Of a stretch of 64,000 bases of DNA, positions 1-64,000 are shown one piece after another (the first letter of the stretch is position 1; every line of letters begins with the position of its first letter). Source of the DNA: Scytolyngbya sp. HA4215-MV1. GTDB taxonomy: Bacteria > Cyanobacteriota > Cyanobacteriia > Leptolyngbyales > Leptolyngbyaceae. The translations under genes and the position numbers were made by a program. The stretch is taken from positions 124,001-188,000 of the forward strand of contig JAHHIA010000010.1 of NCBI GenBank assembly GCA_019359045.1. The letters run 5' to 3'. Under the pieces are notes generated by a model. The model had not been told where the DNA came from, did no database searches, and saw only the letters and a list, made by a program, of their open reading frames with translations.

Positions 1-495
1 GGCTTTTACCAGGCGGGTGAATTGAAAGTTGCGTTTGTGTTTGATGCAGAGCGACCGGGGTTGAACGATCGGGTACAGTTGCCTCGCTGGCAAGGACAAC
101 TGATCGCTGCCAGTTGTTCTCTCAGTTCTGACTATGCCTGGTTATTTCTCACGACTCAAGTGCAGGGACAAATGCATTACTGTTGTGTCGTGATTCAAGC
201 CGACGGACAGATTGCGGCAACAGCGCAGGCACGGGCAGGTGAGGTGCATTGGTTGGTGATGTTGGCGCAGGGAGGGGCGATCTCGGCAGCACCCTATTGT
301 GCAGCAGGCGAGTTTTTCCTTGCTGCAACTGACGAAGGCATCATTCGAGTAGAAATTCGCAATAGTCAGCTAGTGCACACTCGGACATTTTCTGATACCG
401 AACCGTTTGTCAATCTCAATTGCCGACTATTGCCCGATACCGATGGCATTTACGTCATCGGTCATCAAGCGATCCAAAGGTTGAAATTAGGATAA
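1..495 (+). CDS. C-terminal part of an unknown protein (5' end outside window)
   Basis: The reading frame is open from the first base and ends with TAA at 493-495, so only the last 164 residues of a longer protein are seen. A TTG at 22 could be read as a start, but the frame continues upstream and no ribosome site precedes it, so I treat the gene as 5'-truncated by the window edge. The visible part alternates short hydrophobic strands and turns (for example the segments around YAWLFLTT, YCCVVIQADG and GIYVIGHQAIQRL), as in beta-propeller or other all-beta proteins. No catalytic motif or membrane segment is visible and I do not recognise the family. Confidence 0.7.
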   Translation, partial: GFYQAGELKVAFVFDAERPGLNDRVQLPRWQGQLIAASCSLSSDYAWLFLTTQVQGQMHYCCVVIQADGQIAATAQARAGEVHWLVMLAQGGAISAAPYCAAGEFFLAATDEGIIRVEIRNSQLVHTRTFSDTEPFVNLNCRLLPDTDGIYVIGHQAIQRLKLG

Positions 496-559
496 ATCGC
501 CGATTGGCATAAATTCCTGATCCAGTGCTTGGGATAGAAAAAGGTTTGTAGCCCCCCCA

Positions 560-1306
560 TTGTCTCAACAAAAGATGATGAAACTGACAACAATGGATGG
601 ATTCCTTGCCCCCTTGGGGAAGCCAGTGATTGGTCTTTCTTTATCTGGCATCTCTCACTTAGACACTTATGAATTGACCTCCGATAGCTTGCTTTATTTC
701 CGCAGTTGGCAAAAGCGTTTTTTGGATATTACAGGTGCTTTAACGGGAGTTTTATTGGGTTTTCCCATGTTTTTGATTGTCGCCTTGGTCGTGAGAATGA
801 TCGATCGGGTTCCGGTGCTTTTTTCTCAACAACGCTTTGGTTTAAATGGAGAAGCCTTTACCCTCTATAAACTGCGTACACTACGAATTATCGAAACTCG
901 TGACATGGTGGATGTCAACCGGATTCAAGTCAAACCTGCTTATGAAACAACTCTGACAGGTAAGTTTTGGCGTACGACCAGTATTGACGAAATTGTTCAG
1001 TTTTGGTTAGTTCTAAAAGGGGACATGAGCTTAATTGGACATCGCCCGTTTCCCATGTACTACATCCCCCATTTGGACAAAATTGAGGGTATGAATCAGC
1101 ACAAACTGGATCATTATTTGGGAATCGTTCGCCAATATAAACCGGGAATGAGCAGTTTAAGTTCCATCAATGGTAGAGGCGATCTGACGATGCAGCAAAA
1201 GCTAGAGTACGATTTGATTTACGCTCAAAATGCTTGCTTTTGGTATGATGTCAAGATTTTATTGCATACCTTAGTGGTTGTCATCCTAAGAAAGGGCGCG
1301 AAATAA
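560..1306 (+). CDS. Bacterial sugar transferase (polyprenyl-phosphate glycosyl-1-phosphate transferase family)
   Basis: Predicted membrane enzyme that moves a sugar-1-phosphate from a nucleotide sugar to a polyprenyl phosphate, the first step of exopolysaccharide or O-antigen type repeat-unit synthesis. The 248-aa product has the family plan: RSWQKRFLDITGA, one hydrophobic membrane hairpin (about residues 58-78), then the cytoplasmic catalytic part with QQRFG, YKLRTL, the TGKFWRTTSIDEIVQFW segment and GDMSLIGHRPFP. It belongs to the short form without the extra N-terminal membrane helices of WbaP or WcaJ and resembles the cyanobacterial HepC-like group. The listed TTG start has no clear ribosome site; ATG codons at 575 or 578 are equally possible. 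It sits alone, 64 nt after the previous gene. Confidence 0.85.
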   Translation: MSQQKMMKLTTMDGFLAPLGKPVIGLSLSGISHLDTYELTSDSLLYFRSWQKRFLDITGALTGVLLGFPMFLIVALVVRMIDRVPVLFSQQRFGLNGEAFTLYKLRTLRIIETRDMVDVNRIQVKPAYETTLTGKFWRTTSIDEIVQFWLVLKGDMSLIGHRPFPMYYIPHLDKIEGMNQHKLDHYLGIVRQYKPGMSSLSSINGRGDLTMQQKLEYDLIYAQNACFWYDVKILLHTLVVVILRKGAK

Positions 1307-1342
1307 AATGTGTAATAAAAATAGCAAACAGGAGACTCTTTA

Positions 1343-2389
1343 ATGACTACAAAAACGATGACCCAGCTCCCAATTCCACAATTCTTTGATGCCTGTCGGG
1401 TGGGCGAAGTTTGGCGGGTTCCCTATCAACAGCGGGCAGCACAGGCGAGAGATTGGGCAAAGCAGTACAGTTTGCAACCTGCTGCTAAAGATAAAACCCG
1501 CATTTGTTTGATGATTATTGATGCTCAAAATACGTTTTGTATTTCTGATTTTGAGCTGTTTGTAGGGGGACGATCGGGCAAAGGTGCGATCGAGGATAAT
1601 GTGAGGCTGTGTGAGTTTATTTATCGCAACCTGGGCGTGATTACTGAAATTGCGCCGACGATGGATACCCATACCTCCATGCAGATCTTTCACGCTGTCT
1701 TTTGGGTCAATGATGCTGGTGAACATCCGACACCCATGACGATGATTACGCTGGATGAGGTGCAGGCAGGCAAATGGAAGGTAAACCCCGCGATCGCCTA
1801 CTCCCTCGCCAAAGGCAACTACATGGCGTTACAATCCTTCGCGTTGCACTACACCCAACGCCTCAGTCAGGATGGCAAATACCCCCTCACCATTTGGCCC
1901 TACCACTCAATGTTGGGGGGAATTGGTCACGCGCTAGTTTCCTCCGTAGAAGAGGCCTGTTTCTTCCATAACCTGGCTCGTAGCAGCCAGACCAACTTTG
2001 AAATTAAGGGGGGGAATCCGCTGACAGAAAACTACTCAGTCTTGCGTCCAGAAGTACTGGATGATGCAACTGGACGACCGATCGCCCAAAAAAATACCCG
2101 TTTTATTCAAAAGCTGCTGGAGTTTGACGCCGTACTGATTGCCGGACAGGCAAAGAGTCACTGTGTGGCATGGACGATCGATGACCTGTTAACAGAAATT
2201 CAGGCACAAGATCCCAAACTGGCACAAAAAGTTTATCTGTTGGAAGACTGCACATCACCGGTAGTCGTTCCTGGTGTAGTGGACTTTACTGACCAGGCAA
2301 ATGCTGCTTTTCAACGCTTTGCTGATGCTGGGATGCAATTGGTGCAGTCTACTCAGGCAATGGATACTTGGGTCGGCATCACCCTTTAG
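1343..2389 (+). CDS. Isochorismatase/nicotinamidase-like cysteine hydrolase
   Basis: Large (348 aa) member of the isochorismatase-like hydrolase fold, whose best-known enzymes deamidate nicotinamide or hydrolyse isochorismate. The catalytic triad is readable: Asp60 in LMIIDAQNTF, Lys222 in EIKGGNP and Cys274 in AKSHCVAW. Asp108 and His110 (MDTH) and His188 (PYHSM) are placed like the metal ligands of nicotinamidases. A long N-terminal extension (about 50 residues) and the insertion between 120 and 185 make it bigger than ordinary nicotinamidases (about 200 aa). The ATG has a ribosome site AGGAG 8 nt upstream. The next gene, a VWA protein, begins 9 to 51 nt downstream, so the two are probably cotranscribed. 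Substrate unknown; a nicotinamide-type amide is the best guess. Confidence 0.8.
   Translation: MTTKTMTQLPIPQFFDACRVGEVWRVPYQQRAAQARDWAKQYSLQPAAKDKTRICLMIIDAQNTFCISDFELFVGGRSGKGAIEDNVRLCEFIYRNLGVITEIAPTMDTHTSMQIFHAVFWVNDAGEHPTPMTMITLDEVQAGKWKVNPAIAYSLAKGNYMALQSFALHYTQRLSQDGKYPLTIWPYHSMLGGIGHALVSSVEEACFFHNLARSSQTNFEIKGGNPLTENYSVLRPEVLDDATGRPIAQKNTRFIQKLLEFDAVLIAGQAKSHCVAWTIDDLLTEIQAQDPKLAQKVYLLEDCTSPVVVPGVVDFTDQANAAFQRFADAGMQLVQSTQAMDTWVGITL
1790..1797. repeat. HIP1 octamer (example of a dispersed repeat)
   Basis: GCGATCGC, the highly iterated palindrome of cyanobacterial genomes. Other copies are at 7823-7830 and 9743-9750, and the core CGATCG occurs very often in the window, mostly inside genes. 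It is the main sign that the DNA is cyanobacterial. Confidence 0.9.
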
Positions 2390-2440
2390 AGGTCAGCCAT
2401 GAAACCTACCAAAATCGCAAATCGCAAATCGGAGTCAACC

Positions 2441-3235
2441 ATGAGTCAATCCATTCCTAACCTCAACCAACTATTCCAATCAGCTCAGGCAGAAGGTGTG
2501 CTTTCTTCTGCTTCTTTACAGGCGCTCAACGTTCATGATATTGGTGCCCAAATCCAGGCAGGGCTGGGGATTCACGTCGATGATGTGATTGCTAGTGAGG
2601 TAGTGTTGGTGACACTCATGCCGGATGATTCGGGTTCGATTCAGTATGGCAATAATGCTGCTACGGTTCGTGCTGGGCACAACACTGTACTGGATGCGTT
2701 ACTCAGCTCCAATCAATCTGCTAATATCTTGGCGCACAACCGTTACCTCAATGGGTTTGTCCTTTATCCTTACTGCCCAGTCTCGCGAGCAGTGCGAATG
2801 GACGATCGCAACTACACCCCCAATCAAGGTACCCCGCTTTATGACCAGACTGTGGTGTTGCTGGGAACTGTGCTGGCAAAGGCACAGGAGTTTTCTGACA
2901 ATGGGGTGCCTGTTCGCACAGTGACGTTAATTATTACCGACGGAGCAGATGCCCACTCCCGTCGGGCTACCGCAAAAACGGTGCGATCGTTAGTGCAAGA
3001 TATGCTGCGAACCGAAAACCACATCATTGCTGCCATGGGGATTGATGATGGGGGACAGACCGATTTTCGTCAGGTGTTTCGAGATATGGGTATACGGGAT
3101 GAATGGATTCTCACCCCTGGTAATGGGCAAAAGGAAATTCGGCAGGCGTTTCAAATGTTCTCGCAATCTGCGGTGCGGGCTAGTCAGAGTAGCGGGAATT
3201 TTAGTCAAGCGGCTTTAGGAGGCTTTGGGGCATAG
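2441..3235 (+). CDS. von Willebrand factor A domain protein
   Basis: A 264-aa protein consisting almost entirely of one VWA domain, a metal-dependent protein-binding module. The MIDAS metal site is intact: DDSGS near the start of the domain, a threonine in GTPLYD and the aspartate in ITDGAD. There is no signal peptide or membrane helix, so it should act in the cytoplasm. The C terminus (about 25 residues) is rich in Ser, Gly, Ala and Gln and probably disordered. I choose the ATG at 2441 because GGAG lies 6 nt before it; an in-frame ATG at 2399 would add a 14-residue tail encoded by a short tandem AAATCGC repeat. It is paired with the upstream hydrolase and followed by a strong hairpin. Partner and function are unknown. 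Confidence 0.82.
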   Translation: MSQSIPNLNQLFQSAQAEGVLSSASLQALNVHDIGAQIQAGLGIHVDDVIASEVVLVTLMPDDSGSIQYGNNAATVRAGHNTVLDALLSSNQSANILAHNRYLNGFVLYPYCPVSRAVRMDDRNYTPNQGTPLYDQTVVLLGTVLAKAQEFSDNGVPVRTVTLIITDGADAHSRRATAKTVRSLVQDMLRTENHIIAAMGIDDGGQTDFRQVFRDMGIRDEWILTPGNGQKEIRQAFQMFSQSAVRASQSSGNFSQAALGGFGA

Positions 3236-3256
3236 ATCGTATGACCCATAGTAAAT

Positions 3257-3281
3257 CCCCGGAATCCCAACGATTCCGGGG
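3257..3281 (+). terminator. Strong hairpin after the VWA gene
   Basis: CCCCGGAATC (3257-3266) and GATTCCGGGG (3272-3281) form a perfect 10-bp GC-rich stem with a 5-nt loop, 22 nt after the VWA stop codon. The run of T expected of a classical terminator is weak, but position and stability suggest it ends the hydrolase-VWA transcript. Confidence 0.7.
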
Positions 3282-3403
3282 CATTATTCCGGGAGATATT
3301 GAATTGCTGTGTAGGTAGGTTGACAATAGCCCGAAGCCACAATGCAACTTTACAGTGTTGAAATGATCCTCATGGATATCATTCAATCGATCAAATCGGT
3401 CGC

Positions 3404-3850
3404 TTATTGACCAAAGAAGTCTTTCACTGCATCTACAACATTGTTGCCTGCCTGATCTGCCTTAGCACCTGCTTGATCAACAGCGCTCTGGGTTCTAGCA
3501 ACATCTTGCTTCGCCTTCGATTCTGCCCGCACTTTAGCCTGGTTCAATGCACCTTTGGTTCTAGCGAGGTCTTGTCTGGCACGACCCTCGGCTTGGTTAC
3601 TAGCATTGTCGATCGCGTTCTTGGTTCGGCCGAAATCTTGTTGAGCGCGACCTTGGGCTTGCTTTGCCGCTCCTTGAACTTGATCTCGCACGCCAACACC
3701 CGAAATCCCTACGTGATATGGACTTGCTAGCGCTGTAGGAGTCATATCCAAAGCTATACCGGGTAGTCCCAGTGCACTCACCAAAACCAAGATACCGACC
3801 AACAATGCTTGACTGACTTTACGGATTGCTTGAATTACATTCGCTTTCAT
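3404..3850 (-). CDS. Secreted protein with three 22-residue amphipathic repeats (LEA/apolipoprotein-like)
   Basis: A 148-aa protein with a signal-peptide-like N terminus (positive residues, hydrophobic stretch 15-34, likely cut near TALA-S at 42-43). The mature part contains three consecutive 22-residue repeats at 67-88, 89-110 and 111-132. Each follows the pattern G/S-R/K-A-x-Q-D-hydrophobic-A/G-R-T-K/Q-x-A-hydrophobic-D/N, rich in Ala, Gln and charged residues and lacking Pro and Trp. Such 11- or 22-mer helices occur in late-embryogenesis-abundant proteins, apolipoproteins and small cyanobacterial stress proteins. A role in desiccation tolerance, membrane binding or the cell envelope is inference only. 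It is transcribed alone; about 200 nt of non-coding sequence separate it from the oxidoreductase gene that lies behind its promoter. Confidence 0.7.
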   Translation of the reverse strand: MKANVIQAIRKVSQALLVGILVLVSALGLPGIALDMTPTALASPYHVGISGVGVRDQVQGAAKQAQGRAQQDFGRTKNAIDNASNQAEGRARQDLARTKGALNQAKVRAESKAKQDVARTQSAVDQAGAKADQAGNNVVDAVKDFFGQ

Positions 3851-4052
3851 ACTAGAGAAACCCTCCCTTTGTTGTTCTCCTAGTTGTATCGTAAGTCACC
3901 AAACCTTCGTACCCATCTTACGGGGGAGGACTCCCTATTCCTTGGGGCGAATAATTCTTTAGGATGGACTTGCTGCCAGGGAACGCCTTTAGACTTGGGG
4001 GACTGAGACTTTAGAGATTGGAAAAGTCTAAAGGACATTCCCTAAAGTGCTC

Positions 4053-5162
4053 TTATGAGGACGTTTTAGACAGTTGTAGGGCTGGGTAGTCGGTATAGCC
4101 TTTTTCGTTGCCGCCATAGAAGGTGGAACGATCGTAGGCATTCAACTCGGCTTTTAAGGCAAACCGTTCTGCGAGATCGGGGTTGGAAATGTACCAGCGT
4201 CCGTAAGCAACTAGATCAGCATCTCCGGCGGCAATAACTGCATTGCCAGATTCTCGATCGTGCCCACCGGCTGAGATGATGGTGCTCTTGAAATAATTGC
4301 GGAAGAAGTGACTGGTCAACACCGCCCGATCACCTTCGGGCGGTACTTCGTCGGCTCTCGGTTCGACGATGTGCAGATAAGCTAACCCAAAGCGATCTAG
4401 TTCTTGAGCCACATAACCAAACAATGCCTTTGGATCGGAGTCAACCATATCGTTGAAAGTGCCGCTGGGCGAGAGGCGAACCCCCACCCGATCGGCTCCC
4501 CAAACACCCACCACAGCTTCAGTCACTTCTCGGATCAGACGAGCACGATTCGCGATCGATCCACCATAGGCATCAGTGCGTTGATTGGAACCATCTCGCA
4601 TAAATTGATCGAGCAAGTATCCATTCGCTCCATGGATTTCCACCCCATCGAAGCCTGCTTCCAGGGCATTTTCAGCCGCTCGACGATACTGATCCACAAT
4701 GCCGGGGATCTCTTCCAGTTCTAGGGCACGTGGCGTGACAAACGGCTGTTCGCCCTGATAAGTAGATGCCATCCCTTTGGGTGCGATTGGGCTGGGAGCA
4801 ACAGGCAAGGCTCCCTCAGGTTGCAAGGACGGGTGCGAAATCCGCCCCACATGCCACAGTTGCAGGAAAATGTGTCCGCCCTGAGCATGAACTGCATCCG
4901 TGACTAAGCGCCAACCTGCGACTTGTTCCGGTGAGTGGATGCCTGGCGTGGCGGGGTATCCCACCCCCTGGGGAGAGATTTGGGTGGCTTCGGTAATCAA
5001 CAGCCCTGCAGATGCTCGTTGTGTATAGTAAGTCGCGTTGAGGTTGCCTGGAACGTTACCTGTTCCGGCTCGGTTCCGGGTCAGTGGAGCCATGACCAAG
5101 CGGTTTGGCAGTTGATATCGACCCAATTTGACAGGCGTCAGTAAAGGCTGATCGGTGCTCAT
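4053..5162 (-). CDS. Alkene reductase, Old Yellow Enzyme family (FMN, NADPH)
   Basis: Flavoenzyme predicted to reduce the C=C bond of alpha,beta-unsaturated carbonyls, maleimides or nitro compounds with NAD(P)H. The 369-aa TIM barrel shows the family marks: MAPLTRNRA at the N terminus, the substrate-binding pair in HGANGYLLDQF, RTDAYGGS, and the FMN-phosphate loop in AYGRWYISNPDLAERF near the C terminus. I place the start at ATG 5162 (MSTDQPLL), where GGAG lies 13 nt upstream; a TTG at 5189 would add nine residues. The gene follows a thioredoxin gene on the same strand after about 116 nt, and both lie behind the operator region shared with the divergent ArsR regulator. An electrophile or redox stress role is likely. 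Confidence 0.92.
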   Translation of the reverse strand: MSTDQPLLTPVKLGRYQLPNRLVMAPLTRNRAGTGNVPGNLNATYYTQRASAGLLITEATQISPQGVGYPATPGIHSPEQVAGWRLVTDAVHAQGGHIFLQLWHVGRISHPSLQPEGALPVAPSPIAPKGMASTYQGEQPFVTPRALELEEIPGIVDQYRRAAENALEAGFDGVEIHGANGYLLDQFMRDGSNQRTDAYGGSIANRARLIREVTEAVVGVWGADRVGVRLSPSGTFNDMVDSDPKALFGYVAQELDRFGLAYLHIVEPRADEVPPEGDRAVLTSHFFRNYFKSTIISAGGHDRESGNAVIAAGDADLVAYGRWYISNPDLAERFALKAELNAYDRSTFYGGNEKGYTDYPALQLSKTSS

Positions 5163-5278
5163 AAGCTCAGGTTGTCTCCTTAAAATCAAAAGACTGAAGT
5201 TAAAGGCGTTGGGTCTGTTAGGGGCAGCAATACTATGCCCCCATACTCAAAAGGGTAAGGGCGAATCAATCCAGGTTG

Positions 5279-5632
5279 CTAAGCAGACTGAGATGAAGTG
5301 GCGTTAGTTGACGTCAGTAAGGCGTTGAGCTTGTCGCTCAATATCGCTTTGGCGGTGACGCCGACGACGCGATCGACCACTGCCCCATTCTGGAAAAACA
5401 ACAGGGCTGGAATTGCCTGAATCCCATACTGATTGGCAATTTCCACATTTTCGTCAATATTGAGTTTGCCAACGAGTGCCCGATCGGCAAACTCAACTGA
5501 CAAATCGTCGACGATCGGTCCAACAATGCGACAGGGACCACACCACGCAGCCCAAAAATCCACCACAACGGGTGTTTGACTGGCAAGCACTTCTCGATCG
5601 AAATTGTCGTTGGTGAGTTTCTTTGTATTCAT
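5279..5632 (-). CDS. Thioredoxin
   Basis: Cytoplasmic dithiol-disulfide exchange protein of 117 aa, the normal thioredoxin length. The active site WCGPC lies at residues 30-34 (Cys31 and Cys34), followed by the conserved GIQAIPALLFF segment with the cis-proline. I start at ATG 5632 (MNTKKLTNDNF) because AAGGAG lies 6 nt before it; the ATG two codons earlier overlaps this site. It is the first gene downstream of two operator-like palindromes and is followed by the Old Yellow Enzyme gene on the same strand. A divergent ArsR-type regulator starts about 300 nt away. The arrangement resembles the Anabaena RexT-TrxA2 pair, in which an ArsR-type redox sensor controls a thioredoxin; equivalence here is inferred from gene order. 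Confidence 0.95.
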   Translation of the reverse strand: MNTKKLTNDNFDREVLASQTPVVVDFWAAWCGPCRIVGPIVDDLSVEFADRALVGKLNIDENVEIANQYGIQAIPALLFFQNGAVVDRVVGVTAKAILSDKLNALLTSTNATSSQSA

Positions 5633-5740
5633 GAGCATCTCCTTGCGCTGCGATCGCCCTAGAACCTTGGATATGAACGAATGAACTCACGACTCAACGA
5701 ACGAGGTTCATTAGATGGCAAACCGCAAACAGTAGAAAAG

Positions 5741-5754
5741 TAGTTAAACAACTA
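5741..5754. promoter_or_regulatory. Operator-like inverted repeat 1 (ArsR-type)
   Basis: TAGTT-AAAC-AACTA, a perfect 5-bp inverted repeat with a 4-nt spacer, flanked by G on the left and TTT on the right. The same pattern recurs 54 nt away. It lies between the divergent thioredoxin and ArsR genes and is a good candidate binding site for the ArsR protein. Confidence 0.6.
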
Positions 5755-5794
5755 TTTAAGTAAAATCATAGATAGCTTATCTCAAATAGTCAAG

Positions 5795-5808
5795 TAGTTG
5801 TTGAACTA
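5795..5808. promoter_or_regulatory. Operator-like inverted repeat 2 (ArsR-type)
   Basis: TAGTT-GTTG-AACTA, the second copy of the palindrome, again followed by TTT. The half-sites are identical to repeat 1 while the spacers differ, as expected for a protein-binding site kept by selection. Centre-to-centre distance is 54 nt, close to five helical turns. Confidence 0.6.
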
Positions 5809-5929
5809 TTTCAGTGTGTCTTCCAGAAGAGTAAGATAGAAGAATCGTGAGTGGCTGTGTGAAGCCTCAATAGGTTTGCTTAATCATCCCACCTCTCAAA
5901 ATCAAACTGCATTCAAACTGTGTTAATTC

Positions 5930-6247
5930 ATGCTTGAAGATTGTGATAGTATCCCGATCGTGCCGCCGCCTATCAGTGTGATCGGCAGTGTTGAACAACG
6001 GGCAAAAATCTTTTCAGCACTCTCTGACCCGACTCGTCTACGCATCGTAGAATTATTGGCAGCAAATAAAGAGATGAGTGGTTCGGAAATTGCCACACAA
6101 GTCGGTATCAGTCTGGCGCTCTTTTGTCATCACTCGCGCATATTGTTGGAAGCGGGGCTAATCCGAGTGCGAAAAGAAGGTCAAACCAAATATAACGCCT
6201 TGAATCAGGATGTTCTGGCCCGGTGTTTGGCGAGTCTTAAGGCGTAG
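5930..6247 (+). CDS. ArsR/SmtB-family transcriptional regulator
   Basis: Small dimeric winged-helix repressor (105 aa). The family core is clear: ALSDPTRLRIVELL (about 30-43), the recognition helix GSEIATQVGISLALFCHHSRIL (51-72) and the wing GLIRVRKEGQTKYNAL. The metal-sensing ELCxC motif of ArsR/SmtB is absent (ELLAAN at that position), so classical arsenic, zinc or cadmium sensing is unlikely. It has three cysteines (5, 66, 99); Cys66 sits in the DNA-recognition helix. The gene diverges from a thioredoxin-Old Yellow Enzyme pair with two palindromic operators between, so I infer a thiol- or electrophile-sensing repressor like Anabaena RexT. No strong ribosome site precedes the ATG. Confidence 0.85.
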   Translation: MLEDCDSIPIVPPPISVIGSVEQRAKIFSALSDPTRLRIVELLAANKEMSGSEIATQVGISLALFCHHSRILLEAGLIRVRKEGQTKYNALNQDVLARCLASLKA

Positions 6248-6289
6248 CGCTTTCATTAAGCCTGTGCTGATCTCACCCACCGTTTGTAG

Positions 6290-7588
6290 TTAGCGGATGC
6301 CATCGTTGTCGATCGCGCTGTAGATATCTTCGGAAGCCAACCCCAGCCATGGGTCAGAACTAGGAGTCAAGAAAAGCTGAGCATACACGCGCTCATTCAA
6401 AACATCCACATTGCGGGTTGCACTTGCCTGAACAAACCATTGATGCAATTGGCTATGAAGTAAATATTCATTTCGCACTGTGTCCAGTGCCATCATCGCT
6501 TCAAACTTTTGGGTCAGCGGCTGCATGGCTTCAGCAGAAACAGTTGCGGCAGTGGCAGGACTTGATGCAAACTTTTTGGCTTGAATGAGTGCCAGACTGT
6601 TGACATCCAGGCGCGCATCTTTGGCATACCGTTCTGCCAGTTTGCCCCAAGTTGCCTGATCGGTGATGGATTCCAGCGCTTTTTGGTTTTCTGTGGCAGC
6701 AAACCGAAAAGATATCAAAATGGGATTTTCCACCACCATTTTAGAGATAGCGATGCGGCTGGCTTCTTCCGCCGTGGGTGGTCTGTCTAGTTTGGCTGGT
6801 AACTCTACCAACTTGGGCAAAGAGGAGATCCCTAGCTCTGACAGGTCTTTTGACCACTGGGTTTGCAGCGCTGCCAGGCGATCGCGGTGATATTGTTGCA
6901 ATTGTGCAGATTGTTCAGCTTCAGTGCCTTGACTCAGGTTTTTCGCTAACTGTTCTGCCTGACGTAATTGTTGCAAAAAAGCTTGAGGACCGTACAGTCC
7001 AGGCAGGGCATCGATCGGGCGACCGTTGGCATCCAGGACATAATGAATACTATTGCCCGTAAGCGTCCGTTGGAGCTTGCGCCCATCACCAAAATCGATC
7101 GTCACCGTAGGGACTGGGCGTACGGATTGCCAGTGTAAAATGAAGTGATCTCGCAGTTCTTTCGAGACGGCTGCATTCGGATATAGCGCGACCCGAAAGA
7201 AGCGGCTATTGGCACAACTCAAATCCTGGTCGAGCCGCCCCAATAACCGTAAAGACAAAATGGGTTTACCACTCGCTTTTGCAGCTGCCTTGGCCTGCTC
7301 TAAATCGGTATACCAATAGAGACGAGAAGCGTAACAATCTTTTTGCTGACAGAGCTTATCTAGTGCCGTGCGGACTTCGGCAGAAGGGGGAAGGGTGCGA
7401 TTGGCGAGTTCTCTGGCATGGTGAGTCAGAAACGCTTGTAATCCTTCAGGCCCCTGGTTTCGCAACAATCCCGCTTCTTGCAAAAGGGCAGTGTTGGCGG
7501 AGATAGGGGTTTGGGCAAGACTGGGATGGCTCAAACCAACGCTGAGCAAGCTGAGTAATGCCAGGTGGGTGAAAAATCTGCGTTTCAT
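6290..7588 (-). CDS. Secreted protein with a thioredoxin-fold-like domain lacking CxxC
   Basis: A 432-aa protein starting at ATG 7588 with a typical signal peptide (MKRRFFTHLALL, hydrophobic core, SLAQ near 23-26), so probably periplasmic or outer-envelope. The middle part reads like a thioredoxin-related domain of the DUF255/thioredoxin_7 kind: TDLEQAKAAAKASGKPIL, then SCANSRFF where the active-site helix would be, then a YVLDANGRPI strand-turn and a LPGLYGPQAFLQQL helix. Only one cysteine is present at the active-site position, so ordinary disulfide exchange is unlikely. The C-terminal half is helical with no known motif. A longer frame reaches 7699 but would place 37 residues before the signal peptide. 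Convergent with the ArsR gene. Confidence 0.65.
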   Translation of the reverse strand: MKRRFFTHLALLSLLSVGLSHPSLAQTPISANTALLQEAGLLRNQGPEGLQAFLTHHARELANRTLPPSAEVRTALDKLCQQKDCYASRLYWYTDLEQAKAAAKASGKPILSLRLLGRLDQDLSCANSRFFRVALYPNAAVSKELRDHFILHWQSVRPVPTVTIDFGDGRKLQRTLTGNSIHYVLDANGRPIDALPGLYGPQAFLQQLRQAEQLAKNLSQGTEAEQSAQLQQYHRDRLAALQTQWSKDLSELGISSLPKLVELPAKLDRPPTAEEASRIAISKMVVENPILISFRFAATENQKALESITDQATWGKLAERYAKDARLDVNSLALIQAKKFASSPATAATVSAEAMQPLTQKFEAMMALDTVRNEYLLHSQLHQWFVQASATRNVDVLNERVYAQLFLTPSSDPWLGLASEDIYSAIDNDGIR

Positions 7589-7717
7589 GGTGACTCTCAA
7601 AACAACCCGATTGATTGAGTAAATTGGAGTTGAGGATGGACGATAGACACGAGACGACCGATCTGACGTTTCTTGGAAAGAAAAGTTTCCCTGCCCCATC
7701 GATTTTGGAGCGATCGT

Positions 7718-8440
7718 CTATCCCTGCCCAACTTCCCTCGCTACACGCGCGGATTTCGATTTTCCGGAGAGGGGGGATTTCTCAATCTGGTGGGCAGAAG
7801 GGCAGAGATCTGCCAGGTCACAGCGATCGCACCAGGGCTTTCTGGCATTGCACACGGCTCGCCCGTGGTAAATCAAGCGAATTGACCAGTTTTCCCAATC
7901 GGCTTGGGGAAGGAGCGGCATCAGGTCGCGTTCCACCCGTTGAGGGTCAGTCTGTTCAGTCAATCCCAAACGGTAGCTTAGCCGCTTGACATGGGTATCG
8001 ACCGTGACTCCCGCATTGATTCCAAAAGCGTGGGCTAACACGACATTGGCAGTCTTACGGGCAACTCCGGGCAGTTTTAGCAGATCCTCCATCACCGGAG
8101 GCACCTCGCCACCAAACTGCTCCATAATCAGGCGACAGGCACCCTGGATATTTTTTGCCTTATTGCGATAAAAACCTGTTGACTTCACCAGCGTTTCAAT
8201 TTCTGCCAGATCGGCTTCTGCCATGGCTCTGGCATCAGGAAAATGACGAAATAGCACGGGTGTTACCAGATTCACCCGTTCATCGGTGCACTGAGCCGAC
8301 AGAATGGTAGCAACGAGTAGTTGAACGGGTGTGTCGTAATTCAACGAACAAGTGGCATCGGGATATAGCATTTTAAGACGGGCAAGAATTTCGATCGCCC
8401 GCCTTTTCTTCGATGCCAGTTGAGGAGAAGTCTGCTTCAC
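7718..8440 (-). CDS. nth: Endonuclease III (DNA glycosylase/AP lyase)
   Basis: Base-excision-repair enzyme that removes oxidised pyrimidines and cleaves the abasic site. The 240-aa protein shows the helix-hairpin-helix LPGVARKTANVVL with catalytic Lys129, the catalytic Asp148 in VTVDTHVKRLS, and the C-terminal [4Fe-4S] cluster ligands in the spacing C-x6-C-x2-C-x5-C (CNARKPWCDRCDLADLC). A short basic tail follows the cluster. The start codon overlaps the end of the protease gene by 4 nt (ATGA), so the two are translationally coupled. Confidence 0.96.
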   Translation of the reverse strand: MKQTSPQLASKKRRAIEILARLKMLYPDATCSLNYDTPVQLLVATILSAQCTDERVNLVTPVLFRHFPDARAMAEADLAEIETLVKSTGFYRNKAKNIQGACRLIMEQFGGEVPPVMEDLLKLPGVARKTANVVLAHAFGINAGVTVDTHVKRLSYRLGLTEQTDPQRVERDLMPLLPQADWENWSIRLIYHGRAVCNARKPWCDRCDLADLCPSAHQIEKSPLSGKSKSARVAREVGQG

Positions 8441-9765
8441 TGCTGAATCAAATTCGCAGTATCGCGAATAATCAGAAAAACACCCAAGCCTAGCAACAAC
8501 ATTAAGCCAGTTTGCATCACGCCGTCTTGAATGTGGGTGGGCAGTGGCTTACCGCGCACACCTTCGATCAGCAAAAAGGCGAGTTGTCCGCCATCGAGTG
8601 CCGGTAGAGGCAGGATGTTGATAATTGCCAGGTTGATGCTGATCAGGGCAGCAAACTGGAGCAGAGAAGCTGCATTGGCAGCTGCAAATTTTGCGCCGAT
8701 CGCGACGATCGCCACAGGCCCCGCAACCTGTTCAGCGGTTTTGCTGAAGTTGCTAATGAGCTTGCCGAAGCCCCCCAGTGTATCACTGACAATGTCCTGG
8801 AACTCTTCTGCGGCTGCACTTAGCGCGGTAAAGCCTCCCACTCGGCGGTACTGAAACTCCCCTCTCGGAGAAAGACCTATGCCAATGGTGCCTTCTTTAT
8901 CCGCATTGGCGACAGGCGTGACGGTCAATGACAAGGTTTCGCTGCCTCGGAGAATCTGAAACTGCACAGGTTTTTCTGCACTCTGGCGAATAATTTCCTG
9001 AAAGACAGAAATTTCCCGGACTGAACGGCTAAATTGGTGATGATTAGCAGCGAGAACCACGTCTCCCGGTCTCAGTCCGGCTTTGAGCGCGGGGGTGGGG
9101 GTTAGCCGAATTCCAGTATCTGCGGTGGTTGGGTTGGGATGGGATGGGATGACAAAACTCAATCGCTCAGGTTTGTTGTCAGCGTTCACGCGACTCACCG
9201 AAACTGAGGTTCTCTGGTCAGCAGCTGTGGTAAAGACTTGTGCCAGGTTGCTGGATGGATCGTAGATAATCTCAAATTTTCCGGCTTCTTTTTGTCCATC
9301 GATCAAAAAACTGTCGCCACGGCGGAGACCGGTTCCTGCTGCGGGAGGTTGCACTTCTGCCACTTTAAAGAATCCGTTGACAAGGACTCCCGCTTGACTA
9401 GCTTCGGGAATACCGACCACCCCAACTTGAACAATCAGAACTAGGTAAGCAAAGATTAGGTTGGCGATCACCCCGGCGCTGATAACGATCGCCCGGTCTA
9501 GCAAAGGGCGATTGCTCAGGAGATTGGGATCATTGGGGGGAATGTCGGTATCGGGATCATCATCGGGAAAGCCGACAAATCCTCCCAGGGGCAGGGCGCG
9601 GATCGCATATTCTGTTTGGGAACCCTGATATTTCCAGAGAATGGGTCCGAAACCAATTGAGAAGCGGTTGGCATAAATCCCTTGAAGACGCGCTGCCAGA
9701 AAGTGCCCCAGTTCGTGCACAAAGATTAAAACCGCCAGAACTGCGATCGCTGCCAAAACCGACAT
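8437..9765 (-). CDS. rseP: RseP-type intramembrane (site-2) zinc metalloprotease
   Basis: Inner- or thylakoid-membrane protease that cuts membrane-spanning substrates such as anti-sigma factors. The zinc motif HELGH is at residues 17-21 in the first membrane helix and the third zinc ligand is in the LPALDGGQL segment near the C terminus. Between them lie two PDZ-like segments, each carrying a GLRxGD carboxylate-loop signature (GLRRGDSFLIDG and GLRPGDVVLAAN). This gives 442 aa, like E. coli RseP, where many cyanobacterial homologues have about 365 aa and one PDZ. The chosen start is ATG 9765; an in-frame TTG at 9777 would add four residues. The gene precedes nth with a 4-nt overlap. Confidence 0.93.
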   Translation of the reverse strand: MSVLAAIAVLAVLIFVHELGHFLAARLQGIYANRFSIGFGPILWKYQGSQTEYAIRALPLGGFVGFPDDDPDTDIPPNDPNLLSNRPLLDRAIVISAGVIANLIFAYLVLIVQVGVVGIPEASQAGVLVNGFFKVAEVQPPAAGTGLRRGDSFLIDGQKEAGKFEIIYDPSSNLAQVFTTAADQRTSVSVSRVNADNKPERLSFVIPSHPNPTTADTGIRLTPTPALKAGLRPGDVVLAANHHQFSRSVREISVFQEIIRQSAEKPVQFQILRGSETLSLTVTPVANADKEGTIGIGLSPRGEFQYRRVGGFTALSAAAEEFQDIVSDTLGGFGKLISNFSKTAEQVAGPVAIVAIGAKFAAANAASLLQFAALISINLAIINILPLPALDGGQLAFLLIEGVRGKPLPTHIQDGVMQTGLMLLLGLGVFLIIRDTANLIQQ

Positions 9766-9959
9766 AAGTAAACCCAAAAACTTTAATAAGACGTTTACTT
9801 ATTGTAATAGGGTCAATCGAAGTGACGGAGGCAAATCTTGGCAAGTCGAAAAGTTTTCGTCACAGAGAATGGTAGGTGATGGGTTCCAGGCTGGAGATTG
9901 CCTATGTGTTAAGTTTTTCACTTGACAGCCCATCCGCACGATCGCAACCATCGCTACGA

Positions 9960-12518
9960 TTATGTCTTCGATCGGATTAAATCCAGCAGGATATCAAATT
10001 GAAAATTTTCTACCAGTTCAATGAGATTTTGCGCCAGGGTTCTTTGAGTAGGTGGAATTTGTCGGATTAACCGTAAACATTGAGTGGAACTCAGCCGTCT
10101 AGCAGCTAACTGTAGCTCGGTTTGCCATTCTGTTGGCATGGTTACGAATGCTGCCAAAAAAGTGGTTGAACAAAAGGAAATCATAGGTGTTTCTTCTGTC
10201 TGACTCTGGCTGGTATCTTTTGGCTCGGCGTAGCGATAACGGACACCCAGATGAGTTTCCAGTTTTTCGAGAATGGCTTTAGTCGAGAAGGGTTTTGCCA
10301 GAAAATCGTTACAGCCTGCGGTTATTGCCCTTTTTTGTTGCTCATCAAAGGTACTGGCAGTCAGGGCGATGATGATGGGTGAGGTTGGGAGATGGGAGAT
10401 GTGAGAAGCGTTCTGCGCTTCTAATTCCATGCATTGATTGGTAAAGGGCATGTTTCTGATTTGCTGGGTCGCTTCGTAGCCAGTCATCTTGGGCATCTGC
10501 ATATCCATCCAGATCAGATGGGGGTGCCAGGTTGCACAGAGGGCGATCGCCTCAGCACCGCTCCTTGCCTCGCGCACCTCAAATCCCAACGGCTTGAGCA
10601 AACAGATCAAAATTTTTCGAGAAAGAAATTCATCGTCCACTAATAAAATGCGATAGGTGGGCTGATTGGGGGCTAGCCCGATGATGCGGGGGGGAGCTAT
10701 CAGCGGTGCCTGCATCAATATCTCCTGCGGTGACTTTAACGGGATATAAAAGCTAAACAGACTGCCCTGTCCTAGGTGGCTGCGAACCGCGATTTTGCCT
10801 CCCATTAAATGGACAAACTGACGACTAATTGCCAACCCCAAGCCTGTGCTCCCTTCCTGCAAATTTTGCCCACTTTCGGTTTGGACAAATGCTTCAAAAA
10901 TTCGCTCAATGTCTTCTGGGGCAATGCCTGATCCAGTGTCTTCGATTTCAAAATTCAAGACCGTATCTGATGTAAAATTTGAAGACAGATCTGGTTGTAA
11001 GGATTCAGCTAATTCGGTTGTAAGGCGGCTTTTCACCCGTAAGGTGATTCGACCCTGCTGGGTAAATTTGAGGGCATTTCCCAGAATGTTAATGAAAATT
11101 TGGCGCAATTTATTTTCATCGGCTTGGATGTATTGCGGCACCGTTGAGTCTTGTTCAAAAAATAATGCTAACCCTTTAGAGGTTGCTTTCAGTCGAAACA
11201 ATTCCTCGAGACTTTTGAGCAGGTGGTAGAGGTTGATCGAGGTTTCGTTGAGAATCAACTGTCCAGCTTCAATTCTGGACATATCCAGAACGTCATTGAT
11301 CAGGCTGAGTAGATGTTTGCCACTGCGGCGAATGATTTTGAGGTTTTCATGGCTGCTTTGGCTCAGATTTGGGTCGGTGGCGACCAATTCGGCAAAACCC
11401 AGAATGGAGGTGAGCGGAGTTCGCAGTTCGTGACTCATTCTGGAAAGAAATTCGCTTTTGGCACGGTTGGCTGCGGTACTCTGTAAGGATTCTTGTAGCG
11501 CACTATCTGTTGCTTGTTGTAAAGCGGCTTCTGCTTGTTTGCGTGCGGTGATGTCGATTGCGATTCCCATCATGCCGATCAGTTCTGCCTGTGGGTTCTG
11601 CACGGGTGAAATCGTGATCAGGCTCTGAAAACTGCTACCATCTTTGCGCTGTAGGAGTGCTTCGCCTGACCAACGCTGACTGGTTTGTAAAGCGTGGTTC
11701 AGTTGGCTAATGATTTCACTGCTGTGAAGATTGGGAGGGATGAGATCTTGCCAGGACAGTTCCCGTAACTCGACGGGGGCGTATCCCAGTAGGTTGCAAA
11801 ACTGTTGATTGGCCTTTAAATACCGCCGCGATCGCGGATCGATCAGCGTGATACCAATCTCCGCCTGTTCAAATATTGCTTGAAAGCAGGATTCGGGGTG
11901 CCCATGGGAGGCTGCGATTGGCGGCGGCTCAATTGGGCAACTGAGCAATCGATTGCCCATTGCGATCGCGGATTCTGTCGCAGTTACAGTGATTGAGTTT
12001 GGCACCAGATGGGTATGCAGAATTGGACTCGTCCGCCAGTCGCACGCGCCTTTTTCTGATGGAGGAAGTGTCGTGGGATCTTCTGGGGCGGCTACTTCTC
12101 GGGGCAATTCCAGTTGTTTTTGCCCGACTGTGCGATCGTCGGGTTCTCGTTCGGTCAATGCTGCCAGCACCGATTCCAGGCTGATGACCCCCACGAGTTT
12201 GTCCTGTTCATCCACAATCGGTAAATGGTGAACTTTGTAGTGTTGCATTTGCTGCAAAACCACAAAGGGCGTGTTGACCTCAGATGCTTGGAGGACGATC
12301 GTGGGATGGGTCATAAAGTTGGCAATTGGGATTGCCGATAAATCGAGCTCAGGGGCGATTTTCTGAACCAGATCTTGTTGAGTAAAAATACCGATCAGGT
12401 GTTCCTGTTCGACTACCAGAACATAGTGGGTTCGGGCTTGGCTCATCATTTTGATAGCAACCAAAACCGAAATGTCAGATGCAAGGATTAATGGATAAGT
12501 TTGGATGATGGGAGCCAC
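9960..12518 (-). CDS. Hybrid sensor histidine kinase (CBS-CBS-PAS-HisKA-HATPase-REC)
   Basis: An 852-aa cytoplasmic kinase without membrane helices. Order of domains: a CBS pair (about 8-130, with GIFTQQDL and LVGVISLES), a linker, one PAS domain (about 210-330, ending in the PAC-like MGIAIDITARKQAEA), HisKA with phospho-accepting His363 in MSHELRTPL, a HATPase domain with DTGSGI and STGLGLAI, and a receiver domain (RILLVDDEF, phospho-acceptor in IWMDMQMPKMTG, KPFS), then about 70 residues of helical tail. The CBS pair suggests adenine-nucleotide or ionic sensing. Start is GTG 12518. The receiver needs an HPt partner, and a protein with an HPt domain is encoded at 22474-24432; a relay between them is inference. 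Confidence 0.93.
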   Translation of the reverse strand: MAPIIQTYPLILASDISVLVAIKMMSQARTHYVLVVEQEHLIGIFTQQDLVQKIAPELDLSAIPIANFMTHPTIVLQASEVNTPFVVLQQMQHYKVHHLPIVDEQDKLVGVISLESVLAALTEREPDDRTVGQKQLELPREVAAPEDPTTLPPSEKGACDWRTSPILHTHLVPNSITVTATESAIAMGNRLLSCPIEPPPIAASHGHPESCFQAIFEQAEIGITLIDPRSRRYLKANQQFCNLLGYAPVELRELSWQDLIPPNLHSSEIISQLNHALQTSQRWSGEALLQRKDGSSFQSLITISPVQNPQAELIGMMGIAIDITARKQAEAALQQATDSALQESLQSTAANRAKSEFLSRMSHELRTPLTSILGFAELVATDPNLSQSSHENLKIIRRSGKHLLSLINDVLDMSRIEAGQLILNETSINLYHLLKSLEELFRLKATSKGLALFFEQDSTVPQYIQADENKLRQIFINILGNALKFTQQGRITLRVKSRLTTELAESLQPDLSSNFTSDTVLNFEIEDTGSGIAPEDIERIFEAFVQTESGQNLQEGSTGLGLAISRQFVHLMGGKIAVRSHLGQGSLFSFYIPLKSPQEILMQAPLIAPPRIIGLAPNQPTYRILLVDDEFLSRKILICLLKPLGFEVREARSGAEAIALCATWHPHLIWMDMQMPKMTGYEATQQIRNMPFTNQCMELEAQNASHISHLPTSPIIIALTASTFDEQQKRAITAGCNDFLAKPFSTKAILEKLETHLGVRYRYAEPKDTSQSQTEETPMISFCSTTFLAAFVTMPTEWQTELQLAARRLSSTQCLRLIRQIPPTQRTLAQNLIELVENFQFDILLDLIRSKT

Positions 12519-12721
12519 GATGTTTGCCCAGAACCGTAGATTTAAGGCGGCATCTTTAAGCTCATACTAAACCTGAAGGAATATGAAAAGACTTTTTTTC
12601 ATGCTTGTTTCTCTTTTCTAGAGCTAGCAACGTGACTTCTCCATGGGTTTTAGGTAAGATTCATCCAAATTTCATTACATCAAATTTTGTAGCTTCCTTC
12701 CTGTCAGTTTGTTCGTGGTGA

Positions 12722-13071
12722 CTGCTGCCAGGTTCAGCCTATGCCTACAATGCTGCATGTAGCAGCGATAAAGATATAGCAAAATCTCGCAAGCTAGAAG
12801 AGCTGATGGCTACGCTGGCTCAAATTCAGGATGAACCAACCTCGGAAGCAGGGTTGACAATCCTACGTCGTGTTCTGGCTAGCAAATTCTCGATCGCAGT
12901 TGCGAGGGTGGCAAAGCTGGTGGGAGCATGGGAATTACTAAAGGTGCCATTCATGCGCTCGGTATCTACCGCCAGAACAGTCGGCTCTGGCAACGAGTAC
13001 AGCAAACTGTGGAACAACGTGGCGAAAAAAGTTCAATTGAGAGGCTTCTAGGCAATAGGGATAGTGTTTGA
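12722..13071 (+). pseudogene. Decayed HEAT-repeat-like gene
   Basis: Frame 2 is open from 12722 and reads as protein (AKSRKLEELMATLAQIQDEP, then an LRRVLASKFSIAVARVAKLVG segment to about 12927), resembling the N terminus of cyanobacterial HEAT-repeat proteins. There is no good start: the only ATG, at 12806, lies inside the helical pattern. At about 12928 the protein-like signal jumps to frame 1 (GITKGAIHALGIYRQNSRLW and on) and ends with TGA at 13069-13071, while frame 2 becomes unconvincing. The simplest reading is two pieces of one gene joined by an internal deletion and frameshift. Family assignment is from memory of similar proteins. Confidence 0.45.
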
Positions 13072-13095
13072 GTGACAAACGCTATCCCTATTGCC
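13051..13095. terminator. Long hairpin, probable bidirectional terminator
   Basis: GGCAATAGGGATAGTGTTTG (13051-13070) pairs with CAAACGCTATCCCTATTGCC (13076-13095) over 20 bp with a single G-T wobble and a 5-nt loop AGTGA. It lies between the gene remnant and the convergent dehydrogenase gene and overlaps the remnant's stop codon. Confidence 0.7.
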
Positions 13096-13119
13096 AGGTT
13101 CCTAGGACTTTCCCTCCAC

Positions 13120-13893
13120 TTACCGTGGAAGGGGAGCAGCGAGACATAGGATTTTTTCCATCAGTGGCGGGGCGATGCGATCGCACCAGATTGCCAGGTA
13201 GCTTTGCCAGCCCACCAAAATTTCAGTGGAGTTGCGTTTTAACCCCTTAACCAAGGCTTTTGCAACTTGTTCGGGCATCATGGGGATAATCCAACGAAAC
13301 CACTCCAAGTTGCGCGCCATATCGGTATCGGTGAGCGAAGGCAATAGCGCGATGACCTGAACGCCATGGCTTGCCAACTCGCCCCGTAGCGCCTGAGTAA
13401 AGCCCAGGATGGCAAATTTGGTTGCTGAATAAGTTGCCATCGTGGGAGCCGCCAACCGTCCCATGAGGCTGGAAACATTGACGATCGTTCCCTCCTGTTG
13501 AACCACCATGCGTCGAGCAACCAGACGAGTAATGGTATACATGCCAATCAAGTTAGTGGCGATCTCTTCTTGCACATGTGGCAAGCGTGATTGCAAGAAC
13601 GAAGATTGATGGGCAACTCCAGCGCAGTTGACCAGAATGTGAACGGGGCCATAATCGCGCCAAGCTCTAGCAACAGCGATGTTAACTTCAACAGGCTGCG
13701 TTAAATCCAGACTGAACAAAATCACTTCTGTGCCAAATTCCTCGATTTCGGCGGCAACTTCTGCCAGTCGCTGATGGCTGCGGGCAACGAGCAACAATCG
13801 CTGAATGCCTTGTCTGGCAAATTCTAATGCGATCGCCCGTCCAATGCCACGCGAAGCACCTGTAATCAGAGCGGTTTTTCCCTGAATATGCAT
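13120..13893 (-). CDS. Short-chain dehydrogenase/reductase (SDR family)
   Basis: NAD(P)-dependent oxidoreductase of 257 aa with a Rossmann fold. It has the cofactor motif TGASRGIG at 11-18, NCAG at 89-92, catalytic serine in NVSS (about 141), and the YxxxK pair Tyr155-Lys159 in YSATK, all standard for classical SDRs. The substrate cannot be read; the C-terminal region (WFRWIIPMMPEQVAKALVKGL) resembles SDRs acting on hydrophobic or acyl substrates. The ATG at 13893 is preceded by a strong GGAGG 9 nt upstream, which excludes the longer frame reaching 13986. It is transcribed alone and ends beside a long hairpin. Confidence 0.9.
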   Translation of the reverse strand: MHIQGKTALITGASRGIGRAIALEFARQGIQRLLLVARSHQRLAEVAAEIEEFGTEVILFSLDLTQPVEVNIAVARAWRDYGPVHILVNCAGVAHQSSFLQSRLPHVQEEIATNLIGMYTITRLVARRMVVQQEGTIVNVSSLMGRLAAPTMATYSATKFAILGFTQALRGELASHGVQVIALLPSLTDTDMARNLEWFRWIIPMMPEQVAKALVKGLKRNSTEILVGWQSYLAIWCDRIAPPLMEKILCLAAPLPR

Positions 13894-14793
13894 GAGACTA
13901 AACCTCCTAAGTTGAGGTCTTGCTATGAGCCAATTGGCGTGCTGAGTCACTGGATAAAGCAGGACTCTGGCAACGCAGCAAGACAAAATATGACTTCCTT
14001 CTCGATTGAGTGGAGACAGTCATGAGAGCGAACTTTGCAGTGTGAGACAGATCTGATCCAAAACCAGAGGGCGAATGTCAAAACACTGTTAACGAAGTCA
14101 GAAATTCAAGCAATCTGCAAACCAAAGCAATCGATGTCGAGCAAGACAATGTAATGTTTTAGAAATGTTGCATCAACAGGGTGGTTGCAGAATAACAACT
14201 TGCAAAGATGAGCTTAAGACGAGGTTACACATCACTTAAGGGATCACAACCGGACAAGTTTGAAAGTGTCGGGGTCACACATCCCATATTAATTCCCTTA
14301 GAACTAGAAAAATCGGGAAAGATCGGAAGCGATGGAAGACATTAGATTAAACCTCCTACAGGCGGCAGCTATCAAAACAAGCTTCTATGCACACCCTAGC
14401 AGGGGGATCAATCACCCGCAACATTTATTAGTCAAAATGTCAAACTATGATATTTCGACATAATTTTCTCAGAATTTTATAAATTCAAGGCTCTGCCGGA
14501 AAAAGCTATAAACTATATCAAGAATCGATTTTGACTTTTTGCAGATAGACTCTAAATCAAAAGAAAGATGAGAAATCGTCAAGTATGTTCTAGAAAACTG
14601 AGCTAATGTAACGGAATGTTTAAATTCTTATTTGCAAAAGAGAAACTTCATTGAAAGCATCAGAGCACATTATTCTTTATTCGTTCTGTGAAAAGATAAA
14701 TGAGTCTAGCGATAGAGGTCAAGCGCAAGCCAGAGAACTTAGGTTAGGTATGGGAAGTGTGCGAATGCCTAAAATTTGCAAATTTCCTAAATC
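13894..14793. other. 900-nt gap without a recognised gene
   Basis: AT-rich sequence between the divergent dehydrogenase and small membrane protein genes. No ORF with a ribosome site, no tRNA-like fold and no strong hairpin was seen. It must hold both promoters. A CCTCC tract near 14350 lies on the plus strand without a start codon it could serve on the minus strand. Confidence 0.4.
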
Positions 14794-15120
14794 ATGACGC
14801 GTTCTACCGAAATTCTGATGTCAAGTCTACAAAAGCCAGAACTGGACAAGCGTGAACTCAATAGACGCGAATTGGAGTTGCCTAATCGCCAGTCCGCTCA
14901 GTCTGCGACCGCCGAAAGTGCTGATTACTGGCGGGGTTACCGTGACGGACAACACGATCGCATTGCCAAGAACTCTCGTAAAGCTTCGGCAGATGGTATC
15001 CTGGGTGCTCTTCTCGCGATCGTGCTTTTGGGCGGGGTAGGCTATGTTGCTTATCAATACTCGATCGGGTCGTTCTCAATTCCCCAGATCCAAATTAAGA
15101 CGGGTCACAGTGCTAACTAA
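14794..15120 (+). CDS. Small single-pass membrane protein of unknown function
   Basis: A 108-aa protein with a charged N-terminal half (many Arg, Glu, Gln), a YWRGYRDGQHD motif around residue 47, one membrane helix at about 69-90 (GILGALLAIVLLGGVGYVAY) and a short C-terminal tail. With positive charges before the helix, the N terminus should face the cytoplasm. I do not recognise a named family. Two in-frame ATG codons (14794 and 14818) are possible starts and neither has a strong ribosome site. The carboxysome shell gene ccmP follows 187 nt downstream on the same strand; a functional link is unproven. Confidence 0.6.
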   Translation: MTRSTEILMSSLQKPELDKRELNRRELELPNRQSAQSATAESADYWRGYRDGQHDRIAKNSRKASADGILGALLAIVLLGGVGYVAYQYSIGSFSIPQIQIKTGHSAN

Positions 15121-15307
15121 GGTCGAGCAGCAGGGATGAAGGAATAGATGGGTAAAGTGGATTACAAAGTCCTCGACGCTTTGATTCTTGAGTCACACTG
15201 ACAAACCCTACTTCCAACTTCATCCTTGTCCGTATCCTTAACTTTTTGTATTAATTAACCCTGGAAACCCCTATACTGAACTAGCTTGTTCACATTTAGA
15301 CCGAACC

Positions 15308-15949
15308 TTGGGTATTGATCTACGCAGCTACGTTTATATCGACCGCCTACAGCCCCAACATGCTGCCTACATGGGGACAGTGGCGATCGGCTTTTTGCCT
15401 TTGCCAAAAGATGCATCCCTGTGGATTGAGATCTCACCTGGGATTGAAATTAACCGAATCACTGATATTGCGCTGAAGGCTGCGGTAGTACGTCCCGGTG
15501 TGCTTGTCGTCGAACGTCTATACGGCTTGTTAGAACTGCACTCTGGCAATCAGGGAGAAATTCAAGCAGCAGGGCAAGCAATTTTGGCTGCGCTGGGTGT
15601 GAGACGGCAAGACTGCCTCAAACCGCGTGTGCTATCTAGCCAAATTATTCGCAATATTGACCCGCACCATGCCCAGATGATTAACCGTAATCGGCGTGGG
15701 CAGATGATCCTATCGGGACAGACGCTTTATGTGTTTGAAGTAGAGCCCGCTGCTTATGCTGCTCTGGCTGCCAATGAGGCAGAAAAAGCAGCCATGATCA
15801 ATATCTTGCAAATTTCGGCGGTGGGGAGCTTTGGTCGATTGTATCTAGGCGGAGAAGAACGAGATATTATTGCGGCTTCACGGGCCGTGGTCGAAACCAT
15901 GGAAAATCTGACAGGGCGCGCCCACCCTGATGAGATGCGCCGGGAATAA
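15308..15949 (+). CDS. ccmP: Carboxysome shell protein CcmP (tandem BMC domains)
   Basis: Minor shell protein of beta-carboxysomes with two bacterial-microcompartment domains, forming stacked pseudohexamers with a large gated pore thought to pass metabolites such as RuBP or 3-phosphoglycerate. The 213 aa match the family's length. Diagnostic segments are [44 protein letters not shown] in domain 1, and [24 protein letters not shown] and [14 protein letters not shown] in domain 2. The start is TTG at 15308, fixed by homology because the family begins MGxxLRSYVY. As in other cyanobacteria the gene is a satellite away from the main ccm operon; its neighbours are a small membrane protein and a pentapeptide-repeat protein. 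Confidence 0.95.
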
Positions 15950-15954
15950 TGCAA

Positions 15955-15968
15955 GTCGGTAGACCGAC
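15955..15968. repeat. Short perfect palindrome between ccmP and the next gene
   Basis: GTCGGT-AG-ACCGAC, six base pairs on each side of two nucleotides, 6 nt after the ccmP stop codon and just before the pentapeptide gene. It may be a weak terminator or an operator; no T-run follows. Confidence 0.35.
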
Positions 15969-15995
15969 CTGATGACTTGTAGGATGGGTTGGAGG

Positions 15996-16943
15996 ATGGC
16001 AAATCTAGAACATTTAGCGTGGTTGCAACAAGGTGTGGTGCGGTGGAATGAATGGCGCACCCAACAAACTCAAGTTGTGCTGGATTTGAGTGGAGCTGAT
16101 TTGAGTGGGATGCAACTGGAGGGAGTGGATCTCAGCGATGTCAACCTGAGTCGATCGGCGTTATATCAGACCAATCTGACCAATGCGAACCTGACGCGAT
16201 CGCGGCTGAACGATGCCAGTCTTGCAGGTGCCAAATTGGTCAATGCCAGGTTGAGTCAGGCAGAGTTGGTGAATGCCACTCTTATCGCAGCGAACTTGAA
16301 TGGCGCGATTCTAAATGATGCAATTTTAATAGGTGCAGATTTAAAGATTGCTTCTTTGCAGCAGGCAGATCTGAGCCGTACTAATCTGAGCGCGACGGAG
16401 TTGCGCGGGGCAAATTTACGCGGAGCGGATTTGGATAAAGCAGATTTGAGTCGAGCAAATTTGAGTGAGGCAATGTTGATTGGGGCAAATCTGGGCATGG
16501 CAAACCTGAGCCGCGCTAATTTATACCAAGCAGAATTGAGTCAGGCACAACTTTATCGTGCCAATTTAGAGCAGGCGAATTTAATGGAAGTCCATTTTGG
16601 CGCGGCGTACTTGTTCGGGGCAAATTTAGCTCAAGCGAATTCATTGGGAGCTGATTTTTCCTGGTCGAATTTGAATCACACCAATTTTACGGATGCAAAA
16701 ATGCAGGTGGCGAATCTACGCGGAGCAACCTGTCGGCGAGCAAATTTTAGTCGTACCAATCTATCGAGGGCAAATTTGCGCGGGGTTGATTTAGGGCAGT
16801 CTGTGCTAGCAGGGGCTATTTTGACAGAGGCGGATCTGAGTGAGATTGATCTGAGTCAGGTCGATTTGCGAGAGGCCGTGAGGGGTGAGGCAATAGAGGA
16901 AAGGGATGTGAATTTTACTACTGTCGAATCGGGATTTCGATGA
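15996..16943 (+). CDS. Pentapeptide-repeat protein
   Basis: About 315 aa. The first 30 residues (MANLEHLAWLQQGVVRWNEW) form a short helical cap. From about residue 31 to 300 nearly every fifth residue is Leu in an A(D/N)LxX pattern (GADLSGMQLEGVDLSDVNL and so on), predicting a right-handed quadrilateral beta-helix. Such proteins are abundant in cyanobacteria and mostly of unknown function; there is no signal peptide, so it should be cytoplasmic. Starts at 15972, 15984 and 15996 are all in frame; I prefer 15996 because homologues begin with this cap, though GGAGG lies directly against that ATG. The stop codon lies 26 nt inside the end of the convergent kinase gene. Confidence 0.88.
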   Translation: MANLEHLAWLQQGVVRWNEWRTQQTQVVLDLSGADLSGMQLEGVDLSDVNLSRSALYQTNLTNANLTRSRLNDASLAGAKLVNARLSQAELVNATLIAANLNGAILNDAILIGADLKIASLQQADLSRTNLSATELRGANLRGADLDKADLSRANLSEAMLIGANLGMANLSRANLYQAELSQAQLYRANLEQANLMEVHFGAAYLFGANLAQANSLGADFSWSNLNHTNFTDAKMQVANLRGATCRRANFSRTNLSRANLRGVDLGQSVLAGAILTEADLSEIDLSQVDLREAVRGEAIEERDVNFTTVESGFR

Positions 16944-19521
16944 TAAATTCTGCCCCTTCACCGGGAGCAGATTGACAGATCAATTTGCCACCATGTTTTT
17001 CGGTGATGATCTGGTAGCTGATGGACATGCCCATGCCAGTGCCTTTGCCCACGGGTTTGGTGGTAAAAAATGGATCAAAGAGTTTTTTGTGGACGCTGGT
17101 TGCCATGCCGGGTCCGTTGTCTGCGATCGTAATGCGAACCCACTGGGGATCGACCACTTCCGTCCGGATCCAAATAGAGGGGGTGGGGTTCTCTTTCCCG
17201 CTCGCCCTTTCTTCTTCCAGGGCATCCAGTGCATTCGATAAAATGTTCATGAATACTTGATTGAGCTGCCCAGAATAGCATTCCACCATTGGTAAGGTGC
17301 CATATTCTTTAATCACCTGAATTTCAGAATGATCGGGTTTGGCTTTCAATCGATTGCTCAAAATCACCAGGGTGCTGTTGATCCCTTCATGGATATCGAC
17401 TTCTTTCATTGCCGATTCGTCCAATCGGGAAAAGGTGCGGAGCGACTGGACAATCCCTCGAATGCGATCGGTACCCAGATTCATAGACGAGAGGATTTTG
17501 GGCAGATCTTCGCGAATAAACTCTAGATCAATGTCGTCAATTTGCTGTCGAATGGCAGGGGGCACATTGGAGATTTGCTGCTCATAGAGATCGATTAATG
17601 CCAGCAGATCTCCTGCATATTGCCCAACATGCTCCAAATTGCCATGGATAAAATTAACAGGATTATTGATTTCGTGGGCAACGCCAGCCACCAGTTGTCC
17701 CAGACTAGACATTTTCTCCGTCTGGATCAGTTGAGTTTGGGTTGCGCGCAATTCCCGCAGCGTTTGCTTGAGCTGTTTGGCGCGTTGTTGTAACTGGGCT
17801 TCTGACTGCTGCAAAGCTTTTTCGGCTTGTTTGCGCTCAGTAATGTCAGTGATGGCACTGACCAACCCCACTACATCGTCTTGCTCATTCCGGATGGCAT
17901 AGGCTCGAATTAGGGTTTGCATGATGTAATTGTGGCGTGATCGTTGCTCTGCTTCTCCAACCCAAGCCTTGCCTGCCAAGGTCATGTCCAGAATTTCTTG
18001 GGCAACGGCTGCATCGGTAAAAGTAGCAGACAGTCCACCAAATTCATTAAAAACCTGAGGAGTAGCACATTCGTACAACTGAGAAAATGCTTGGTTTTGA
18101 TAAAAGTGATTCCCGGCAGGGTCGGCAAATGAGATCGCGTCACTGGAGCCTTCAACGGCTTTTTTATAAAGCATCAGAGCTTGCTCAGTTTGTTTGCGAT
18201 CGCTGATATCTTCATAACACCCAAACACCCCAAACACTTTACCCGCCTCATCGTGCAGGGGAATGATAGTCGTTCTCAACCATTGGGTTGTGCCATCAGC
18301 CCGAAGTTTTGGCTCTTCAACGTTTAGTTTAGGGGTATTGCGCTCGATGATCCTTTGGTCTTCGGCGTTAAATAGATGTGCGTATGTTTGCCAGGGCAAA
18401 TCTTGATCTTGCTTACCGACAATTTGATCAGGCGACTGCAAACCCGCATCCTCAGCAAAAGCACGATTGCAACCCAGATAACGATGATTCAGATCTTTGT
18501 AAAAAATGCGTTGCGGGATTGTATCGAGAACTAACTGCAAAAGCTGTTGAGATCGCTGGAGCGCTTCCTGCATTTGCTTCAGTTCAGTAATATCCGTTGA
18601 AATTCCACAAATGGCGTAAGGCTCACCTTTCTCATTCAACAAAGGAAATTTAAGAGAAAGATGGGTATGAACTTCGTCATGATGTTGAATTCGTTCTTCA
18701 AACTGGATTGCCCTAGCTGTACGCAATATCTTTTGATCGTTCCGCCAAAAAACATCGGCAACTTTTTTCGGAAAGATATCGTGATTCGATTTGCCCTTGA
18801 CCTCAGCTTCAGTGAGATGAAAGAGGGTCTCAAAGTGGTGGTTGACACGGATAAATCTGCCTTGGGTATCTTTGATGTAGATGACAGCGGGAGAGTTATC
18901 TAAAATGGCTTGAAGTTCACTGTTTTTTTCGCGGAGTGCTTGGGTTCGCTCTTCGATTCTGGCTTCTAGTTCTGCATTAAGTTGATGGAGGTTGTCTTCA
19001 CTTTTCCTTTTTTGATTAATATTTCGGGAGACTCGCAGTAGCCCAATGATATTGCCTTGGTGATCTTTGATGGCACTGACAATTCCTTCCCACCACAACT
19101 GGCGACCTTGTTTATTGATAGAGACATATTCAAGTTTGGTAGATTTTCCCTGGCGTGCTCGTGCTAATGCAGCCTGCATAGAAGCGTGGTATTCGAGCTG
19201 GATGTTGTGAGTGCAAGGTTGTCCGTAGAGTTGAGTGGCATCTTCGAGTTCATTGATGCGAATACCTCCCTGGTTCATATAGAGAAAGTTGCCTTCCAAA
19301 TCCAGGTGGCAGACGCAGTCTGATGAATTTTCGAGGAGGGTACGGTAAATCGTTTCCGATCGCTGCATAGCGATTTTCTCGCGTTGACATTCGGCGAGTT
19401 CCGCTCGCAGTTGTTGGTTTGCCTGACGCAGTACCATCAGTTCCTGCTGGCAGGTTGCTAATAGCAAAGGGTCGATCGTCGCGGATGTTTCCTGATTCGG
19501 ATTCGTAGACTGACTGGTCAC
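16918..19521 (-). CDS. Multi-PAS sensor histidine kinase
   Basis: Cytoplasmic kinase of about 867 aa: an N-terminal coiled coil, at least four PAS/PAC units (each ending in a motif such as GLLRVSRNINQKRKSE, GISTDITELKQ, GCYEDISDRKQ, AITDITERKQ), a coiled linker, then HisKA with phospho-accepting His616 in GVAHEINNPVNF and a HATPase domain with DNGPGM and GTGMGMSI. This NxxNPVNF type of kinase core is common in cyanobacterial orphan kinases. I take GTG 19521, with GGAG 12 nt upstream, as start; a TTG at 19641 would add 40 residues. It is last in a row of four codirectional signalling genes starting at 22013. There is no receiver domain of its own. Signal unknown. Confidence 0.92.
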   Translation of the reverse strand: MTSQSTNPNQETSATIDPLLLATCQQELMVLRQANQQLRAELAECQREKIAMQRSETIYRTLLENSSDCVCHLDLEGNFLYMNQGGIRINELEDATQLYGQPCTHNIQLEYHASMQAALARARQGKSTKLEYVSINKQGRQLWWEGIVSAIKDHQGNIIGLLRVSRNINQKRKSEDNLHQLNAELEARIEERTQALREKNSELQAILDNSPAVIYIKDTQGRFIRVNHHFETLFHLTEAEVKGKSNHDIFPKKVADVFWRNDQKILRTARAIQFEERIQHHDEVHTHLSLKFPLLNEKGEPYAICGISTDITELKQMQEALQRSQQLLQLVLDTIPQRIFYKDLNHRYLGCNRAFAEDAGLQSPDQIVGKQDQDLPWQTYAHLFNAEDQRIIERNTPKLNVEEPKLRADGTTQWLRTTIIPLHDEAGKVFGVFGCYEDISDRKQTEQALMLYKKAVEGSSDAISFADPAGNHFYQNQAFSQLYECATPQVFNEFGGLSATFTDAAVAQEILDMTLAGKAWVGEAEQRSRHNYIMQTLIRAYAIRNEQDDVVGLVSAITDITERKQAEKALQQSEAQLQQRAKQLKQTLRELRATQTQLIQTEKMSSLGQLVAGVAHEINNPVNFIHGNLEHVGQYAGDLLALIDLYEQQISNVPPAIRQQIDDIDLEFIREDLPKILSSMNLGTDRIRGIVQSLRTFSRLDESAMKEVDIHEGINSTLVILSNRLKAKPDHSEIQVIKEYGTLPMVECYSGQLNQVFMNILSNALDALEEERASGKENPTPSIWIRTEVVDPQWVRITIADNGPGMATSVHKKLFDPFFTTKPVGKGTGMGMSISYQIITEKHGGKLICQSAPGEGAEFIIEIPIRQ

Positions 19522-19692
19522 TGCAAAACCCTCTCCTCGGCAGATGAAACTAAGCGGATCTTCAGGAATTTCAAGATTAAAGTTATGATTCCTCGCATCA
19601 CTCAGTTTGGCAACATAATGCGGAGAATAATTGTTGAACAATCGCTGAAGCCGAGTTTCGAGAGAGCTATGCTTTAAGAGAGAATAAACGAA

Positions 19693-20811
19693 TTATCTTC
19701 TTTCAGGTTTAAATCGAGGATGTAAGGGAAATGCAATAGTGATGGTAGTACCGATCCCCACTTCGCTGTCAACAACGATTTTTCCGCCATGTGAATCAAC
19801 GCATTGCTGGACAATCGCTAATCCCAACCCCGATCCCGGAATATCTCCAACATTTCTGGCTCGGTAAAATTGCTCAAATAATCGGTCAAGCGCGTCCTCA
19901 GGGATACCAATCCCTTCATCTTTTACACGCAGAATAGCATGATTTCCCTGATAGTCAATCAGGACAGAAACCTTACCCCCGTTGGGAGAATATTTAATCG
20001 CATTAGCGAGTAAATTGGTCAAGATTTGTCTGAATAGTTTAGGGTCTCCCCAGATGACTTGTGCCTGGTTGGGCTGGCTTAGAGTCAAGGTATGCTCGGC
20101 TCCGATCATCATTTGAAACTCTTCGATCAAACGTGAGCAGAGATCGCTCAGACTAAAGTAGTCTGGCTGAAAGCGGAGTTTGCCTGATTCGATCGTACTG
20201 AAGAGTAGCAAGTCATCGAGTAAGGTAACCATGTACTCGATCGCAGTATAAATTTGCTGGAAGCACTTTTCTGAATCTTCGGTTGGCGGATGGCTCAGCT
20301 GCAAGAGATCGGAGGCAGACTGCACAACGGTCAGAGGTGTGCGGAACTCATGAGAGATCATAGAGACAAAGTGAAATTTGAGGTCATCGTAGGCGATCGC
20401 GTCTCGCCCCATGCCTTGCACCTCGATCAATTCCCCTGGCTCGTTGAAAAAGCCGCGATCGATCCAATTGAGCCAACGGACTCTGCCATCCGGTAAGATC
20501 CATTTTTCCTCGCTGCTGATGACCGGGTTGTGAGGAGTGAGGAGTTGAATTCTTTGTTTTAAAACTTCGTAATCGGCTTCTGCCATAATTGATTGCAAAC
20601 TATGCCCAAGCATTTCCTCCCGGGATTTGCCAAAAAAGTCGCAACAGGCTTTATTGACAAAAGTTAGCCTTAGATCAGGAGTATACCGAATGACCAGTTC
20701 TGTGCAATCGTTGACGATCGCCTGGTAATAAGCTTGACTTTGACGGAGTAGCATTTCTGCCTGTTTGAGCTTTTCCACTCGCACTTCATTGAGATTTATA
20801 CAGGTGGTCAT
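19693..20811 (-). CDS. PAS-domain sensor histidine kinase
   Basis: About 372 aa: a short helix, one PAS domain (about 20-135, FFGKSREEMLGHSL), HisKA with His154 in MISHEFRTPLTVVQ, and a complete HATPase domain (NLLANAIKYSPNGG, DEGIGI, GSGLGLAI). No membrane helix, so it senses inside the cell. I prefer the ATG at 20811 (MTTCINL) with GGAG 9 nt upstream; longer in-frame starts exist at 20820 and 20889. It follows the PAS-only gene after about 110 nt and precedes the multi-PAS kinase after about 170 nt on the same strand, so the group may be one transcript. Two adjacent cysteines (ACCDFF) lie in the PAS core and could be redox-relevant, which is speculation. Confidence 0.92.
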   Translation of the reverse strand: MTTCINLNEVRVEKLKQAEMLLRQSQAYYQAIVNDCTELVIRYTPDLRLTFVNKACCDFFGKSREEMLGHSLQSIMAEADYEVLKQRIQLLTPHNPVISSEEKWILPDGRVRWLNWIDRGFFNEPGELIEVQGMGRDAIAYDDLKFHFVSMISHEFRTPLTVVQSASDLLQLSHPPTEDSEKCFQQIYTAIEYMVTLLDDLLLFSTIESGKLRFQPDYFSLSDLCSRLIEEFQMMIGAEHTLTLSQPNQAQVIWGDPKLFRQILTNLLANAIKYSPNGGKVSVLIDYQGNHAILRVKDEGIGIPEDALDRLFEQFYRARNVGDIPGSGLGLAIVQQCVDSHGGKIVVDSEVGIGTTITIAFPLHPRFKPERR

Positions 20812-20920
20812 GATATTCATCTCCGCATAGGTGGCTAAGGTTGCACCGTGCGATCGCTGATATTCCCTTGACGGGATAAAAAGCGTCACTAGGACAAGAA
20901 AACTAACGGCTCAATGCACC

Positions 20921-21439
20921 TCAAGATTCAAGCACAACGCAATCAATCCCCAAAGTCTTGCCCTTTTGCCCAATGAGTGGGTAGCAAGAAACTAACCAGC
21001 GATGAGAGTTTGCCAAAGCATGAGAGTCGTTGCTTGTTAGTTCATAGCCCAGGAAGGGTTTGCCAGAATTTAAAACCTCTTGCATGATGTGCTCCAGGGC
21101 TTGTGTCTGGTCAGGTAAAATGTCACCAACGGGTTTACCCAAGTGTTCTGTGGCAGCTTTGCCACTCACTCTGGCAAGACTCTCATCAATATAAACACAT
21201 TGCAGATCATCATTTAAGATAATTAGACCTGCATTGATGACGATCGTGCAGGCGTTGAACTGCCATGGAGACGGGTTCATATTTTGTGAGCAATTTGGGA
21301 ATTGCCAGTTTTCTGCTTTGCCGTTCTCTTCCAATTCTCCAAAAAAAAGATCCATGGAATCCCGGATCAGATTGGTTCCTGGATCACACCAAGGCTCTTG
21401 TAGAAAGGGAGAGAATTCAGAAATCGGGTCAAAACTCAT
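20921..21439 (-). CDS. Stand-alone PAS-domain protein
   Basis: A 172-aa protein (190 aa if the GTG at 21493 is used) with no kinase or output domain. After an acidic N-terminal 60 residues comes one PAS-like domain (about 62-170): IVINAGLIILNDDLQCVYIDES, then VSGKAATEHLGKPVGDILP, then the beta-sheet part ending WLVSCYPLIGQKGKTLGIDCVVL. It could be a diffusible sensor or adaptor that pairs with the PAS domains of the neighbouring kinases. It lies between a receiver-only gene (upstream) and a PAS kinase gene (downstream), all on the minus strand. No clear ribosome site helps to choose between the two starts. Confidence 0.75.
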   Translation of the reverse strand: MSFDPISEFSPFLQEPWCDPGTNLIRDSMDLFFGELEENGKAENWQFPNCSQNMNPSPWQFNACTIVINAGLIILNDDLQCVYIDESLARVSGKAATEHLGKPVGDILPDQTQALEHIMQEVLNSGKPFLGYELTSNDSHALANSHRWLVSCYPLIGQKGKTLGIDCVVLES

Positions 21440-21557
21440 GACTGTGTAGATAGATTTTTGTGGTTGGGGTAAGTCTAGAATGCAAGCAATCACTGCACTT
21501 TAAGGAAAATATTTCAAATACCAGCCTTCGCGATTTGGACAAGTCGTAACACTGATT

Positions 21558-22013
21558 TCAACTCCAGCCCAAAGCAGTCTTCATCTGCTCAACTAAGTGG
21601 ACAGGTTCAAAAGGCTTGGTCAGCACCGCAACAACCCCTAATTTTTGTAGCCAAAGAGGGTCCATGGTTTGGACTTTTGCGGTCAAGAGAATGACCGGAA
21701 TCGATCTCGTCTCAGGATTTTCTCTCAACAATGTAAGTGTGACCATGCCATCCATATCTGGCATCATTAGATCCAGCAAAATGACATCAGGATGTTCTAT
21801 CTCTGCTTGTTTCAGCCCTTCTAAGCCGGAACCGACTGCCAGCACCTGCCACCCTGCGGTAATTTCGAGGGTCAACTGTGTGACTCTCCGAAGGGGAACT
21901 TCGTCATCGATCAATAAAACTCGCCTAGTCATAGAATTGACTTGACAGGATGGAGAGGACGGATTCACTGCTGTAGGGGTTAGATCAACCGTGCTATCAC
22001 TGTAAGTGGGCAT
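21558..22013 (-). CDS. Single-domain response regulator (REC only)
   Basis: A 151-aa CheY-like protein: a 30-residue Ser/Thr/Pro-rich N-terminal tail, then a receiver domain with the acidic pair in LLIDDE, the phospho-acceptor Asp in VILLDLMMPDMDG, the conserved Thr-Ala of LLTAK and the Lys of TKPFEP. No DNA-binding or enzymatic output. It may be a phosphate shuttle or bind a target directly. ATG 22013 is supported by GGAG 7 nt upstream. It is first in the minus-strand signalling row and diverges from the multidomain regulator at 22474. Confidence 0.9.
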   Translation of the reverse strand: MPTYSDSTVDLTPTAVNPSSPSCQVNSMTRRVLLIDDEVPLRRVTQLTLEITAGWQVLAVGSGLEGLKQAEIEHPDVILLDLMMPDMDGMVTLTLLRENPETRSIPVILLTAKVQTMDPLWLQKLGVVAVLTKPFEPVHLVEQMKTALGWS

Positions 22014-22473
22014 GGTAACTCTCCATAATGGCATAAACAATAGGCGAGGGAAGTCCAGAATTTCTCCAGCTTATGATTTATTCGTGTGTTGTCGTCATTC
22101 TAAAAGAGAGACTTGAAAAACTTGTGAAACGGATGGTTGATTTTTGACTTATTTTTATTGATTTGTTAGCAAAGCGAAGCTCCTTTGAATGTTATTTGAA
22201 GATTTCTTAAATCTTAGGAGGAATGTTCTCTGTCAATCTTGGAAATCTTGTGAAAAAGATAGCGATTGCAATTCGCTTTGGCTTGTGAGAGGGATTTTTG
22301 TGGGGAACCTTTCTTGGTACACCCCCTTACCTCTCAGATGAGTATTGTTGATTGCAAGATTAATGATTTGTGATATTGCAGGTGTTGTTTGCTACTTTTT
22401 CAGTTCGTTCCCTTGAATCTTTCTTATCAATGCTTGCTTCATTTTTTCTTAAAGTTTTTCTTCCTGAATTAGT
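22014..22473. other. Divergent promoter region between two response regulators
   Basis: 460 nt, AT-rich. It contains a 7-bp hairpin AAGATTT-CTT-AAATCTT at 22199-22215 followed at once by AGGAGG and an ATG (22223) that opens a 21-codon ORF ending at 22288. The ribosome site is only 1 nt from that ATG, so translation is doubtful. Nothing else recognised. Confidence 0.4.
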
Positions 22474-24432
22474 ATGAAGCTTTTAGTAGTAGACGACGAT
22501 ATTAATCTTGCTAAGGCAATTGCCAAAGTTTTGGCACAACAAAAATATTTAATTGATGTGGCAACGGATGGTCAATCGGCGTGGGAATATACCCAGTCTT
22601 GTTTGTACGACCTGATTGTGCTAGATGTCAAATTACCGAGTATTGATGGAATCAGTTTATGTCAGAAGCTGCGGCAAGAAGGGTATGTTAACCCAATTTT
22701 GTTATTAACGGCTTGCGATAGCAGTAGTGACAAGGTGCTGGGTCTGGATGCGGGTGCGGACGACTATGTGATTAAGCCCTTTGATTGGGAAGAGTTTTTA
22801 GCTCGAATTCGGGCGCTCTTGCGGCGGGCAGGAGAGTTGGCACCTGCAATTTTGTCTTGGGGGGCATTGCGCTTAGATCCTATTACGTGTGAAGTGAGTC
22901 ATGCGGGAGAGTTGCTGCCGCTGAGACCGAGAGAATACAAGCTGCTGGAGTTATTTATGCGTAACTCTAAGCGAGTGTTCAGCTGCGGTGCGATTTTGGA
23001 ACACCTGTGGTCGTTTGAAGATCCGCCTTCTGAGGATGCGGTTAGAGCGCATATTAAAGGATTGCGCCAAAAATTCAAGATGGTGGGCGCCGAGGATCTG
23101 ATTGAAACCGTGTATGGTTTGGGCTATCGGTTAAAGCCCCTAGAGGAAAAAACATCTGCCGAGTTATTGGTTGAAGGGGAACCGATCGCAGAAACTGCAG
23201 ACCCTTTGGAAACAGTCGGTCGGCTACAGCAGGCATTGGCAGAAGCCTGGGATGATATTCAACCCGAGATGTTAGAGCGGGTTATTTTTCTAGAGCAAGT
23301 GCTGAATCGGTTGAAAATGGGGGCGATCGATCCGCAACTGCAACAACAGGCGGCATCCGAAGCCCATAAACTGGTGGGAACGGTTGGGGCTTATGGTTTC
23401 AAGTTCAGTTCGGAATTGTCTCGCCAGATTGAAACACTGTTGCGGGACGATCGTCCTTTCGATTCAACGCGCATTGCATCCCTGACAGAAAAGCTTGCCG
23501 CATTATCTCAAGATTTGGCTGGAGCGGCTCAGGTAACGCAATCTTATCCCTCACCTTTCGTGGATGTGCTCTATTTGCCTGAATCCACCCATTCAGTTCG
23601 GTTACTGGCAGTGGATGACGATCCCCATGTGCTGGCAAACCTCAAGACGGTTTTAGAACCTTGGGGAATTCATTTAACCACCCTTGTTGATCCTCAACGA
23701 TTCTGGGAGTATTTGGAGAAGACTAATCCAGATTTGTTGTTGCTAGATGTGGTGATGCCCAATGGTAATGGGTTGGAACTTTGTGAAAGTGTACGGAATA
23801 GTCCTGATTGGGCAGGTCTTCCGATCGTTTTTCTGACCGCCTACCGAGATACTGAAACGGTGCAACGAGCTTTTTTGGCAGGGGCAGATGACCTGGTGTG
23901 TAAGCCTGTAGTTGCACCAGAGCTAATTACGCGGGTCATGAGTCGTATTGAACGTCAACGGTTTTGGCGACATTTGGCAGAACGCGATGGGTTGACTCAG
24001 CTTGCTAATCGGGTCAAGTTTACCCGTGATCTGCATCAGCTCATCCAAAAAGCAGCGTCGCGCAATCAATCCATTGCACTGGTGATTCTGAGCATTCAGG
24101 GTCTCAACAAAATCAATCATCAGTATGGATATGCGGTCGGAGATGCGGTTTTACACCAGGTCGGGAGTGCCCTCAACCCAATCCTCTGCAAAGGAGATTT
24201 GTTGGCACGTTGGAGTGGTAATAAGTTTGCGATCGCCTTGTGCAACAAATTTTCGAGTTATGCATTTCAACAAGTGTCAGTTGCGATCGCCGATTTTGCG
24301 CAAAAAGGTGTGCCGATTTCAGCCGTGGGCCAAGTCCAACTCAAATTCAGTCTGGGTACGGCTCAGTACCCCCAGGACGGCAGTAATGTGCAAATGATTT
24401 GTGAAGTTGCAGAATTTTCTCTACTTAGTTGA
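22474..24432 (+). CDS. Five-module response regulator (REC-wHTH-HPt-REC-GGDEF-like)
   Basis: A 652-aa protein combining several phosphorelay parts. Residues 1-120: OmpR-type receiver (LLVVDDD, IVLDVKLPSIDG, IKPFDW). About 125-230: winged-helix DNA-binding domain ending in ETVYGLGYRL. About 245-350: HPt domain with phosphotransfer His298 in SEAHKLVGTVGAYGF. About 370-490: second receiver (LLAVDDDPH, LLLLDVVMPNGNG, CKPV). About 500-650: a GGDEF-fold domain (RDGLTQLANRVKF) whose active-site loop reads SGNKF instead of GGDEF, so cyclic-di-GMP synthesis is unlikely. Architecture resembles cyanobacterial regulators of the CikA/RppA neighbourhood type but I know no named homologue. It could act as DNA-bound relay hub for the surrounding kinases. 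Confidence 0.9.
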   Translation: MKLLVVDDDINLAKAIAKVLAQQKYLIDVATDGQSAWEYTQSCLYDLIVLDVKLPSIDGISLCQKLRQEGYVNPILLLTACDSSSDKVLGLDAGADDYVIKPFDWEEFLARIRALLRRAGELAPAILSWGALRLDPITCEVSHAGELLPLRPREYKLLELFMRNSKRVFSCGAILEHLWSFEDPPSEDAVRAHIKGLRQKFKMVGAEDLIETVYGLGYRLKPLEEKTSAELLVEGEPIAETADPLETVGRLQQALAEAWDDIQPEMLERVIFLEQVLNRLKMGAIDPQLQQQAASEAHKLVGTVGAYGFKFSSELSRQIETLLRDDRPFDSTRIASLTEKLAALSQDLAGAAQVTQSYPSPFVDVLYLPESTHSVRLLAVDDDPHVLANLKTVLEPWGIHLTTLVDPQRFWEYLEKTNPDLLLLDVVMPNGNGLELCESVRNSPDWAGLPIVFLTAYRDTETVQRAFLAGADDLVCKPVVAPELITRVMSRIERQRFWRHLAERDGLTQLANRVKFTRDLHQLIQKAASRNQSIALVILSIQGLNKINHQYGYAVGDAVLHQVGSALNPILCKGDLLARWSGNKFAIALCNKFSSYAFQQVSVAIADFAQKGVPISAVGQVQLKFSLGTAQYPQDGSNVQMICEVAEFSLLS

Positions 24433-24960
24433 TGAGACTGCCTATGATTTTTTGACTTTGGACGACCGTTCCGGATGATTCTCCGGGATGATTGAATCAA
24501 TTGTATTGAAGTTCTCCAATCGAAGTGAAGTTAGCCCCAGCCCCATGTCCCCGCCCACGATCGAATTTTTGACAATTTCACAAGAATTTCAGGATCTCTC
24601 TTTAGAATTGAAATGTTACAGACTGTTAAATCTTTTTTTTTAACATTACTTATTAAGTAAACTGCTTAACTAAGGTAGTTTTTGACGATAAAGCTCCTCA
24701 AAGCAGACTTGGCTGTAAAGGTACAAAGCCTTGCGCCCTTGCGAGAGTGGCAGATCTTTTAGGAAACTGCCGAGGTCTTTTGTCAATCTTCTCTACAGAC
24801 TGAGTGCCACTAGTGATGGTGTTGGTCAGTGATGCTTCTGTATGCAAAATCATTGAGTAGGAAATTTCTTTAACGGCGATTGTTTCGACACTAGCGGTTT
24901 GTCTTACGAGAACTTCAGGGATTGCAGCCTCCAATTTGGCACCATTCGTAATGCCCTTTT
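24433..24960. other. 528-nt gap before the giant kinase
   Basis: AT-rich. At 24624-24645 TGTTAAA-TCTTTTTT-TTTAACA forms a weak A/T stem that could end the upstream regulator transcript. A 78-codon minus-strand ORF (24698-24934) has no ribosome site and unconvincing composition, so I do not call it. The promoter of the giant kinase should lie here. Confidence 0.35.
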
Positions 24961-27900
24961 ATGACCGAGCGTGTTTCATCGCCCACCCTTCTAACCTTAG
25001 AGCAAGTCCTCGATCGCAATCCTCTCATCGTTTCTCCAGCCCGCCCCATTCTTGATTTACTCAGCTTAATGGGTCGATCGGGTAACTTGCTCAGAACCAA
25101 CCATTCGACCCCTCATTTGCCTACGCCTGCGCAGGCTAGCTGTGCTCTCGTGATGCAAGATGCTCAGTTGCTGGGAATCTTGACCGAGCAGGATTTGGCG
25201 CGTTGGGTGGAACTTGGTCGTAGTCTGGAGGGGGTAACCGCGGCTGAAGTAATGACGAATCCTGTCATTACATTGCGTCAGGCGGATGGTTGGGAGGTTT
25301 TTACTGCGTTCAATTTATTTCGTCAGCACCAGATTTGCCACTTGCCGGTGATGGATATCCATAACCAATTGGTTGGGGTTGTGACCCAGAGCCAGATTGT
25401 GCAGGCATTTAATCCTGCTGAATTATGTTCACTGATTACGCAGCTCAAGCAAACGGTGGATGACAGGGATATCGAACTTCAACAAGCAACCTTGCAATGT
25501 CAGCAACTTGCCCAAGCCCTGGAAGCTAGTGAATCCCGTCAGCAATCATCGGCAACACAGCTCCAAGCGGTGCTGAAGAACGCCCGAACCGCGATTACTC
25601 GGTTGCGGTTATTTGCAGACGATACCTGCGAGATTGATTATTGTTCTCCAGGCTGTGCAGCGGTTTATAGTTACACGGATGTAGAACTGCTGGCAGACCC
25701 GTGGTTGTGGCGATCGCGAGTGCTGCCAGAAGATTGGGAAAACGTCCTTCAACCCAGCTTTGAACATATTTTTGCGGAGCGTCCTATCACGGTTGAGTTT
25801 CGCTTTTTACGTCGAGATGGCAGTATTTGCTGGCTTTCGGAAACCATTACTTCCTCTTGGGAGGAATCGAGTGGTTTCTGGATAGTCACTAAGGTGGCGT
25901 TGGATATCAGTGAGCGTAAGCAGATTGAGGAAAAAGCCCAGAAGGCTTTGAAAAATTTGGAACAGTCCAATCTCTCTTTAAAGATTAGCAATTGTGAATT
26001 GCAATCTTTGGTAGCGGAGCAACAGGTTCTTGAGGCTGAGCTTCGGCAGCAGAATCAGCAATTATTAGTTGAACGACAGCGCTATCAAGATTTATTTAAT
26101 TTTGCACCGGATGGATATGTCGTCACTGATCTGGCAGGCAAGATTCAAGAAGCGAATCAGGCGATCGCTAGGCAACTCTCCACCGATGTGGAATTTCTGA
26201 TTGGCAACTTGCTGATCAATTTCATTCCTCTGTCCGATCGTCGCACATTGCGCACTCGCTTAAATGATTTCTTATCAGCGCAACTGCAACCTTGGCAACA
26301 GCAATCTTGGCAATTGTATCTAGAACCTCGTCATGGAAGACCTTTTGCAGCGGAAGTGAGGGTTGCACCGATATGTAATGGCTCACATGAATTGGTCGCG
26401 CTACGTTGGTTGGTTCGCGACATCACTGAGCGCATCCAGGCAGAAACGTTACGAGATCTGCAAAGCTTTTTGATCCAGAACCTTGCAGAAGGGGTGTGCC
26501 TGGTGCGGGCCGTGGATGGGGTGATTGTTTACACCAATCCCAAACTTGACCAAATTTTTGGTTACGAGATGGGAGAACTGATTGGGCAGCCTGTTTCAAA
26601 GCTGAACTATGACGATGGAATTGTTAAACCTGAGACGGTTTACCGAGAGATTGCAAACCAACTTGACACTTATGGCACCTGCACTTGCGAAGTGCGAAAC
26701 GTCAAAAAAGATGGCACGCCCTTTTGGTCTCAGATTTGGGTAGTTCGGTTTGAGCATCCTGATCATGGCCTGGTGAATGTGGGTGTGCAGGCAGATATCA
26801 GCGATCGCAAACAAATTGAATTAGAACGACAGCAGGCAGAACAAGCGCTACAAGCAAATGCTGCCCAGCTAAAACTGGCGCTAGAAGCGGCTCAGATGAG
26901 TACCTGGGAATGGGATTTGCTGACCAATCGAGCCACTTTTTCGGAACATTTGGGACCTGTGTCGGGATTGCCTTTGGGAAGTTCCTATCCCGATTACGAT
27001 GCTTTCCTCAATGCGGTTCACCCAGACGATCGCGATTTTGTGCATCAATCACATTTGCTAGCGCTCAACGGTTCGGAGTATGCGATTGAGTTTCGTATGT
27101 TCTGGTCGGATGGCTCTATTCACTGGCTCAGTAATCGAGGGCATGTCTATTGCAATGAGCAAGGGCAACCTGTGCGTATGCTTGGGATCGCGATGGATAT
27201 TACCGATCGCAAGCTTACAGAAGAGGCTTGGCAACGATCGGAAGCAACGCTGAGCGATATTTTGAATACGACGATCGCTGCGATTGCTCGCTGGTATGTA
27301 TTTCCTGATTACCGGGTTGAGGTAGAGTACCGCTCTGCTGGATGCGAACAGGTGTTCGGTTATACTGCTGCCGAAATGATGGCAGATCCGAACCTGTGGC
27401 TGTCGCGAGTGTTGCCCGAAGACATGGAAGCCATGAGTTCTTCGGGGTTTCAAAATATCTTTGCCCAACGCCCGGTCAATGTGGAGTATCGATTTTACGA
27501 TAAGGCAGGCAGCATTCGCTGGATTTCTGACACGCTCATGTCGCGCTATGACGCTGCCAACGAGTGCTGGGTCGTGACTTCGGTGGGAATTGATATTACC
27601 GATCGTAAGCAGGCAGAAGAAGCCCTGCGTCAGCGGGAACAAGAACTCAGAGCGTTGGTAGAAAATGCACCAGATATCATTTGTCGGTTCGACCACCAAT
27701 TTCGGTTTCGTTATGTCAATCCGCGGATTGTCGTTGAAACTGGCATTCCCATAGATGCCTGGATTGGTAAAACTGAACTCGAGATGAGCTACCCCGAGGC
27801 ACAAATTTTGCCCTGGTATCAGGTATTGCAACAGGTCTTTGATACGGGAAAAGAGTATGCCTATGAATCAGAACGTGCCTTCGTGAATGGCAAATTGAAA

Positions 27901-30900
27901 TATTGGTCTTCTCGACTGGTACCTGAATTTGCAGAAGATGGCTCGATTACTTCTGTGTTAGTGGTTTCACGCGATATCACCAGCCTCAAACAGGCACAGG
28001 CGGCATTGGTACGATCGGAAAGCCAATATCGGTTGCTGTTCGAGAATAATCCCAATCCCATGTGGATTTTTGATCCGAAAACAGGAATTTTTCTTGCGGT
28101 CAACCATGCTGCGATCGCTTACTACGGCTATTCGGAAACCGAATTTTTGAGAATGCGTGTGATTGACCTCTGCGCCCCCGAAGATTTCCCTAGCCTACAG
28201 ACAATTGAGACGGGAACTGCCTGGAAAACGATTCCTCATACTGTAGAGTGCAGACATCTTAAACAAAATGGTGACCTTATCTATGTTGAAATGAACTGCT
28301 ATCCCATCACTTGGGCAGATCAACTCGCTCATTTCACCCTAGCCAAAGATGTTACTGATCGCAAACGGGCAGAAGCCGAAATCCGCTTTCAGGCAAATCT
28401 TTTGAGTCAAGTACGTAATGCGATCATTGCGACTGATTTGAAAGGGCAAATTACCTATTGGAACCGCTTTGCCGAAACCCTTTATCAGTGGACTGCGCCA
28501 GAAGTGCTGGGACGATCGGTGATGGAAATGCTGGTGCCCACCGAGCAACGCAGCCAAATTGCGATTGAATTTAGCGGGTTGCAACAAGATTTAAATATCG
28601 AAGGAGAAATTGTTTTACAACGCAAAGATGGCAGTGTATTGCCAGTCTTGGCTGCGACCGCAGCTATTCAAGATAACCAAGGACAACTGGTCGGCTTTGT
28701 CGGTGTTTCGGTAGACATCTCAGAACAAAAGCAGGCAGAAGAAGCCCTACGACGACAAGCAGAACGGGAACAGTTACTCAGGCTGATTACTCAACGAATT
28801 CGCCAATCCCTGGATGTGGAACAAATCCTGGCAACCACGGTAATCGAGGTACAACAGACACTCCAGGCAGATCGAGCTTTGATTTTGCGTCTATTTCTGA
28901 ATAACTCTGGCGAAACCTGTTCGGGACAAATTTTTCAAGAAGCAACTGCTCCCGATCTGCTTGCCCTTAAGCAGAGGGAGTGGTTTGATGTTTGCTGGCC
29001 CCGAAATTGTGAGGAATATTACCGCTTAGGGCAACCCCGAATTGTGACTACGACTGCGATCGGCGATCTCAACGCCTGCCTTGCCCAAATGATGGAGCAA
29101 ATTGGCGTGAAATCCAAAATTGTTGCGCCGATTGTTCAGACGCTAGAAGATGGATCGACTAAGATTTGGGGATTGTTGATTGTTCATGCCTGCTCCTCCG
29201 ATCGACAGTGGCAACATGCTGAAGCAGAATTTCTCCAACAAATCAGTAATCAATTAGCGATTGCGATTCAACAAGGGCAGCTTTACCAGCAGACGCAACA
29301 GCAAGCCCAGCGCGCGCAAACCCTGAACCGGGTTGTGCAAGCGATTCGCAATTCACTCGATCTCAATACCATCTTTTCCACGGCGGTGGCGGAAGTTGGG
29401 CGGTTGCTTCATATCACTCGTACCAATATCGTGCAATATTTGCCCGATCGCGGCATTTGGCTAACCGTGGCAGCCTATGATCAAGATGTTAGTTTGCCTA
29501 GCAAACTTGGCGTGGAAATTGCCGATCAAAACAATCCTTTGGCAGCTCGCCTGAAACGATTTGAAGTGGTGCAAATTGACGACACAGACCAGCTAACAGA
29601 TGACGTAAATCGGGAATTGGCACAGTCTTTTCCAGGTTCCTGGTTACTGGTTCCGCTCAAGGTTGAGCAGCAACTTTGGGGCAGTTTGAGTCTGTCAAAA
29701 TTCTGTCCCTCAATCTGGAAAGACTTTGAGGTCGATCTGGTCTTGGCTGTGGCAGATCAACTGGCGATCGCGATTCAGCAAGCAAATTTGTACCGTCGTC
29801 TCCAGATTGAATTAACGGAACGCAAATATGCGGAAAAGGCGCTCCGAAATAGCGAAGCTCGCTTTCGGAAGACGTTTGCTGATGCCCCGATCGGAATGGT
29901 GTTGAGCGATTTGCGAGGGCAAATTGTGCAGGTCAATCGGGCACTATGCCAGATGTTGGGTTACAGCGAGCCTGAACTGACCCAACTCAATCTCAATACT
30001 TTGATTCACCCCGACGATCCCGAGCTTGACTCAGGGCTCCTTCAGCAACTCTTCAACCGTGAATTGCCACTCTATCGGTTAGAAAAACGATTACTCAAAC
30101 AAAATGGCGAGGTGGTATGGGTCAGTCTAACTGCGGGACTATTGCAAGAACCGAGCACTGGTAGCCTCTACTGCCTCCGCATGTACGAAAATATTACTGA
30201 GCGCCGCACCATGGAGCAGATGAAAGATAACTTTATCTCTGTGGTCAGCCATGAACTCCGTACACCCCTCACCTCGATTCGGGGAGCGTTGGCACTCTTG
30301 GCAACGGGGCAACTCGGTAGTTTCTTACCAGAGGGACAAGAACTCATCACGATCGCGACCGCTGAGTCACAACGCTTAGGTCGCCTGGTCAACGATATTT
30401 TGGATCTGGAACGCATTAAATCAGGACATATTTCTCTTGTTAAAGAGGTTTGTCGGGTGCAAGACTTAATTGCTCGTTCGATTGAAAGCATTCGCCCGAT
30501 CTCAAAGGAAGCCCAAATTTATCTGGAAGTTTCCTCTGTGGATGAGCAAGTTTGGGCAGATAGCGATCGCATCATTCAAACCCTTACGAACTTGTTGAAT
30601 AATGCAATCAAATTTTCTAACCCAAATAGTACGGTTTGGGTCACTGCAGAAACTGTAACAGAAACGCTGGAACCTCCTGTGATCCCATTGTCGATGCCGC
30701 GATCGCTGCTTCTTTTTACTGTTCGAGATCAAGGAAGAGGCATTCCTGCAGATAAACTAGAAGCAATTTTCAAGCCCTTCGAGCAAGTTAGCGTCTCTGA
30801 TGCTCGCCAAAAAGGGGGAAGTGGGTTGGGTTTAGCCATTTGCCAAAGTATTGTCCAACAACACCAAGGTAAAATCTGGGCAACTAGCACGCTGGGGCAA

Positions 30901-30942
30901 GGGAGTAGTTTCTTTTTCACCTTGCCGAAGGAGACACCATAA
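24961..30942 (+). CDS. Giant sensor histidine kinase (CBS2-PASn-GAF2-PAS-HisKA-HATPase)
   Basis: One uninterrupted frame of 1993 aa, no membrane helices. Approximate order: CBS pair 15-150; coiled coil; PAS repeats from about 190 to 1260 (about eight units, most ending in a D(I/V)(T/S)(D/E)RKQ-type PAC motif); GAF 1 at about 1275-1440; GAF 2 at about 1450-1610; a further PAS 1620-1750; HisKA with His1764 in VVSHELRTPLTSI; HATPase with NNAIKFS, DQGRGI and GSGLGLAI. GAF 1 carries DVCW (Cys1345) and NACL (Cys1373) at positions matching the two chromophore cysteines of DXCF cyanobacteriochromes, though Leu follows the second Cys instead of His; GAF 2 lacks them. There is no receiver, so it should signal to a separate regulator. 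The repeated PAS units suggest growth by internal duplication. Confidence 0.93.
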   Translation: MTERVSSPTLLTLEQVLDRNPLIVSPARPILDLLSLMGRSGNLLRTNHSTPHLPTPAQASCALVMQDAQLLGILTEQDLARWVELGRSLEGVTAAEVMTNPVITLRQADGWEVFTAFNLFRQHQICHLPVMDIHNQLVGVVTQSQIVQAFNPAELCSLITQLKQTVDDRDIELQQATLQCQQLAQALEASESRQQSSATQLQAVLKNARTAITRLRLFADDTCEIDYCSPGCAAVYSYTDVELLADPWLWRSRVLPEDWENVLQPSFEHIFAERPITVEFRFLRRDGSICWLSETITSSWEESSGFWIVTKVALDISERKQIEEKAQKALKNLEQSNLSLKISNCELQSLVAEQQVLEAELRQQNQQLLVERQRYQDLFNFAPDGYVVTDLAGKIQEANQAIARQLSTDVEFLIGNLLINFIPLSDRRTLRTRLNDFLSAQLQPWQQQSWQLYLEPRHGRPFAAEVRVAPICNGSHELVALRWLVRDITERIQAETLRDLQSFLIQNLAEGVCLVRAVDGVIVYTNPKLDQIFGYEMGELIGQPVSKLNYDDGIVKPETVYREIANQLDTYGTCTCEVRNVKKDGTPFWSQIWVVRFEHPDHGLVNVGVQADISDRKQIELERQQAEQALQANAAQLKLALEAAQMSTWEWDLLTNRATFSEHLGPVSGLPLGSSYPDYDAFLNAVHPDDRDFVHQSHLLALNGSEYAIEFRMFWSDGSIHWLSNRGHVYCNEQGQPVRMLGIAMDITDRKLTEEAWQRSEATLSDILNTTIAAIARWYVFPDYRVEVEYRSAGCEQVFGYTAAEMMADPNLWLSRVLPEDMEAMSSSGFQNIFAQRPVNVEYRFYDKAGSIRWISDTLMSRYDAANECWVVTSVGIDITDRKQAEEALRQREQELRALVENAPDIICRFDHQFRFRYVNPRIVVETGIPIDAWIGKTELEMSYPEAQILPWYQVLQQVFDTGKEYAYESERAFVNGKLKYWSSRLVPEFAEDGSITSVLVVSRDITSLKQAQAALVRSESQYRLLFENNPNPMWIFDPKTGIFLAVNHAAIAYYGYSETEFLRMRVIDLCAPEDFPSLQTIETGTAWKTIPHTVECRHLKQNGDLIYVEMNCYPITWADQLAHFTLAKDVTDRKRAEAEIRFQANLLSQVRNAIIATDLKGQITYWNRFAETLYQWTAPEVLGRSVMEMLVPTEQRSQIAIEFSGLQQDLNIEGEIVLQRKDGSVLPVLAATAAIQDNQGQLVGFVGVSVDISEQKQAEEALRRQAEREQLLRLITQRIRQSLDVEQILATTVIEVQQTLQADRALILRLFLNNSGETCSGQIFQEATAPDLLALKQREWFDVCWPRNCEEYYRLGQPRIVTTTAIGDLNACLAQMMEQIGVKSKIVAPIVQTLEDGSTKIWGLLIVHACSSDRQWQHAEAEFLQQISNQLAIAIQQGQLYQQTQQQAQRAQTLNRVVQAIRNSLDLNTIFSTAVAEVGRLLHITRTNIVQYLPDRGIWLTVAAYDQDVSLPSKLGVEIADQNNPLAARLKRFEVVQIDDTDQLTDDVNRELAQSFPGSWLLVPLKVEQQLWGSLSLSKFCPSIWKDFEVDLVLAVADQLAIAIQQANLYRRLQIELTERKYAEKALRNSEARFRKTFADAPIGMVLSDLRGQIVQVNRALCQMLGYSEPELTQLNLNTLIHPDDPELDSGLLQQLFNRELPLYRLEKRLLKQNGEVVWVSLTAGLLQEPSTGSLYCLRMYENITERRTMEQMKDNFISVVSHELRTPLTSIRGALALLATGQLGSFLPEGQELITIATAESQRLGRLVNDILDLERIKSGHISLVKEVCRVQDLIARSIESIRPISKEAQIYLEVSSVDEQVWADSDRIIQTLTNLLNNAIKFSNPNSTVWVTAETVTETLEPPVIPLSMPRSLLLFTVRDQGRGIPADKLEAIFKPFEQVSVSDARQKGGSGLGLAICQSIVQQHQGKIWATSTLGQGSSFFFTLPKETP

Positions 30943-30987
30943 GCCTGTTAATATTCAATTGCTCCCGGCTGAATGTGATTATTGTTC

Positions 30988-31008
30988 AATCCGTTTTTTT
31001 AAAGGATT
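30988..31008. terminator. Weak hairpin between convergent kinase genes
   Basis: AATCC (30988-30992) and GGATT (31004-31008) enclose a T-rich loop and are followed by TATTTTT. It lies between the stops of the giant kinase and the convergent REC-kinase and could end the plus-strand transcript. The stem is short. Confidence 0.3.
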
Positions 31009-31027
31009 TATTTTTGCGATTGAGCGA

Positions 31028-32158
31028 TTAGGTGAAACTTGCCAAATGCTGAATTCCTAAAGGCTCGGTGGGTAGCTCAATCGAAAATTCCGTCCAGCCT
31101 TTCTCACTTTTAACGTGTAAATTTCCTCGAAGTTGTTCAATTAGCTTTTTGACTATTGCGAGTCCCAACCCACTCCCTTCCTTCATTGCCCTGCGTTCTC
31201 CATTCACTCGGTAAAATCGTTCAAAAATGTAGGGAAGATCTAATTGAGAAATTTCTGCCTGATTGCGAATTAAAAAAGTAATCGCAGAGCCAGAATCAGC
31301 GGTTGTTGTGGCATAAACCCGAAAAATTATCTCTCCACCCTTGGCAGTATATTTGCAAGCATTATTTAAAAGTTCAGTTAACACCCTTCTTAAATTAATT
31401 GGATCGGAAACTAATCTTGGTAGGGGTTCTAAAATTTCAAATCTTAGAATTTGTTGTTCGTTTTGAGCACGAATTAGAAAGGAATTAATAAAATTAGAAA
31501 GATAAGGTGGAAGATCTAAAGTTTCTAAATTAAAAATTATCTCACCCATGACCAATCGTTGCCAATCTAATAAATTTTGAACCAGTTGGCAGCTATCTTC
31601 ACACGCGGATAAAGCAACATCAATATATCGCTGTCGATCTTGATCATGGGGGATGCTTTGCAAGAGTTGTAGCGCTAGTCGAATATTGCCTAATGGTGCA
31701 CGTAGGTCATGCGATATTTCGCAGAAAAAATCATCTTTGAGTAAACACAATTCTCGTAATTCTTGAATTTCTTGATGAAAATGTGCAAAGTGATTCTGTC
31801 TGGTTAATCTTGCAGAAACTGCTTCCAATAATTCTTGACGACGAAACGGTTTAATCAAATAATCATCTGCTCCCAGATTCATACCGATGCGAATTTCCTG
31901 ATGTTCGGCTTTTGCGGTCAAAAAAATAAATGGAATATTGGCAGTGGCAGGATCTTGCCGAACTTTGGTCAATACATCATAACCATCGAATTCGGGCATT
32001 TTGATATCGCAAAGAATGAGATCCGGCAGTTGCTCTTTCGCAATTTGGAGTCCGATCTGTCCAGCATTGGCACTAATGGTATGAAAACCCCCAGATTCAA
32101 GAATTCCTAAAATGTTTTGGCGAATCTCCTTTTCGTCTTCAATCACTAAGATATTCAT
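31028..32158 (-). CDS. REC-fused sensor histidine kinase
   Basis: A 376-aa protein with an N-terminal receiver (LVIEDEK, LILCDIKMPEFDG, IKPFRR; about 1-120), a short coiled linker, HisKA with phospho-accepting His150 in ISHDLRAPLGNI, and a HATPase domain (LLNNACKYTAKGG, GSGLGLAIVKKL). In the HATPase the usual DxGxG motif is replaced by RNQAEI, so ATP binding may be altered. Proteins of this order (receiver first) are cyanobacterial relay kinases controlled by another kinase. The receiver is closely similar to that of the neighbouring REC protein at 32422-33132, indicating a tandem duplication. The gene is convergent with the giant kinase. Confidence 0.9.
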   Translation of the reverse strand: MNILVIEDEKEIRQNILGILESGGFHTISANAGQIGLQIAKEQLPDLILCDIKMPEFDGYDVLTKVRQDPATANIPFIFLTAKAEHQEIRIGMNLGADDYLIKPFRRQELLEAVSARLTRQNHFAHFHQEIQELRELCLLKDDFFCEISHDLRAPLGNIRLALQLLQSIPHDQDRQRYIDVALSACEDSCQLVQNLLDWQRLVMGEIIFNLETLDLPPYLSNFINSFLIRAQNEQQILRFEILEPLPRLVSDPINLRRVLTELLNNACKYTAKGGEIIFRVYATTTADSGSAITFLIRNQAEISQLDLPYIFERFYRVNGERRAMKEGSGLGLAIVKKLIEQLRGNLHVKSEKGWTEFSIELPTEPLGIQHLASFT

Positions 32159-32421
32159 CGACCCCTCTTACCCGATGGTTGAGATAATTTCACAAAATAT
32201 AATTTCTAAGTTGATCACCCTGTTGAAATGATTGGTAAGGTTGAGCATTTAGGGACAGAAGCCACTATCTCTCCTGTTTAAGACATATCATCGCTACCTT
32301 TTAATTTTTCTCTCAAAAAAGTTAGAATAATTTATTTTTAAGTAAAATAGAGCATTAGAGATGAAGATAATTTCTGAATCTGGGGAAGTGTTAAAGTACT
32401 TGTATTTCCCAAAGAAATGAC

Positions 32422-33132
32422 CTAAAAAAGTTCTGGTTTTTGTTGCAGTAAATTAAAATTCTGTAATAGTCGTATGTTTTCAGGTGTTAGTAAACTTTGT
32501 AAATCAGAAACTTGATTGATGAGAGCAATTTCTTTAGAAAATTCTTCTTTTAAAATTGAAATGTAGTGCTCACGTTGCACTTCGGAACTGGCATTTTGTA
32601 GCATATGCAGAACCATTGTAATACTCGACAAAGGTTGACGAAGCTCTTCAGTCAAACGCTCTAGCAGTTTCGCCTGTGTGGAATTAAGTTGACGTAAATC
32701 GTTTAGCTTATTTTGTAACTCTTCACTTTGTTGCCGTTCCTTGAGATATTGCTGAGTTGTGATTCGTTTTCTCTCGAGTCGAGCTGCGATCGCATCTAGC
32801 AAATCAGTCCGTCGGAATGGCTTGGTAATATAATCATCTACCCCCAAATTCATTCCTTGGCGAAAATCACTTGCTTCTGCCTTAGCGGTTAAAAAAATAA
32901 AAGGAATTTCGGCAGTCGCTGGATAATGGCTTAGAGCAGAAAACACACCGTAACCGTCCATATCAGGCATCATGATGTCACACAGAATAAGTTGAGGAAG
33001 ATGCTCTTTTGCCATCTGCACGCCAGTGGTTCCATTCCTGGCACTGATTGTTTGAAAACCACTTGATTCTAGAATTTCCAAAATGTTGGAAAGAATTGGT
33101 TTTTCATCTTCAATGACCAGAATTTTCCTCAT
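32422..33132 (-). CDS. REC protein with degenerate, histidine-less kinase dimerisation domain
   Basis: A 236-aa protein: receiver at about 1-120 (LVIEDEKPIL, LILCDIMMPDMDG, TKPFRR), then a long helical region in which LTEELRQPLSSITMVL matches the HisKA consensus SHELRTPL, except that the phospho-accepting His is Glu162. The HATPase domain is missing entirely. It therefore cannot autophosphorylate but could still dimerise or bind a partner kinase while its receiver takes phosphate. The receiver is very similar to that of the adjacent active paralogue (31028-32158). ATG 33132 has GGAG 8 nt upstream; a GTG three codons earlier is less likely. The reading frame is otherwise intact, so it is not obviously a dying gene. 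Confidence 0.82.
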   Translation of the reverse strand: MRKILVIEDEKPILSNILEILESSGFQTISARNGTTGVQMAKEHLPQLILCDIMMPDMDGYGVFSALSHYPATAEIPFIFLTAKAEASDFRQGMNLGVDDYITKPFRRTDLLDAIAARLERKRITTQQYLKERQQSEELQNKLNDLRQLNSTQAKLLERLTEELRQPLSSITMVLHMLQNASSEVQREHYISILKEEFSKEIALINQVSDLQSLLTPENIRLLQNFNLLQQKPELF

Positions 33133-33483
33133 GCAATTCACTCCTTGTCAATCAAACAAGATTCTTAGAACTTACACATTTGCACCTGATTGACTGACAA
33201 ATCTTCGGCTTTTGACTCTCATATGCTCTGCTCTAGTATCCCAGCTTGGTAATCTGCTGCTTTCCGATGGCGCTGAGCAAGCATCGTTCCTCAAACGTTT
33301 TTCGGACAGAATCCGGTAGAACCCGGCAGAATTCAAGAATTTTTAGAGCTTTGTCAATGAACCAGCTTTTTCTTTCTCTCCCAATCTTGACAGAATTTTG
33401 GTGGGAACGACTGAGTTTGGGGAAAAAGATGAAAACAATGTTTCTGTATAAAAAATAACAAAATATTGGTTGACATCAACTTA

Positions 33484-33503
33484 TTGATCAGTTAACTGAT
33501 CAA
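33484..33503. promoter_or_regulatory. Perfect 20-bp palindrome
   Basis: TTGATCAGTTAACTGATCAA is identical to its reverse complement. Uninterrupted 20-bp symmetry is typical of operators for TetR-, MarR- or CRP-like dimers and is rare by chance. No regulator gene of these families is in the neighbourhood and the nearest confident gene start (33132) is about 350 nt away. Confidence 0.5.
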
Positions 33504-33590
33504 GCACAGACCTGTTAACCCGATCGGGCTGTGGGATTGCCAGGAAAAACTGCCGGCAAAATCGTGCTTGCCAAGTCAAAACAGCGGCAA

Positions 33591-33608
33591 AGCCTCTGGC
33601 TGGTTTTT
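33591..33608 (+). terminator. Terminator-like hairpin with T-run in a gene-free region
   Basis: AGCC-TCT-GGCT followed by GG and six T on the plus strand. The stem is short (4 bp) but the layout is that of a factor-independent terminator with no gene in front of it, so it could end a small RNA. Confidence 0.3.
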
Positions 33609-34105
33609 TAGCAGATCTCGGACTAGGGAATCAGACGGTGGAATAGGATCAGCTGTTGGAAAAATCGTTGTTAGTTGGGTAGATGTTAATAAATACGAAT
33701 TCGTTTAAAGTTATTTCGCTTACTTCAACGAATGAATAGGGCATGCACACCGCAAATAATAAATATTATTTATCATATTCTTAGTTAGGTATCTTTTTGT
33801 CAAGTAATTTATAGTGATTCTTAAGCTTCCTTAAAGCCGCTGGACACGAAAATTTAATTATCTTGTAAAAAAAATACTGGGCAGGGGATGAGATCCTCTC
33901 AAAAGAACCATAACTTGTCACAATAGTTTCACAATTTTGAATCACAATTATGTTTTCTATTGCATTAAAAGAATCAAAACTTGGGGCTGTTATGAACCAG
34001 AAAGGTTTTCAAGATAAGGGATCGATAAGATTATGTATAAGAGCTATTTCGGTCTTGTGAATGAAGGCTTAATAGGTTAGAACCACACAGGCAACCGTTC
34101 TTCTG

Positions 34106-34126
34106 TGCTACCATCGAATGGTAGCA
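34106..34126. repeat. Perfect 9-bp hairpin
   Basis: TGCTACCAT (34106-34114), loop CGA, ATGGTAGCA (34118-34126). No T-run follows, so it is more likely an operator or RNA structure than a terminator. It lies 59 nt before the start of the frameshifted small gene. Confidence 0.45.
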
Positions 34127-34184
34127 ATAGATACGATTTCCACTTCTCATCCTTTTGGAAAATTCGATTCTATTTGGGTGATTT

Positions 34185-34366
34185 ATGAGACGAATCGCTG
34201 AAAATCAGGAGAAACTGGTTAATGCTTTTCAGCTTGAGAACGTTTTACCCATAATGGCTCTGACATTACTTACGTAAATTCACTTGCTTCCTGGGCTGAT
34301 GGAATCAGTAGAATTACTTCTGTAGATATACCTGACAAAATTAGGGAATTTCTCGAAGTGCAATGA
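34185..34366 (+). pseudogene. Small gene apparently broken by a one-base frameshift
   Basis: ATG 34185 opens a frame reading MRRIAENQEKLVNAFQLENV and then LP at about 34250, after which it soon stops. From exactly there the neighbouring frame reads HNGSDITYVNSLASWADGIS and continues to FLEVQ with TGA at 34364-34366, protein-like to the end and without a start of its own. Inserting one C after position 34250 would join the two into a continuous protein of about 60 residues. I do not recognise the family. The alternative is chance, since the pieces are short. Confidence 0.35.
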
Positions 34367-34467
34367 AAGCAATGTTAGTCAAACTATATACTATGTAACG
34401 CTGCTAAAAGTTGATTTTCACTTTGAGAGAATTGAAGCGATAAAAGATCAACGCTCTGTTAAGACAG

Positions 34468-34707
34468 TTAATCGAGATCCTTTTTTGAGGTTTTTTCTTG
34501 CATAAGGCGGATTATGCTTTTGTAGGATTTGAATAGAGATTGTATTCCGGCCTGCAAGATTGTATTGGAGTAGTGTTTCAAGATATTGGTGATATTTTCG
34601 AAGGCTCGGCTTATTTGAGTTTTATCGCTCAATTCAATTACACGAGCTAGGTGCATCCTAACCCTTAAGCGTCGCCATTCTGACCATTTTGGAAGCAATT
34701 GTCTCAT
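34468..34707 (-). CDS. Possible small basic protein, unknown
   Basis: A 79-codon frame on the minus strand (MRQLLPKWSEWRRLRVRMHL onward) with a fair ribosome site, GAGGT about 5 nt before the ATG at 34707. The product is strongly basic and mainly helical with no known motif. Nothing else is coded in this stretch. It could be a real small protein, a remnant, or chance; there is no second line of evidence. Confidence 0.35.
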   Translation of the reverse strand: MRQLLPKWSEWRRLRVRMHLARVIELSDKTQISRAFENITNILKHYSNTILQAGIQSLFKSYKSIIRLMQEKTSKKDLD

Positions 34708-34966
34708 TTGCCACCTCAATCAACAATTGTCTTTTTTTCAACATACCAGGACAGAAAATTGGAGCGATTGGAGAAGGTGTTTCGGTCATTTCACCAGGGA
34801 TTTTTGTTGATGCCCCTGTGATGCGCAGCTATGAAGCACTATCGCCAGCCTGTGTAATTCTTCTATAAGCAAAGATAAAATCTTGAGCGGCTAGATGATT
34901 TACAGAAAATGCAGTCTACCAAACAATTGACTAAAACCAGATTTAGAGCAAGGACGGACTGAAACG

Positions 34967-35371
34967 ATGCTGCCATTTTCAAAAGCTGATCAAAGAACTG
35001 TTAGAGAAACACTCGCTCAATCTGATGTGAAGGCTATCAAGACGCTTGCAGTTAAGGTCTTTTATCCCAATCGAATTCTGAGTTCTACGACTACAAGAGA
35101 ACTTTTAGATGACATTAGCATGAGCCTTGAAAGTGGGATTGAGATCGTGTTAATTGATTTGCAAAATGTCTCGTTTATGGATAGTAATGGTTTGGGAACG
35201 CTGGCTTTAGCTTGCCAAAAGGTGCGTAAGGCAGGGAAGCGATTTGTAATTTGTTCTGCTTATGGTCAAGCAAAAATGATTCTTGAAATGAGTGGAATGG
35301 AAAGAATCTTCGAGAATTATGTCGATCGAACAGAATTCAATCGAGTTGTTTTACATCAGCCCGTGGTGTGA
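34967..35371 (+). CDS. STAS-domain protein (anti-sigma factor antagonist type)
   Basis: A 134-aa protein made of one STAS domain with an N-terminal extension of about 24 residues. The diagnostic strand-loop is VLIDLQNVSFMDSNGLGTLA, where the Ser of DSNGLG is the residue that partner kinases phosphorylate in SpoIIAA-like proteins. The helix QKVRKAGKRFVIC and the C-terminal FENYVDRTEFN region complete the fold. It probably switches a protein partner (anti-sigma kinase or similar) by phosphorylation, but no such kinase lies beside it. ATG 34967 is the only plausible start. Its position at the edge of the two-component island suggests a linked signalling role, which is inference. Confidence 0.88.
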   Translation: MLPFSKADQRTVRETLAQSDVKAIKTLAVKVFYPNRILSSTTTRELLDDISMSLESGIEIVLIDLQNVSFMDSNGLGTLALACQKVRKAGKRFVICSAYGQAKMILEMSGMERIFENYVDRTEFNRVVLHQPVV

Positions 35372-35776
35372 TGGTTGAAACTCTTCAATTGTGTAGCGTT
35401 TTAATGTTTATTCGTCAAATTAAAATTTGTCTGTGGACGATCGACGTTAGACAATAATTGAGCACTCTCTGGGCTTAATGATTAAGAGGTAAAAAGTCTC
35501 GCTTTCTAGACCTTAAGCTTGGTTTAAATGTGAATTTCTAAACCTGATTGCAGCCCTAAGATTTATTATGGGGTGTTTAGATTCGCGTGCTTTGCATTCA
35601 TTTTTTGCTGTTTTTTTTGCTGTTTTCTTTCTATCCATGAATCCTGGCAAATGGCTGGCTTACTTCGGTCAATTTTCCTTACTAAGTGCAGTCACATATC
35701 GTCCTTGGGATTTCCTAAAACCTGCTGGAGAAAGCTGCAATAAACTTTTGCGATACCTCTGTTCTTTGGAACAATT

Positions 35777-36100
35777 ATGATGCCAATCTCTGTCAAAATG
35801 ACAACTTCTATTAATGAATTTGACAGCATTCTGGAAACCATTCCTCCAGTGGTCAATGAACAGACAGTAACGCTTTTTTATTTTTACATGGATGGTGCCG
35901 TCTATGAGGGCATGCGCTATCAAAATGAACTTTACCAATTGGAGTGTCAATTCGATATTTATAGCAGTTCAACTGCCTATCGATCGGGCTGTGAACTTTT
36001 GCAAAAAATGACTGGTAAAATACCATTTGAATTCAATCCGGTTATTATTAGTGCATCCAGGCTACGCTATGGCGTATGGCTTAGTTTGCGTGCTTTGTAG
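35777..36100 (+). CDS. Conserved small cyanobacterial protein, unknown function
   Basis: A 107-aa soluble protein. The segment LFYFYMDGAVYEGMRYQNELYQLECQFDIY and the C-terminal YGVWLSLR look like a family I recall only from cyanobacteria; no function is known to me. The product is compact and rich in Tyr and Phe and has no signal peptide. Two adjacent ATG codons (35777 and 35780) can start it; the ribosome site is weak. A 70-codon frame overlapping its start on the same strand (35568-35780) looks like chance. Confidence 0.65.
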   Translation: MMPISVKMTTSINEFDSILETIPPVVNEQTVTLFYFYMDGAVYEGMRYQNELYQLECQFDIYSSSTAYRSGCELLQKMTGKIPFEFNPVIISASRLRYGVWLSLRAL

Positions 36101-36536
36101 CTAGTGAACCTGGGTAGGTAATAGCATTTCAAAGTTGTCAAGACAATCGGTAGATTTTAGAGCGTTGCTAAAAGGCAGCATGAATTGGAATGGAATGAAA
36201 TTTCAATTCGTATGACTCTAAATTTATGCTTTGATTCAGCGATGCCGATTTTATTTTATCCTTATGTGTTAATGGCCGGGATATTGGGTCAATGAGGAAA
36301 CTTGAAAACTTTTCCTGTTGATTTGAGTTTTTACACAATGGCATTGCAAGCTGAAATTCTTCGTCGAAAAGATGCCTGATGTACAATCAGCGTTATAAAT
36401 TATTTGTTCAAAAATATCAACCGCGCTTTTGCAAGCTGATTCAGTTCATCTGTAGCCCAGCTCATTTTGCTAACTCTTGCCTGATAAAATGGATATCTGC
36501 AATTCAGACGATCCTTCTTGAAAGGGAGCATACATT
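36101..36536. other. 436-nt gap upstream of cysH
   Basis: No gene recognised; small frames on both strands lack ribosome sites and protein-like composition. TAAAAT at about 36484 is a possible -10 element for cysH, but no convincing -35 element is spaced correctly. No riboswitch fold was recognised by eye. Confidence 0.35.
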
Positions 36537-37289
36537 ATGGCGCAGTTCACTGAGCAGCCTGTTGCTGCATTAGATATCCCCGGTCTTGAGACGGAACTGT
36601 CTAGCCAAAGTCCCCAAAAAATTCTTGAACGTGCCTTTAGTTTGTTCGACAATATCTCTATCTCTTTTAGTGGAGCTGAAGATGTAGTCTTGATTGATAT
36701 GGCACACAAGCTGAAGCGCGAGATTCAGGTTTTCAGCCTGGATACGGGGCGTCTTCATGCGGAGACTTATCAGTTCATCGATCGCGTCAGAAAGCACTAT
36801 GGTATTTCGATCGAGGTAATGTGTCCAGACACTGCTCAAGTGGAAGCCTTGGTCACCGCCAAAGGTCTCTTCAGCTTTTATGAGGATGGGCATAAGGAAT
36901 GCTGTGATATTCGCAAAGTCGCACCTCTGCGCCGCAAATTATCCACTCTGGATGCTTGGGTGACTGGTCAACGACAAGACCAGAACCCGGCAACTCGTGG
37001 CAATGTACCCGTTGTTCAGGTCGATACCGCTTTTTCGGTAGGCGATCGCTCGTTGGTCAAGTTTAATCCACTGTCTTATTGGACTTCTGCCGATGTTTGG
37101 ATGTACATCCGCACTTATGACGTCCCCTATAACTCTTTGCACGAGCGGGGCTTTGTTAGTATTGGATGTGAACCCTGTACACGTCCGGTTCTGCCGAACC
37201 AGCATGAGCGAGAAGGACGCTGGTGGTGGGAAGATGCTGGCAAGAAAGAGTGTGGGTTGCATGTGATTAACCAACCTCAATCGACTTGA
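36537..37289 (+). CDS. cysH: Phosphoadenylyl/adenylyl-sulfate reductase
   Basis: Reduces activated sulfate to sulfite with electrons from thioredoxin or glutathione, a key step of assimilatory sulfate reduction. The 250-aa protein has the PP-loop SFSGAEDV (44-51), the nucleotide-binding [15 protein letters not shown], and catalytic Cys239 in KKECGLH. It also has the two pairs Cys122-Cys123 (KECCDIRK) and Cys211/Cys214 (GCEPCTRP) that bind a [4Fe-4S] cluster in APS reductases and that E. coli PAPS reductase lacks. Adenylyl sulfate (APS) is therefore a likely substrate, although sequence does not fully decide APS against PAPS. The ATG follows a GGGAG site about 10 nt upstream. It is transcribed alone. 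Confidence 0.94.
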
Positions 37290-37556
37290 ACAGTTGCCGG
37301 ATGTCTGCATTTTTGAGATCTTCACGCAGCGAAGTACTCAGAAGTGCAGATAACCTCAAACGATGAAGCGCACAAAATTTCACCCTAATGTCGGGCGTCC
37401 TTCGTTAAAACTCTAATCGACAGAAAGATGTCTGCTTGAATACACGCAAATGTTCTGTTGAGCCGATAGACTGCCTCTAAGCAATTGTCAGCCTCTTTCA
37501 TCATGGGGCTGGAAGTTGCTGCAGTTCTGTGTGGATTGAGTTTTTGAGGCGATTCT

Positions 37557-38096
37557 ATGGCTGAGGTGAATTGGCAGGTTGGTGCTAGTGCGATCGCAAT
37601 TGCCTGGTTATTGTTGTTTTTGGGCGATTTTCTCTCCACATTTTGTTATCACGTTCCAGAACATGTTTTTGGTCGCTTGCATCTGCAAACCCACCATTCT
37701 TCGAAGAAAACCTTTCGCCACTACGCTGTTTTATCACCCAAGCGGGAAGTTTTGCTAGATGGCATTTTGGGTGCTTTACCCTATCTGTTAATGGCTGCGA
37801 TCCTGTGGCACTTCTCACCGGGTGGGGTATTGCTAGGGCTAGTGTTTGGGCAGTTTCATGTCTGGTGGCGGCACACGAGTATTCTGGGATGGCAAACTCC
37901 TCAAGCGATTGATTGGGTGTGTCGTATTTGCTGGATCACTACGCCAGAGCAACATTGGCAACACCATCAGAAAACCAATTTGGCATTCGGAGATATTTTT
38001 GCCTGTTTTGATCTGCCAGCAAGAAACTGGTTACGGTGGCTACGTTGGCTGCGGCTACAGGTTCGATCGGTCAGTTTCGCTGAAAAGTCAGGGTAA
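37557..38096 (+). CDS. Fatty acid hydroxylase/sterol desaturase-like membrane protein
   Basis: A 179-aa protein with about four hydrophobic helices and the histidine clusters of the di-iron membrane hydroxylase superfamily: HLQTHH (about 42-47), FHVWWRH (about 100-106) and EQHWQHHQKTN (about 133-143). These ligate two irons for O2-dependent hydroxylation or desaturation of lipids or carotenoids in the membrane. It is shorter than typical sterol desaturases (about 250 aa) but keeps all three clusters. The substrate is unknown. The ATG at 37557 has a weak GAGG-like site nearby. It is alone between cysH and a long non-coding stretch. Confidence 0.75.
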   Translation: MAEVNWQVGASAIAIAWLLLFLGDFLSTFCYHVPEHVFGRLHLQTHHSSKKTFRHYAVLSPKREVLLDGILGALPYLLMAAILWHFSPGGVLLGLVFGQFHVWWRHTSILGWQTPQAIDWVCRICWITTPEQHWQHHQKTNLAFGDIFACFDLPARNWLRWLRWLRLQVRSVSFAEKSG

Positions 38097-38504
38097 TCAA
38101 GCGGGTAAGAAAAGTAGATGGAGATATCTCAATTTGGTGAGATGGAACAGTGCCATCTTGCGGCGGGATCTGAGGAGAACGCTCCGGGGGATGTATGCAG
38201 CAGGAAACCTCGTTGTAAGGTTGAGTTAATTAGACATTCTGTTGCAGGAATCCACCGATCGCAGGATGTTGAGAATTTTGATTTAAAGGAAAGTTGGATT
38301 GATCAAGCCTGATTAAGGGCTATTCCATCAGGCTGGATGCTAAGAGGAACAAGGATGCGAAAACTGCAAGTAACATGGTTATTGCGTCATTATTTGCGTA
38401 ATTCTTAGTCAAACAATTGATATCTTTTGAAGGATGTCATGCCTGTTCTTAACTGAAACGAAAATTTGCCCTCTACCTTTTGGAAAATTACTTTTGAAGC
38501 CCCT
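38097..38504. other. 408-nt gap with nothing recognised
   Basis: No frame with good coding character. A 17-codon ORF at 38355-38408 follows an AGAGGA-like site but is too short to call. No strong hairpin was seen. Confidence 0.3.
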
Positions 38505-38633
38505 ATGCAACCGACCAAACTCAAACTTTTACCCACCATTCTTTGTTTTACGATCGTCGGTTTTCTGGCGGCTATGGTTCCTTACCCGGGTTTGCAACCC
38601 ATCTTACCTGTGATCAACTCCCAAACGCGCTAA
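38505..38633 (+). CDS. Possible 42-residue single-helix membrane peptide
   Basis: ATG 38505 to TAA 38633 encodes 42 residues: a basic N terminus (MQPTKLKLLP), one hydrophobic helix (TILCFTIVGFLAAM) and a short polar tail. The shape is that of small membrane peptides common in cyanobacteria. No clear ribosome site is present. It lies about 350 nt upstream of the phosphoketolase-like gene on the same strand. Real or chance cannot be decided from the sequence alone. Confidence 0.35.
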   Translation: MQPTKLKLLPTILCFTIVGFLAAMVPYPGLQPILPVINSQTR

Positions 38634-38982
38634 GTATCGGATTGGAGTATCACTTTGGGCAAAATTGGTGTTGCCCACGCAAAATTCTGTCTATAGAAAG
38701 CCATCGAGCCTTGGGATTGAAATTTGTGTTAACTGTTTGGTCAGACAACTGTGTACTATTGTGTAGATGGCAGTCAGTCGTCAACAGTCATTGGACTGCG
38801 GTGTGTGTGATGGGTTGTCCCAATTGAACGAATTGAAAAATTTTCACACACTCAACTGAGTCGCTGAATTTCAGCGTCAGTTTTGCTTTTGTTCGATTTT
38901 CTGAACCGATGCATTGCTGATGGCCAAAGACTGATTGCCGCAGGCTTTTCAGCACACCGTAATTGCAACAGGTATCTCAAGC

Positions 38983-41211
38983 ATGACCGCAGTTTCTCCC
39001 AGTCCCGCCTCTACTGTTCCGGCTTTTTGCGAGGGCATTCAATATTTTGGTGAGGCTTCCCCGGAATTTGAAAAGTACGGTGCAACTCCAGTGATAGGGC
39101 AAGGGCAAAGTGCGATCGCCGATCCTTCCGATGCCTCAGCGGTTTATCAAACGTTGCTCTATGCGGATGCTTTGCGATATCTGATTTTGCAAATGACAGC
39201 GAGTAAAGCTTCTGGACATCCTGGTGGATTTGCTAGTCAGGCAGAGGCTTATGCTGCGTTAGTGATGTTGGGCTACAAAAATATCATGACCGAAGTGGGG
39301 CATCATGCGCCTGGTTTTTATTGCGCCATGTTTTTGGATCGATCGCTAGAAGCGATGGGGATCGCCACAGTACAGCAATTGCGCGATCGCTTCCGCGAAA
39401 AACACGGATTGCTAGGACACCTTTCAGGTTATATCCCCGGCATCTTAGCTCCGGCGGGTCCTCTCGGGCAGGGGCAACACTTCGCCATGTCTGCTGCCCT
39501 GTTGCATCCTGACAAACTGTTTCCCTTCACCGTGGGGGATGGGGGCATGGGGGAACCTTACCCCATGAGCAGCATGATGCATTTCCACACTGCGTATCCC
39601 AGTGCGACCAACTTTTTGCCGATGTTGGTTTGGAATGGTTTTTCTCAAGAGCACCATAGTATGGTGTCGCTCCAGTCGAATGAAGCAATGACTGCATATT
39701 GGCAAGGCAATGGTTTTGAAGAAGTGGTGTTGGTAGATGCAAAAGATTTTGATGATCAAGATCAACCCGGTGCTTATGTTGATAGTACGGCTTTCTCCTT
39801 TGCTCAGCGATTAGCCTTTACCCAAGCTGTGTTGGTAGCAGTAGACAAAGCTGCCCAATCGGCATTGGGGGGGCGGCTCACTGTTTTCATCATCAAGCAG
39901 TTAAAAGGGGCTGGTGTTCATGCCAGAGGTGCCAAGTCTCATAATCTTTATGCTCAGCACACACTGGATAACCCTGATATTGTCTCTGCATTAAAACAAC
40001 GGGCTTTGTCGATCGCTGCGTGGGAACTGATCCGTACCAATTGTGAACGCGCCAGTGGAGGACCGGCAGCCAAAACCGTTGTGACCGAATCTGTATTGCC
40101 TCTGGCTGATCTGGGTACATTACCCTTGGAAGAATACGCGATCGGCGGTGATCCCAAAGTCTCTACCACGGTGATGGGTCGCATCGTTGCAGCAGTCGGA
40201 CAAGCCGATCCCAAATTTGTTGTCACCAATGCCGATGGCAACGAAGCTTCAGGTATTGCCAACATTAACCAGGCATTGAAGATCAACCATCCCACTACCG
40301 ATCCCCTCTACAATCAACAACCGGGTGGGCAAGTTTACGAACCCCTCAGCGAAGATGCTTGTGCCGGATTAGCTGCCGGACTGACGCTCATGGGGTCTCG
40401 GACGCTCTGGTGTTCCTATGAATCCTTTGCCATTAATGGCTTGCCCATTTGGCAAACGGTGACTCAAGCAATGGCAGAATTGCGCCGCCCTACCCCTTCA
40501 ACCATTACTTTATTTACTGCTGGTGCGCTGGAGCAAGGCAGAAATGGCTGGACTCACCAACGCCCAGAGATTGAAGCATATTTTGGTGCCATGATGCGGA
40601 ATGGCAATGTCTTTCCCCTTTTCCCGCCTGATGCCAACAGCATTCAAATCTGTTACGACTGGGCGCTGACGACGCACAATAAAGGGATTGTCATTACCGC
40701 GAGCAAGTCGCCACTGCCGTTACGAGTCACTTTTGAGCAAGCCCAGCAAGCTTTGCAGGAAGGTGCTGTGGTGCTCCAAGAGATTCTCAGCACGGAAAGC
40801 CCTGATGCCAAGAAGGTGGTCTTCGCCGTGGTGGGCGATATGACGCTGATTCCGGTGTTTGAAGCTGCTGCCCATCTAGAAGCAGAAGGCTTAAGTGTGC
40901 GGATTGTTTCAGTCGTCAACCCTCGTCGTCTCTACCGTCCTCAGGATGTTGCCTGGGAGACTTGCTCGGAGTCAGATGGTCGTTTCCTGGATAATGCGGG
41001 GTTCGATCGTCTATTTGCTGGAGATGCCCTGATTGGGGTGACAGGTGGAGCAAGTAATATGCTGGAGCCCGTCATGCTGCGTAGCACTAGCAAGCGAGAC
41101 ACCTTTGCCTGGAAACGAGGCGAAACCACTGCCAGTCCGGGTGAACTGATGGCTTACAATTCACTCACAGCTGAATTATTAGCTAAACGAGCACTAGAGC
41201 TGGTGCACTAA
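38983..41211 (+). CDS. Phosphoketolase-like thiamine-diphosphate enzyme
   Basis: A 742-aa ThDP enzyme related to phosphoketolases, which split xylulose- or fructose-phosphate to acetyl phosphate. Matches to the family include ASKASGHPGG, a ThDP-type VGDGGMGEP, SYESFAING, the QGRNGWTHQRPEIEAYF segment (phosphoketolases have QDHNGFSHQDP), FPPDAN and a late VVGDMTLIPVFEAAAHL domain. It differs from the classical motif GDGEAETGP and is about 50 residues shorter than Bifidobacterium-type enzymes, so it probably belongs with the second, divergent cyanobacterial group (Synechocystis sll0529-like). Activity and substrate are unproven. I choose ATG 38983; a TTG at 38935 would add 16 residues. Both starts have weak ribosome sites. 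Confidence 0.78.
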   Translation: MTAVSPSPASTVPAFCEGIQYFGEASPEFEKYGATPVIGQGQSAIADPSDASAVYQTLLYADALRYLILQMTASKASGHPGGFASQAEAYAALVMLGYKNIMTEVGHHAPGFYCAMFLDRSLEAMGIATVQQLRDRFREKHGLLGHLSGYIPGILAPAGPLGQGQHFAMSAALLHPDKLFPFTVGDGGMGEPYPMSSMMHFHTAYPSATNFLPMLVWNGFSQEHHSMVSLQSNEAMTAYWQGNGFEEVVLVDAKDFDDQDQPGAYVDSTAFSFAQRLAFTQAVLVAVDKAAQSALGGRLTVFIIKQLKGAGVHARGAKSHNLYAQHTLDNPDIVSALKQRALSIAAWELIRTNCERASGGPAAKTVVTESVLPLADLGTLPLEEYAIGGDPKVSTTVMGRIVAAVGQADPKFVVTNADGNEASGIANINQALKINHPTTDPLYNQQPGGQVYEPLSEDACAGLAAGLTLMGSRTLWCSYESFAINGLPIWQTVTQAMAELRRPTPSTITLFTAGALEQGRNGWTHQRPEIEAYFGAMMRNGNVFPLFPPDANSIQICYDWALTTHNKGIVITASKSPLPLRVTFEQAQQALQEGAVVLQEILSTESPDAKKVVFAVVGDMTLIPVFEAAAHLEAEGLSVRIVSVVNPRRLYRPQDVAWETCSESDGRFLDNAGFDRLFAGDALIGVTGGASNMLEPVMLRSTSKRDTFAWKRGETTASPGELMAYNSLTAELLAKRALELVH

Positions 41212-41364
41212 AAGTTGGATAAGATGGCAACCAGGTTGCTTAATCAAATTGTTTTAGATGGTTCATCATCCATTGCTCACAATTAAGATTCTTGTGAGAA
41301 CAGGGTTTCAAATCGCAAAAACTGATCCTTGCTATGCGAAGATCAAGTTTTCCCTGGATCTATC

Positions 41365-42480
41365 ATGAGTCAGTCAGCCGAGTTTGAACACCAAGATGTA
41401 CCGCAGACAACCGATTCTTCAGTTCAATCTCTGGCTCATTTATGGGCAAAAAAATATGTGGAAGATCTTCAGGTAGATGCAGACGATCCGTCGTCCAATA
41501 GTGATCTCAGCCTGGAACAAATGGTTTCCGTAGAAGGACGGATTAAAACTAGTCAAACCCTCAAGCAAGCTCTGCGGTTTACTAGTGCTCAGGCATGGGC
41601 AAAAACAGAATCTCTTTTAGCGAAGGAAGTTCAGCGCCACAATATTGATCCCACTTTGATCGATCCCTGGCAAATCGCCAATGATACTATCCATTTATTT
41701 GACAAGACGCTGGAAATCTATACCCAGCAGACCCCCACTCGTAAATTATCCGGTTGGGCAAGCCCTTCTGCCCAACTTCAAAACCCCAATTCACTGTCTC
41801 CGGAAAATTTGACGGATATGCCTTCGCCAGGACAACTGTCTGTCGCAGTGGCATCAGATATTGGCAAAATTCGGAAAAAATATACTGCCCAAGATTCCAG
41901 GGTTCTTGGGTTTGTGAGCATGCAGTTTCACTATAGTGGCCAAATGCTGCTCGATCTGCTTTCTCCCATTGAGCAACATCTGGTTGGCTCTTACCTCAAA
42001 GTGATTGATGACCACCTCTATATGCCTTTGCAGCGATCGTACGAAGCTGCCGCCAACTATGCCTACGATTCTCCGGTTTTAGCCGCGGTTCAAACATTAC
42101 TTTCCATGAGTAGTAGCATCGCTCAAACGATTTGTCAGCGCATGTTTGAAATCTACCCGACTTACCAGAGCCATAGTGGATTGTTGAAATTTCCTCAAGT
42201 GCAAATTTCAAGTATTCGTGATATTGAAATGTTTCAGGTATATCTATGTCTCTGTGCTCTGGAAGGGGAGTTTTCAGCTTTGCAAGAAGAGCTATTTCCT
42301 CTCTGTGTGATGCTCTATCCTCCTTTACAGGTTCGATGGAATTTAGTGCGGCACATGCTGCGCTTGCTTGGTCAAGAAATTGTCTTGCGTCTAGGAGACG
42401 CGCACACGACAGTCTTTCGCTCTGCTTCAAGAACACTTTGGGAGATGTTTTCTCCCGATATTCTGGCTGATCACAATTAA
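41365..42480 (+). CDS. Large helical protein of unknown function
   Basis: About 371 aa, soluble, predicted mostly alpha-helical, acidic N-terminal 60 residues. No motif, membrane helix or signal peptide is visible. The most conserved-looking stretches are AKKYVEDLQ, IGKIRKKYTAQDSRVLGFVSMQFHYSG and LDLLSPIEQHLVGSYLKVIDDHLYMPLQRSYEAA. I suspect a cyanobacteria-specific family but cannot name it. ATG 41365 (MSQSAEFEH) is a natural start; a longer frame begins at 41329. It follows the phosphoketolase-like gene after about 150 nt on the same strand and is convergent with the MoxR gene, with a hairpin between. Confidence 0.75.
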   Translation: MSQSAEFEHQDVPQTTDSSVQSLAHLWAKKYVEDLQVDADDPSSNSDLSLEQMVSVEGRIKTSQTLKQALRFTSAQAWAKTESLLAKEVQRHNIDPTLIDPWQIANDTIHLFDKTLEIYTQQTPTRKLSGWASPSAQLQNPNSLSPENLTDMPSPGQLSVAVASDIGKIRKKYTAQDSRVLGFVSMQFHYSGQMLLDLLSPIEQHLVGSYLKVIDDHLYMPLQRSYEAAANYAYDSPVLAAVQTLLSMSSSIAQTICQRMFEIYPTYQSHSGLLKFPQVQISSIRDIEMFQVYLCLCALEGEFSALQEELFPLCVMLYPPLQVRWNLVRHMLRLLGQEIVLRLGDAHTTVFRSASRTLWEMFSPDILADHN

Positions 42481-42525
42481 TTGAATTTTGAACAATCCAT
42501 GCTGAATTGATGAAAAATCAAACAG

Positions 42526-42565
42526 CTCAGCCCCAGGCAGGAGACTAAAACTGTCTAGGGCTGAG
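42526..42565. terminator. Hairpin between convergent genes
   Basis: CTCAGCCC (42526-42533) and GGGCTGAG (42558-42565) form an 8-bp GC-rich stem around a 24-nt loop that can itself pair CAG with CTG. It sits between the convergent stops of the helical protein and the MoxR gene and could terminate both. Confidence 0.55.
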
Positions 42566-42599
42566 TTCACTTCTTCGCTGGAAAAACTGTCCTCTCTAC

Positions 42600-43508
42600 T
42601 TAAGGGATGGGGGTAGAACGTAATAAACGCTCCACGATCGCGATCGCCTTTCTGCCGCCTGCTGGAATCATGCGATGACACAACACATGGGGCGCCAAAA
42701 ACTTAACATCATCTGGGATCACGTAGTCCCGATCTTCTAGAAAGGCTAATGCTTGGCTCGATCGTTGTAAAGCTAAAGTACCACGGGGACTCACCCCCAA
42801 CGTTACTTCTTCCTCATGGCGAGTCGCTCGTACTAGATTTAGAATGTATTGCTGAACTGATGTTTCTACTTTGACCTGACTACAAAGATGTTGCAATTCC
42901 TTCAATTCTTCTGGCGTGATACAAGGCTGCAATTCTTCCAGTTTTAAGCCACTCTGCCAACGTTGTAGCATTTGCAGTTCTTCCGCTTCGGTGGGATAAC
43001 CCAGCGACAACGACAACATAAATCGATCCATCTGGGCTTCGGGCAAGGGAAACGTGCCCTGGTATTCAACTGGGTTTTGCGTTGCAATGACAAAAAATGG
43101 ACGGGGAACGAAACGAGATACACCATCGACAGTGACCTGTTGTTCTTCCATTACCTCTAAAAGAGCTGATTGGGTGCGAGGTGTTGCCCGATTTATTTCA
43201 TCCGCTAGTAAAATATTTGCAAACACCGGACCTGGCATAAACTCAAACTCCCCGGTTCGGGGATTCCAGATATTGGTTCCCGTCACATCAGTTGGCAGCA
43301 GATCCGGAGTACATTGCAAGCGTTGAAATCTTCCGTCGATTGATTTTGCTAAAGACTTTGCCAGTAAGGTTTTTCCTACGCCAGGAACATCTTCTAACAA
43401 AGCATGTCCACCAGCAAGTAATGAGACCAAAACCAGGCGAACTGCATCTGCCTTGCCTACGATCGTGCGCCCTAGATTTTCGCTCAACTGTTGAACACGC
43501 TCTCTCAT
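42600..43508 (-). CDS. MoxR-family AAA+ ATPase
   Basis: A 302-aa ATPase of the MoxR group, chaperone-like motors that usually work with VWA-domain proteins to assemble or activate complexes. Walker A is VPGVGKTLLAKSLA (about 39-52), Walker B ILLADEINRA (about 101-110), sensor 1 is in FFVIATQNP, and the arginine-rich MDRFMLSLSLGYP and LGVSPRGTLAL segments are typical. The C-terminal lid (FLEDRDYVIPDDVKFLAPHVLCHRM) is complete. There is no VWA or DUF58 gene beside it, which is unusual for the family; the window's only VWA gene is at 2441, 40 kb away. Divergent from the PATAN-REC gene. Confidence 0.93.
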   Translation of the reverse strand: MRERVQQLSENLGRTIVGKADAVRLVLVSLLAGGHALLEDVPGVGKTLLAKSLAKSIDGRFQRLQCTPDLLPTDVTGTNIWNPRTGEFEFMPGPVFANILLADEINRATPRTQSALLEVMEEQQVTVDGVSRFVPRPFFVIATQNPVEYQGTFPLPEAQMDRFMLSLSLGYPTEAEELQMLQRWQSGLKLEELQPCITPEELKELQHLCSQVKVETSVQQYILNLVRATRHEEEVTLGVSPRGTLALQRSSQALAFLEDRDYVIPDDVKFLAPHVLCHRMIPAGGRKAIAIVERLLRSTPIP

Positions 43509-43706
43509 AATTTTTGCTCTTCAGGATTGAACTCATAATAGCAATTGTGCCCGTTGAGCCGTTGGGGTCACCACGAGTGGCAGCACAATCTGCTCGATTC
43601 GATTCAGGAATTCAGGGAAATCCACAGTTTTATTCAAATTGAGAATGTTTAGACTGCATGTGTACACCCAAAATTTAGGTGTATCCCTCGATTCGTTGTT
43701 GAGGGT

Positions 43707-44939
43707 TTGCGTCTACCCCCCATGCATTCCATGACATCTCAGTCTCCGGGCTATGCGAATATCATTCGCACTCTTGCGGTTGTTAGTACCCAAAAATTAA
43801 CAGGTGAACTGACCTTCACGGATGGGAAAAAACAGTGGAAACTGTATTTTTTTCATGGTCGATTAGTCTACGGTACGGGGAATTTTCACCGCATCCGTCG
43901 TTACTACCGGGTTGTCAAATATCACTGCCCCCATTTTCATTTTGAACCCCTCTTGGCAGAGGAACCCTGGGAATACCGACTTCTCAGTCAGGCAACGAGT
44001 TGTGGTCAATTATCCGTAAATCAAGCAAAAGCCATTACCCAGTCCAGTTTGATGGAGGTGCTTTTCTCGATCGTCAGCAACTCCGCCTTGACCCCGAAGT
44101 GGTCAATGAAGCGACGGGTTTCTCTCAGTGATAGCACTGCCCTTAATTTATTGTTATCTTCTTCTCAAATTGAGCATGTGATTCAGCAAGCCCAACTTCT
44201 TTGGAATGTTTGGCAATCTTTAGGGTTAGGCACTGTAAGTCCTTATATGGTTCCAATTCTTAGTGAACACCTAGGCTCTGGATTTGTTAGCTTGCCCAAT
44301 ACAATGCTTCCTTTCCTAAAAGGACAACATACCCTTTGGGATATTGCAGCTCAAGTCAAGAAACCTATTACAACGGTAATTCGCTTTTTATTGCCCTGGG
44401 TACAAAAGGGAGTACTTTCTTTTAGAGATATTCCAGACTTAATGCCTTTTTCGGCTCAACAGCCGCAAACTTTACCAGGGCAGCAACCTAAACCATTGAT
44501 TGCCTGTATTGATGACAGCCCTCTGGTAGGAAAGATCCTGGCACAAATTTTGGAGCCTGCGGGATATCGGTTGCTCAGTATCCATAACCCACTGTTAGGA
44601 ATTGCAGAACTTGTCAAACATCGACCCAGTCTTTTGTTTCTTGATCTGGTGATGCCTGATACGAGTGGATACAATCTTTGCAGCTTTCTACGACGCACGC
44701 TTTTGTTTGAACAAACTCCGATTATTATCTTGACTGGGCAAGATGGATTACTCGATCGCACCCGCGCGAAGCTAGTGGGTGCCTCTGATTTTTTGGGAAA
44801 ACCCGCAGAGCCTCAACAGGTGCTGCATCTGGTACAACACTATCTCCAAAAAGAGATAACTGTCAGCCCTAAACGACCCAAGCCTCAGTTTGTAGATCCA
44901 CCACCACCTCAGATTGAAGGGAGTTTAGCAGTCAATTAA
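43707..44939 (+). CDS. PATAN-REC response regulator (PatA/PixG family)
   Basis: About 405 aa. The N-terminal PATAN (DUF4388) domain has SPGYANIIRTLAVVSTQKLTG-ELTF, KLYFFHGRLVYGTG and LMEVLFSIVS. After a middle helical region with a PIL-like LPFLKGQHTLWDIA stretch comes a C-terminal receiver (about 270-385: IACIDDSPLVGKIL, LLFLDLVMPDTSGY, IILTGQ, LGKPAEP) and a Pro-rich tail. The family includes PatA, PixE, PixG and LsiR, which link phosphorylation to type IV pili, phototaxis or heterocyst patterning through the PATAN surface. Which role applies here is unknown. Starts TTG 43707, ATG 43722 and ATG 43731 are all in frame. The stop shares 4 nt with the convergent ribF. Confidence 0.87.
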   Translation: MRLPPMHSMTSQSPGYANIIRTLAVVSTQKLTGELTFTDGKKQWKLYFFHGRLVYGTGNFHRIRRYYRVVKYHCPHFHFEPLLAEEPWEYRLLSQATSCGQLSVNQAKAITQSSLMEVLFSIVSNSALTPKWSMKRRVSLSDSTALNLLLSSSQIEHVIQQAQLLWNVWQSLGLGTVSPYMVPILSEHLGSGFVSLPNTMLPFLKGQHTLWDIAAQVKKPITTVIRFLLPWVQKGVLSFRDIPDLMPFSAQQPQTLPGQQPKPLIACIDDSPLVGKILAQILEPAGYRLLSIHNPLLGIAELVKHRPSLLFLDLVMPDTSGYNLCSFLRRTLLFEQTPIIILTGQDGLLDRTRAKLVGASDFLGKPAEPQQVLHLVQHYLQKEITVSPKRPKPQFVDPPPPQIEGSLAVN

Positions 44940-45922
44940 GACAACTCAAGCACTTTTCTGGCAGCGCTACAATCCAGTCTGATTTGGGTTTTCAGCGCTT
45001 CCAGAGATGAAAATTTTTGCTCCGGTCGAAGAAAACTTTCTAATTTTACGTCCAGTGTCTTGCCATACAAGTCTCCTTGCCAGTCTAATAAGTAGACTTC
45101 TGCGGTTAAATGACGCCCATTCACTGTAGGACGATACCCTAAATTCATCACTGCGGGTAACGCTCGTTTTTTAGAAGTTCGATCAATAGAGGGTTCGGCA
45201 GATAGCAGATCGGTTGTCTGCTCTTCTAAGATCTCAACCCAGACACCATACACCCCTAGCTGGGGTAAAAACTTTTCAGGCGGAAGTTGCAAATTTGCAG
45301 TCGGAAACCCGATCGTCCTGCCAAGCTGTTGTCCCTTCACCACTTGACCGACCAAACTGTAAGGTCTTCCCAAAAGACGATTGGCAAGCGCTAAATCGCC
45401 TTGCTGAAGCGCTTGACGAATGGCAGAACTGCTAATGCGCTGCTCATTGCAAGTTTGCAAAGCCACGATAGAAACTTCGACCCCATGCAACGCGGCGATC
45501 GCTTGTAAATCCTGAGCAGTTCCTGCTCTTTGCCGACCAAAGCAAAAGTCTTGCCCGATGCTGATGTGTACTGTCTTCAACTGTTCGATCAAAACCTTTT
45601 CCACAAACTCATGTGGATTGAGACTTGCCATATCGTGATCGAAAGGCAATAAAACAATCTGGCTGATCCCAATTTCACGCAACTGCTCTACCTTCTCTTT
45701 GAGTGGTGTCAACAAGGTACGTCGCTGGCCAGTAAAAAACTCTTGCGGATGAGGATTAAATGTAACAACTGATGGGTATAGAAATGTATCCATCGCAGAG
45801 GTCGCCGCAGAACATACGGCAGCTCGAATAACCTGCCGGTGCCCCAGATGCAACCCATCAAAATTTCCTAGAGCAACGGTGGTTGGTGTTAAAGCTTTAG
45901 AGACAGAATGAGTAATCCACAC
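44936..45922 (-). CDS. ribF: Bifunctional riboflavin kinase/FAD synthetase
   Basis: Makes FMN from riboflavin and ATP, then FAD from FMN and ATP. The 328-aa protein has the usual two parts: an N-terminal nucleotidyltransferase-fold FAD synthetase domain with GNFDGLHLGHRQVI (19-32) and the SSAIRQAL signature (about 167-174), and a C-terminal kinase domain with GRTIGFPTANLQLP, NLGYRPTV and a YGKTLDVKLESFLRPEQKF ending. Length is normal. Single gene, convergent with the PATAN-REC gene (4-nt overlap of stop codons). Confidence 0.96.
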   Translation of the reverse strand: MWITHSVSKALTPTTVALGNFDGLHLGHRQVIRAAVCSAATSAMDTFLYPSVVTFNPHPQEFFTGQRRTLLTPLKEKVEQLREIGISQIVLLPFDHDMASLNPHEFVEKVLIEQLKTVHISIGQDFCFGRQRAGTAQDLQAIAALHGVEVSIVALQTCNEQRISSSAIRQALQQGDLALANRLLGRPYSLVGQVVKGQQLGRTIGFPTANLQLPPEKFLPQLGVYGVWVEILEEQTTDLLSAEPSIDRTSKKRALPAVMNLGYRPTVNGRHLTAEVYLLDWQGDLYGKTLDVKLESFLRPEQKFSSLEALKTQIRLDCSAARKVLELS

Positions 45923-46658
45923 GCTTCATATTTTGACACATTGGGTAGACGACCAGTAGAATTTCAATTCACGAATTTTGACTACAGCTATCTTATCCAG
46001 ATCAGGAGCGAGTTCTCTGTCTACGCAGCCTTGTTGATCTAAAAGCAGTTAAAAAATGGGGAAGTCCTACCACAGGAGTAATGTAAGGTACTAGTCATCT
46101 CTAAAATCGTTGCAATTGCGACATGACTGTAGCTAGGAATCGTTGAATGAGGAATCACTGAGCGGAATTGTCCCCTGGGCTAAAGGCTACCTGCTAAGAA
46201 AAGTATTGAAAAAACTCAAAGTAGAGGTAGACAATCGCAGGTGGGTCGCTTATACTTATTAATCGCTGCTGAATTCGGAATTCCCAAATTCTCCGATGTC
46301 TGGAAAAGCGTTTGGATAAGTGATCGGTTTGCGAATTGATCATTCCAAGTGTCTTCTCTTGAGCTACACTCTTAAGATGTGGAGATTAGATTGAGAAGAA
46401 ATACTTGTTAAAAGTCTTCTTCTCCTTCTAGAAACAGTTCAGTCCCGCAAGGATACTGGGTGGTCTTCTGCCTAAGTCTCAGCGAAACAGGGCGGCTTTG
46501 GGGTAATTTTCAGAAATTCTAAGGGAATATGCACTCTTAAGAAAGAGTGTGTCCTACCTTTCGCGTCCAATGGTTCAGGCTGTTGGAGCCTTTTGATGTC
46601 GTGAGCAATTTACGACTCATCTACTTGTCTAAGTCGTCTAGGAAAGGGAGCCTGTACC
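45923..46658. other. 736-nt region upstream of the ribosomal cluster
   Basis: No gene recognised. It should hold the main promoter of the ribosomal supercluster and the ribF promoter. Structured elements: GAGAAGA near 46393 pairing with TCTTCTC near 46424, and a hairpin CACTCTT-AAGA-AAGAGTG at 46532-46549, 110 nt before rplC. Either could belong to a leader regulated by a ribosomal protein. Confidence 0.45.
46532..46549 (+). promoter_or_regulatory. Leader hairpin upstream of rplC
   Basis: CACTCTT (46532-46538), loop AAGA, AAGAGTG (46543-46549): a perfect 7-bp stem. No T-run follows. Its place in front of the first ribosomal gene suggests an RNA leader structure; a regulatory role is inference. 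Confidence 0.4.
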
Positions 46659-47300
46659 GTGTCTGTCGGTATTCTCGGCACAAAGCTTGGGATGACCCAA
46701 GTTTTTGATGAAACAGGAAAAGCGATCCCGGTCACTGTTATACAGGCGGGACCCTGTGTTGTCACTCAGATTAAGACAAAGCAAACGGATGGCTATACTG
46801 CGATCCAAGTTGGCTACGGTGAAGTACGAGAAAAATCTTTAAACAAGCCGGAGCTAGGTCATCTGGCAAAATCAGGTGCTTCTCCACTACGGCATTTGCA
46901 TGAGTACCGTTTGGATGATCCAGGTTCCTATGAGCTAGGTCAAGCAATCAAAGCAGATGCATTCACGGCTGGTCAAACAGTTGATGTCATTGGGACAAGT
47001 ATCGGGCGCGGCTTTGCGGGTTATCAAAAGCGCCATAACTTTAAGCGCGGTCCGATGGCTCATGGTTCTAAGAACCATCGGTTGCCTGGTTCAACAGGCG
47101 CTGGAACGACCCCCGGACGAGTTTATCCGGGTAAGCGTATGGCAGGGCGCTTGGGAGGGAGTCAGGTTACAGTTCGCAAGTTAACGGTGGTTCGTGTTGA
47201 CAGCGATCGGAACGTTTTGTTAATTAAAGGAGCGGTTCCTGGGAAACCTGGTGCTTTGGTGAATATCGTGCCTGCGAAGCAGGTCGGTCGTCAGGGTTAG
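46659..47300 (+). CDS. rplC: 50S ribosomal protein L3
   Basis: Large-subunit protein that starts 23S rRNA folding near the peptidyl-transferase centre. 213 aa, normal for L3. It begins [17 protein letters not shown] and has the long loop [21 protein letters not shown] that reaches the catalytic centre, followed by [12 protein letters not shown]. Start is GTG 46659 with a GGGAG site upstream. First gene of the supercluster: as in other cyanobacteria the S10 gene that leads this operon in E. coli is absent. Confidence 0.98.
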
Positions 47301-47344
47301 GTTCAGCGCTGGTGACTTGTGAGCGGACAGAGAAAAGGTAGATT

Positions 47345-47980
47345 ATGGTTAGTTGCGTAGTTCGAGACTGGCACGGAGAAGAGGCGGGGCAAACCCCTTT
47401 GGAATTGCGAGTTGCTAAAGAGTCTAGTGCGTCCCATATTGTCCATCGGGCGTTAATACGGCAGTTGGCGAACGCACGTCAAGGGACAGCTTCTACGAAA
47501 ACTCGCTCTGAGGTCAGTGGTGGCGGTCGTAAACCTTGGCGTCAGAAGGGAACAGGTCGTGCCCGTGCAGGTTCAAATCGTTCTCCCCTCTGGCGAGGAG
47601 GTGGTGTAATCTTCGGTCCGAAGCCCAGAGATTATTCGGTGAAGATGAACCGTAAAGAGCGAAGGCTGGCGCTGAGAACCGCGCTACAGGGTCGTATAGA
47701 AGATTTGATCATTGTAGAAGATTTCTCCGAACAGCTGACTCGACCCAAGACCAAGGAGTTGGTGCAAGCAATGCTGCGGTGGGGAGTGGGTCTGACAGAT
47801 AAAGTTCTGTTGATTGTTTCAGAGCGAGATGAGACGGTTTATTTGTCGGCTCGTAACATCGAAAAACTCAAGCTGATTTCTGCAAGTAATTTGAACATTT
47901 TTGATCTATTAAATGCTGACCGCATCGTCATGACGGTATCGGCCCTTGCAAAAATCCAGGAGGTCTATGGTGATGACTAA
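47345..47980 (+). CDS. rplD: 50S ribosomal protein L4
   Basis: Large-subunit protein whose extended loop lines the nascent-chain exit tunnel; in E. coli it also represses its own operon. 211 aa. The tunnel loop is visible as [23 protein letters not shown] (about 61-83), preceded by [14 protein letters not shown]. The N terminus [15 protein letters not shown] is a cyanobacterial-type start. It lies 44 nt after rplC and its stop overlaps the rplW start by 8 nt. Confidence 0.98.
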
Positions 47981-48275
47981 ACATGATTCTCGTAATTTAC
48001 CAGACCTGGTGCGCCGTCCGCTGATCACTGAGAAAGCGACTCTTCTTTTAGAACAAAATAAGTACACTTTTGAAGTTGCGCCAAAAGCGACCAAACCGCA
48101 AATTAGAGAAGCGATCGAAGATCTGTTTGACGTTAAGGTCGTGGATGTGAACACTTACAATCCCCCTCGTAAAAAGCGTCGAGTTGGCAAATTTTCCGGT
48201 CATCGTCCGCTTTATAAGCGGGCAGTCGTGACCCTGGCAGAAGGTAGTTCGATCACTCTGTTCCCAGAGGTGTAG
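47973..48275 (+). CDS. rplW: 50S ribosomal protein L23
   Basis: Protein at the exit of the ribosomal tunnel, docking site for trigger factor and signal recognition particle. About 100 aa: [41 protein letters not shown], then [22 protein letters not shown] choose ATG 47973, 9 nt after an AGGAGG site located inside rplD; ATG 47967 is possible but too close to that site. Overlap with rplD indicates translational coupling. Confidence 0.97.
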
Positions 48276-48302
48276 TCATTTAGGTTTCTCTAGAGAATTA
48301 TT

Positions 48303-49166
48303 ATGGGCATTCGTGTTTATCGACCATACACCCCTGGTACTCGTGAGCGGAATGTTTCCGATTTCACTGAAATCACTAAGAGTACGCCAGAGAAATCTCT
48401 AACGAAGTCGCGGCATCGTCCAAAGGGACGAAATAACCGAGGGGTGATTACTTGTCGCCATCGGGGTGGAGGGCATAAGCGACTCTATCGGATTATTGAT
48501 TTTCGTCGGGACAAGCACAATATTCCAGCGAAGGTGGTGGCGATCGAATATGATCCCAACCGTAATGCTCGAATCGCTTTGCTGTTTTACCAGGATGGGG
48601 AGAAGCGCTATATCCTTCATCCCGATGGTTTGGCAGTGGGAACAGTGATTCGCTCAGGGGTCGATTCGCCGATTGAAATTGGTAATTCTTTGCCTCTCAG
48701 TAATATTCCTCTGGGTACTGTTGTTCACAATGTAGAGTTGGTTCCTGGCAAAGGCGGGCAAATTGTCCGAGCTGCAGGCGCCAGTGCTCAAGTTGCGGCA
48801 AAGGAAGGAAACTTTGTCACGCTGAAGCTCCCTTCGGGTGAGGTTCGAATGGTTCGTCGTGAATGTTATGCCACGATTGGACAGGTTGGTAATGCAGATA
48901 TCCGCAACATCAGTTTAGGAAAGGCAGGGCGTAAGCGCTGGCAAGGACGGCGACCTGAAGTGCGGGGGAGTGTGATGAACCCAGTTGATCACCCTCATGG
49001 AGGGGGTGAAGGCCGTGCACCGATCGGGAGACCTGGTCCAGTGACTCCCTGGGGTAAACCAGCACTCGGCTACAAAACTCGGAAGCGTAAGAAGTTGAGT
49101 AGTGCACTGATCGTCCGGCGGCGGCGTAAGTCTTCTAAGCGGGGGCGCGGAGGACGGAATTCTTAA
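48303..49166 (+). CDS. rplB: 50S ribosomal protein L2
   Basis: Core large-subunit protein needed for subunit joining and peptidyl transfer. 287 aa, normal. Conserved parts: [22 protein letters not shown], the SH3-like middle [20 protein letters not shown], and the C-terminal [17 protein letters not shown] with the conserved His near the peptidyl-transferase centre, ending in a basic tail GYKTRKRKK. It follows rplW after 27 nt. Confidence 0.98.
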
Positions 49167-49236
49167 GGTCTTAGACTTTCTGCTTCATTTTAGGTTGATC
49201 GATTCCAGCGGTTGGAGTTTGTTGGAGTAATTTAGA

Positions 49237-49515
49237 ATGTCTCGCTCACTAAAAAAAGGTCCATTTGTTGCCGATCACTTGCTGAAAAAGGTTGAAAACC
49301 TGAATGCAAAAGGTGATAAGCAAGTGATTAAAACTTGGTCACGGGCTTCCACTATCTTGCCGCAGATGATTGGACACACGATCGCAGTCCATAACGGGCG
49401 GCAGCATGTTCCGGTTTATGTCACAGAACAAATGGTAGGTCATAAATTAGGAGAGTTTGCCCCGACTCGTACTTTCCGGGGGCATGCCGGCAGTGATAAG
49501 AAGGCTCGTCGATAG
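49237..49515 (+). CDS. rpsS: 30S ribosomal protein S19
   Basis: Head protein of the small subunit that contacts S13 and the A-site tRNA. 92 aa: [19 protein letters not shown] at the N terminus, [22 protein letters not shown] in the core, [14 protein letters not shown] near the end. A GGAG-like site precedes ATG 49237. It lies 70 nt after rplB. Confidence 0.98.
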
Positions 49516-49560
49516 GAGAAAAGCTATTAGTGGATGGCTAATAGCCAAAGGAGTAAAGAG

Positions 49561-49917
49561 ATGGCAGTTAGTACAGAAGTGAAAGCGATCGCCCGCTATG
49601 TGCGGATGTCTCCTCATAAGGTTCGTCGGGTGTTGGATCAGATCCGGGGGCGTACTTATCGAGAGGCATTGATCATTCTTGAATTTATGCCTTATAGGGC
49701 GGTTGAACCGATTGTGAAGGTTCTGCGTTCTGCAGTTGCGAATGCTGAGCATAACGAAGGGCTTAATCCTGCTGAACTGATCATTAGTCAGGCCTACGCA
49801 GATCAGGGTCCTGCCCTCAGACGATTTCGACCTAGAGCACAAGGGCGTGCTTATCAGATTCGAAAGCCGACATGTCACATCACCGTTGCGGTTGCTGCTG
49901 AATTATCTGAACGCTAA
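49561..49917 (+). CDS. rplV: 50S ribosomal protein L22
   Basis: Protein that lines the exit tunnel beside L4; macrolide contacts lie in its hairpin. 118 aa: [38 protein letters not shown], and the C-terminal hairpin [22 protein letters not shown] choose ATG 49561 with AAGGAG upstream; the longer frame from 49534 would add nine unrelated residues. It lies 45 nt after rpsS. Confidence 0.97.
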
Positions 49918-50032
49918 ATTTTGTGTTTATTTTTGTTAATACGTCCTGTCTATCGAATTTCAACGCTTTTAGCTGGACGACATTCATCTTGACCACCATT
50001 TTTGATCGCCATTTCTTTTAGAGGAAGCATCC

Positions 50033-50785
50033 GTGGGACAGAAGATTCATCCAACTGGTTTTAGACTGGGAATTACTCAAGAGCACCGCTCTCGCTGGTT
50101 CAGTGATACTGATCGCTATCCTCAGCTTTTGCAGGAAGACTTGAAAATTCGTCAGTTCTTCAATAGCAATCCTTATAAGCTCAAGAATCTTGAGAGTCCT
50201 AGCATTTCTGAGATCCGGATTGAGCGTAAAGCAGACCAAATTGATCTAGAGGTTCATACGGCTCGCCCTGGAGTGGTAGTGGGTCGGGGTGGTCAAGGCA
50301 TTGAAGATCTAAGAAGTGGATTGCAGCGGATGTTGGGCGGCGGCGATCGTCAGATTCGTCTCAACATCATTGAAGTTGCTCAAGTGGATGCCAATGCTGC
50401 TTTGATTGCTGAGTACATCACGCAGCAGCTGGAACGACGGGTTTCCTTTCGTCGGGTCGTTAGACAAGCGATTCAACGAGCGCAGCGAGCAGGTATTCAA
50501 GGCATCAAGGTTCAAGTCAGTGGACGTTTAAACGGAGCTGAAATTGCTCGGACTGAAACCACTCGTGAAGGAAGTGTGCCTTTACATACCTTGCGTGCTG
50601 ACATTGATTATGCTTACAAAACTGCAAGCACTATCTACGGCATTCTGGGGGTCAAAGTTTGGATCTTTAAAGGTGAAATTATTCCAGGGCAGGAAGAGCC
50701 ACCTGCTCCTACTGCTACCCAGCCCCGTCGTCGGCAGCAACAGCGTCGTCGGCAGCAGTTTGAAGATCGATCCAATGAAGGATAA
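50033..50785 (+). CDS. rpsC: 30S ribosomal protein S3
   Basis: Small-subunit protein at the mRNA entry channel with helicase-like role. 250 aa; [13 protein letters not shown] start, a KH RNA-binding domain ([19 protein letters not shown]), then the C-terminal domain with ISGR-like [16 protein letters not shown] and the [14 protein letters not shown] ending. The last 28 residues form an Arg/Gln tail ([12 protein letters not shown]) made by a short DNA repeat. Start is GTG 50033 with a GAGGA site. Confidence 0.98.
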
Positions 50786-50888
50786 GAACGAGTGGATGAG
50801 GGACGAGATTTGAATTTTTGAGTGAGTTCTCTAAAACTTAATTCAAAACTCGAAGCTCGGAACTCAAAACGAATCGAAGGTACTGACT

Positions 50889-51308
50889 ATGTTAAGTCCA
50901 AGAAGAACTAAATTTCGGAAGCAGCAACGCGGACGCATGAAGGGTCTGGCAACTCGGGGTAGCGAGTTAAACTTTGGCGATTATGGACTGCAAGCCCTCG
51001 AGCCTTGCTGGATCACATCCCGGCAAATTGAGGCTGGTCGGCGTGCGATGACTCGTTACATTCGCCGGGGTGGCAAGATCTGGATTCGTATTTTTCCTGA
51101 TAAGCCTGTAACGATGCGTCCAGCGGAAACTCGTATGGGATCTGGTAAAGGTGCGCCTGAGTTTTGGGTAGCAGTTGTTAAGCCTGGTCGGATTATGTTT
51201 GAAATTGCTGGTGTGCCAGAAGCAACAGCTCGTGAGGCAATTCGTTTAGCATCTTTTAAGATGCCAATCAAAACCAAGTTTGTTAAGCGTGAATCGGAGG
51301 AGACCTAG
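50889..51308 (+). CDS. rplP: 50S ribosomal protein L16
   Basis: Large-subunit protein near the A site, contacting tRNA elbow and L25/L27. 139 aa: [19 protein letters not shown] at the N terminus, [21 protein letters not shown], and [21 protein letters not shown] in the core. Normal length. It lies 103 nt after rpsC and only 3 nt before rpmC. Confidence 0.98.
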
Positions 51309-51311
51309 ATC

Positions 51312-51530
51312 ATGCCTCTTCCTAAAGTTGAAGAAGTCAGAAACCTGAGTGATCAAGAGCTTGAAGCACAAATTGCAGCTGTTAAGCGTCAGTTATTCGA
51401 TCTCAGGATGCAAAAGGGAACCCGTCAGTTGGAAAAGTCCCATCAATTTAAGCATACTCGTCACCGATTGGCTCAGTTGATGACTATTGAGCGAGAGCGG
51501 CAACTTAAAAAGGCAAAGGACGAAGATTGA
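51312..51530 (+). CDS. rpmC: 50S ribosomal protein L29
   Basis: Small helical protein at the tunnel exit, partner of L23. 72 aa with the family core LSDQELEAQIAAVKRQLFDLRMQ and KHTRHRLAQLMTIERER. The GGAGGA ribosome site lies in the rplP stop region, so the two genes are coupled. Confidence 0.96.
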   Translation: MPLPKVEEVRNLSDQELEAQIAAVKRQLFDLRMQKGTRQLEKSHQFKHTRHRLAQLMTIERERQLKKAKDED

Positions 51531-51584
51531 TGAAAATTCTTGAATTGATCTTTTGTTCCTTGTCCTTTCAGTGGAGTGAAACCA

Positions 51585-51836
51585 ATGGCAGTTAAGGAAA
51601 GAGTTGGCTTAGTTGTTAGCGACAAAATGGATAAGACGGTTGTGGTTGCTGTAGAGAACCGATCTGCCCATCCTAAATATGGCAAGATTGTTGTCCAAAC
51701 AAAGCGTTATAAGGCGCACGATGAGGAAAACAAGTGCCGTACTGGTGATCTTGTTCGTATTCAGGAGACAAGACCTCTCAGCCGCACCAAGCGTTGGATT
51801 GTTGCTGATATCCTCAACACTGCTTCCCCCGCTTAG
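51585..51836 (+). CDS. rpsQ: 30S ribosomal protein S17
   Basis: Primary 16S rRNA-binding protein of the small subunit, OB-fold. 83 aa: [63 protein letters not shown] 51585 follows GGAG by 8 nt; a GTG at 51576 is in frame but lies within this site. It lies 54 nt after rpmC. Confidence 0.97.
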
Positions 51837-51855
51837 CATATAAGGAAGACCCATT

Positions 51856-52224
51856 ATGATTCAGCAAGAATCTTACCTCAATGTAGCTGACAACAGCGGT
51901 GCTCGAAAGCTCATGTGTATTCGAGTTTTAGGTGGTGGTAATCGCCGCTATGGTGGTGTTGGTGATGTCATCATTGCTGTTGTCAAAGATGCCATTCCGA
52001 ATATGGCGGTTAAAAAATCAGATGTTGTACGAGCGGTGATTGTTCGTACTCGCAAAAGTCTGCGTCGGACTAGTGGGATGAGTATTCGTTTTGATGACAA
52101 TGCAGCAGTCATCATTAATGCAGATGGCAATCCCAGAGGAACTCGTGTTTTTGGTCCAGTCGCTCGAGAGTTGCGAGATAAAAACTTCACTAAAATTGTC
52201 TCTCTTGCTCCGGAGGTGCTTTAG
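51856..52224 (+). CDS. rplN: 50S ribosomal protein L14
   Basis: Large-subunit protein forming intersubunit bridges and the RsfS binding surface. 122 aa, normal: [37 protein letters not shown], and the ending [23 protein letters not shown]. It lies 19 nt after rpsQ and abuts rplX without any gap. Confidence 0.98.
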
Positions 52225-52566
52225 ATGGCAGATAAGCAGCCCGTTCGCTTCAGAATGCATGTCAGAAAGGGCGACACTGTTCAAGTTGTTGCGGGTAGTG
52301 ATAAAGGCAAGGTCGGCGAAATTATTAAAACTTTTCCTAAGACGAGTAAGGTTTTAGTGAAGGGAGTCAATATTCGTACTAAGCATGTAAAGCCTCAGCA
52401 AGAGGGTGAATCGGGTCAAATTATAACCAGTGAAGCTCCGATTCATAGTTCAAATGTGATGCTTTACTCTAGCAAGCAAAAGATTGTTAGCCGTGTCTGC
52501 TACACCTTTAATGCAGATGGACGCAAGGTTCGTATGTTAAAGAAAACAGGTGAGATTATTGATTAG
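52225..52566 (+). CDS. rplX: 50S ribosomal protein L24
   Basis: Early assembly protein of the large subunit. 113 aa with the KOW motif [19 protein letters not shown] and [18 protein letters not shown]; the C-terminal part lacks the four-cysteine motif of some bacteria. Its ATG follows the rplN stop directly and the GGAGGTG site is inside rplN, which implies coupled translation. Confidence 0.97.
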
Positions 52567-52661
52567 TCTTTGCTTGTAGTTCGTCTAAGATGCTCCGCAT
52601 TGATGAGCCTCTTGCTGTTCAACTCCCTGACCAAGCCCAGGGGTCTTAAGGAAACTAAACG

Positions 52662-53207
52662 ATGACGATACGACTGAAATCTGTATATCAGGAAAAAATT
52701 GTTCCTAAGCTGATGGATCAGTTTAAGTACAGCAATATCCATCAAGTTCCCAAACTGTTAAAAATCACTGTTAACCGAGGTTTGGGCGAGGCTTCCCAAA
52801 ATGCGAAAGCGTTGGAAGCATCTATGAATGAGTTGGCTGTGATCACTGGACAGAGGCCTGTTGTGACTCGTGCTAAGAAGGCGATCGCTGGCTTTAAGAT
52901 TCGTCAGGGTATGCCAGTTGGCGTGATGGTAACCCTCCGCTCTGACCGGATGTATGCCTTTTTTGATCGCCTCGTGAATCTTTCGCTTCCCCGGATTCGA
53001 GACTTTCGAGGCATTAGTCCGAAAAGCTTTGATGGTCGAGGTAACTACACCTTGGGTGTACGAGAGCAACTCATATTTCCCGAAGTGGACTACGACAACA
53101 TAGATCAGATTCGTGGGATGGATATTTCAATCATTACGACTGCAAACACCGATGAGGAAGGACGTGCCTTACTTAAAGAATTTGGCATGCCCTTCCGAGA
53201 TAACTGA
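52662..53207 (+). CDS. rplE: 50S ribosomal protein L5
   Basis: Central-protuberance protein that binds 5S rRNA and the P-site tRNA. 181 aa: [55 protein letters not shown] and [18 protein letters not shown]. Start ATG 52662 ([10 protein letters not shown]). It lies 95 nt after rplX. As in other cyanobacteria no S14 gene follows. Confidence 0.98.
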
Positions 53208-53228
53208 GGCAGAGGAATAGAGAGAATT

Positions 53229-53630
53229 ATGGCGGCTAATGACACGATCGCAGACATGCTGACGCGCATTCGCAACGCAAACCTGGCACGGCACGAAACG
53301 ACCGAGATTCCATCCACTAAGATGACTCGTAGTATTGCCAAAGTCTTGCGGGATGAAGGTTTTATTGCAGATTTTGAGGAAACTGGAGAAGGCGTGAAAC
53401 GTCGTTTGGTTGTTTCCCTGAAGTATAAAGGGAAGAATCGGCGACCCATCATCACGACTTTGAAGCGTGTTAGTCGTCCTGGTCTGCGTGTCTATTCTAA
53501 TTGCCGCGATTTGCCCAGAGTGTTGGGAGGGATTGGTGTTGCGATTATCTCCACCTCCAGCGGCATTATGACTGATCGGGAAGCTCGCCGAAGTGGTTTG
53601 GGGGGCGAAGTTCTTTGCTACGTCTGGTGA
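53229..53630 (+). CDS. rpsH: 30S ribosomal protein S8
   Basis: Binds the central domain of 16S rRNA and in E. coli represses the spc operon. 133 aa: [20 protein letters not shown], the [20 protein letters not shown] segment and the C-terminal [18 protein letters not shown]-like ending (here [18 protein letters not shown]). It lies 21 nt after rplE. Confidence 0.98.
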
Positions 53631-53716
53631 GTAAAGTTTATCCTTTTTGTCTCTCAGAAGAATTGGGTAATCCTTTGCAATTCGCCATTGTCATTGAAAT
53701 CTAGGATGAATCAGCC

Positions 53717-54265
53717 ATGTCTCGCATTGGTAAGCGCCCCATCAGCATTCCTAATAAGGTCACCATTGCAATTGAGGGGCAACATATTAAGGTCAATGGT
53801 CCCAAAGGTGAACTCTCTCGAGTTCTTCCCTCAGGAGTCTTGCTGGAGCAGGAAGGAGAAACGTTGTTGGTCAAACGCCAGAATGAGTCTCGGATTGCTC
53901 GTCAGCGTCATGGACTCTGTCGTACGCTAGTTGCCAATATGGTAGAGGGTGTTTCTCAGGGATTTCAGCGTCGCTTGGAAATTCAGGGGGTTGGCTATCG
54001 AGCGCAAGTACAGGGGCGTAATTTGATTCTCAACGTTGGCTTTAGCAATCCAGTACAAATCGAGCCTCCTGATGGTATACAAGTCGCGGTTGAGAACAAT
54101 ACCAATGTTGTTGTGAGTGGTATCGATAAGGAGATAGTGGGAAATACGGCTGCCAAGATCCGTGCGGTGCGTCCTCCGGAGCCTTACAAAGGTAAGGGAA
54201 TTCGATACGCAGGTGAAGCCGTTAGGCGGAAGGTTGGTAAATCTGGTGCGAAAGGGAAGAAGTAG
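53717..54265 (+). CDS. rplF: 50S ribosomal protein L6
   Basis: Large-subunit protein at the base of the stalk near the factor-binding site. 182 aa with two similar domains: [48 protein letters not shown], and the C-terminal [26 protein letters not shown]. It lies 86 nt after rpsH and 2 nt before rplR. Confidence 0.98.
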
Positions 54266-54267
54266 TC

Positions 54268-54630
54268 ATGAAGCCTAGTCGTAAGGAATCTACTCGCCGT
54301 CGGCATAATCGGGTACGCCGTCGGGTAATGGGTACAGCAGAACGTCCACGGTTAGCTGTTTTTCGCTCAAATCAGCATATTTATGTTCAAGTGATTGATG
54401 ACACTGAACATCATACGTTGGCATCTGCATCCACTCTGGATGTTGATTTGAAATCTGAAATAGAGTCCGGTGCCAATTGTCAGGCTTCTACCGAGGTTGG
54501 CAAGCTTATTGCACAAAGAGCGATCGCAAAAGGGATTCAACAGGTTGTGTTTGATCGGGGTGGTAATCTGTACCATGGGCGTGTAAAGGCACTGGCAGAT
54601 GCTGCTCGCGAAGCAGGATTGGATTTTTAA
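54268..54630 (+). CDS. rplR: 50S ribosomal protein L18
   Basis: 5S rRNA-binding protein of the central protuberance. 120 aa: [35 protein letters not shown], then the C-terminal [28 protein letters not shown], which is typical. Two nucleotides separate it from rplF and ten from rpsE. Confidence 0.98.
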
Positions 54631-54640
54631 GGATAACACT

Positions 54641-55162
54641 ATGGCAACTCGTCGCAAGAATAGCAAAAGCCGCGAAAAGGAAACTGACTGGCAAGAGCGT
54701 GTCGTTCAAATTCGTCGGGTCACCAAGGTTGTTAAGGGAGGTAAAAAGCTTAGCTTCCGGGCAATTGTGATTGTTGGGAACGAACGTGGTCAAGTGGGTG
54801 TGGGTGTAGGTAAGGCGAGCGATGTCATTGGAGCTGTGAAAAAGGGTGTTGCCGATGGCAAAAAGCATCTCGTCGATGTTCCTCTAACTAAATCCAATTC
54901 CATTCCTCATCCAACGAGTGGTGCAGGGGGCGGTGCTAAGGTAATGGTTCGCCCAGCCGCACCTGGGACGGGTGTAATTGCTGGGGGTGCAGTCCGAACT
55001 GTTCTTGAACTGGCAGGTGTACGCAATGTGCTTGCAAAGCAGTTGGGTTCTGGTAACCCCCTGAATAATGCGAGGGCTACTATCAATGCGTTGGATACCT
55101 TACGAACTTTTTCTGAGGTTGCTGAAGAACGTGATATTCCAATCGAAAAGTTATACACCTGA
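54641..55162 (+). CDS. rpsE: 30S ribosomal protein S5
   Basis: Small-subunit protein at the decoding-centre back side; affects fidelity and mRNA entry. 173 aa: a basic cyanobacterial N-terminal tail ([17 protein letters not shown]), the double-stranded RNA-binding part [21 protein letters not shown], and [27 protein letters not shown] choose ATG 54641 (AAGGA upstream); the longer frame from 54599 overlaps rplR and does not match the family. Confidence 0.97.
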
Positions 55163-55262
55163 TGCCCGCTGTATTTGTTGAACAATACGGTATGGATTTT
55201 TTGTGAAGCATCAGTAACTTTTCATCCCATGTCCATTACGAGTACTAATAAGCTGGAAGATT

Positions 55263-55718
55263 ATGAGACTTCATGATGCTCTTCCCCAAGAGGGGTCTAA
55301 AAAGCGCCGTCGTCGAGTTGGGCGAGGTATTGCTGCTGGGCAAGGTGCAAGTTGTGGATTTGGTATGCGTGGTCAGAAATCGCGTTCAGGTCGCCCCACT
55401 CGTCCTGGTTTTGAGGGCGGACAAACCCCTTTATATCGCCGATTACCCAAGTTAAAGCACTTCACAGTGCTGAATCGGCAGCATTACACTACGATTAATG
55501 TGGAGCAGTTAAGTTCTCTGCCAGCCCAGGCTCAAGTTACCCTTTCTTCACTGATGGAAGCAGGTATTTTGACTTGTGACGATGGACCTCTTAAGGTCTT
55601 GGGGGATGGTGAGCTGACAGTGCCACTTACAGTCAAAGCATTTGCTTTTACAGCCAGTGCTCGTGCCAAAATTGAGGCTGCGGGTGGGAGTTGTCAAACA
55701 CTGGAGTCTGAGGATTAG
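55263..55718 (+). CDS. rplO: 50S ribosomal protein L15
   Basis: Late-assembly protein of the large subunit. 151 aa: [43 protein letters not shown] is the typical Gly/Arg-rich start region (given here only as family pattern of RVGRG and GxGxK), followed by [14 protein letters not shown] and the globular C-terminal part. It follows rpsE directly, so rpmD (L30) is missing, as in cyanobacteria generally. Confidence 0.97.
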
Positions 55719-55801
55719 AAATTCTTGCCCAAGATGAGCTTCGATTTCATCTGCTCAAACGTTCGGCTCATGATGAGAATAGAGAGAGGTCTTCCTTCGT
55801 T

Positions 55802-57118
55802 ATGATTGTCAGTCGAGATAAAACCCCTACTGCTCAGGAAACCTTCGCTCAGATGGCTCAAGCTGCCGGACTGCGAGGGCGGATTCTGGTTACGGTTGGG
55901 ATGTTGATGTTAGTTCGGCTAGGGATTCGGATCCCCATTCCTGGAATTGATCGCGGCAAGCTGACTGAGATTTTTCATAGTAACCAGGGTCTAGGATTTT
56001 TGGATATTTTCTCTGGTGGTGGTCTTTCTGCTTTAGGGATATTTGCGCTGGGGATTTTACCCTATATTAATGCGTCAATTATTCTTCAACTCTTAACAGC
56101 AGCAATTCCTTCTCTAGAAGATTTACAGAAAAATGAAGGTGAAGCCGGACGTCGCAAGATCTCTCAAATTACTCGCTATGTCGCTTTAGGTTGGGCAATC
56201 GTTCAAAGTTGCCTCATTACATTCTTTATTATCCGCCCTGCTGCACTTGAATGGGGACCTGTGTTTGTGGGAGGCACTGTTTTAGCTCTAACCGCAGGTT
56301 CGATGTTTGTGATGTGGGTGGGAGAGTTAATTACTGAACGTGGCATTGGCAATGGAGCTTCTTTATTAATCTTCGTAAGTATTGTTTCTTCGCTACCGAC
56401 TTCTCTGGGTGCGACCATTAGTTTGGCTCAGGCTAGTGCTGAGAATGGCGATCGCAATATGATTGGCGGTGTAATTATCCTTCTGCTTGTTTTCTTGGTG
56501 ATGATTGTTGGTATTGTCTTTGTCCAGGAAGGTGCACGACGGATTCCAATTATTTCGGCTCGTCGTCAAGTGGGACGGCGGATGTATTTGGAGAAGAGTA
56601 GTTACTTGCCTCTGCGGTTAAACCAGGGGGGCGTAATGCCTATCATCTTTGCCTCAGCAGTTTTAATTCTGCCAATTCCATTGTTGCCTCTCATTAAGAA
56701 TGAGCAGTTAACTAAATTAGTCAATACCTACCTCAATCCAACTTCCTGGCTCTATGCAGTCATTTATCTGCTACTGATTTTGTTCTTTAGCTATTTTTAC
56801 GCCTCTCTGGTTGTGAATCCCGTGGATATGTCTCAAAATCTGAAAAAGATGGGGGCAAGTATTCCGGGAATTCGACCTGGACGTGCTACGAGTGAATACA
56901 TCGAGCGAGTGCTAAATCGGTTGACTTTCTTAGGCGCGATCTTTTTGGGATTGGTCGCGATCGTGCCTACTGTTGTAGAAAATGCGACTCGTGTTAAGAC
57001 TTTCCAAGGCTTGGGGGCAACTTCTCTTCTGATTTTGGTGGGTGTGGCGATCGACACTGCTAAGCAAATCCAGACGTACGTTATCTCTCAGCGCTATGAA
57101 GGAATGGTGAAGCAATAG
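55802..57118 (+). CDS. secY: Preprotein translocase subunit SecY
   Basis: Central pore of the Sec translocon in plasma and thylakoid membranes. 438 aa with ten membrane helices; typical segments are [39 protein letters not shown] (helix 2 region), the [16 protein letters not shown]-like loop ([15 protein letters not shown]) and [17 protein letters not shown] near the end. It lies 83 nt after rplO and its stop overlaps the adk start by one base. Confidence 0.98.
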
Positions 57119-57666
57119 TGGTGCGCTTAATTTTTTTGGGTCCTCCAGGGGCTGGTAAGGGAACTCAAGCAGACGTTTTAGCTGAGCTTTGGAAAATTCC
57201 TCATATCTCTACAGGTGACATTCTGCGTTCTGCGGTATTGCAAAAAACAGATTTGGGACTAAAGGCTCAAGCCTATATGGATCAGGGAGAATTGGTACCT
57301 GACGAATTAGTGATTGATTTAATTCGGAACCGCTTGACTCAGGAAGATGCGGGAAACGGTTGGATCTTAGACGGATTCCCTCGCAATGTTACTCAAGCGT
57401 CTTTTCTGGACGAACTTTTGACGGGTATTGAGCAAACCTACGATCGAGTCATCAATTTAGATGTGCCGGATGAAATTTTAATTGCTCGGATGCTTGGTCG
57501 AGGGCGTAAAGACGACAATGAAGACGTGATTCGTCGTCGTTTAGAAGTTTACCGTCATCAAACTGCTCCACTGATCGATTTTTATCAGAGTACTAACCAG
57601 CTAGTCTCTATTGATGGAAATCAGTTAATGGCAGAAGTGACTGAAGCTCTTAAGTCTTCGGTCTAG
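57118..57666 (+). CDS. adk: Adenylate kinase (short form)
   Basis: Interconverts ATP plus AMP and two ADP. 182 aa. P-loop [11 protein letters not shown] (about 7-17), AMP-binding [21 protein letters not shown] and a short LID ([19 protein letters not shown]), so it is the short type without the zinc-binding LID insertion. GTG start at 57118 overlaps the secY stop by one base; the codon after it is also GTG. Confidence 0.97.
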
Positions 57667-58004
57667 CCCTTTATTGTGTTTATCGCCAATTGTTAAGTTG
57701 AAAAATTAGCATTGAAGGGTTTCAATTCTTGAAAGGTGTTTTTGCTGCATTTTTCTAAAAATGTCCGGATTGGTAGGTCGAGAGTTTTGAAGAGGTGATT
57801 TGATTCGACTTTCCTTTTTATTAGGAAAACATTTCGAATAAAACGGTGTATTATGTCAGTCCCTGCTGATTTAAACTCAACTGCAAGAGCAACTTGATAT
57901 TCTTTCATTTTTGCTTTTTGTCTGGAGGGGTTAAGTGTGAGCTTAACTTCTAGAGAGGGTTAGGAGTGTGATCAGGATTTTGTAGCGTTTGAGGAAGAAA
58001 CCAA
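57667..58004. other. 338-nt gap between adk and infA
   Basis: The longest gap inside the ribosomal cluster. It has a small hairpin GTTAAG-TGTGAG-CTTAAC at 57931-57948 shortly before infA. A 71-codon minus-strand frame (57693-57908, starting MKEYQVALAVEF) has a fair composition but no confirmed ribosome site. An internal promoter for infA and downstream genes may lie here. Confidence 0.4.
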
Positions 58005-58232
58005 TTGTCTAAGCAAGATTTAATTGAAATGGAGGGGACAGTAACGGAGTCATTGCCGAACGCGATGTTTCGTGTATCCCTTGACAATGGCTTTAGTGTG
58101 TTAGCGCATATTTCTGGAAAAATTCGGCGCAACTACATCAAGATATTGCCTGGAGATCGGGTTAAGGTTGAACTTACACCCTATGACCTTACCAAAGGTC
58201 GGATTACTTACCGACTAAAAAATAAAAAATAG
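58005..58232 (+). CDS. infA: Translation initiation factor IF-1
   Basis: Small OB-fold (S1-type) factor that occupies the 30S A site during initiation. 75 aa: [24 protein letters not shown], then GHISGKIR-like [24 protein letters not shown] and [15 protein letters not shown]. Starts at TTG 58005, fixed by homology, with GAGG upstream. In E. coli infA is elsewhere; its place between adk and rpmJ is usual for cyanobacteria and many other bacteria. Confidence 0.97.
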
Positions 58233-58324
58233 ATAGATATCGGACTGTAAGTTGACAAAAAAATATTTTGATATTCAATGATTTTTTGATAGAATGTTGT
58301 GTTTGTAGTGTGAGCGAATAAGGC

Positions 58325-58438
58325 ATGAAAGTTCGAGCATCGGTTCGTAAAATTTGCGAGAAATGCCGCGTGATTCGCCGTCGCGGTCGTGTTATGGTGA
58401 TTTGCTCTAACCCTAAGCATAAGCAGCGGCAGGGTTAA
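58325..58438 (+). CDS. rpmJ: 50S ribosomal protein L36
   Basis: 37-aa zinc-ribbon protein of the large subunit: [20 protein letters not shown], then [17 protein letters not shown]. The zinc ligands Cys11, Cys14, Cys27 and His32 are all present (the C-plus form). ATG 58325, TAA ending at 58438. It lies 92 nt after infA and 91 nt before rpsM. Confidence 0.98.
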
Positions 58439-58529
58439 CCCAGTCTCTATTTTGCGGGTTGAGAGTGAATGCCGAACACTATCTTAAAGAATGCTGAGAT
58501 TGTAGCTGATAAGGCTAGGGAGAAAAAGA

Positions 58530-58913
58530 GTGGCAAGGATTGCCGGAGTGGATCTTCCGCGAGATAAGCGGGTTGAGATTGGTCTGACATATATCTACGG
58601 GATTGGGCTAACACGAGCTAAGGAGATTTTAGCTTCAACTGGTGTTAACCCAGATATCCGTGTCAAGGATTTGAGTGATGCTGATGTTGCTGCTCTCAGG
58701 GAAGCTGTTGAGCAAAACTATCAAGTTGAAGGGGATCTGAGACGGCTGGAATCGATGAACATCAAGCGATTGATGGACATTGGCACCTATCGTGGTCGGC
58801 GACATCGCTTGGGGTTGCCTGTGAGAGGGCAGAGAACTCGCACGAATGCTCGAACACGGCGAGGTGGTCGTCGAACTGTGGCAGGCAAGAAAAAGGCTCC
58901 TGGTAAGAAATAG
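58530..58913 (+). CDS. rpsM: 30S ribosomal protein S13
   Basis: Small-subunit head protein that contacts P-site tRNA and forms bridges to L5. 127 aa: [44 protein letters not shown] and a basic tail [25 protein letters not shown] start at 58530 with an AGGGAG site. Confidence 0.98.
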
Positions 58914-59033
58914 GCAGTGCTCCTGTCTTTTGCTAATTCGTTATTCTTTTGAATCTACGAGTTTGCTAGTGGGAGGGGGTAAGTTTCTCTGCTCAATGTA
59001 AGTAATTGACAATTTGAGATTAGGCAGATTTCT

Positions 59034-59429
59034 ATGGCACGACAACCAACGAGGCGTAGTGGACCGCGGAAGCAAAAACGAAATGTTCCTAGCGGTGTGG
59101 CACATATCCAATCAACGTTTAACAATACGATCGTGACGATCTCAGACACTTCAGGAGAAGTAATCTCCTGGGCTTCTGCTGGTTCAAGCGGTTTCAAAGG
59201 CGCTAAAAAAGGGACTCCTTTTGCAGCTCAAACAGCTTCTGAAAATGCTGCTCGTCGAGCGATTGACCAGGGTATGCGTCAAATAGAGGTGATGGTTAGT
59301 GGTCCTGGGGCGGGTCGGGAGACTGCTATCCGTGCTTTGCAAGGGGCTGGGTTAGAGATTACCTTGATTCGAGATGTAACACCCATTCCTCACAACGGTT
59401 GTCGTCCACCTAAACGGCGGCGAGTTTAA
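59034..59429 (+). CDS. rpsK: 30S ribosomal protein S11
   Basis: Platform protein of the small subunit near the E site and the Shine-Dalgarno helix. 131 aa: [44 protein letters not shown] and the ending [18 protein letters not shown], which carries the Asn-Gly prone to isoaspartate formation in bacteria. It lies 120 nt after rpsM. Confidence 0.98.
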
Positions 59430-59436
59430 ACTAACT

Positions 59437-59466
59437 ATCTCAAAGCGACTGACAAAGCCTTGAGAT
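59437..59466 (+). terminator. Hairpin between rpsK and rpoA
   Basis: ATCTCAA (59437-59443) and TTGAGAT (59460-59466), 7 bp, starting 8 nt after the rpsK stop. There is no long T-run, so it is more likely a processing or attenuation element than a full terminator. Confidence 0.35.
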
Positions 59467-59595
59467 TGTAGTGTTTGGTGGTTGCTGTTAGGAAGCATTG
59501 GTCTTGTTTGGGAACGAACCAGTGTATCAGAAAGGCAACTTTGTTATTAAAAGGGCAATTTTGCCGCTTGGTCGTAGGAAGAAGGGAGGTCGTCC

Positions 59596-60546
59596 GTGGC
59601 GCAATTTTCGGTTGAGTGTATAGAGTCCAATTTTGAGGAAGACCAGAGTCAGTACAGTCGGTTTGTAATTGAGCCGCTGGAACGTGGTCAGGGAACTACT
59701 CTGGGAAATGCGTTAAGGCGGGTATTGCTTTCTAATCTTGAAGGGGCAGCGGTTACGGCTGTTCGTATTGCTGGAGTCAGTCATGAATTTGCTACTGTTC
59801 CAGGTGTGCGAGAGGATGTTTTGGACATCTTGCTCAATATGAAGCAAGTTGTGCTGAAAAGCTATTCTTCACAATTGCAGCTTGGGCGTTTATTGGTTCA
59901 AGGTCCTGCGACTGTAACGGCTTCCCACTTTGAATTGCCCCATGAGGTCGAAGTAATTGATGAGGATCAATACATTGCGACAGTATCAGCGGGCGCGACC
60001 CTGGAAATGGAGTTCCGGATTGAAAAAGGAAAAGGTTACCGAGCGGTTGATCGATCTCGAGATGAGGCAACAGCCCTGGATTTCTTACAAATTGATTCTA
60101 TTTTCATGCCAGTTCGTAAGGTGAACTATAGCGTTGAAGATTCTCATGTAGGCGGTTCGCTTGAGAAGGATCGCTTAATCATGGAGATTTGGACAAATGG
60201 GAGCGTAGCGCCTCATGAAGCCTTGAGTCAAGCTGCTGATATTCTTGTCGATCTGTTTAATCCCTTGAGAGATATTACTCCTGGTGAACCAGGAGATAGC
60301 GATCGGGAAGATGATATTGACCCAACTAATCAGATTCCGATCGAAGAATTACAACTTTCGGTTCGTGCTTACAATTGCCTCAAACGGGCACAGATTAATT
60401 CGGTCGCAGACTTATTGGACTACACTCAAGAAGATCTTTTAGAGATCAAGAATTTTGGTCAGAAGTCTGCTGAAGAGGTAGTTGAAGCCTTACAGGATCG
60501 TTTGGGAATTACCTTACCCCAAGAAAAATCATCCAAAAACACCTAG
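59596..60546 (+). CDS. rpoA: DNA-directed RNA polymerase subunit alpha
   Basis: Assembly platform of RNA polymerase. 316 aa: N-terminal domain with [36 protein letters not shown], linker rich in Asp and Glu (about 235-250), C-terminal domain [24 protein letters not shown] with the AENLKSAEE-like helix-hairpin-helix ([12 protein letters not shown]) that binds UP elements and activators. GTG start at 59596 with a strong GGGAGG site. No S4 gene precedes it, unlike E. coli. Confidence 0.98.
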
Positions 60547-60616
60547 TTGTGATCGTCAGTGCTTCAATTTGGATGCTCTAGCGATTAAGACTGCATCATT
60601 AACGAATGAGATTATT

Positions 60617-60967
60617 ATGCGTCACCGTTGTCGTGTCCCTCAATTAAGTAAACCTGCTGATCAGCGGCGTGCTCTGCTAAGGGCACTTGCTACTGAATTG
60701 ATTCGTAATGGTCGCATTAAGACGACCAAAGTGCGTGCTAAGGCTGTTCAATCTGAAGTCGAGAGAATTATTACCCTTGCGAAGGATGGTTCTTTATCAT
60801 CCCGTCGTCAAGCAATGGGGTATCTGTATGACAAGCAACTTGTTCATGCTTTGTTTGAACAGGTTGGTTCGCGTTATGGTGAACGTCAAGGAGGATATAC
60901 TCGAATTCTCAGGACGGTTTCCCGTCGCGGAGATAATGCTGAAATGGCGATTATTGAGCTGACTTAG
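60617..60967 (+). CDS. rplQ: 50S ribosomal protein L17
   Basis: Protein at the bottom of the large subunit near the tunnel exit. 116 aa: [38 protein letters not shown], and the ending [25 protein letters not shown] 60617 matches the family start; the longer frame from 60482 overlaps rpoA and is not used. 70 nt after rpoA. Confidence 0.98.
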
Positions 60968-61059
60968 GAATTGATGGAGATTAAGAGGGGGAAACTCAGG
61001 ACTCCAAAGTGGTTAATCTTCAATTTCCCACTTTTAGTTTTTGATTCTGCGTGATTTTT

Positions 61060-61881
61060 ATGATTTCGACCAATTTGCCACCAATGAAAAGGATTGCCCT
61101 GGTTATCCAATATCTGGGCACTCACTTTCATGGTTGGCAACGTCAGCCGAATCAGCGAACCGTTCAGGAAGAGATTGAAGTGGCGATTCAATCTGTCTTA
61201 GGGTATTCGGTTGCGCTCCATGCGGCTGGTCGAACCGATGCCGGAGTCCACGCAGCAGCGCAAGTTGCCCACTTTGATGCAGCAGGGTTGATTCCTGCTC
61301 ATCGCTGGTCTGATATTTTGAATAGCCGGCTGCCCAAAGATATTGTGGTTCGCGCCTCGGTTCAGGTGGAGCCGACTTGGCATGCACGCTTTTCCGCGGC
61401 ATGGCGTCGTTACCGTTACACACTTTATACTGATCCCTGTCCAAATCTTTTTGTAGGTGCTTCCACTTGGCACTACTACTATACTCCGCTTGATGTTTCA
61501 CTCATTCAGAAAGCGCTTGACCCCTTGATTGGTTATCATCATCTAGCAGCATTTCATCGAGCTGGCTCGAACCGTAAACATTCGTGGGTTGATGTGCAAG
61601 CGGCTGAATGTGTCTGTCAAGATCCTTTCGTTTATATTGAAGTCCAAGCTAGTGGGTTTTTATATGGCATGATGCGGCTTTTGGTGGGCTTGCTGGTGCA
61701 GGTCGGGCGAGGACTTTATTCTCCTGCTAGCTTTACCGAACTCTGGACGGCCCAAAGACGGGAAGACGTGAAATATGCTGCTCCTGCTCAGGGGCTTTGT
61801 CTCCTTAGAGTCGGCTATCCGGATATGCCATTCCCGCCAGAAATTTGGTTTAATAGCCAGCCAAAGTTTGGATTTGGTTAG
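61060..61881 (+). CDS. truA: tRNA pseudouridine synthase A
   Basis: Converts uridines 38-40 of the tRNA anticodon arm to pseudouridine. 273 aa. Catalytic Asp60 lies in AAGRTDAGVHA; RIALVIQYLGTHFHGWQRQP at the N terminus and ASGFLYGMMRLLVGLLVQVG in the C-terminal half are typical. I choose ATG 61060; ATG 61051 and 61084 are in frame. It lies between rplQ and rplM, a usual cyanobacterial order. Confidence 0.96.
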   Translation: MISTNLPPMKRIALVIQYLGTHFHGWQRQPNQRTVQEEIEVAIQSVLGYSVALHAAGRTDAGVHAAAQVAHFDAAGLIPAHRWSDILNSRLPKDIVVRASVQVEPTWHARFSAAWRRYRYTLYTDPCPNLFVGASTWHYYYTPLDVSLIQKALDPLIGYHHLAAFHRAGSNRKHSWVDVQAAECVCQDPFVYIEVQASGFLYGMMRLLVGLLVQVGRGLYSPASFTELWTAQRREDVKYAAPAQGLCLLRVGYPDMPFPPEIWFNSQPKFGFG

Positions 61882-61984
61882 ATTCTTCTCATAACGCTCA
61901 ACACTGAAAAATTTTCTGAAGATTTCATAAACCGCTCAATTAGACTTCTTTGATTCAATTCGCTTGAAAGCTATCCTACCTCTG

Positions 61985-62440
61985 ATGAACAAGACTCCTC
62001 TTCCTTCTATCGATACGATTGAACGCAACTGGTATGTCGTTGATGCGACTGACCAACGGTTAGGTCGGCTTGCCACAGAAATTGCCATGATTTTGCGAGG
62101 TAAGAAAAAGCCAATTTATACTCCCTCGATCGATACAGGCGATTTTGTGATTGTTGTGAATGCTGAAAAAATTAGCGTTACTGGCAAAAAGTATTCTCAA
62201 AAGCTGTATCGTCGTCATTCTGGTCGCCCAGGCGGTATGAAAACTGAGCCATTTAGCAAATTGCAAGCTCGGTTGCCGGAGCGAATTATTGAGCATGCGG
62301 TGAAGGGGATGCTACCCAAAAATACCTTGGGACGACAATTGTTTACAAAACTTAAGGTTTATGCGGGTCCTGAGCATCCTCATGCTGCCCAGCAGCCCAA
62401 AGTGTTGAAGATTGAGACGATTCCAGGAGGACAAGATTAA
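61985..62440 (+). CDS. rplM: 50S ribosomal protein L13
   Basis: Early assembly protein of the large subunit. 151 aa: [47 protein letters not shown], and the [24 protein letters not shown] segment. ATG 61985 fits the family; the frame from a TTG at 61964 would add seven residues. Its stop overlaps the rpsI start by one base. Confidence 0.97.
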
Positions 62441-62850
62441 TGCAGGCTACAGAACAGGATCGGGTGGTATATCTGGGAACAGGTCGGCGTAAGTCTGCGA
62501 TCGCGCGAGTCCGCTTGGTTCCTGGAAATGGGCAACTCATCATTAATGGCAAACCAGGCGATCTCTATCTTCAGTTCAACGCTGAATATTTATCCATTGC
62601 CAAGGCACCGCTGGAAACTCTGGGGTTGGAGAATGAGTACGACGTTTTAGTGAATGCGCATGGTGGTGGCTTGACTGGACAAGCGGATGCAGTCCGTTTA
62701 GGTGTTGCGCGTGCGCTTTGTGAGCTTGACCCAGATAATCGGAAGCCGTTGAAAATCGAGGGTTATCTAACGCGTGATCCTCGCGCTAAAGAGCGGAAGA
62801 AGTATGGATTGCGGAAAGCCCGTAAGGCTCCTCAATACTCGAAGCGTTAA
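62440..62850 (+). CDS. rpsI: 30S ribosomal protein S9
   Basis: Small-subunit head protein whose C-terminal tail touches the P-site tRNA. 136 aa: [42 protein letters not shown], and the tail [24 protein letters not shown] with the terminal Lys-Arg. GGAGGA lies in the rplM end, so translation is coupled. Confidence 0.98.
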
Positions 62851-62950
62851 CCCATTGAAAGCTTTTGCATTTTCCAATCAATTTTGTTTTGATTTTTTGG
62901 GTTCAGTTAGTTTGATCTATGAATAGCAGTTGTGCTTTGGAGCAGTGATT

Positions 62951-63199
62951 ATGCCGAAAGAGGGAATTCATCCGAAGTGGTATCCAGAAGCAAAGGTTTA
63001 TTGTAATGGTGAAGTCGTTGCAGTCGTAGGTTCTACTAAACCTGAACTGCATGTAGATGTGTGGTCTGGAAACCATCCTTTTTATACAGGTACTCAAAAG
63101 ATTATTGACACCGAGGGGCGGGTTGAGCGGTTTTTGCGGAAGTACGGCATGATCGAAGGAGAGGCTCAAGCAGATACTCACAAGTCGAAGAAGCGGTAG
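62951..63199 (+). CDS. rpmE: 50S ribosomal protein L31
   Basis: Intersubunit bridge protein between the central protuberance and the 30S head. 82 aa: MPKEGIHPKWYPEAKVYCNG, then VDVWSGNHPFYTGTQKIIDTEGRVERFLRKYG. Only one cysteine is left of the four zinc ligands, so it is the zinc-free form that is normal in cyanobacteria. ATG 62951 fits the family; the longer frame from 62930 is not used. Confidence 0.97.
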   Translation: MPKEGIHPKWYPEAKVYCNGEVVAVVGSTKPELHVDVWSGNHPFYTGTQKIIDTEGRVERFLRKYGMIEGEAQADTHKSKKR

Positions 63200-63212
63200 T
63201 GCCTAGCCTCTC

Positions 63213-63256
63213 AAATCTCAAACATTGGTAATTTTGATCTCTAAAGTTTGAGATTT
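63213..63256 (+). terminator. Hairpin between rpmE and prfA
   Basis: AAATCTCAAAC (63213-63223) and GTTTGAGATTT (63246-63256) pair over 11 bp with a 22-nt loop, followed by TAAGATTTTG. It begins 14 nt after the rpmE stop and may end the ribosomal transcript or lower read-through into prfA. Confidence 0.5.
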
Positions 63257-63306
63257 TAAGATTTTGCTGAGATATCACCCTTTTTGGGATTGTTCTAGAT
63301 TGCCTT

Positions 63307-64000
63307 ATGGCTGAAGCCTACTTACTCGAAAAGCTCAATTCGGTTGAACAGACTTTCAATGAGTTGACTCGCAAAATGGCTGACCCGGATGTTGCGACTG
63401 ATCCGGGTGAGTTTCAGCGGGTTGCGAAAGCCAGATCCTCACTGGAAGAGGTTGTCACTGCTTATGAAGAGTGGAAGACGGCGCAGAAAGATCTGCTTGG
63501 TGCTCAGCAGATTCTCAAGGAAGCTGCAAGTGATCCCGAATTGCATGAGATGGCGACCCTGGAGGTTTTAGATCTGGAATCTAGGCTTGAGCAATTAGAA
63601 ATTCGTTTAAAGATTTTGCTTTTACCAAGTGATCCCAATGATGATAAGAACATCATGCTGGAGATTCGGGCAGGGACGGGGGGCGATGAGGCAAGTATCT
63701 GGGCAGGAGATTTGCTGCGGATGTATTCCCGCTATGCGGAAAGTAAGGGGTGGCGAGTGAAGCTGGTAAGCGAATCGCCTGCTGATATGGGTGGTTTTAA
63801 GGAAACAATTTTAGAAATTCAGGGTGATCGCGTCTATAGCCAACTTAAGTTTGAGGCAGGTGTTCATCGGGTGCAGCGAGTGCCGGTAACGGAAACCCAG
63901 GGTCGAGTTCATACATCGACGGCAACCGTTGCAGTGATGCCCGAAGTGGATGATGTTGAAATCCACATTGATGCCAAAGATATTGAGATGACCACTATGC
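63307..64000 (+). CDS. prfA: Peptide chain release factor 1 (N-terminal part, cut by window edge)
   Basis: Recognises UAA and UAG stop codons and triggers peptide release. 231 codons are visible from ATG 63307 and the frame is open at the window end. Seen: the N-terminal helical domain ([24 protein letters not shown]), then the start of the core domain with [56 protein letters not shown]. The decoding PxT loop and the catalytic GGQ lie beyond the window. Confidence 0.97.

Follow-up and report, generated by a model that had tools for sequence, protein, structure and literature searches.

In the genome of the cyanobacterium Scytolyngbya sp. HA4215-MV1, a gene for a nicotinamidase-like hydrolase (HYD) is followed on the same strand by a gene for a VWA protein, which raises the question of whether the two belong to one functional unit and on which compound the enzyme might act. 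The window, meaning the whole stretch of 64,000 nucleotides that was analysed, begins inside a kinase gene (KIN), and further genes of the locus precede it on the same contig (C13). Positions are those of the window unless the contig is named.

Contig C13 117559-118251 (off-window), minus strand: NrtR; NrtR_WHD (PF21906) 1.9e-28, NUDIX 6.8e-22
Contig C13 118478-120577 (off-window): histidine kinase, inserted between NrtR and PP2C
Contig C13 120781-121620 (off-window): PP2C phosphatase; PP2C_2 1.2e-19
Contig C13 121692-122504 (off-window): ADP-ribosylglycohydrolase; ADP_ribosyl_GH 9.4e-38
1..495, plus strand: C-terminal part of KIN; full gene C13:122546-124495 (649 aa), start off-window
560..1306, plus strand: bacterial sugar transferase (PF02397, 2e-46), between KIN and HYD
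1343..2389, plus strand: HYD, predicted diverged nicotinamidase, 348 aa; triad D60/K222/C274, metal ligands D108/H110/H117/H188
2441..3235 (alternative start 2399), plus strand: VWA protein with intact MIDAS, 264 or 278 aa
3257..3281: terminator-like hairpin 3′ of the VWA gene, 10-bp stem, z -3.3

KIN was assigned after upstream DNA had been added, the full ORF (L129:10546-12495) ending in the ORF at the window start. The preliminary description of this DNA had overlooked that 22-495 is the 3′ end of this cassette gene. The HYD and VWA reading frames, first called in that description, are real and lie where they had been placed. The gap between them is 9 or 51 nt, according to which VWA start is used; 51 nt is the likelier value because homologues begin at the 2441 start. 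The strong terminator-like hairpin reported behind them also exists, but the run of T that follows it is on the minus strand only. Scans of both proteins against Pfam, NCBIfam and PADLOC gave no match, and they are therefore unannotated rather than known. The sole match in a PHROGs scan of the window proteins was to an unnamed VWA-like family.

Boundaries and distribution of the cassette in cyanobacteria

The two genes had been described as a two-gene unit, an isolated pair that neighbourhood clustering led us to reject. Across 80 homologous cyanobacterial loci the recurrent order is NrtR (divergent) / PP2C - (ADP-ribosylglycohydrolase) - kinase - HYD - VWA, and HYD and VWA are the 3′ half of a larger conserved cassette with kinase and PP2C, in which the constant partner of VWA is the kinase. 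The ADP-ribosylglycohydrolase occurs in a minority of cassettes only and is outside the viral core. Where HYD and VWA lie close together on one contig, VWA is downstream on the same strand, at 40-793 nt in the fetched loci. A gene-neighbourhood search had been suggested, with homologues that are never adjacent as the outcome that would speak against the pair; adjacency proved to be conserved. Chance adjacency was rejected on the grounds of repeated neighbourhoods, cyanobacterial and viral, and of co-occurrence statistics. The sugar transferase is an insertion and no member of the cassette; other cassettes have no such gene at that position. A MoxR-VWA chaperone pairing was also rejected, as no AAA+ gene is adjacent: none is found in the cassette of this genome, and no recurrent one in the cyanobacterial loci.

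Within the phylum, the cassette is patchily distributed. HYD is present in 92 of 386 genomes and VWA (strong matches) in 11, while full-length KIN occupies exactly these 11 genomes, with a score drop from 352 to 65 bits beyond them (Fisher 1.6e-21). VWA and kinase are thus inseparable, since both occur in the identical 11 of 386 genomes. HYD stands without VWA and KIN in 81 of the 92 cyanobacteria that bear it and therefore has no need of them; it is a frequent companion of VWA-KIN and also a solitary gene. Both window proteins are conserved at 60-84 % across cyanobacteria. The distance matrices of the cassette genes match (mirror-tree correlations), which is evidence of joint inheritance only, as co-inheritance of neighbours explains the match without physical contact.

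Several loci depart from the usual arrangement. In G209, HYD, VWA and KIN are found on C4, C16 and C50, respectively, and the cassette appears dispersed. Metagenome-assembled contigs labelled Aminicenantes (L103), Gracilibacteria (L090) and Proteobacteria (L111) carry HYD genes 70-74 % identical, which are probably misbinned cyanobacterial DNA. In Microcoleus-type loci (L088, L095, L107 and others), a solitary HYD sits in a conserved block with RNA ligase and polynucleotide kinase-phosphatase, together with a SNARE-associated-type membrane protein and a mercuric-reductase-like flavoprotein.

Control genes, operators and viral cassettes

The MIDAS of the VWA protein (D62-x-S64-x-S66...T131...D167), described as intact, indeed has D62, S66, T131 and D167 invariant in 59 sequences, phage ones included, while S64, judged from a smaller sequence set, is kept in at least 90 %. 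The model (pLDDT 92.4) shows the usual VWA fold (Z 17.9), to which a helical N-terminal part is added. S241, S243 and S248 of the C-terminal helix are the same in all 59 sequences, most of which share ~20 % identity with the window protein; being kept at this level of identity, they are candidate phosphorylation sites. The Pfam Pkinase match of KIN is weak (0.016), a call that is backed by the conserved kinase residues of a 56-copy alignment, in which the GGE motif, the Lys, the catalytic Asp and the metal Asp are kept in nearly all copies. The catalytic residues of PP2C are conserved as well. A C-terminal zinc ribbon (CxxC...CxxC) is carried by the kinase in 22/22 cyanobacterial-type copies and in 5/68 viral copies.

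In many loci, paired GTGT-N7-ACAC sites are conserved between NrtR and PP2C. In this genome a double site lies directly before PP2C, though an insertion splits NrtR from PP2C, and it overlaps a promoter with an 11/12 match (TTGACA-N17-TATACT). In a search of the whole phylum, the cassette holds the only double site of this 6.6 Mb genome. Double operators also precede the cassette in G284, G227, G191, G344, G278 and G014, and in G127 one precedes a solitary HYD. Other double-site matches across the phylum include simple repeats and unrelated places, and solitary HYD genes show weak operator enrichment, at about 3 of roughly 55 loci. The locus thus has features of an NrtR regulon, namely a Nudix domain with the NrtR winged helix and a palindromic operator at the target promoter, the sites being predicted. 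NrtR-type proteins sense ADP-ribose (PMC9503650); binding of NrtR to the GTGT-N7-ACAC sites, and its ligand in this locus, are predicted likewise.

Relatives of HYD were found on 134 viral contigs, representing 61 distinct loci. Within 6 kb on the same strand, VWA accompanies HYD in 53 of these loci, PP2C in 49 and the kinase in 49, with all three together in 43/61, usually in the order HYD - VWA - PP2C - kinase. Many of these cassettes are on contigs of 100–600 kb (up to 485 kb in IMG/VR, 462-595 kb in phage records). The terminase PF03237 was detected in 11/30 viral contigs; as PF03237 is one of several terminase families, the identity of the contigs rests partly on IMG/VR and the phage records.

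Cassette genes aside, PncB is the commonest viral neighbour (17 loci), followed by a NadM-like adenylyltransferase (14) and NadE (11); NadD is found in 5 loci. A PF04095 phosphoribosyltransferase, which curated models assign to the nicotinate (PncB) type, is present in 22/30 viral contigs tested, and no PncB was detected in the other 8/30. The distance from this gene to HYD is at most 30 kb in 20/21 distinct cases, against 4.8 expected. The viral NadD and NadE representatives pass curated cut-offs, while the NadM-like representative does not. Together, viral HYD and the PncB, NadD or NadM-like, and NadE genes would supply a route from nicotinamide through nicotinate to NAD+. Since the cassette clusters with these genes, viral HYD probably provides the first step of deamidating NAD+ salvage.

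NADAR and macro-domain-like genes also recur near viral cassettes, at 6 and 4 loci, respectively (L160:630-1106, L201:3395-3913). Outside viruses and cyanobacteria, a HYD relative is carried by the 0.8 Mb plasmid of Variovorax sp. WDL1 (L122, NZ_LR594690.1 652477-665328), where two Nudix genes, a macro-domain gene, a deoxyribosyltransferase and a NAD kinase form another NAD/ADP-ribose island on a megaplasmid. On a 0.93 Mb plasmid of Vibrio vulnificus (L124), the gene beside a HYD relative belongs to the RNA ligase family and a TerD-family gene is close by; plasmids of V. parahaemolyticus also bear relatives.

Three described systems resemble the cassette in part. The TerY-P triad consists, as described in PMC11090510 (after Anantharaman 2012), of VWA, PP2C and a Ser/Thr kinase with a zinc ribbon. 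The cassette has the same three protein types in adjacent genes, a MIDAS-bearing VWA and, in cyanobacterial-type copies, zinc-ribbon kinases; this likeness is one of protein types. The fourth gene is nicotinamidase-like here, whereas nucleases or helicases take this place in TerY-P, and most phage cassette kinases lack the zinc ribbon. No model named TerY-P matched in the PADLOC scans. Similarly, the predicted ARG-centric anti-ADP-ribosylation systems (PMC9503650 section 3.8), in which the glycohydrolase goes with a Nudix or WYL repressor and a chaperone-type gene but has no coupled transferase, share with the cassette an ADP-ribosylglycohydrolase, an NrtR-like Nudix repressor and a vWA gene in one locus, but the text of PMC9503650 has no PP2C, isochorismatase-fold hydrolase or nicotinamidase in them, and their phosphatases are from other families. 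Finally, large phages are described to resynthesise NAD+ by NadV, NadM and NadR along an amidated route from nicotinamide to NMN (PMC9503650 section 3.6; PMC7824862). Cassette phages also encode NAD+ resynthesis but would use a deamidating route (nicotinamidase, PncB, NadD, NadE) and add a phospho-signalling cassette. Term searches of PMC9503650 and of the jumbo-phage survey PMC7824862 turned up neither a unit of this kind with a nicotinamidase or an isochorismatase-fold protein nor any mention of deamidating NAD salvage in phages, and no description of the four-gene cassette was found in the openly licensed literature.

These likenesses lend themselves to a different reading, which we judge rather unlikely, namely that the cassette is a host defence or stress module. 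The TerY-P-like triad and the ADP-ribosylglycohydrolase would undo phage-driven ADP-ribosylation, HYD would only dispose of nicotinamide, and phages would carry their copies against rival phages or to blunt the host. The combination of glycohydrolase, Nudix repressor and vWA matches ARG-centric systems, antiphage activity is described for TerY-P-like modules whose kinase has an OB fold (Gao 2020, as cited in PMC11090510), and the patchy distribution of the cassette is in keeping with such a role. However, few cassettes have the glycohydrolase, which is outside the viral core whereas HYD is in it, and the commonest phage neighbours are NAD-synthesis enzymes.

Identity of the hydrolase

The claim of an intact Asp-Lys-Cys triad was borne out. 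In 66 HYD sequences, cyanobacterial and viral, D60, K222 and C274 never vary, nor do D108, H110 and H188, and at least 90 % of the 66 have H117. A HYD profile compared with PDB sequences retrieved nicotinamidases from 6e-8, with the D, H, WPxH, KG and C motifs aligned. The metal-site residues align with D51, H53 and H94 of yeast Pnc1, whose aligned residues we take to be its triad and metal ligands. The best VIA fold matches of the AF2 model of HYD (pLDDT 95.5) are nicotinamidases from Drosophila, yeast, Acinetobacter, Leishmania and Pyrococcus (Z 22.1-18.8), and the first named amidase of another kind is N-carbamoylsarcosine amidase (Z 16.7). Compared with the PncA/Pnc1 enzymes of Acinetobacter (2wt9), yeast (2h0r) and Drosophila (9u8m), HYD is alike in triad, Asp-His metal site, WPxH motif and fold (Z ~21-22). 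It differs in having only 16-22 % identity in structural alignment, a ~50-residue N-terminal extension, an insertion at ~120-185, scores under the curated PncA models, and the fixed company of VWA, kinase and PP2C. The window protein did not match the E. coli-type PncA model NF008623, and phage members score 29-50 bits against its cut-off of 174. A phylum-wide search for E. coli-type PncA was uninformative, because the cut-off was passed in only 1/12 control genomes. This genome encodes 7 further proteins that Pfam places in the isochorismatase family, and none shows the DxH + WPxH metal site, hence HYD may be its only nicotinamidase. Triad, metal site and modelled fold thus suggest that HYD is a diverged nicotinamidase, with enzyme activity predicted accordingly from these features, but a fold and active site in common with nicotinamidases do not prove its substrate.

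It could be argued that HYD cleaves another amide (e.g., a pyrazinamide-like, carbamoyl or ureido compound) in a cassette unrelated to NAD, since the isochorismatase fold spans many amidases and RutB, BiuH and N-carbamoylsarcosine amidases match the HYD fold. This is improbable: carbamoylsarcosine, maleamate and ureidoacrylate amidases come lower in the fold ranking, at Z 16-17, than the nicotinamidases that head it (Z 22), HYD has metal ligands and a WPxH motif of PncA type, and NrtR, ADP-ribosylglycohydrolase, PncB and NadE are neighbours. The initial guess of a nicotinamide or NAD-derived substrate is, in turn, well supported by active site, fold, NrtR operator and the NAD-salvage neighbours in phages. 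A role in RNA repair, with nicotinamide as the by-product of NAD-dependent 2′-phosphate removal and RNA ligase and polynucleotide kinase as the real partners, is highly improbable, for although these two genes are near HYD in many Microcoleus-type loci and some phages, and an RNA ligase adjoins it on a Vibrio plasmid, they are outside the cassette proper and several kb off in cyanobacterial loci.

Proposed mechanism and meaning

Nicotinamide is the product of NAD+-cleaving enzymes. In the mechanism that we propose, cleavage of NAD+ would raise ADP-ribose, upon which the cyanobacterial NrtR would release the cassette promoter. HYD would then convert nicotinamide to nicotinate for the deamidating route (PncB, NadD, NadE) to NAD+. 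Kinase and PP2C could act as a reversible phospho-switch setting the state of VWA, HYD or both, with VWA as a metal-dependent adaptor and probable phospho-target through which the activity or the assembly of HYD would be tuned; a scheme of this kind has been proposed for TerY-P triads. In giant phages, the four genes stand next to phage-borne genes for PncB, for NadD or a NadM-like enzyme, and for NadE, and these phages plausibly use them to rebuild NAD+ during infection; alternatively, they may restore it against NAD-depleting defences. The account draws on gene sets, active sites, folds, operators, co-occurrence and the company of NAD genes, all of which the sequences support, and it predicts an enzyme activity for HYD, phospho-control, a physical complex and a role in conflict. 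Taken as a whole, from nicotinamidase and NrtR derepression through the phospho-switch via VWA to NAD+ rebuilding by phages, we consider it reasonably probable.

A broader claim is put forward more tentatively, as a serious possibility: giant phages and some cyanobacteria would have in common a nicotinamidase cassette that is gated by phosphorylation and forms the first step of a deamidating NAD+ salvage encoded by the phage; this would be the third viral NAD+ route and the first with its own kinase, phosphatase and VWA control. Two unannotated proteins, HYD and VWA, thereby gain a likely function, and a TerY-P-like phospho-signalling triad is tied to one specific metabolite enzyme. The prediction that follows is that giant phages remake NAD+ via nicotinate. 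Depleting NAD+ is among the main weapons of bacterial immunity, and a regulated counter-pathway of this kind would therefore be directly testable.
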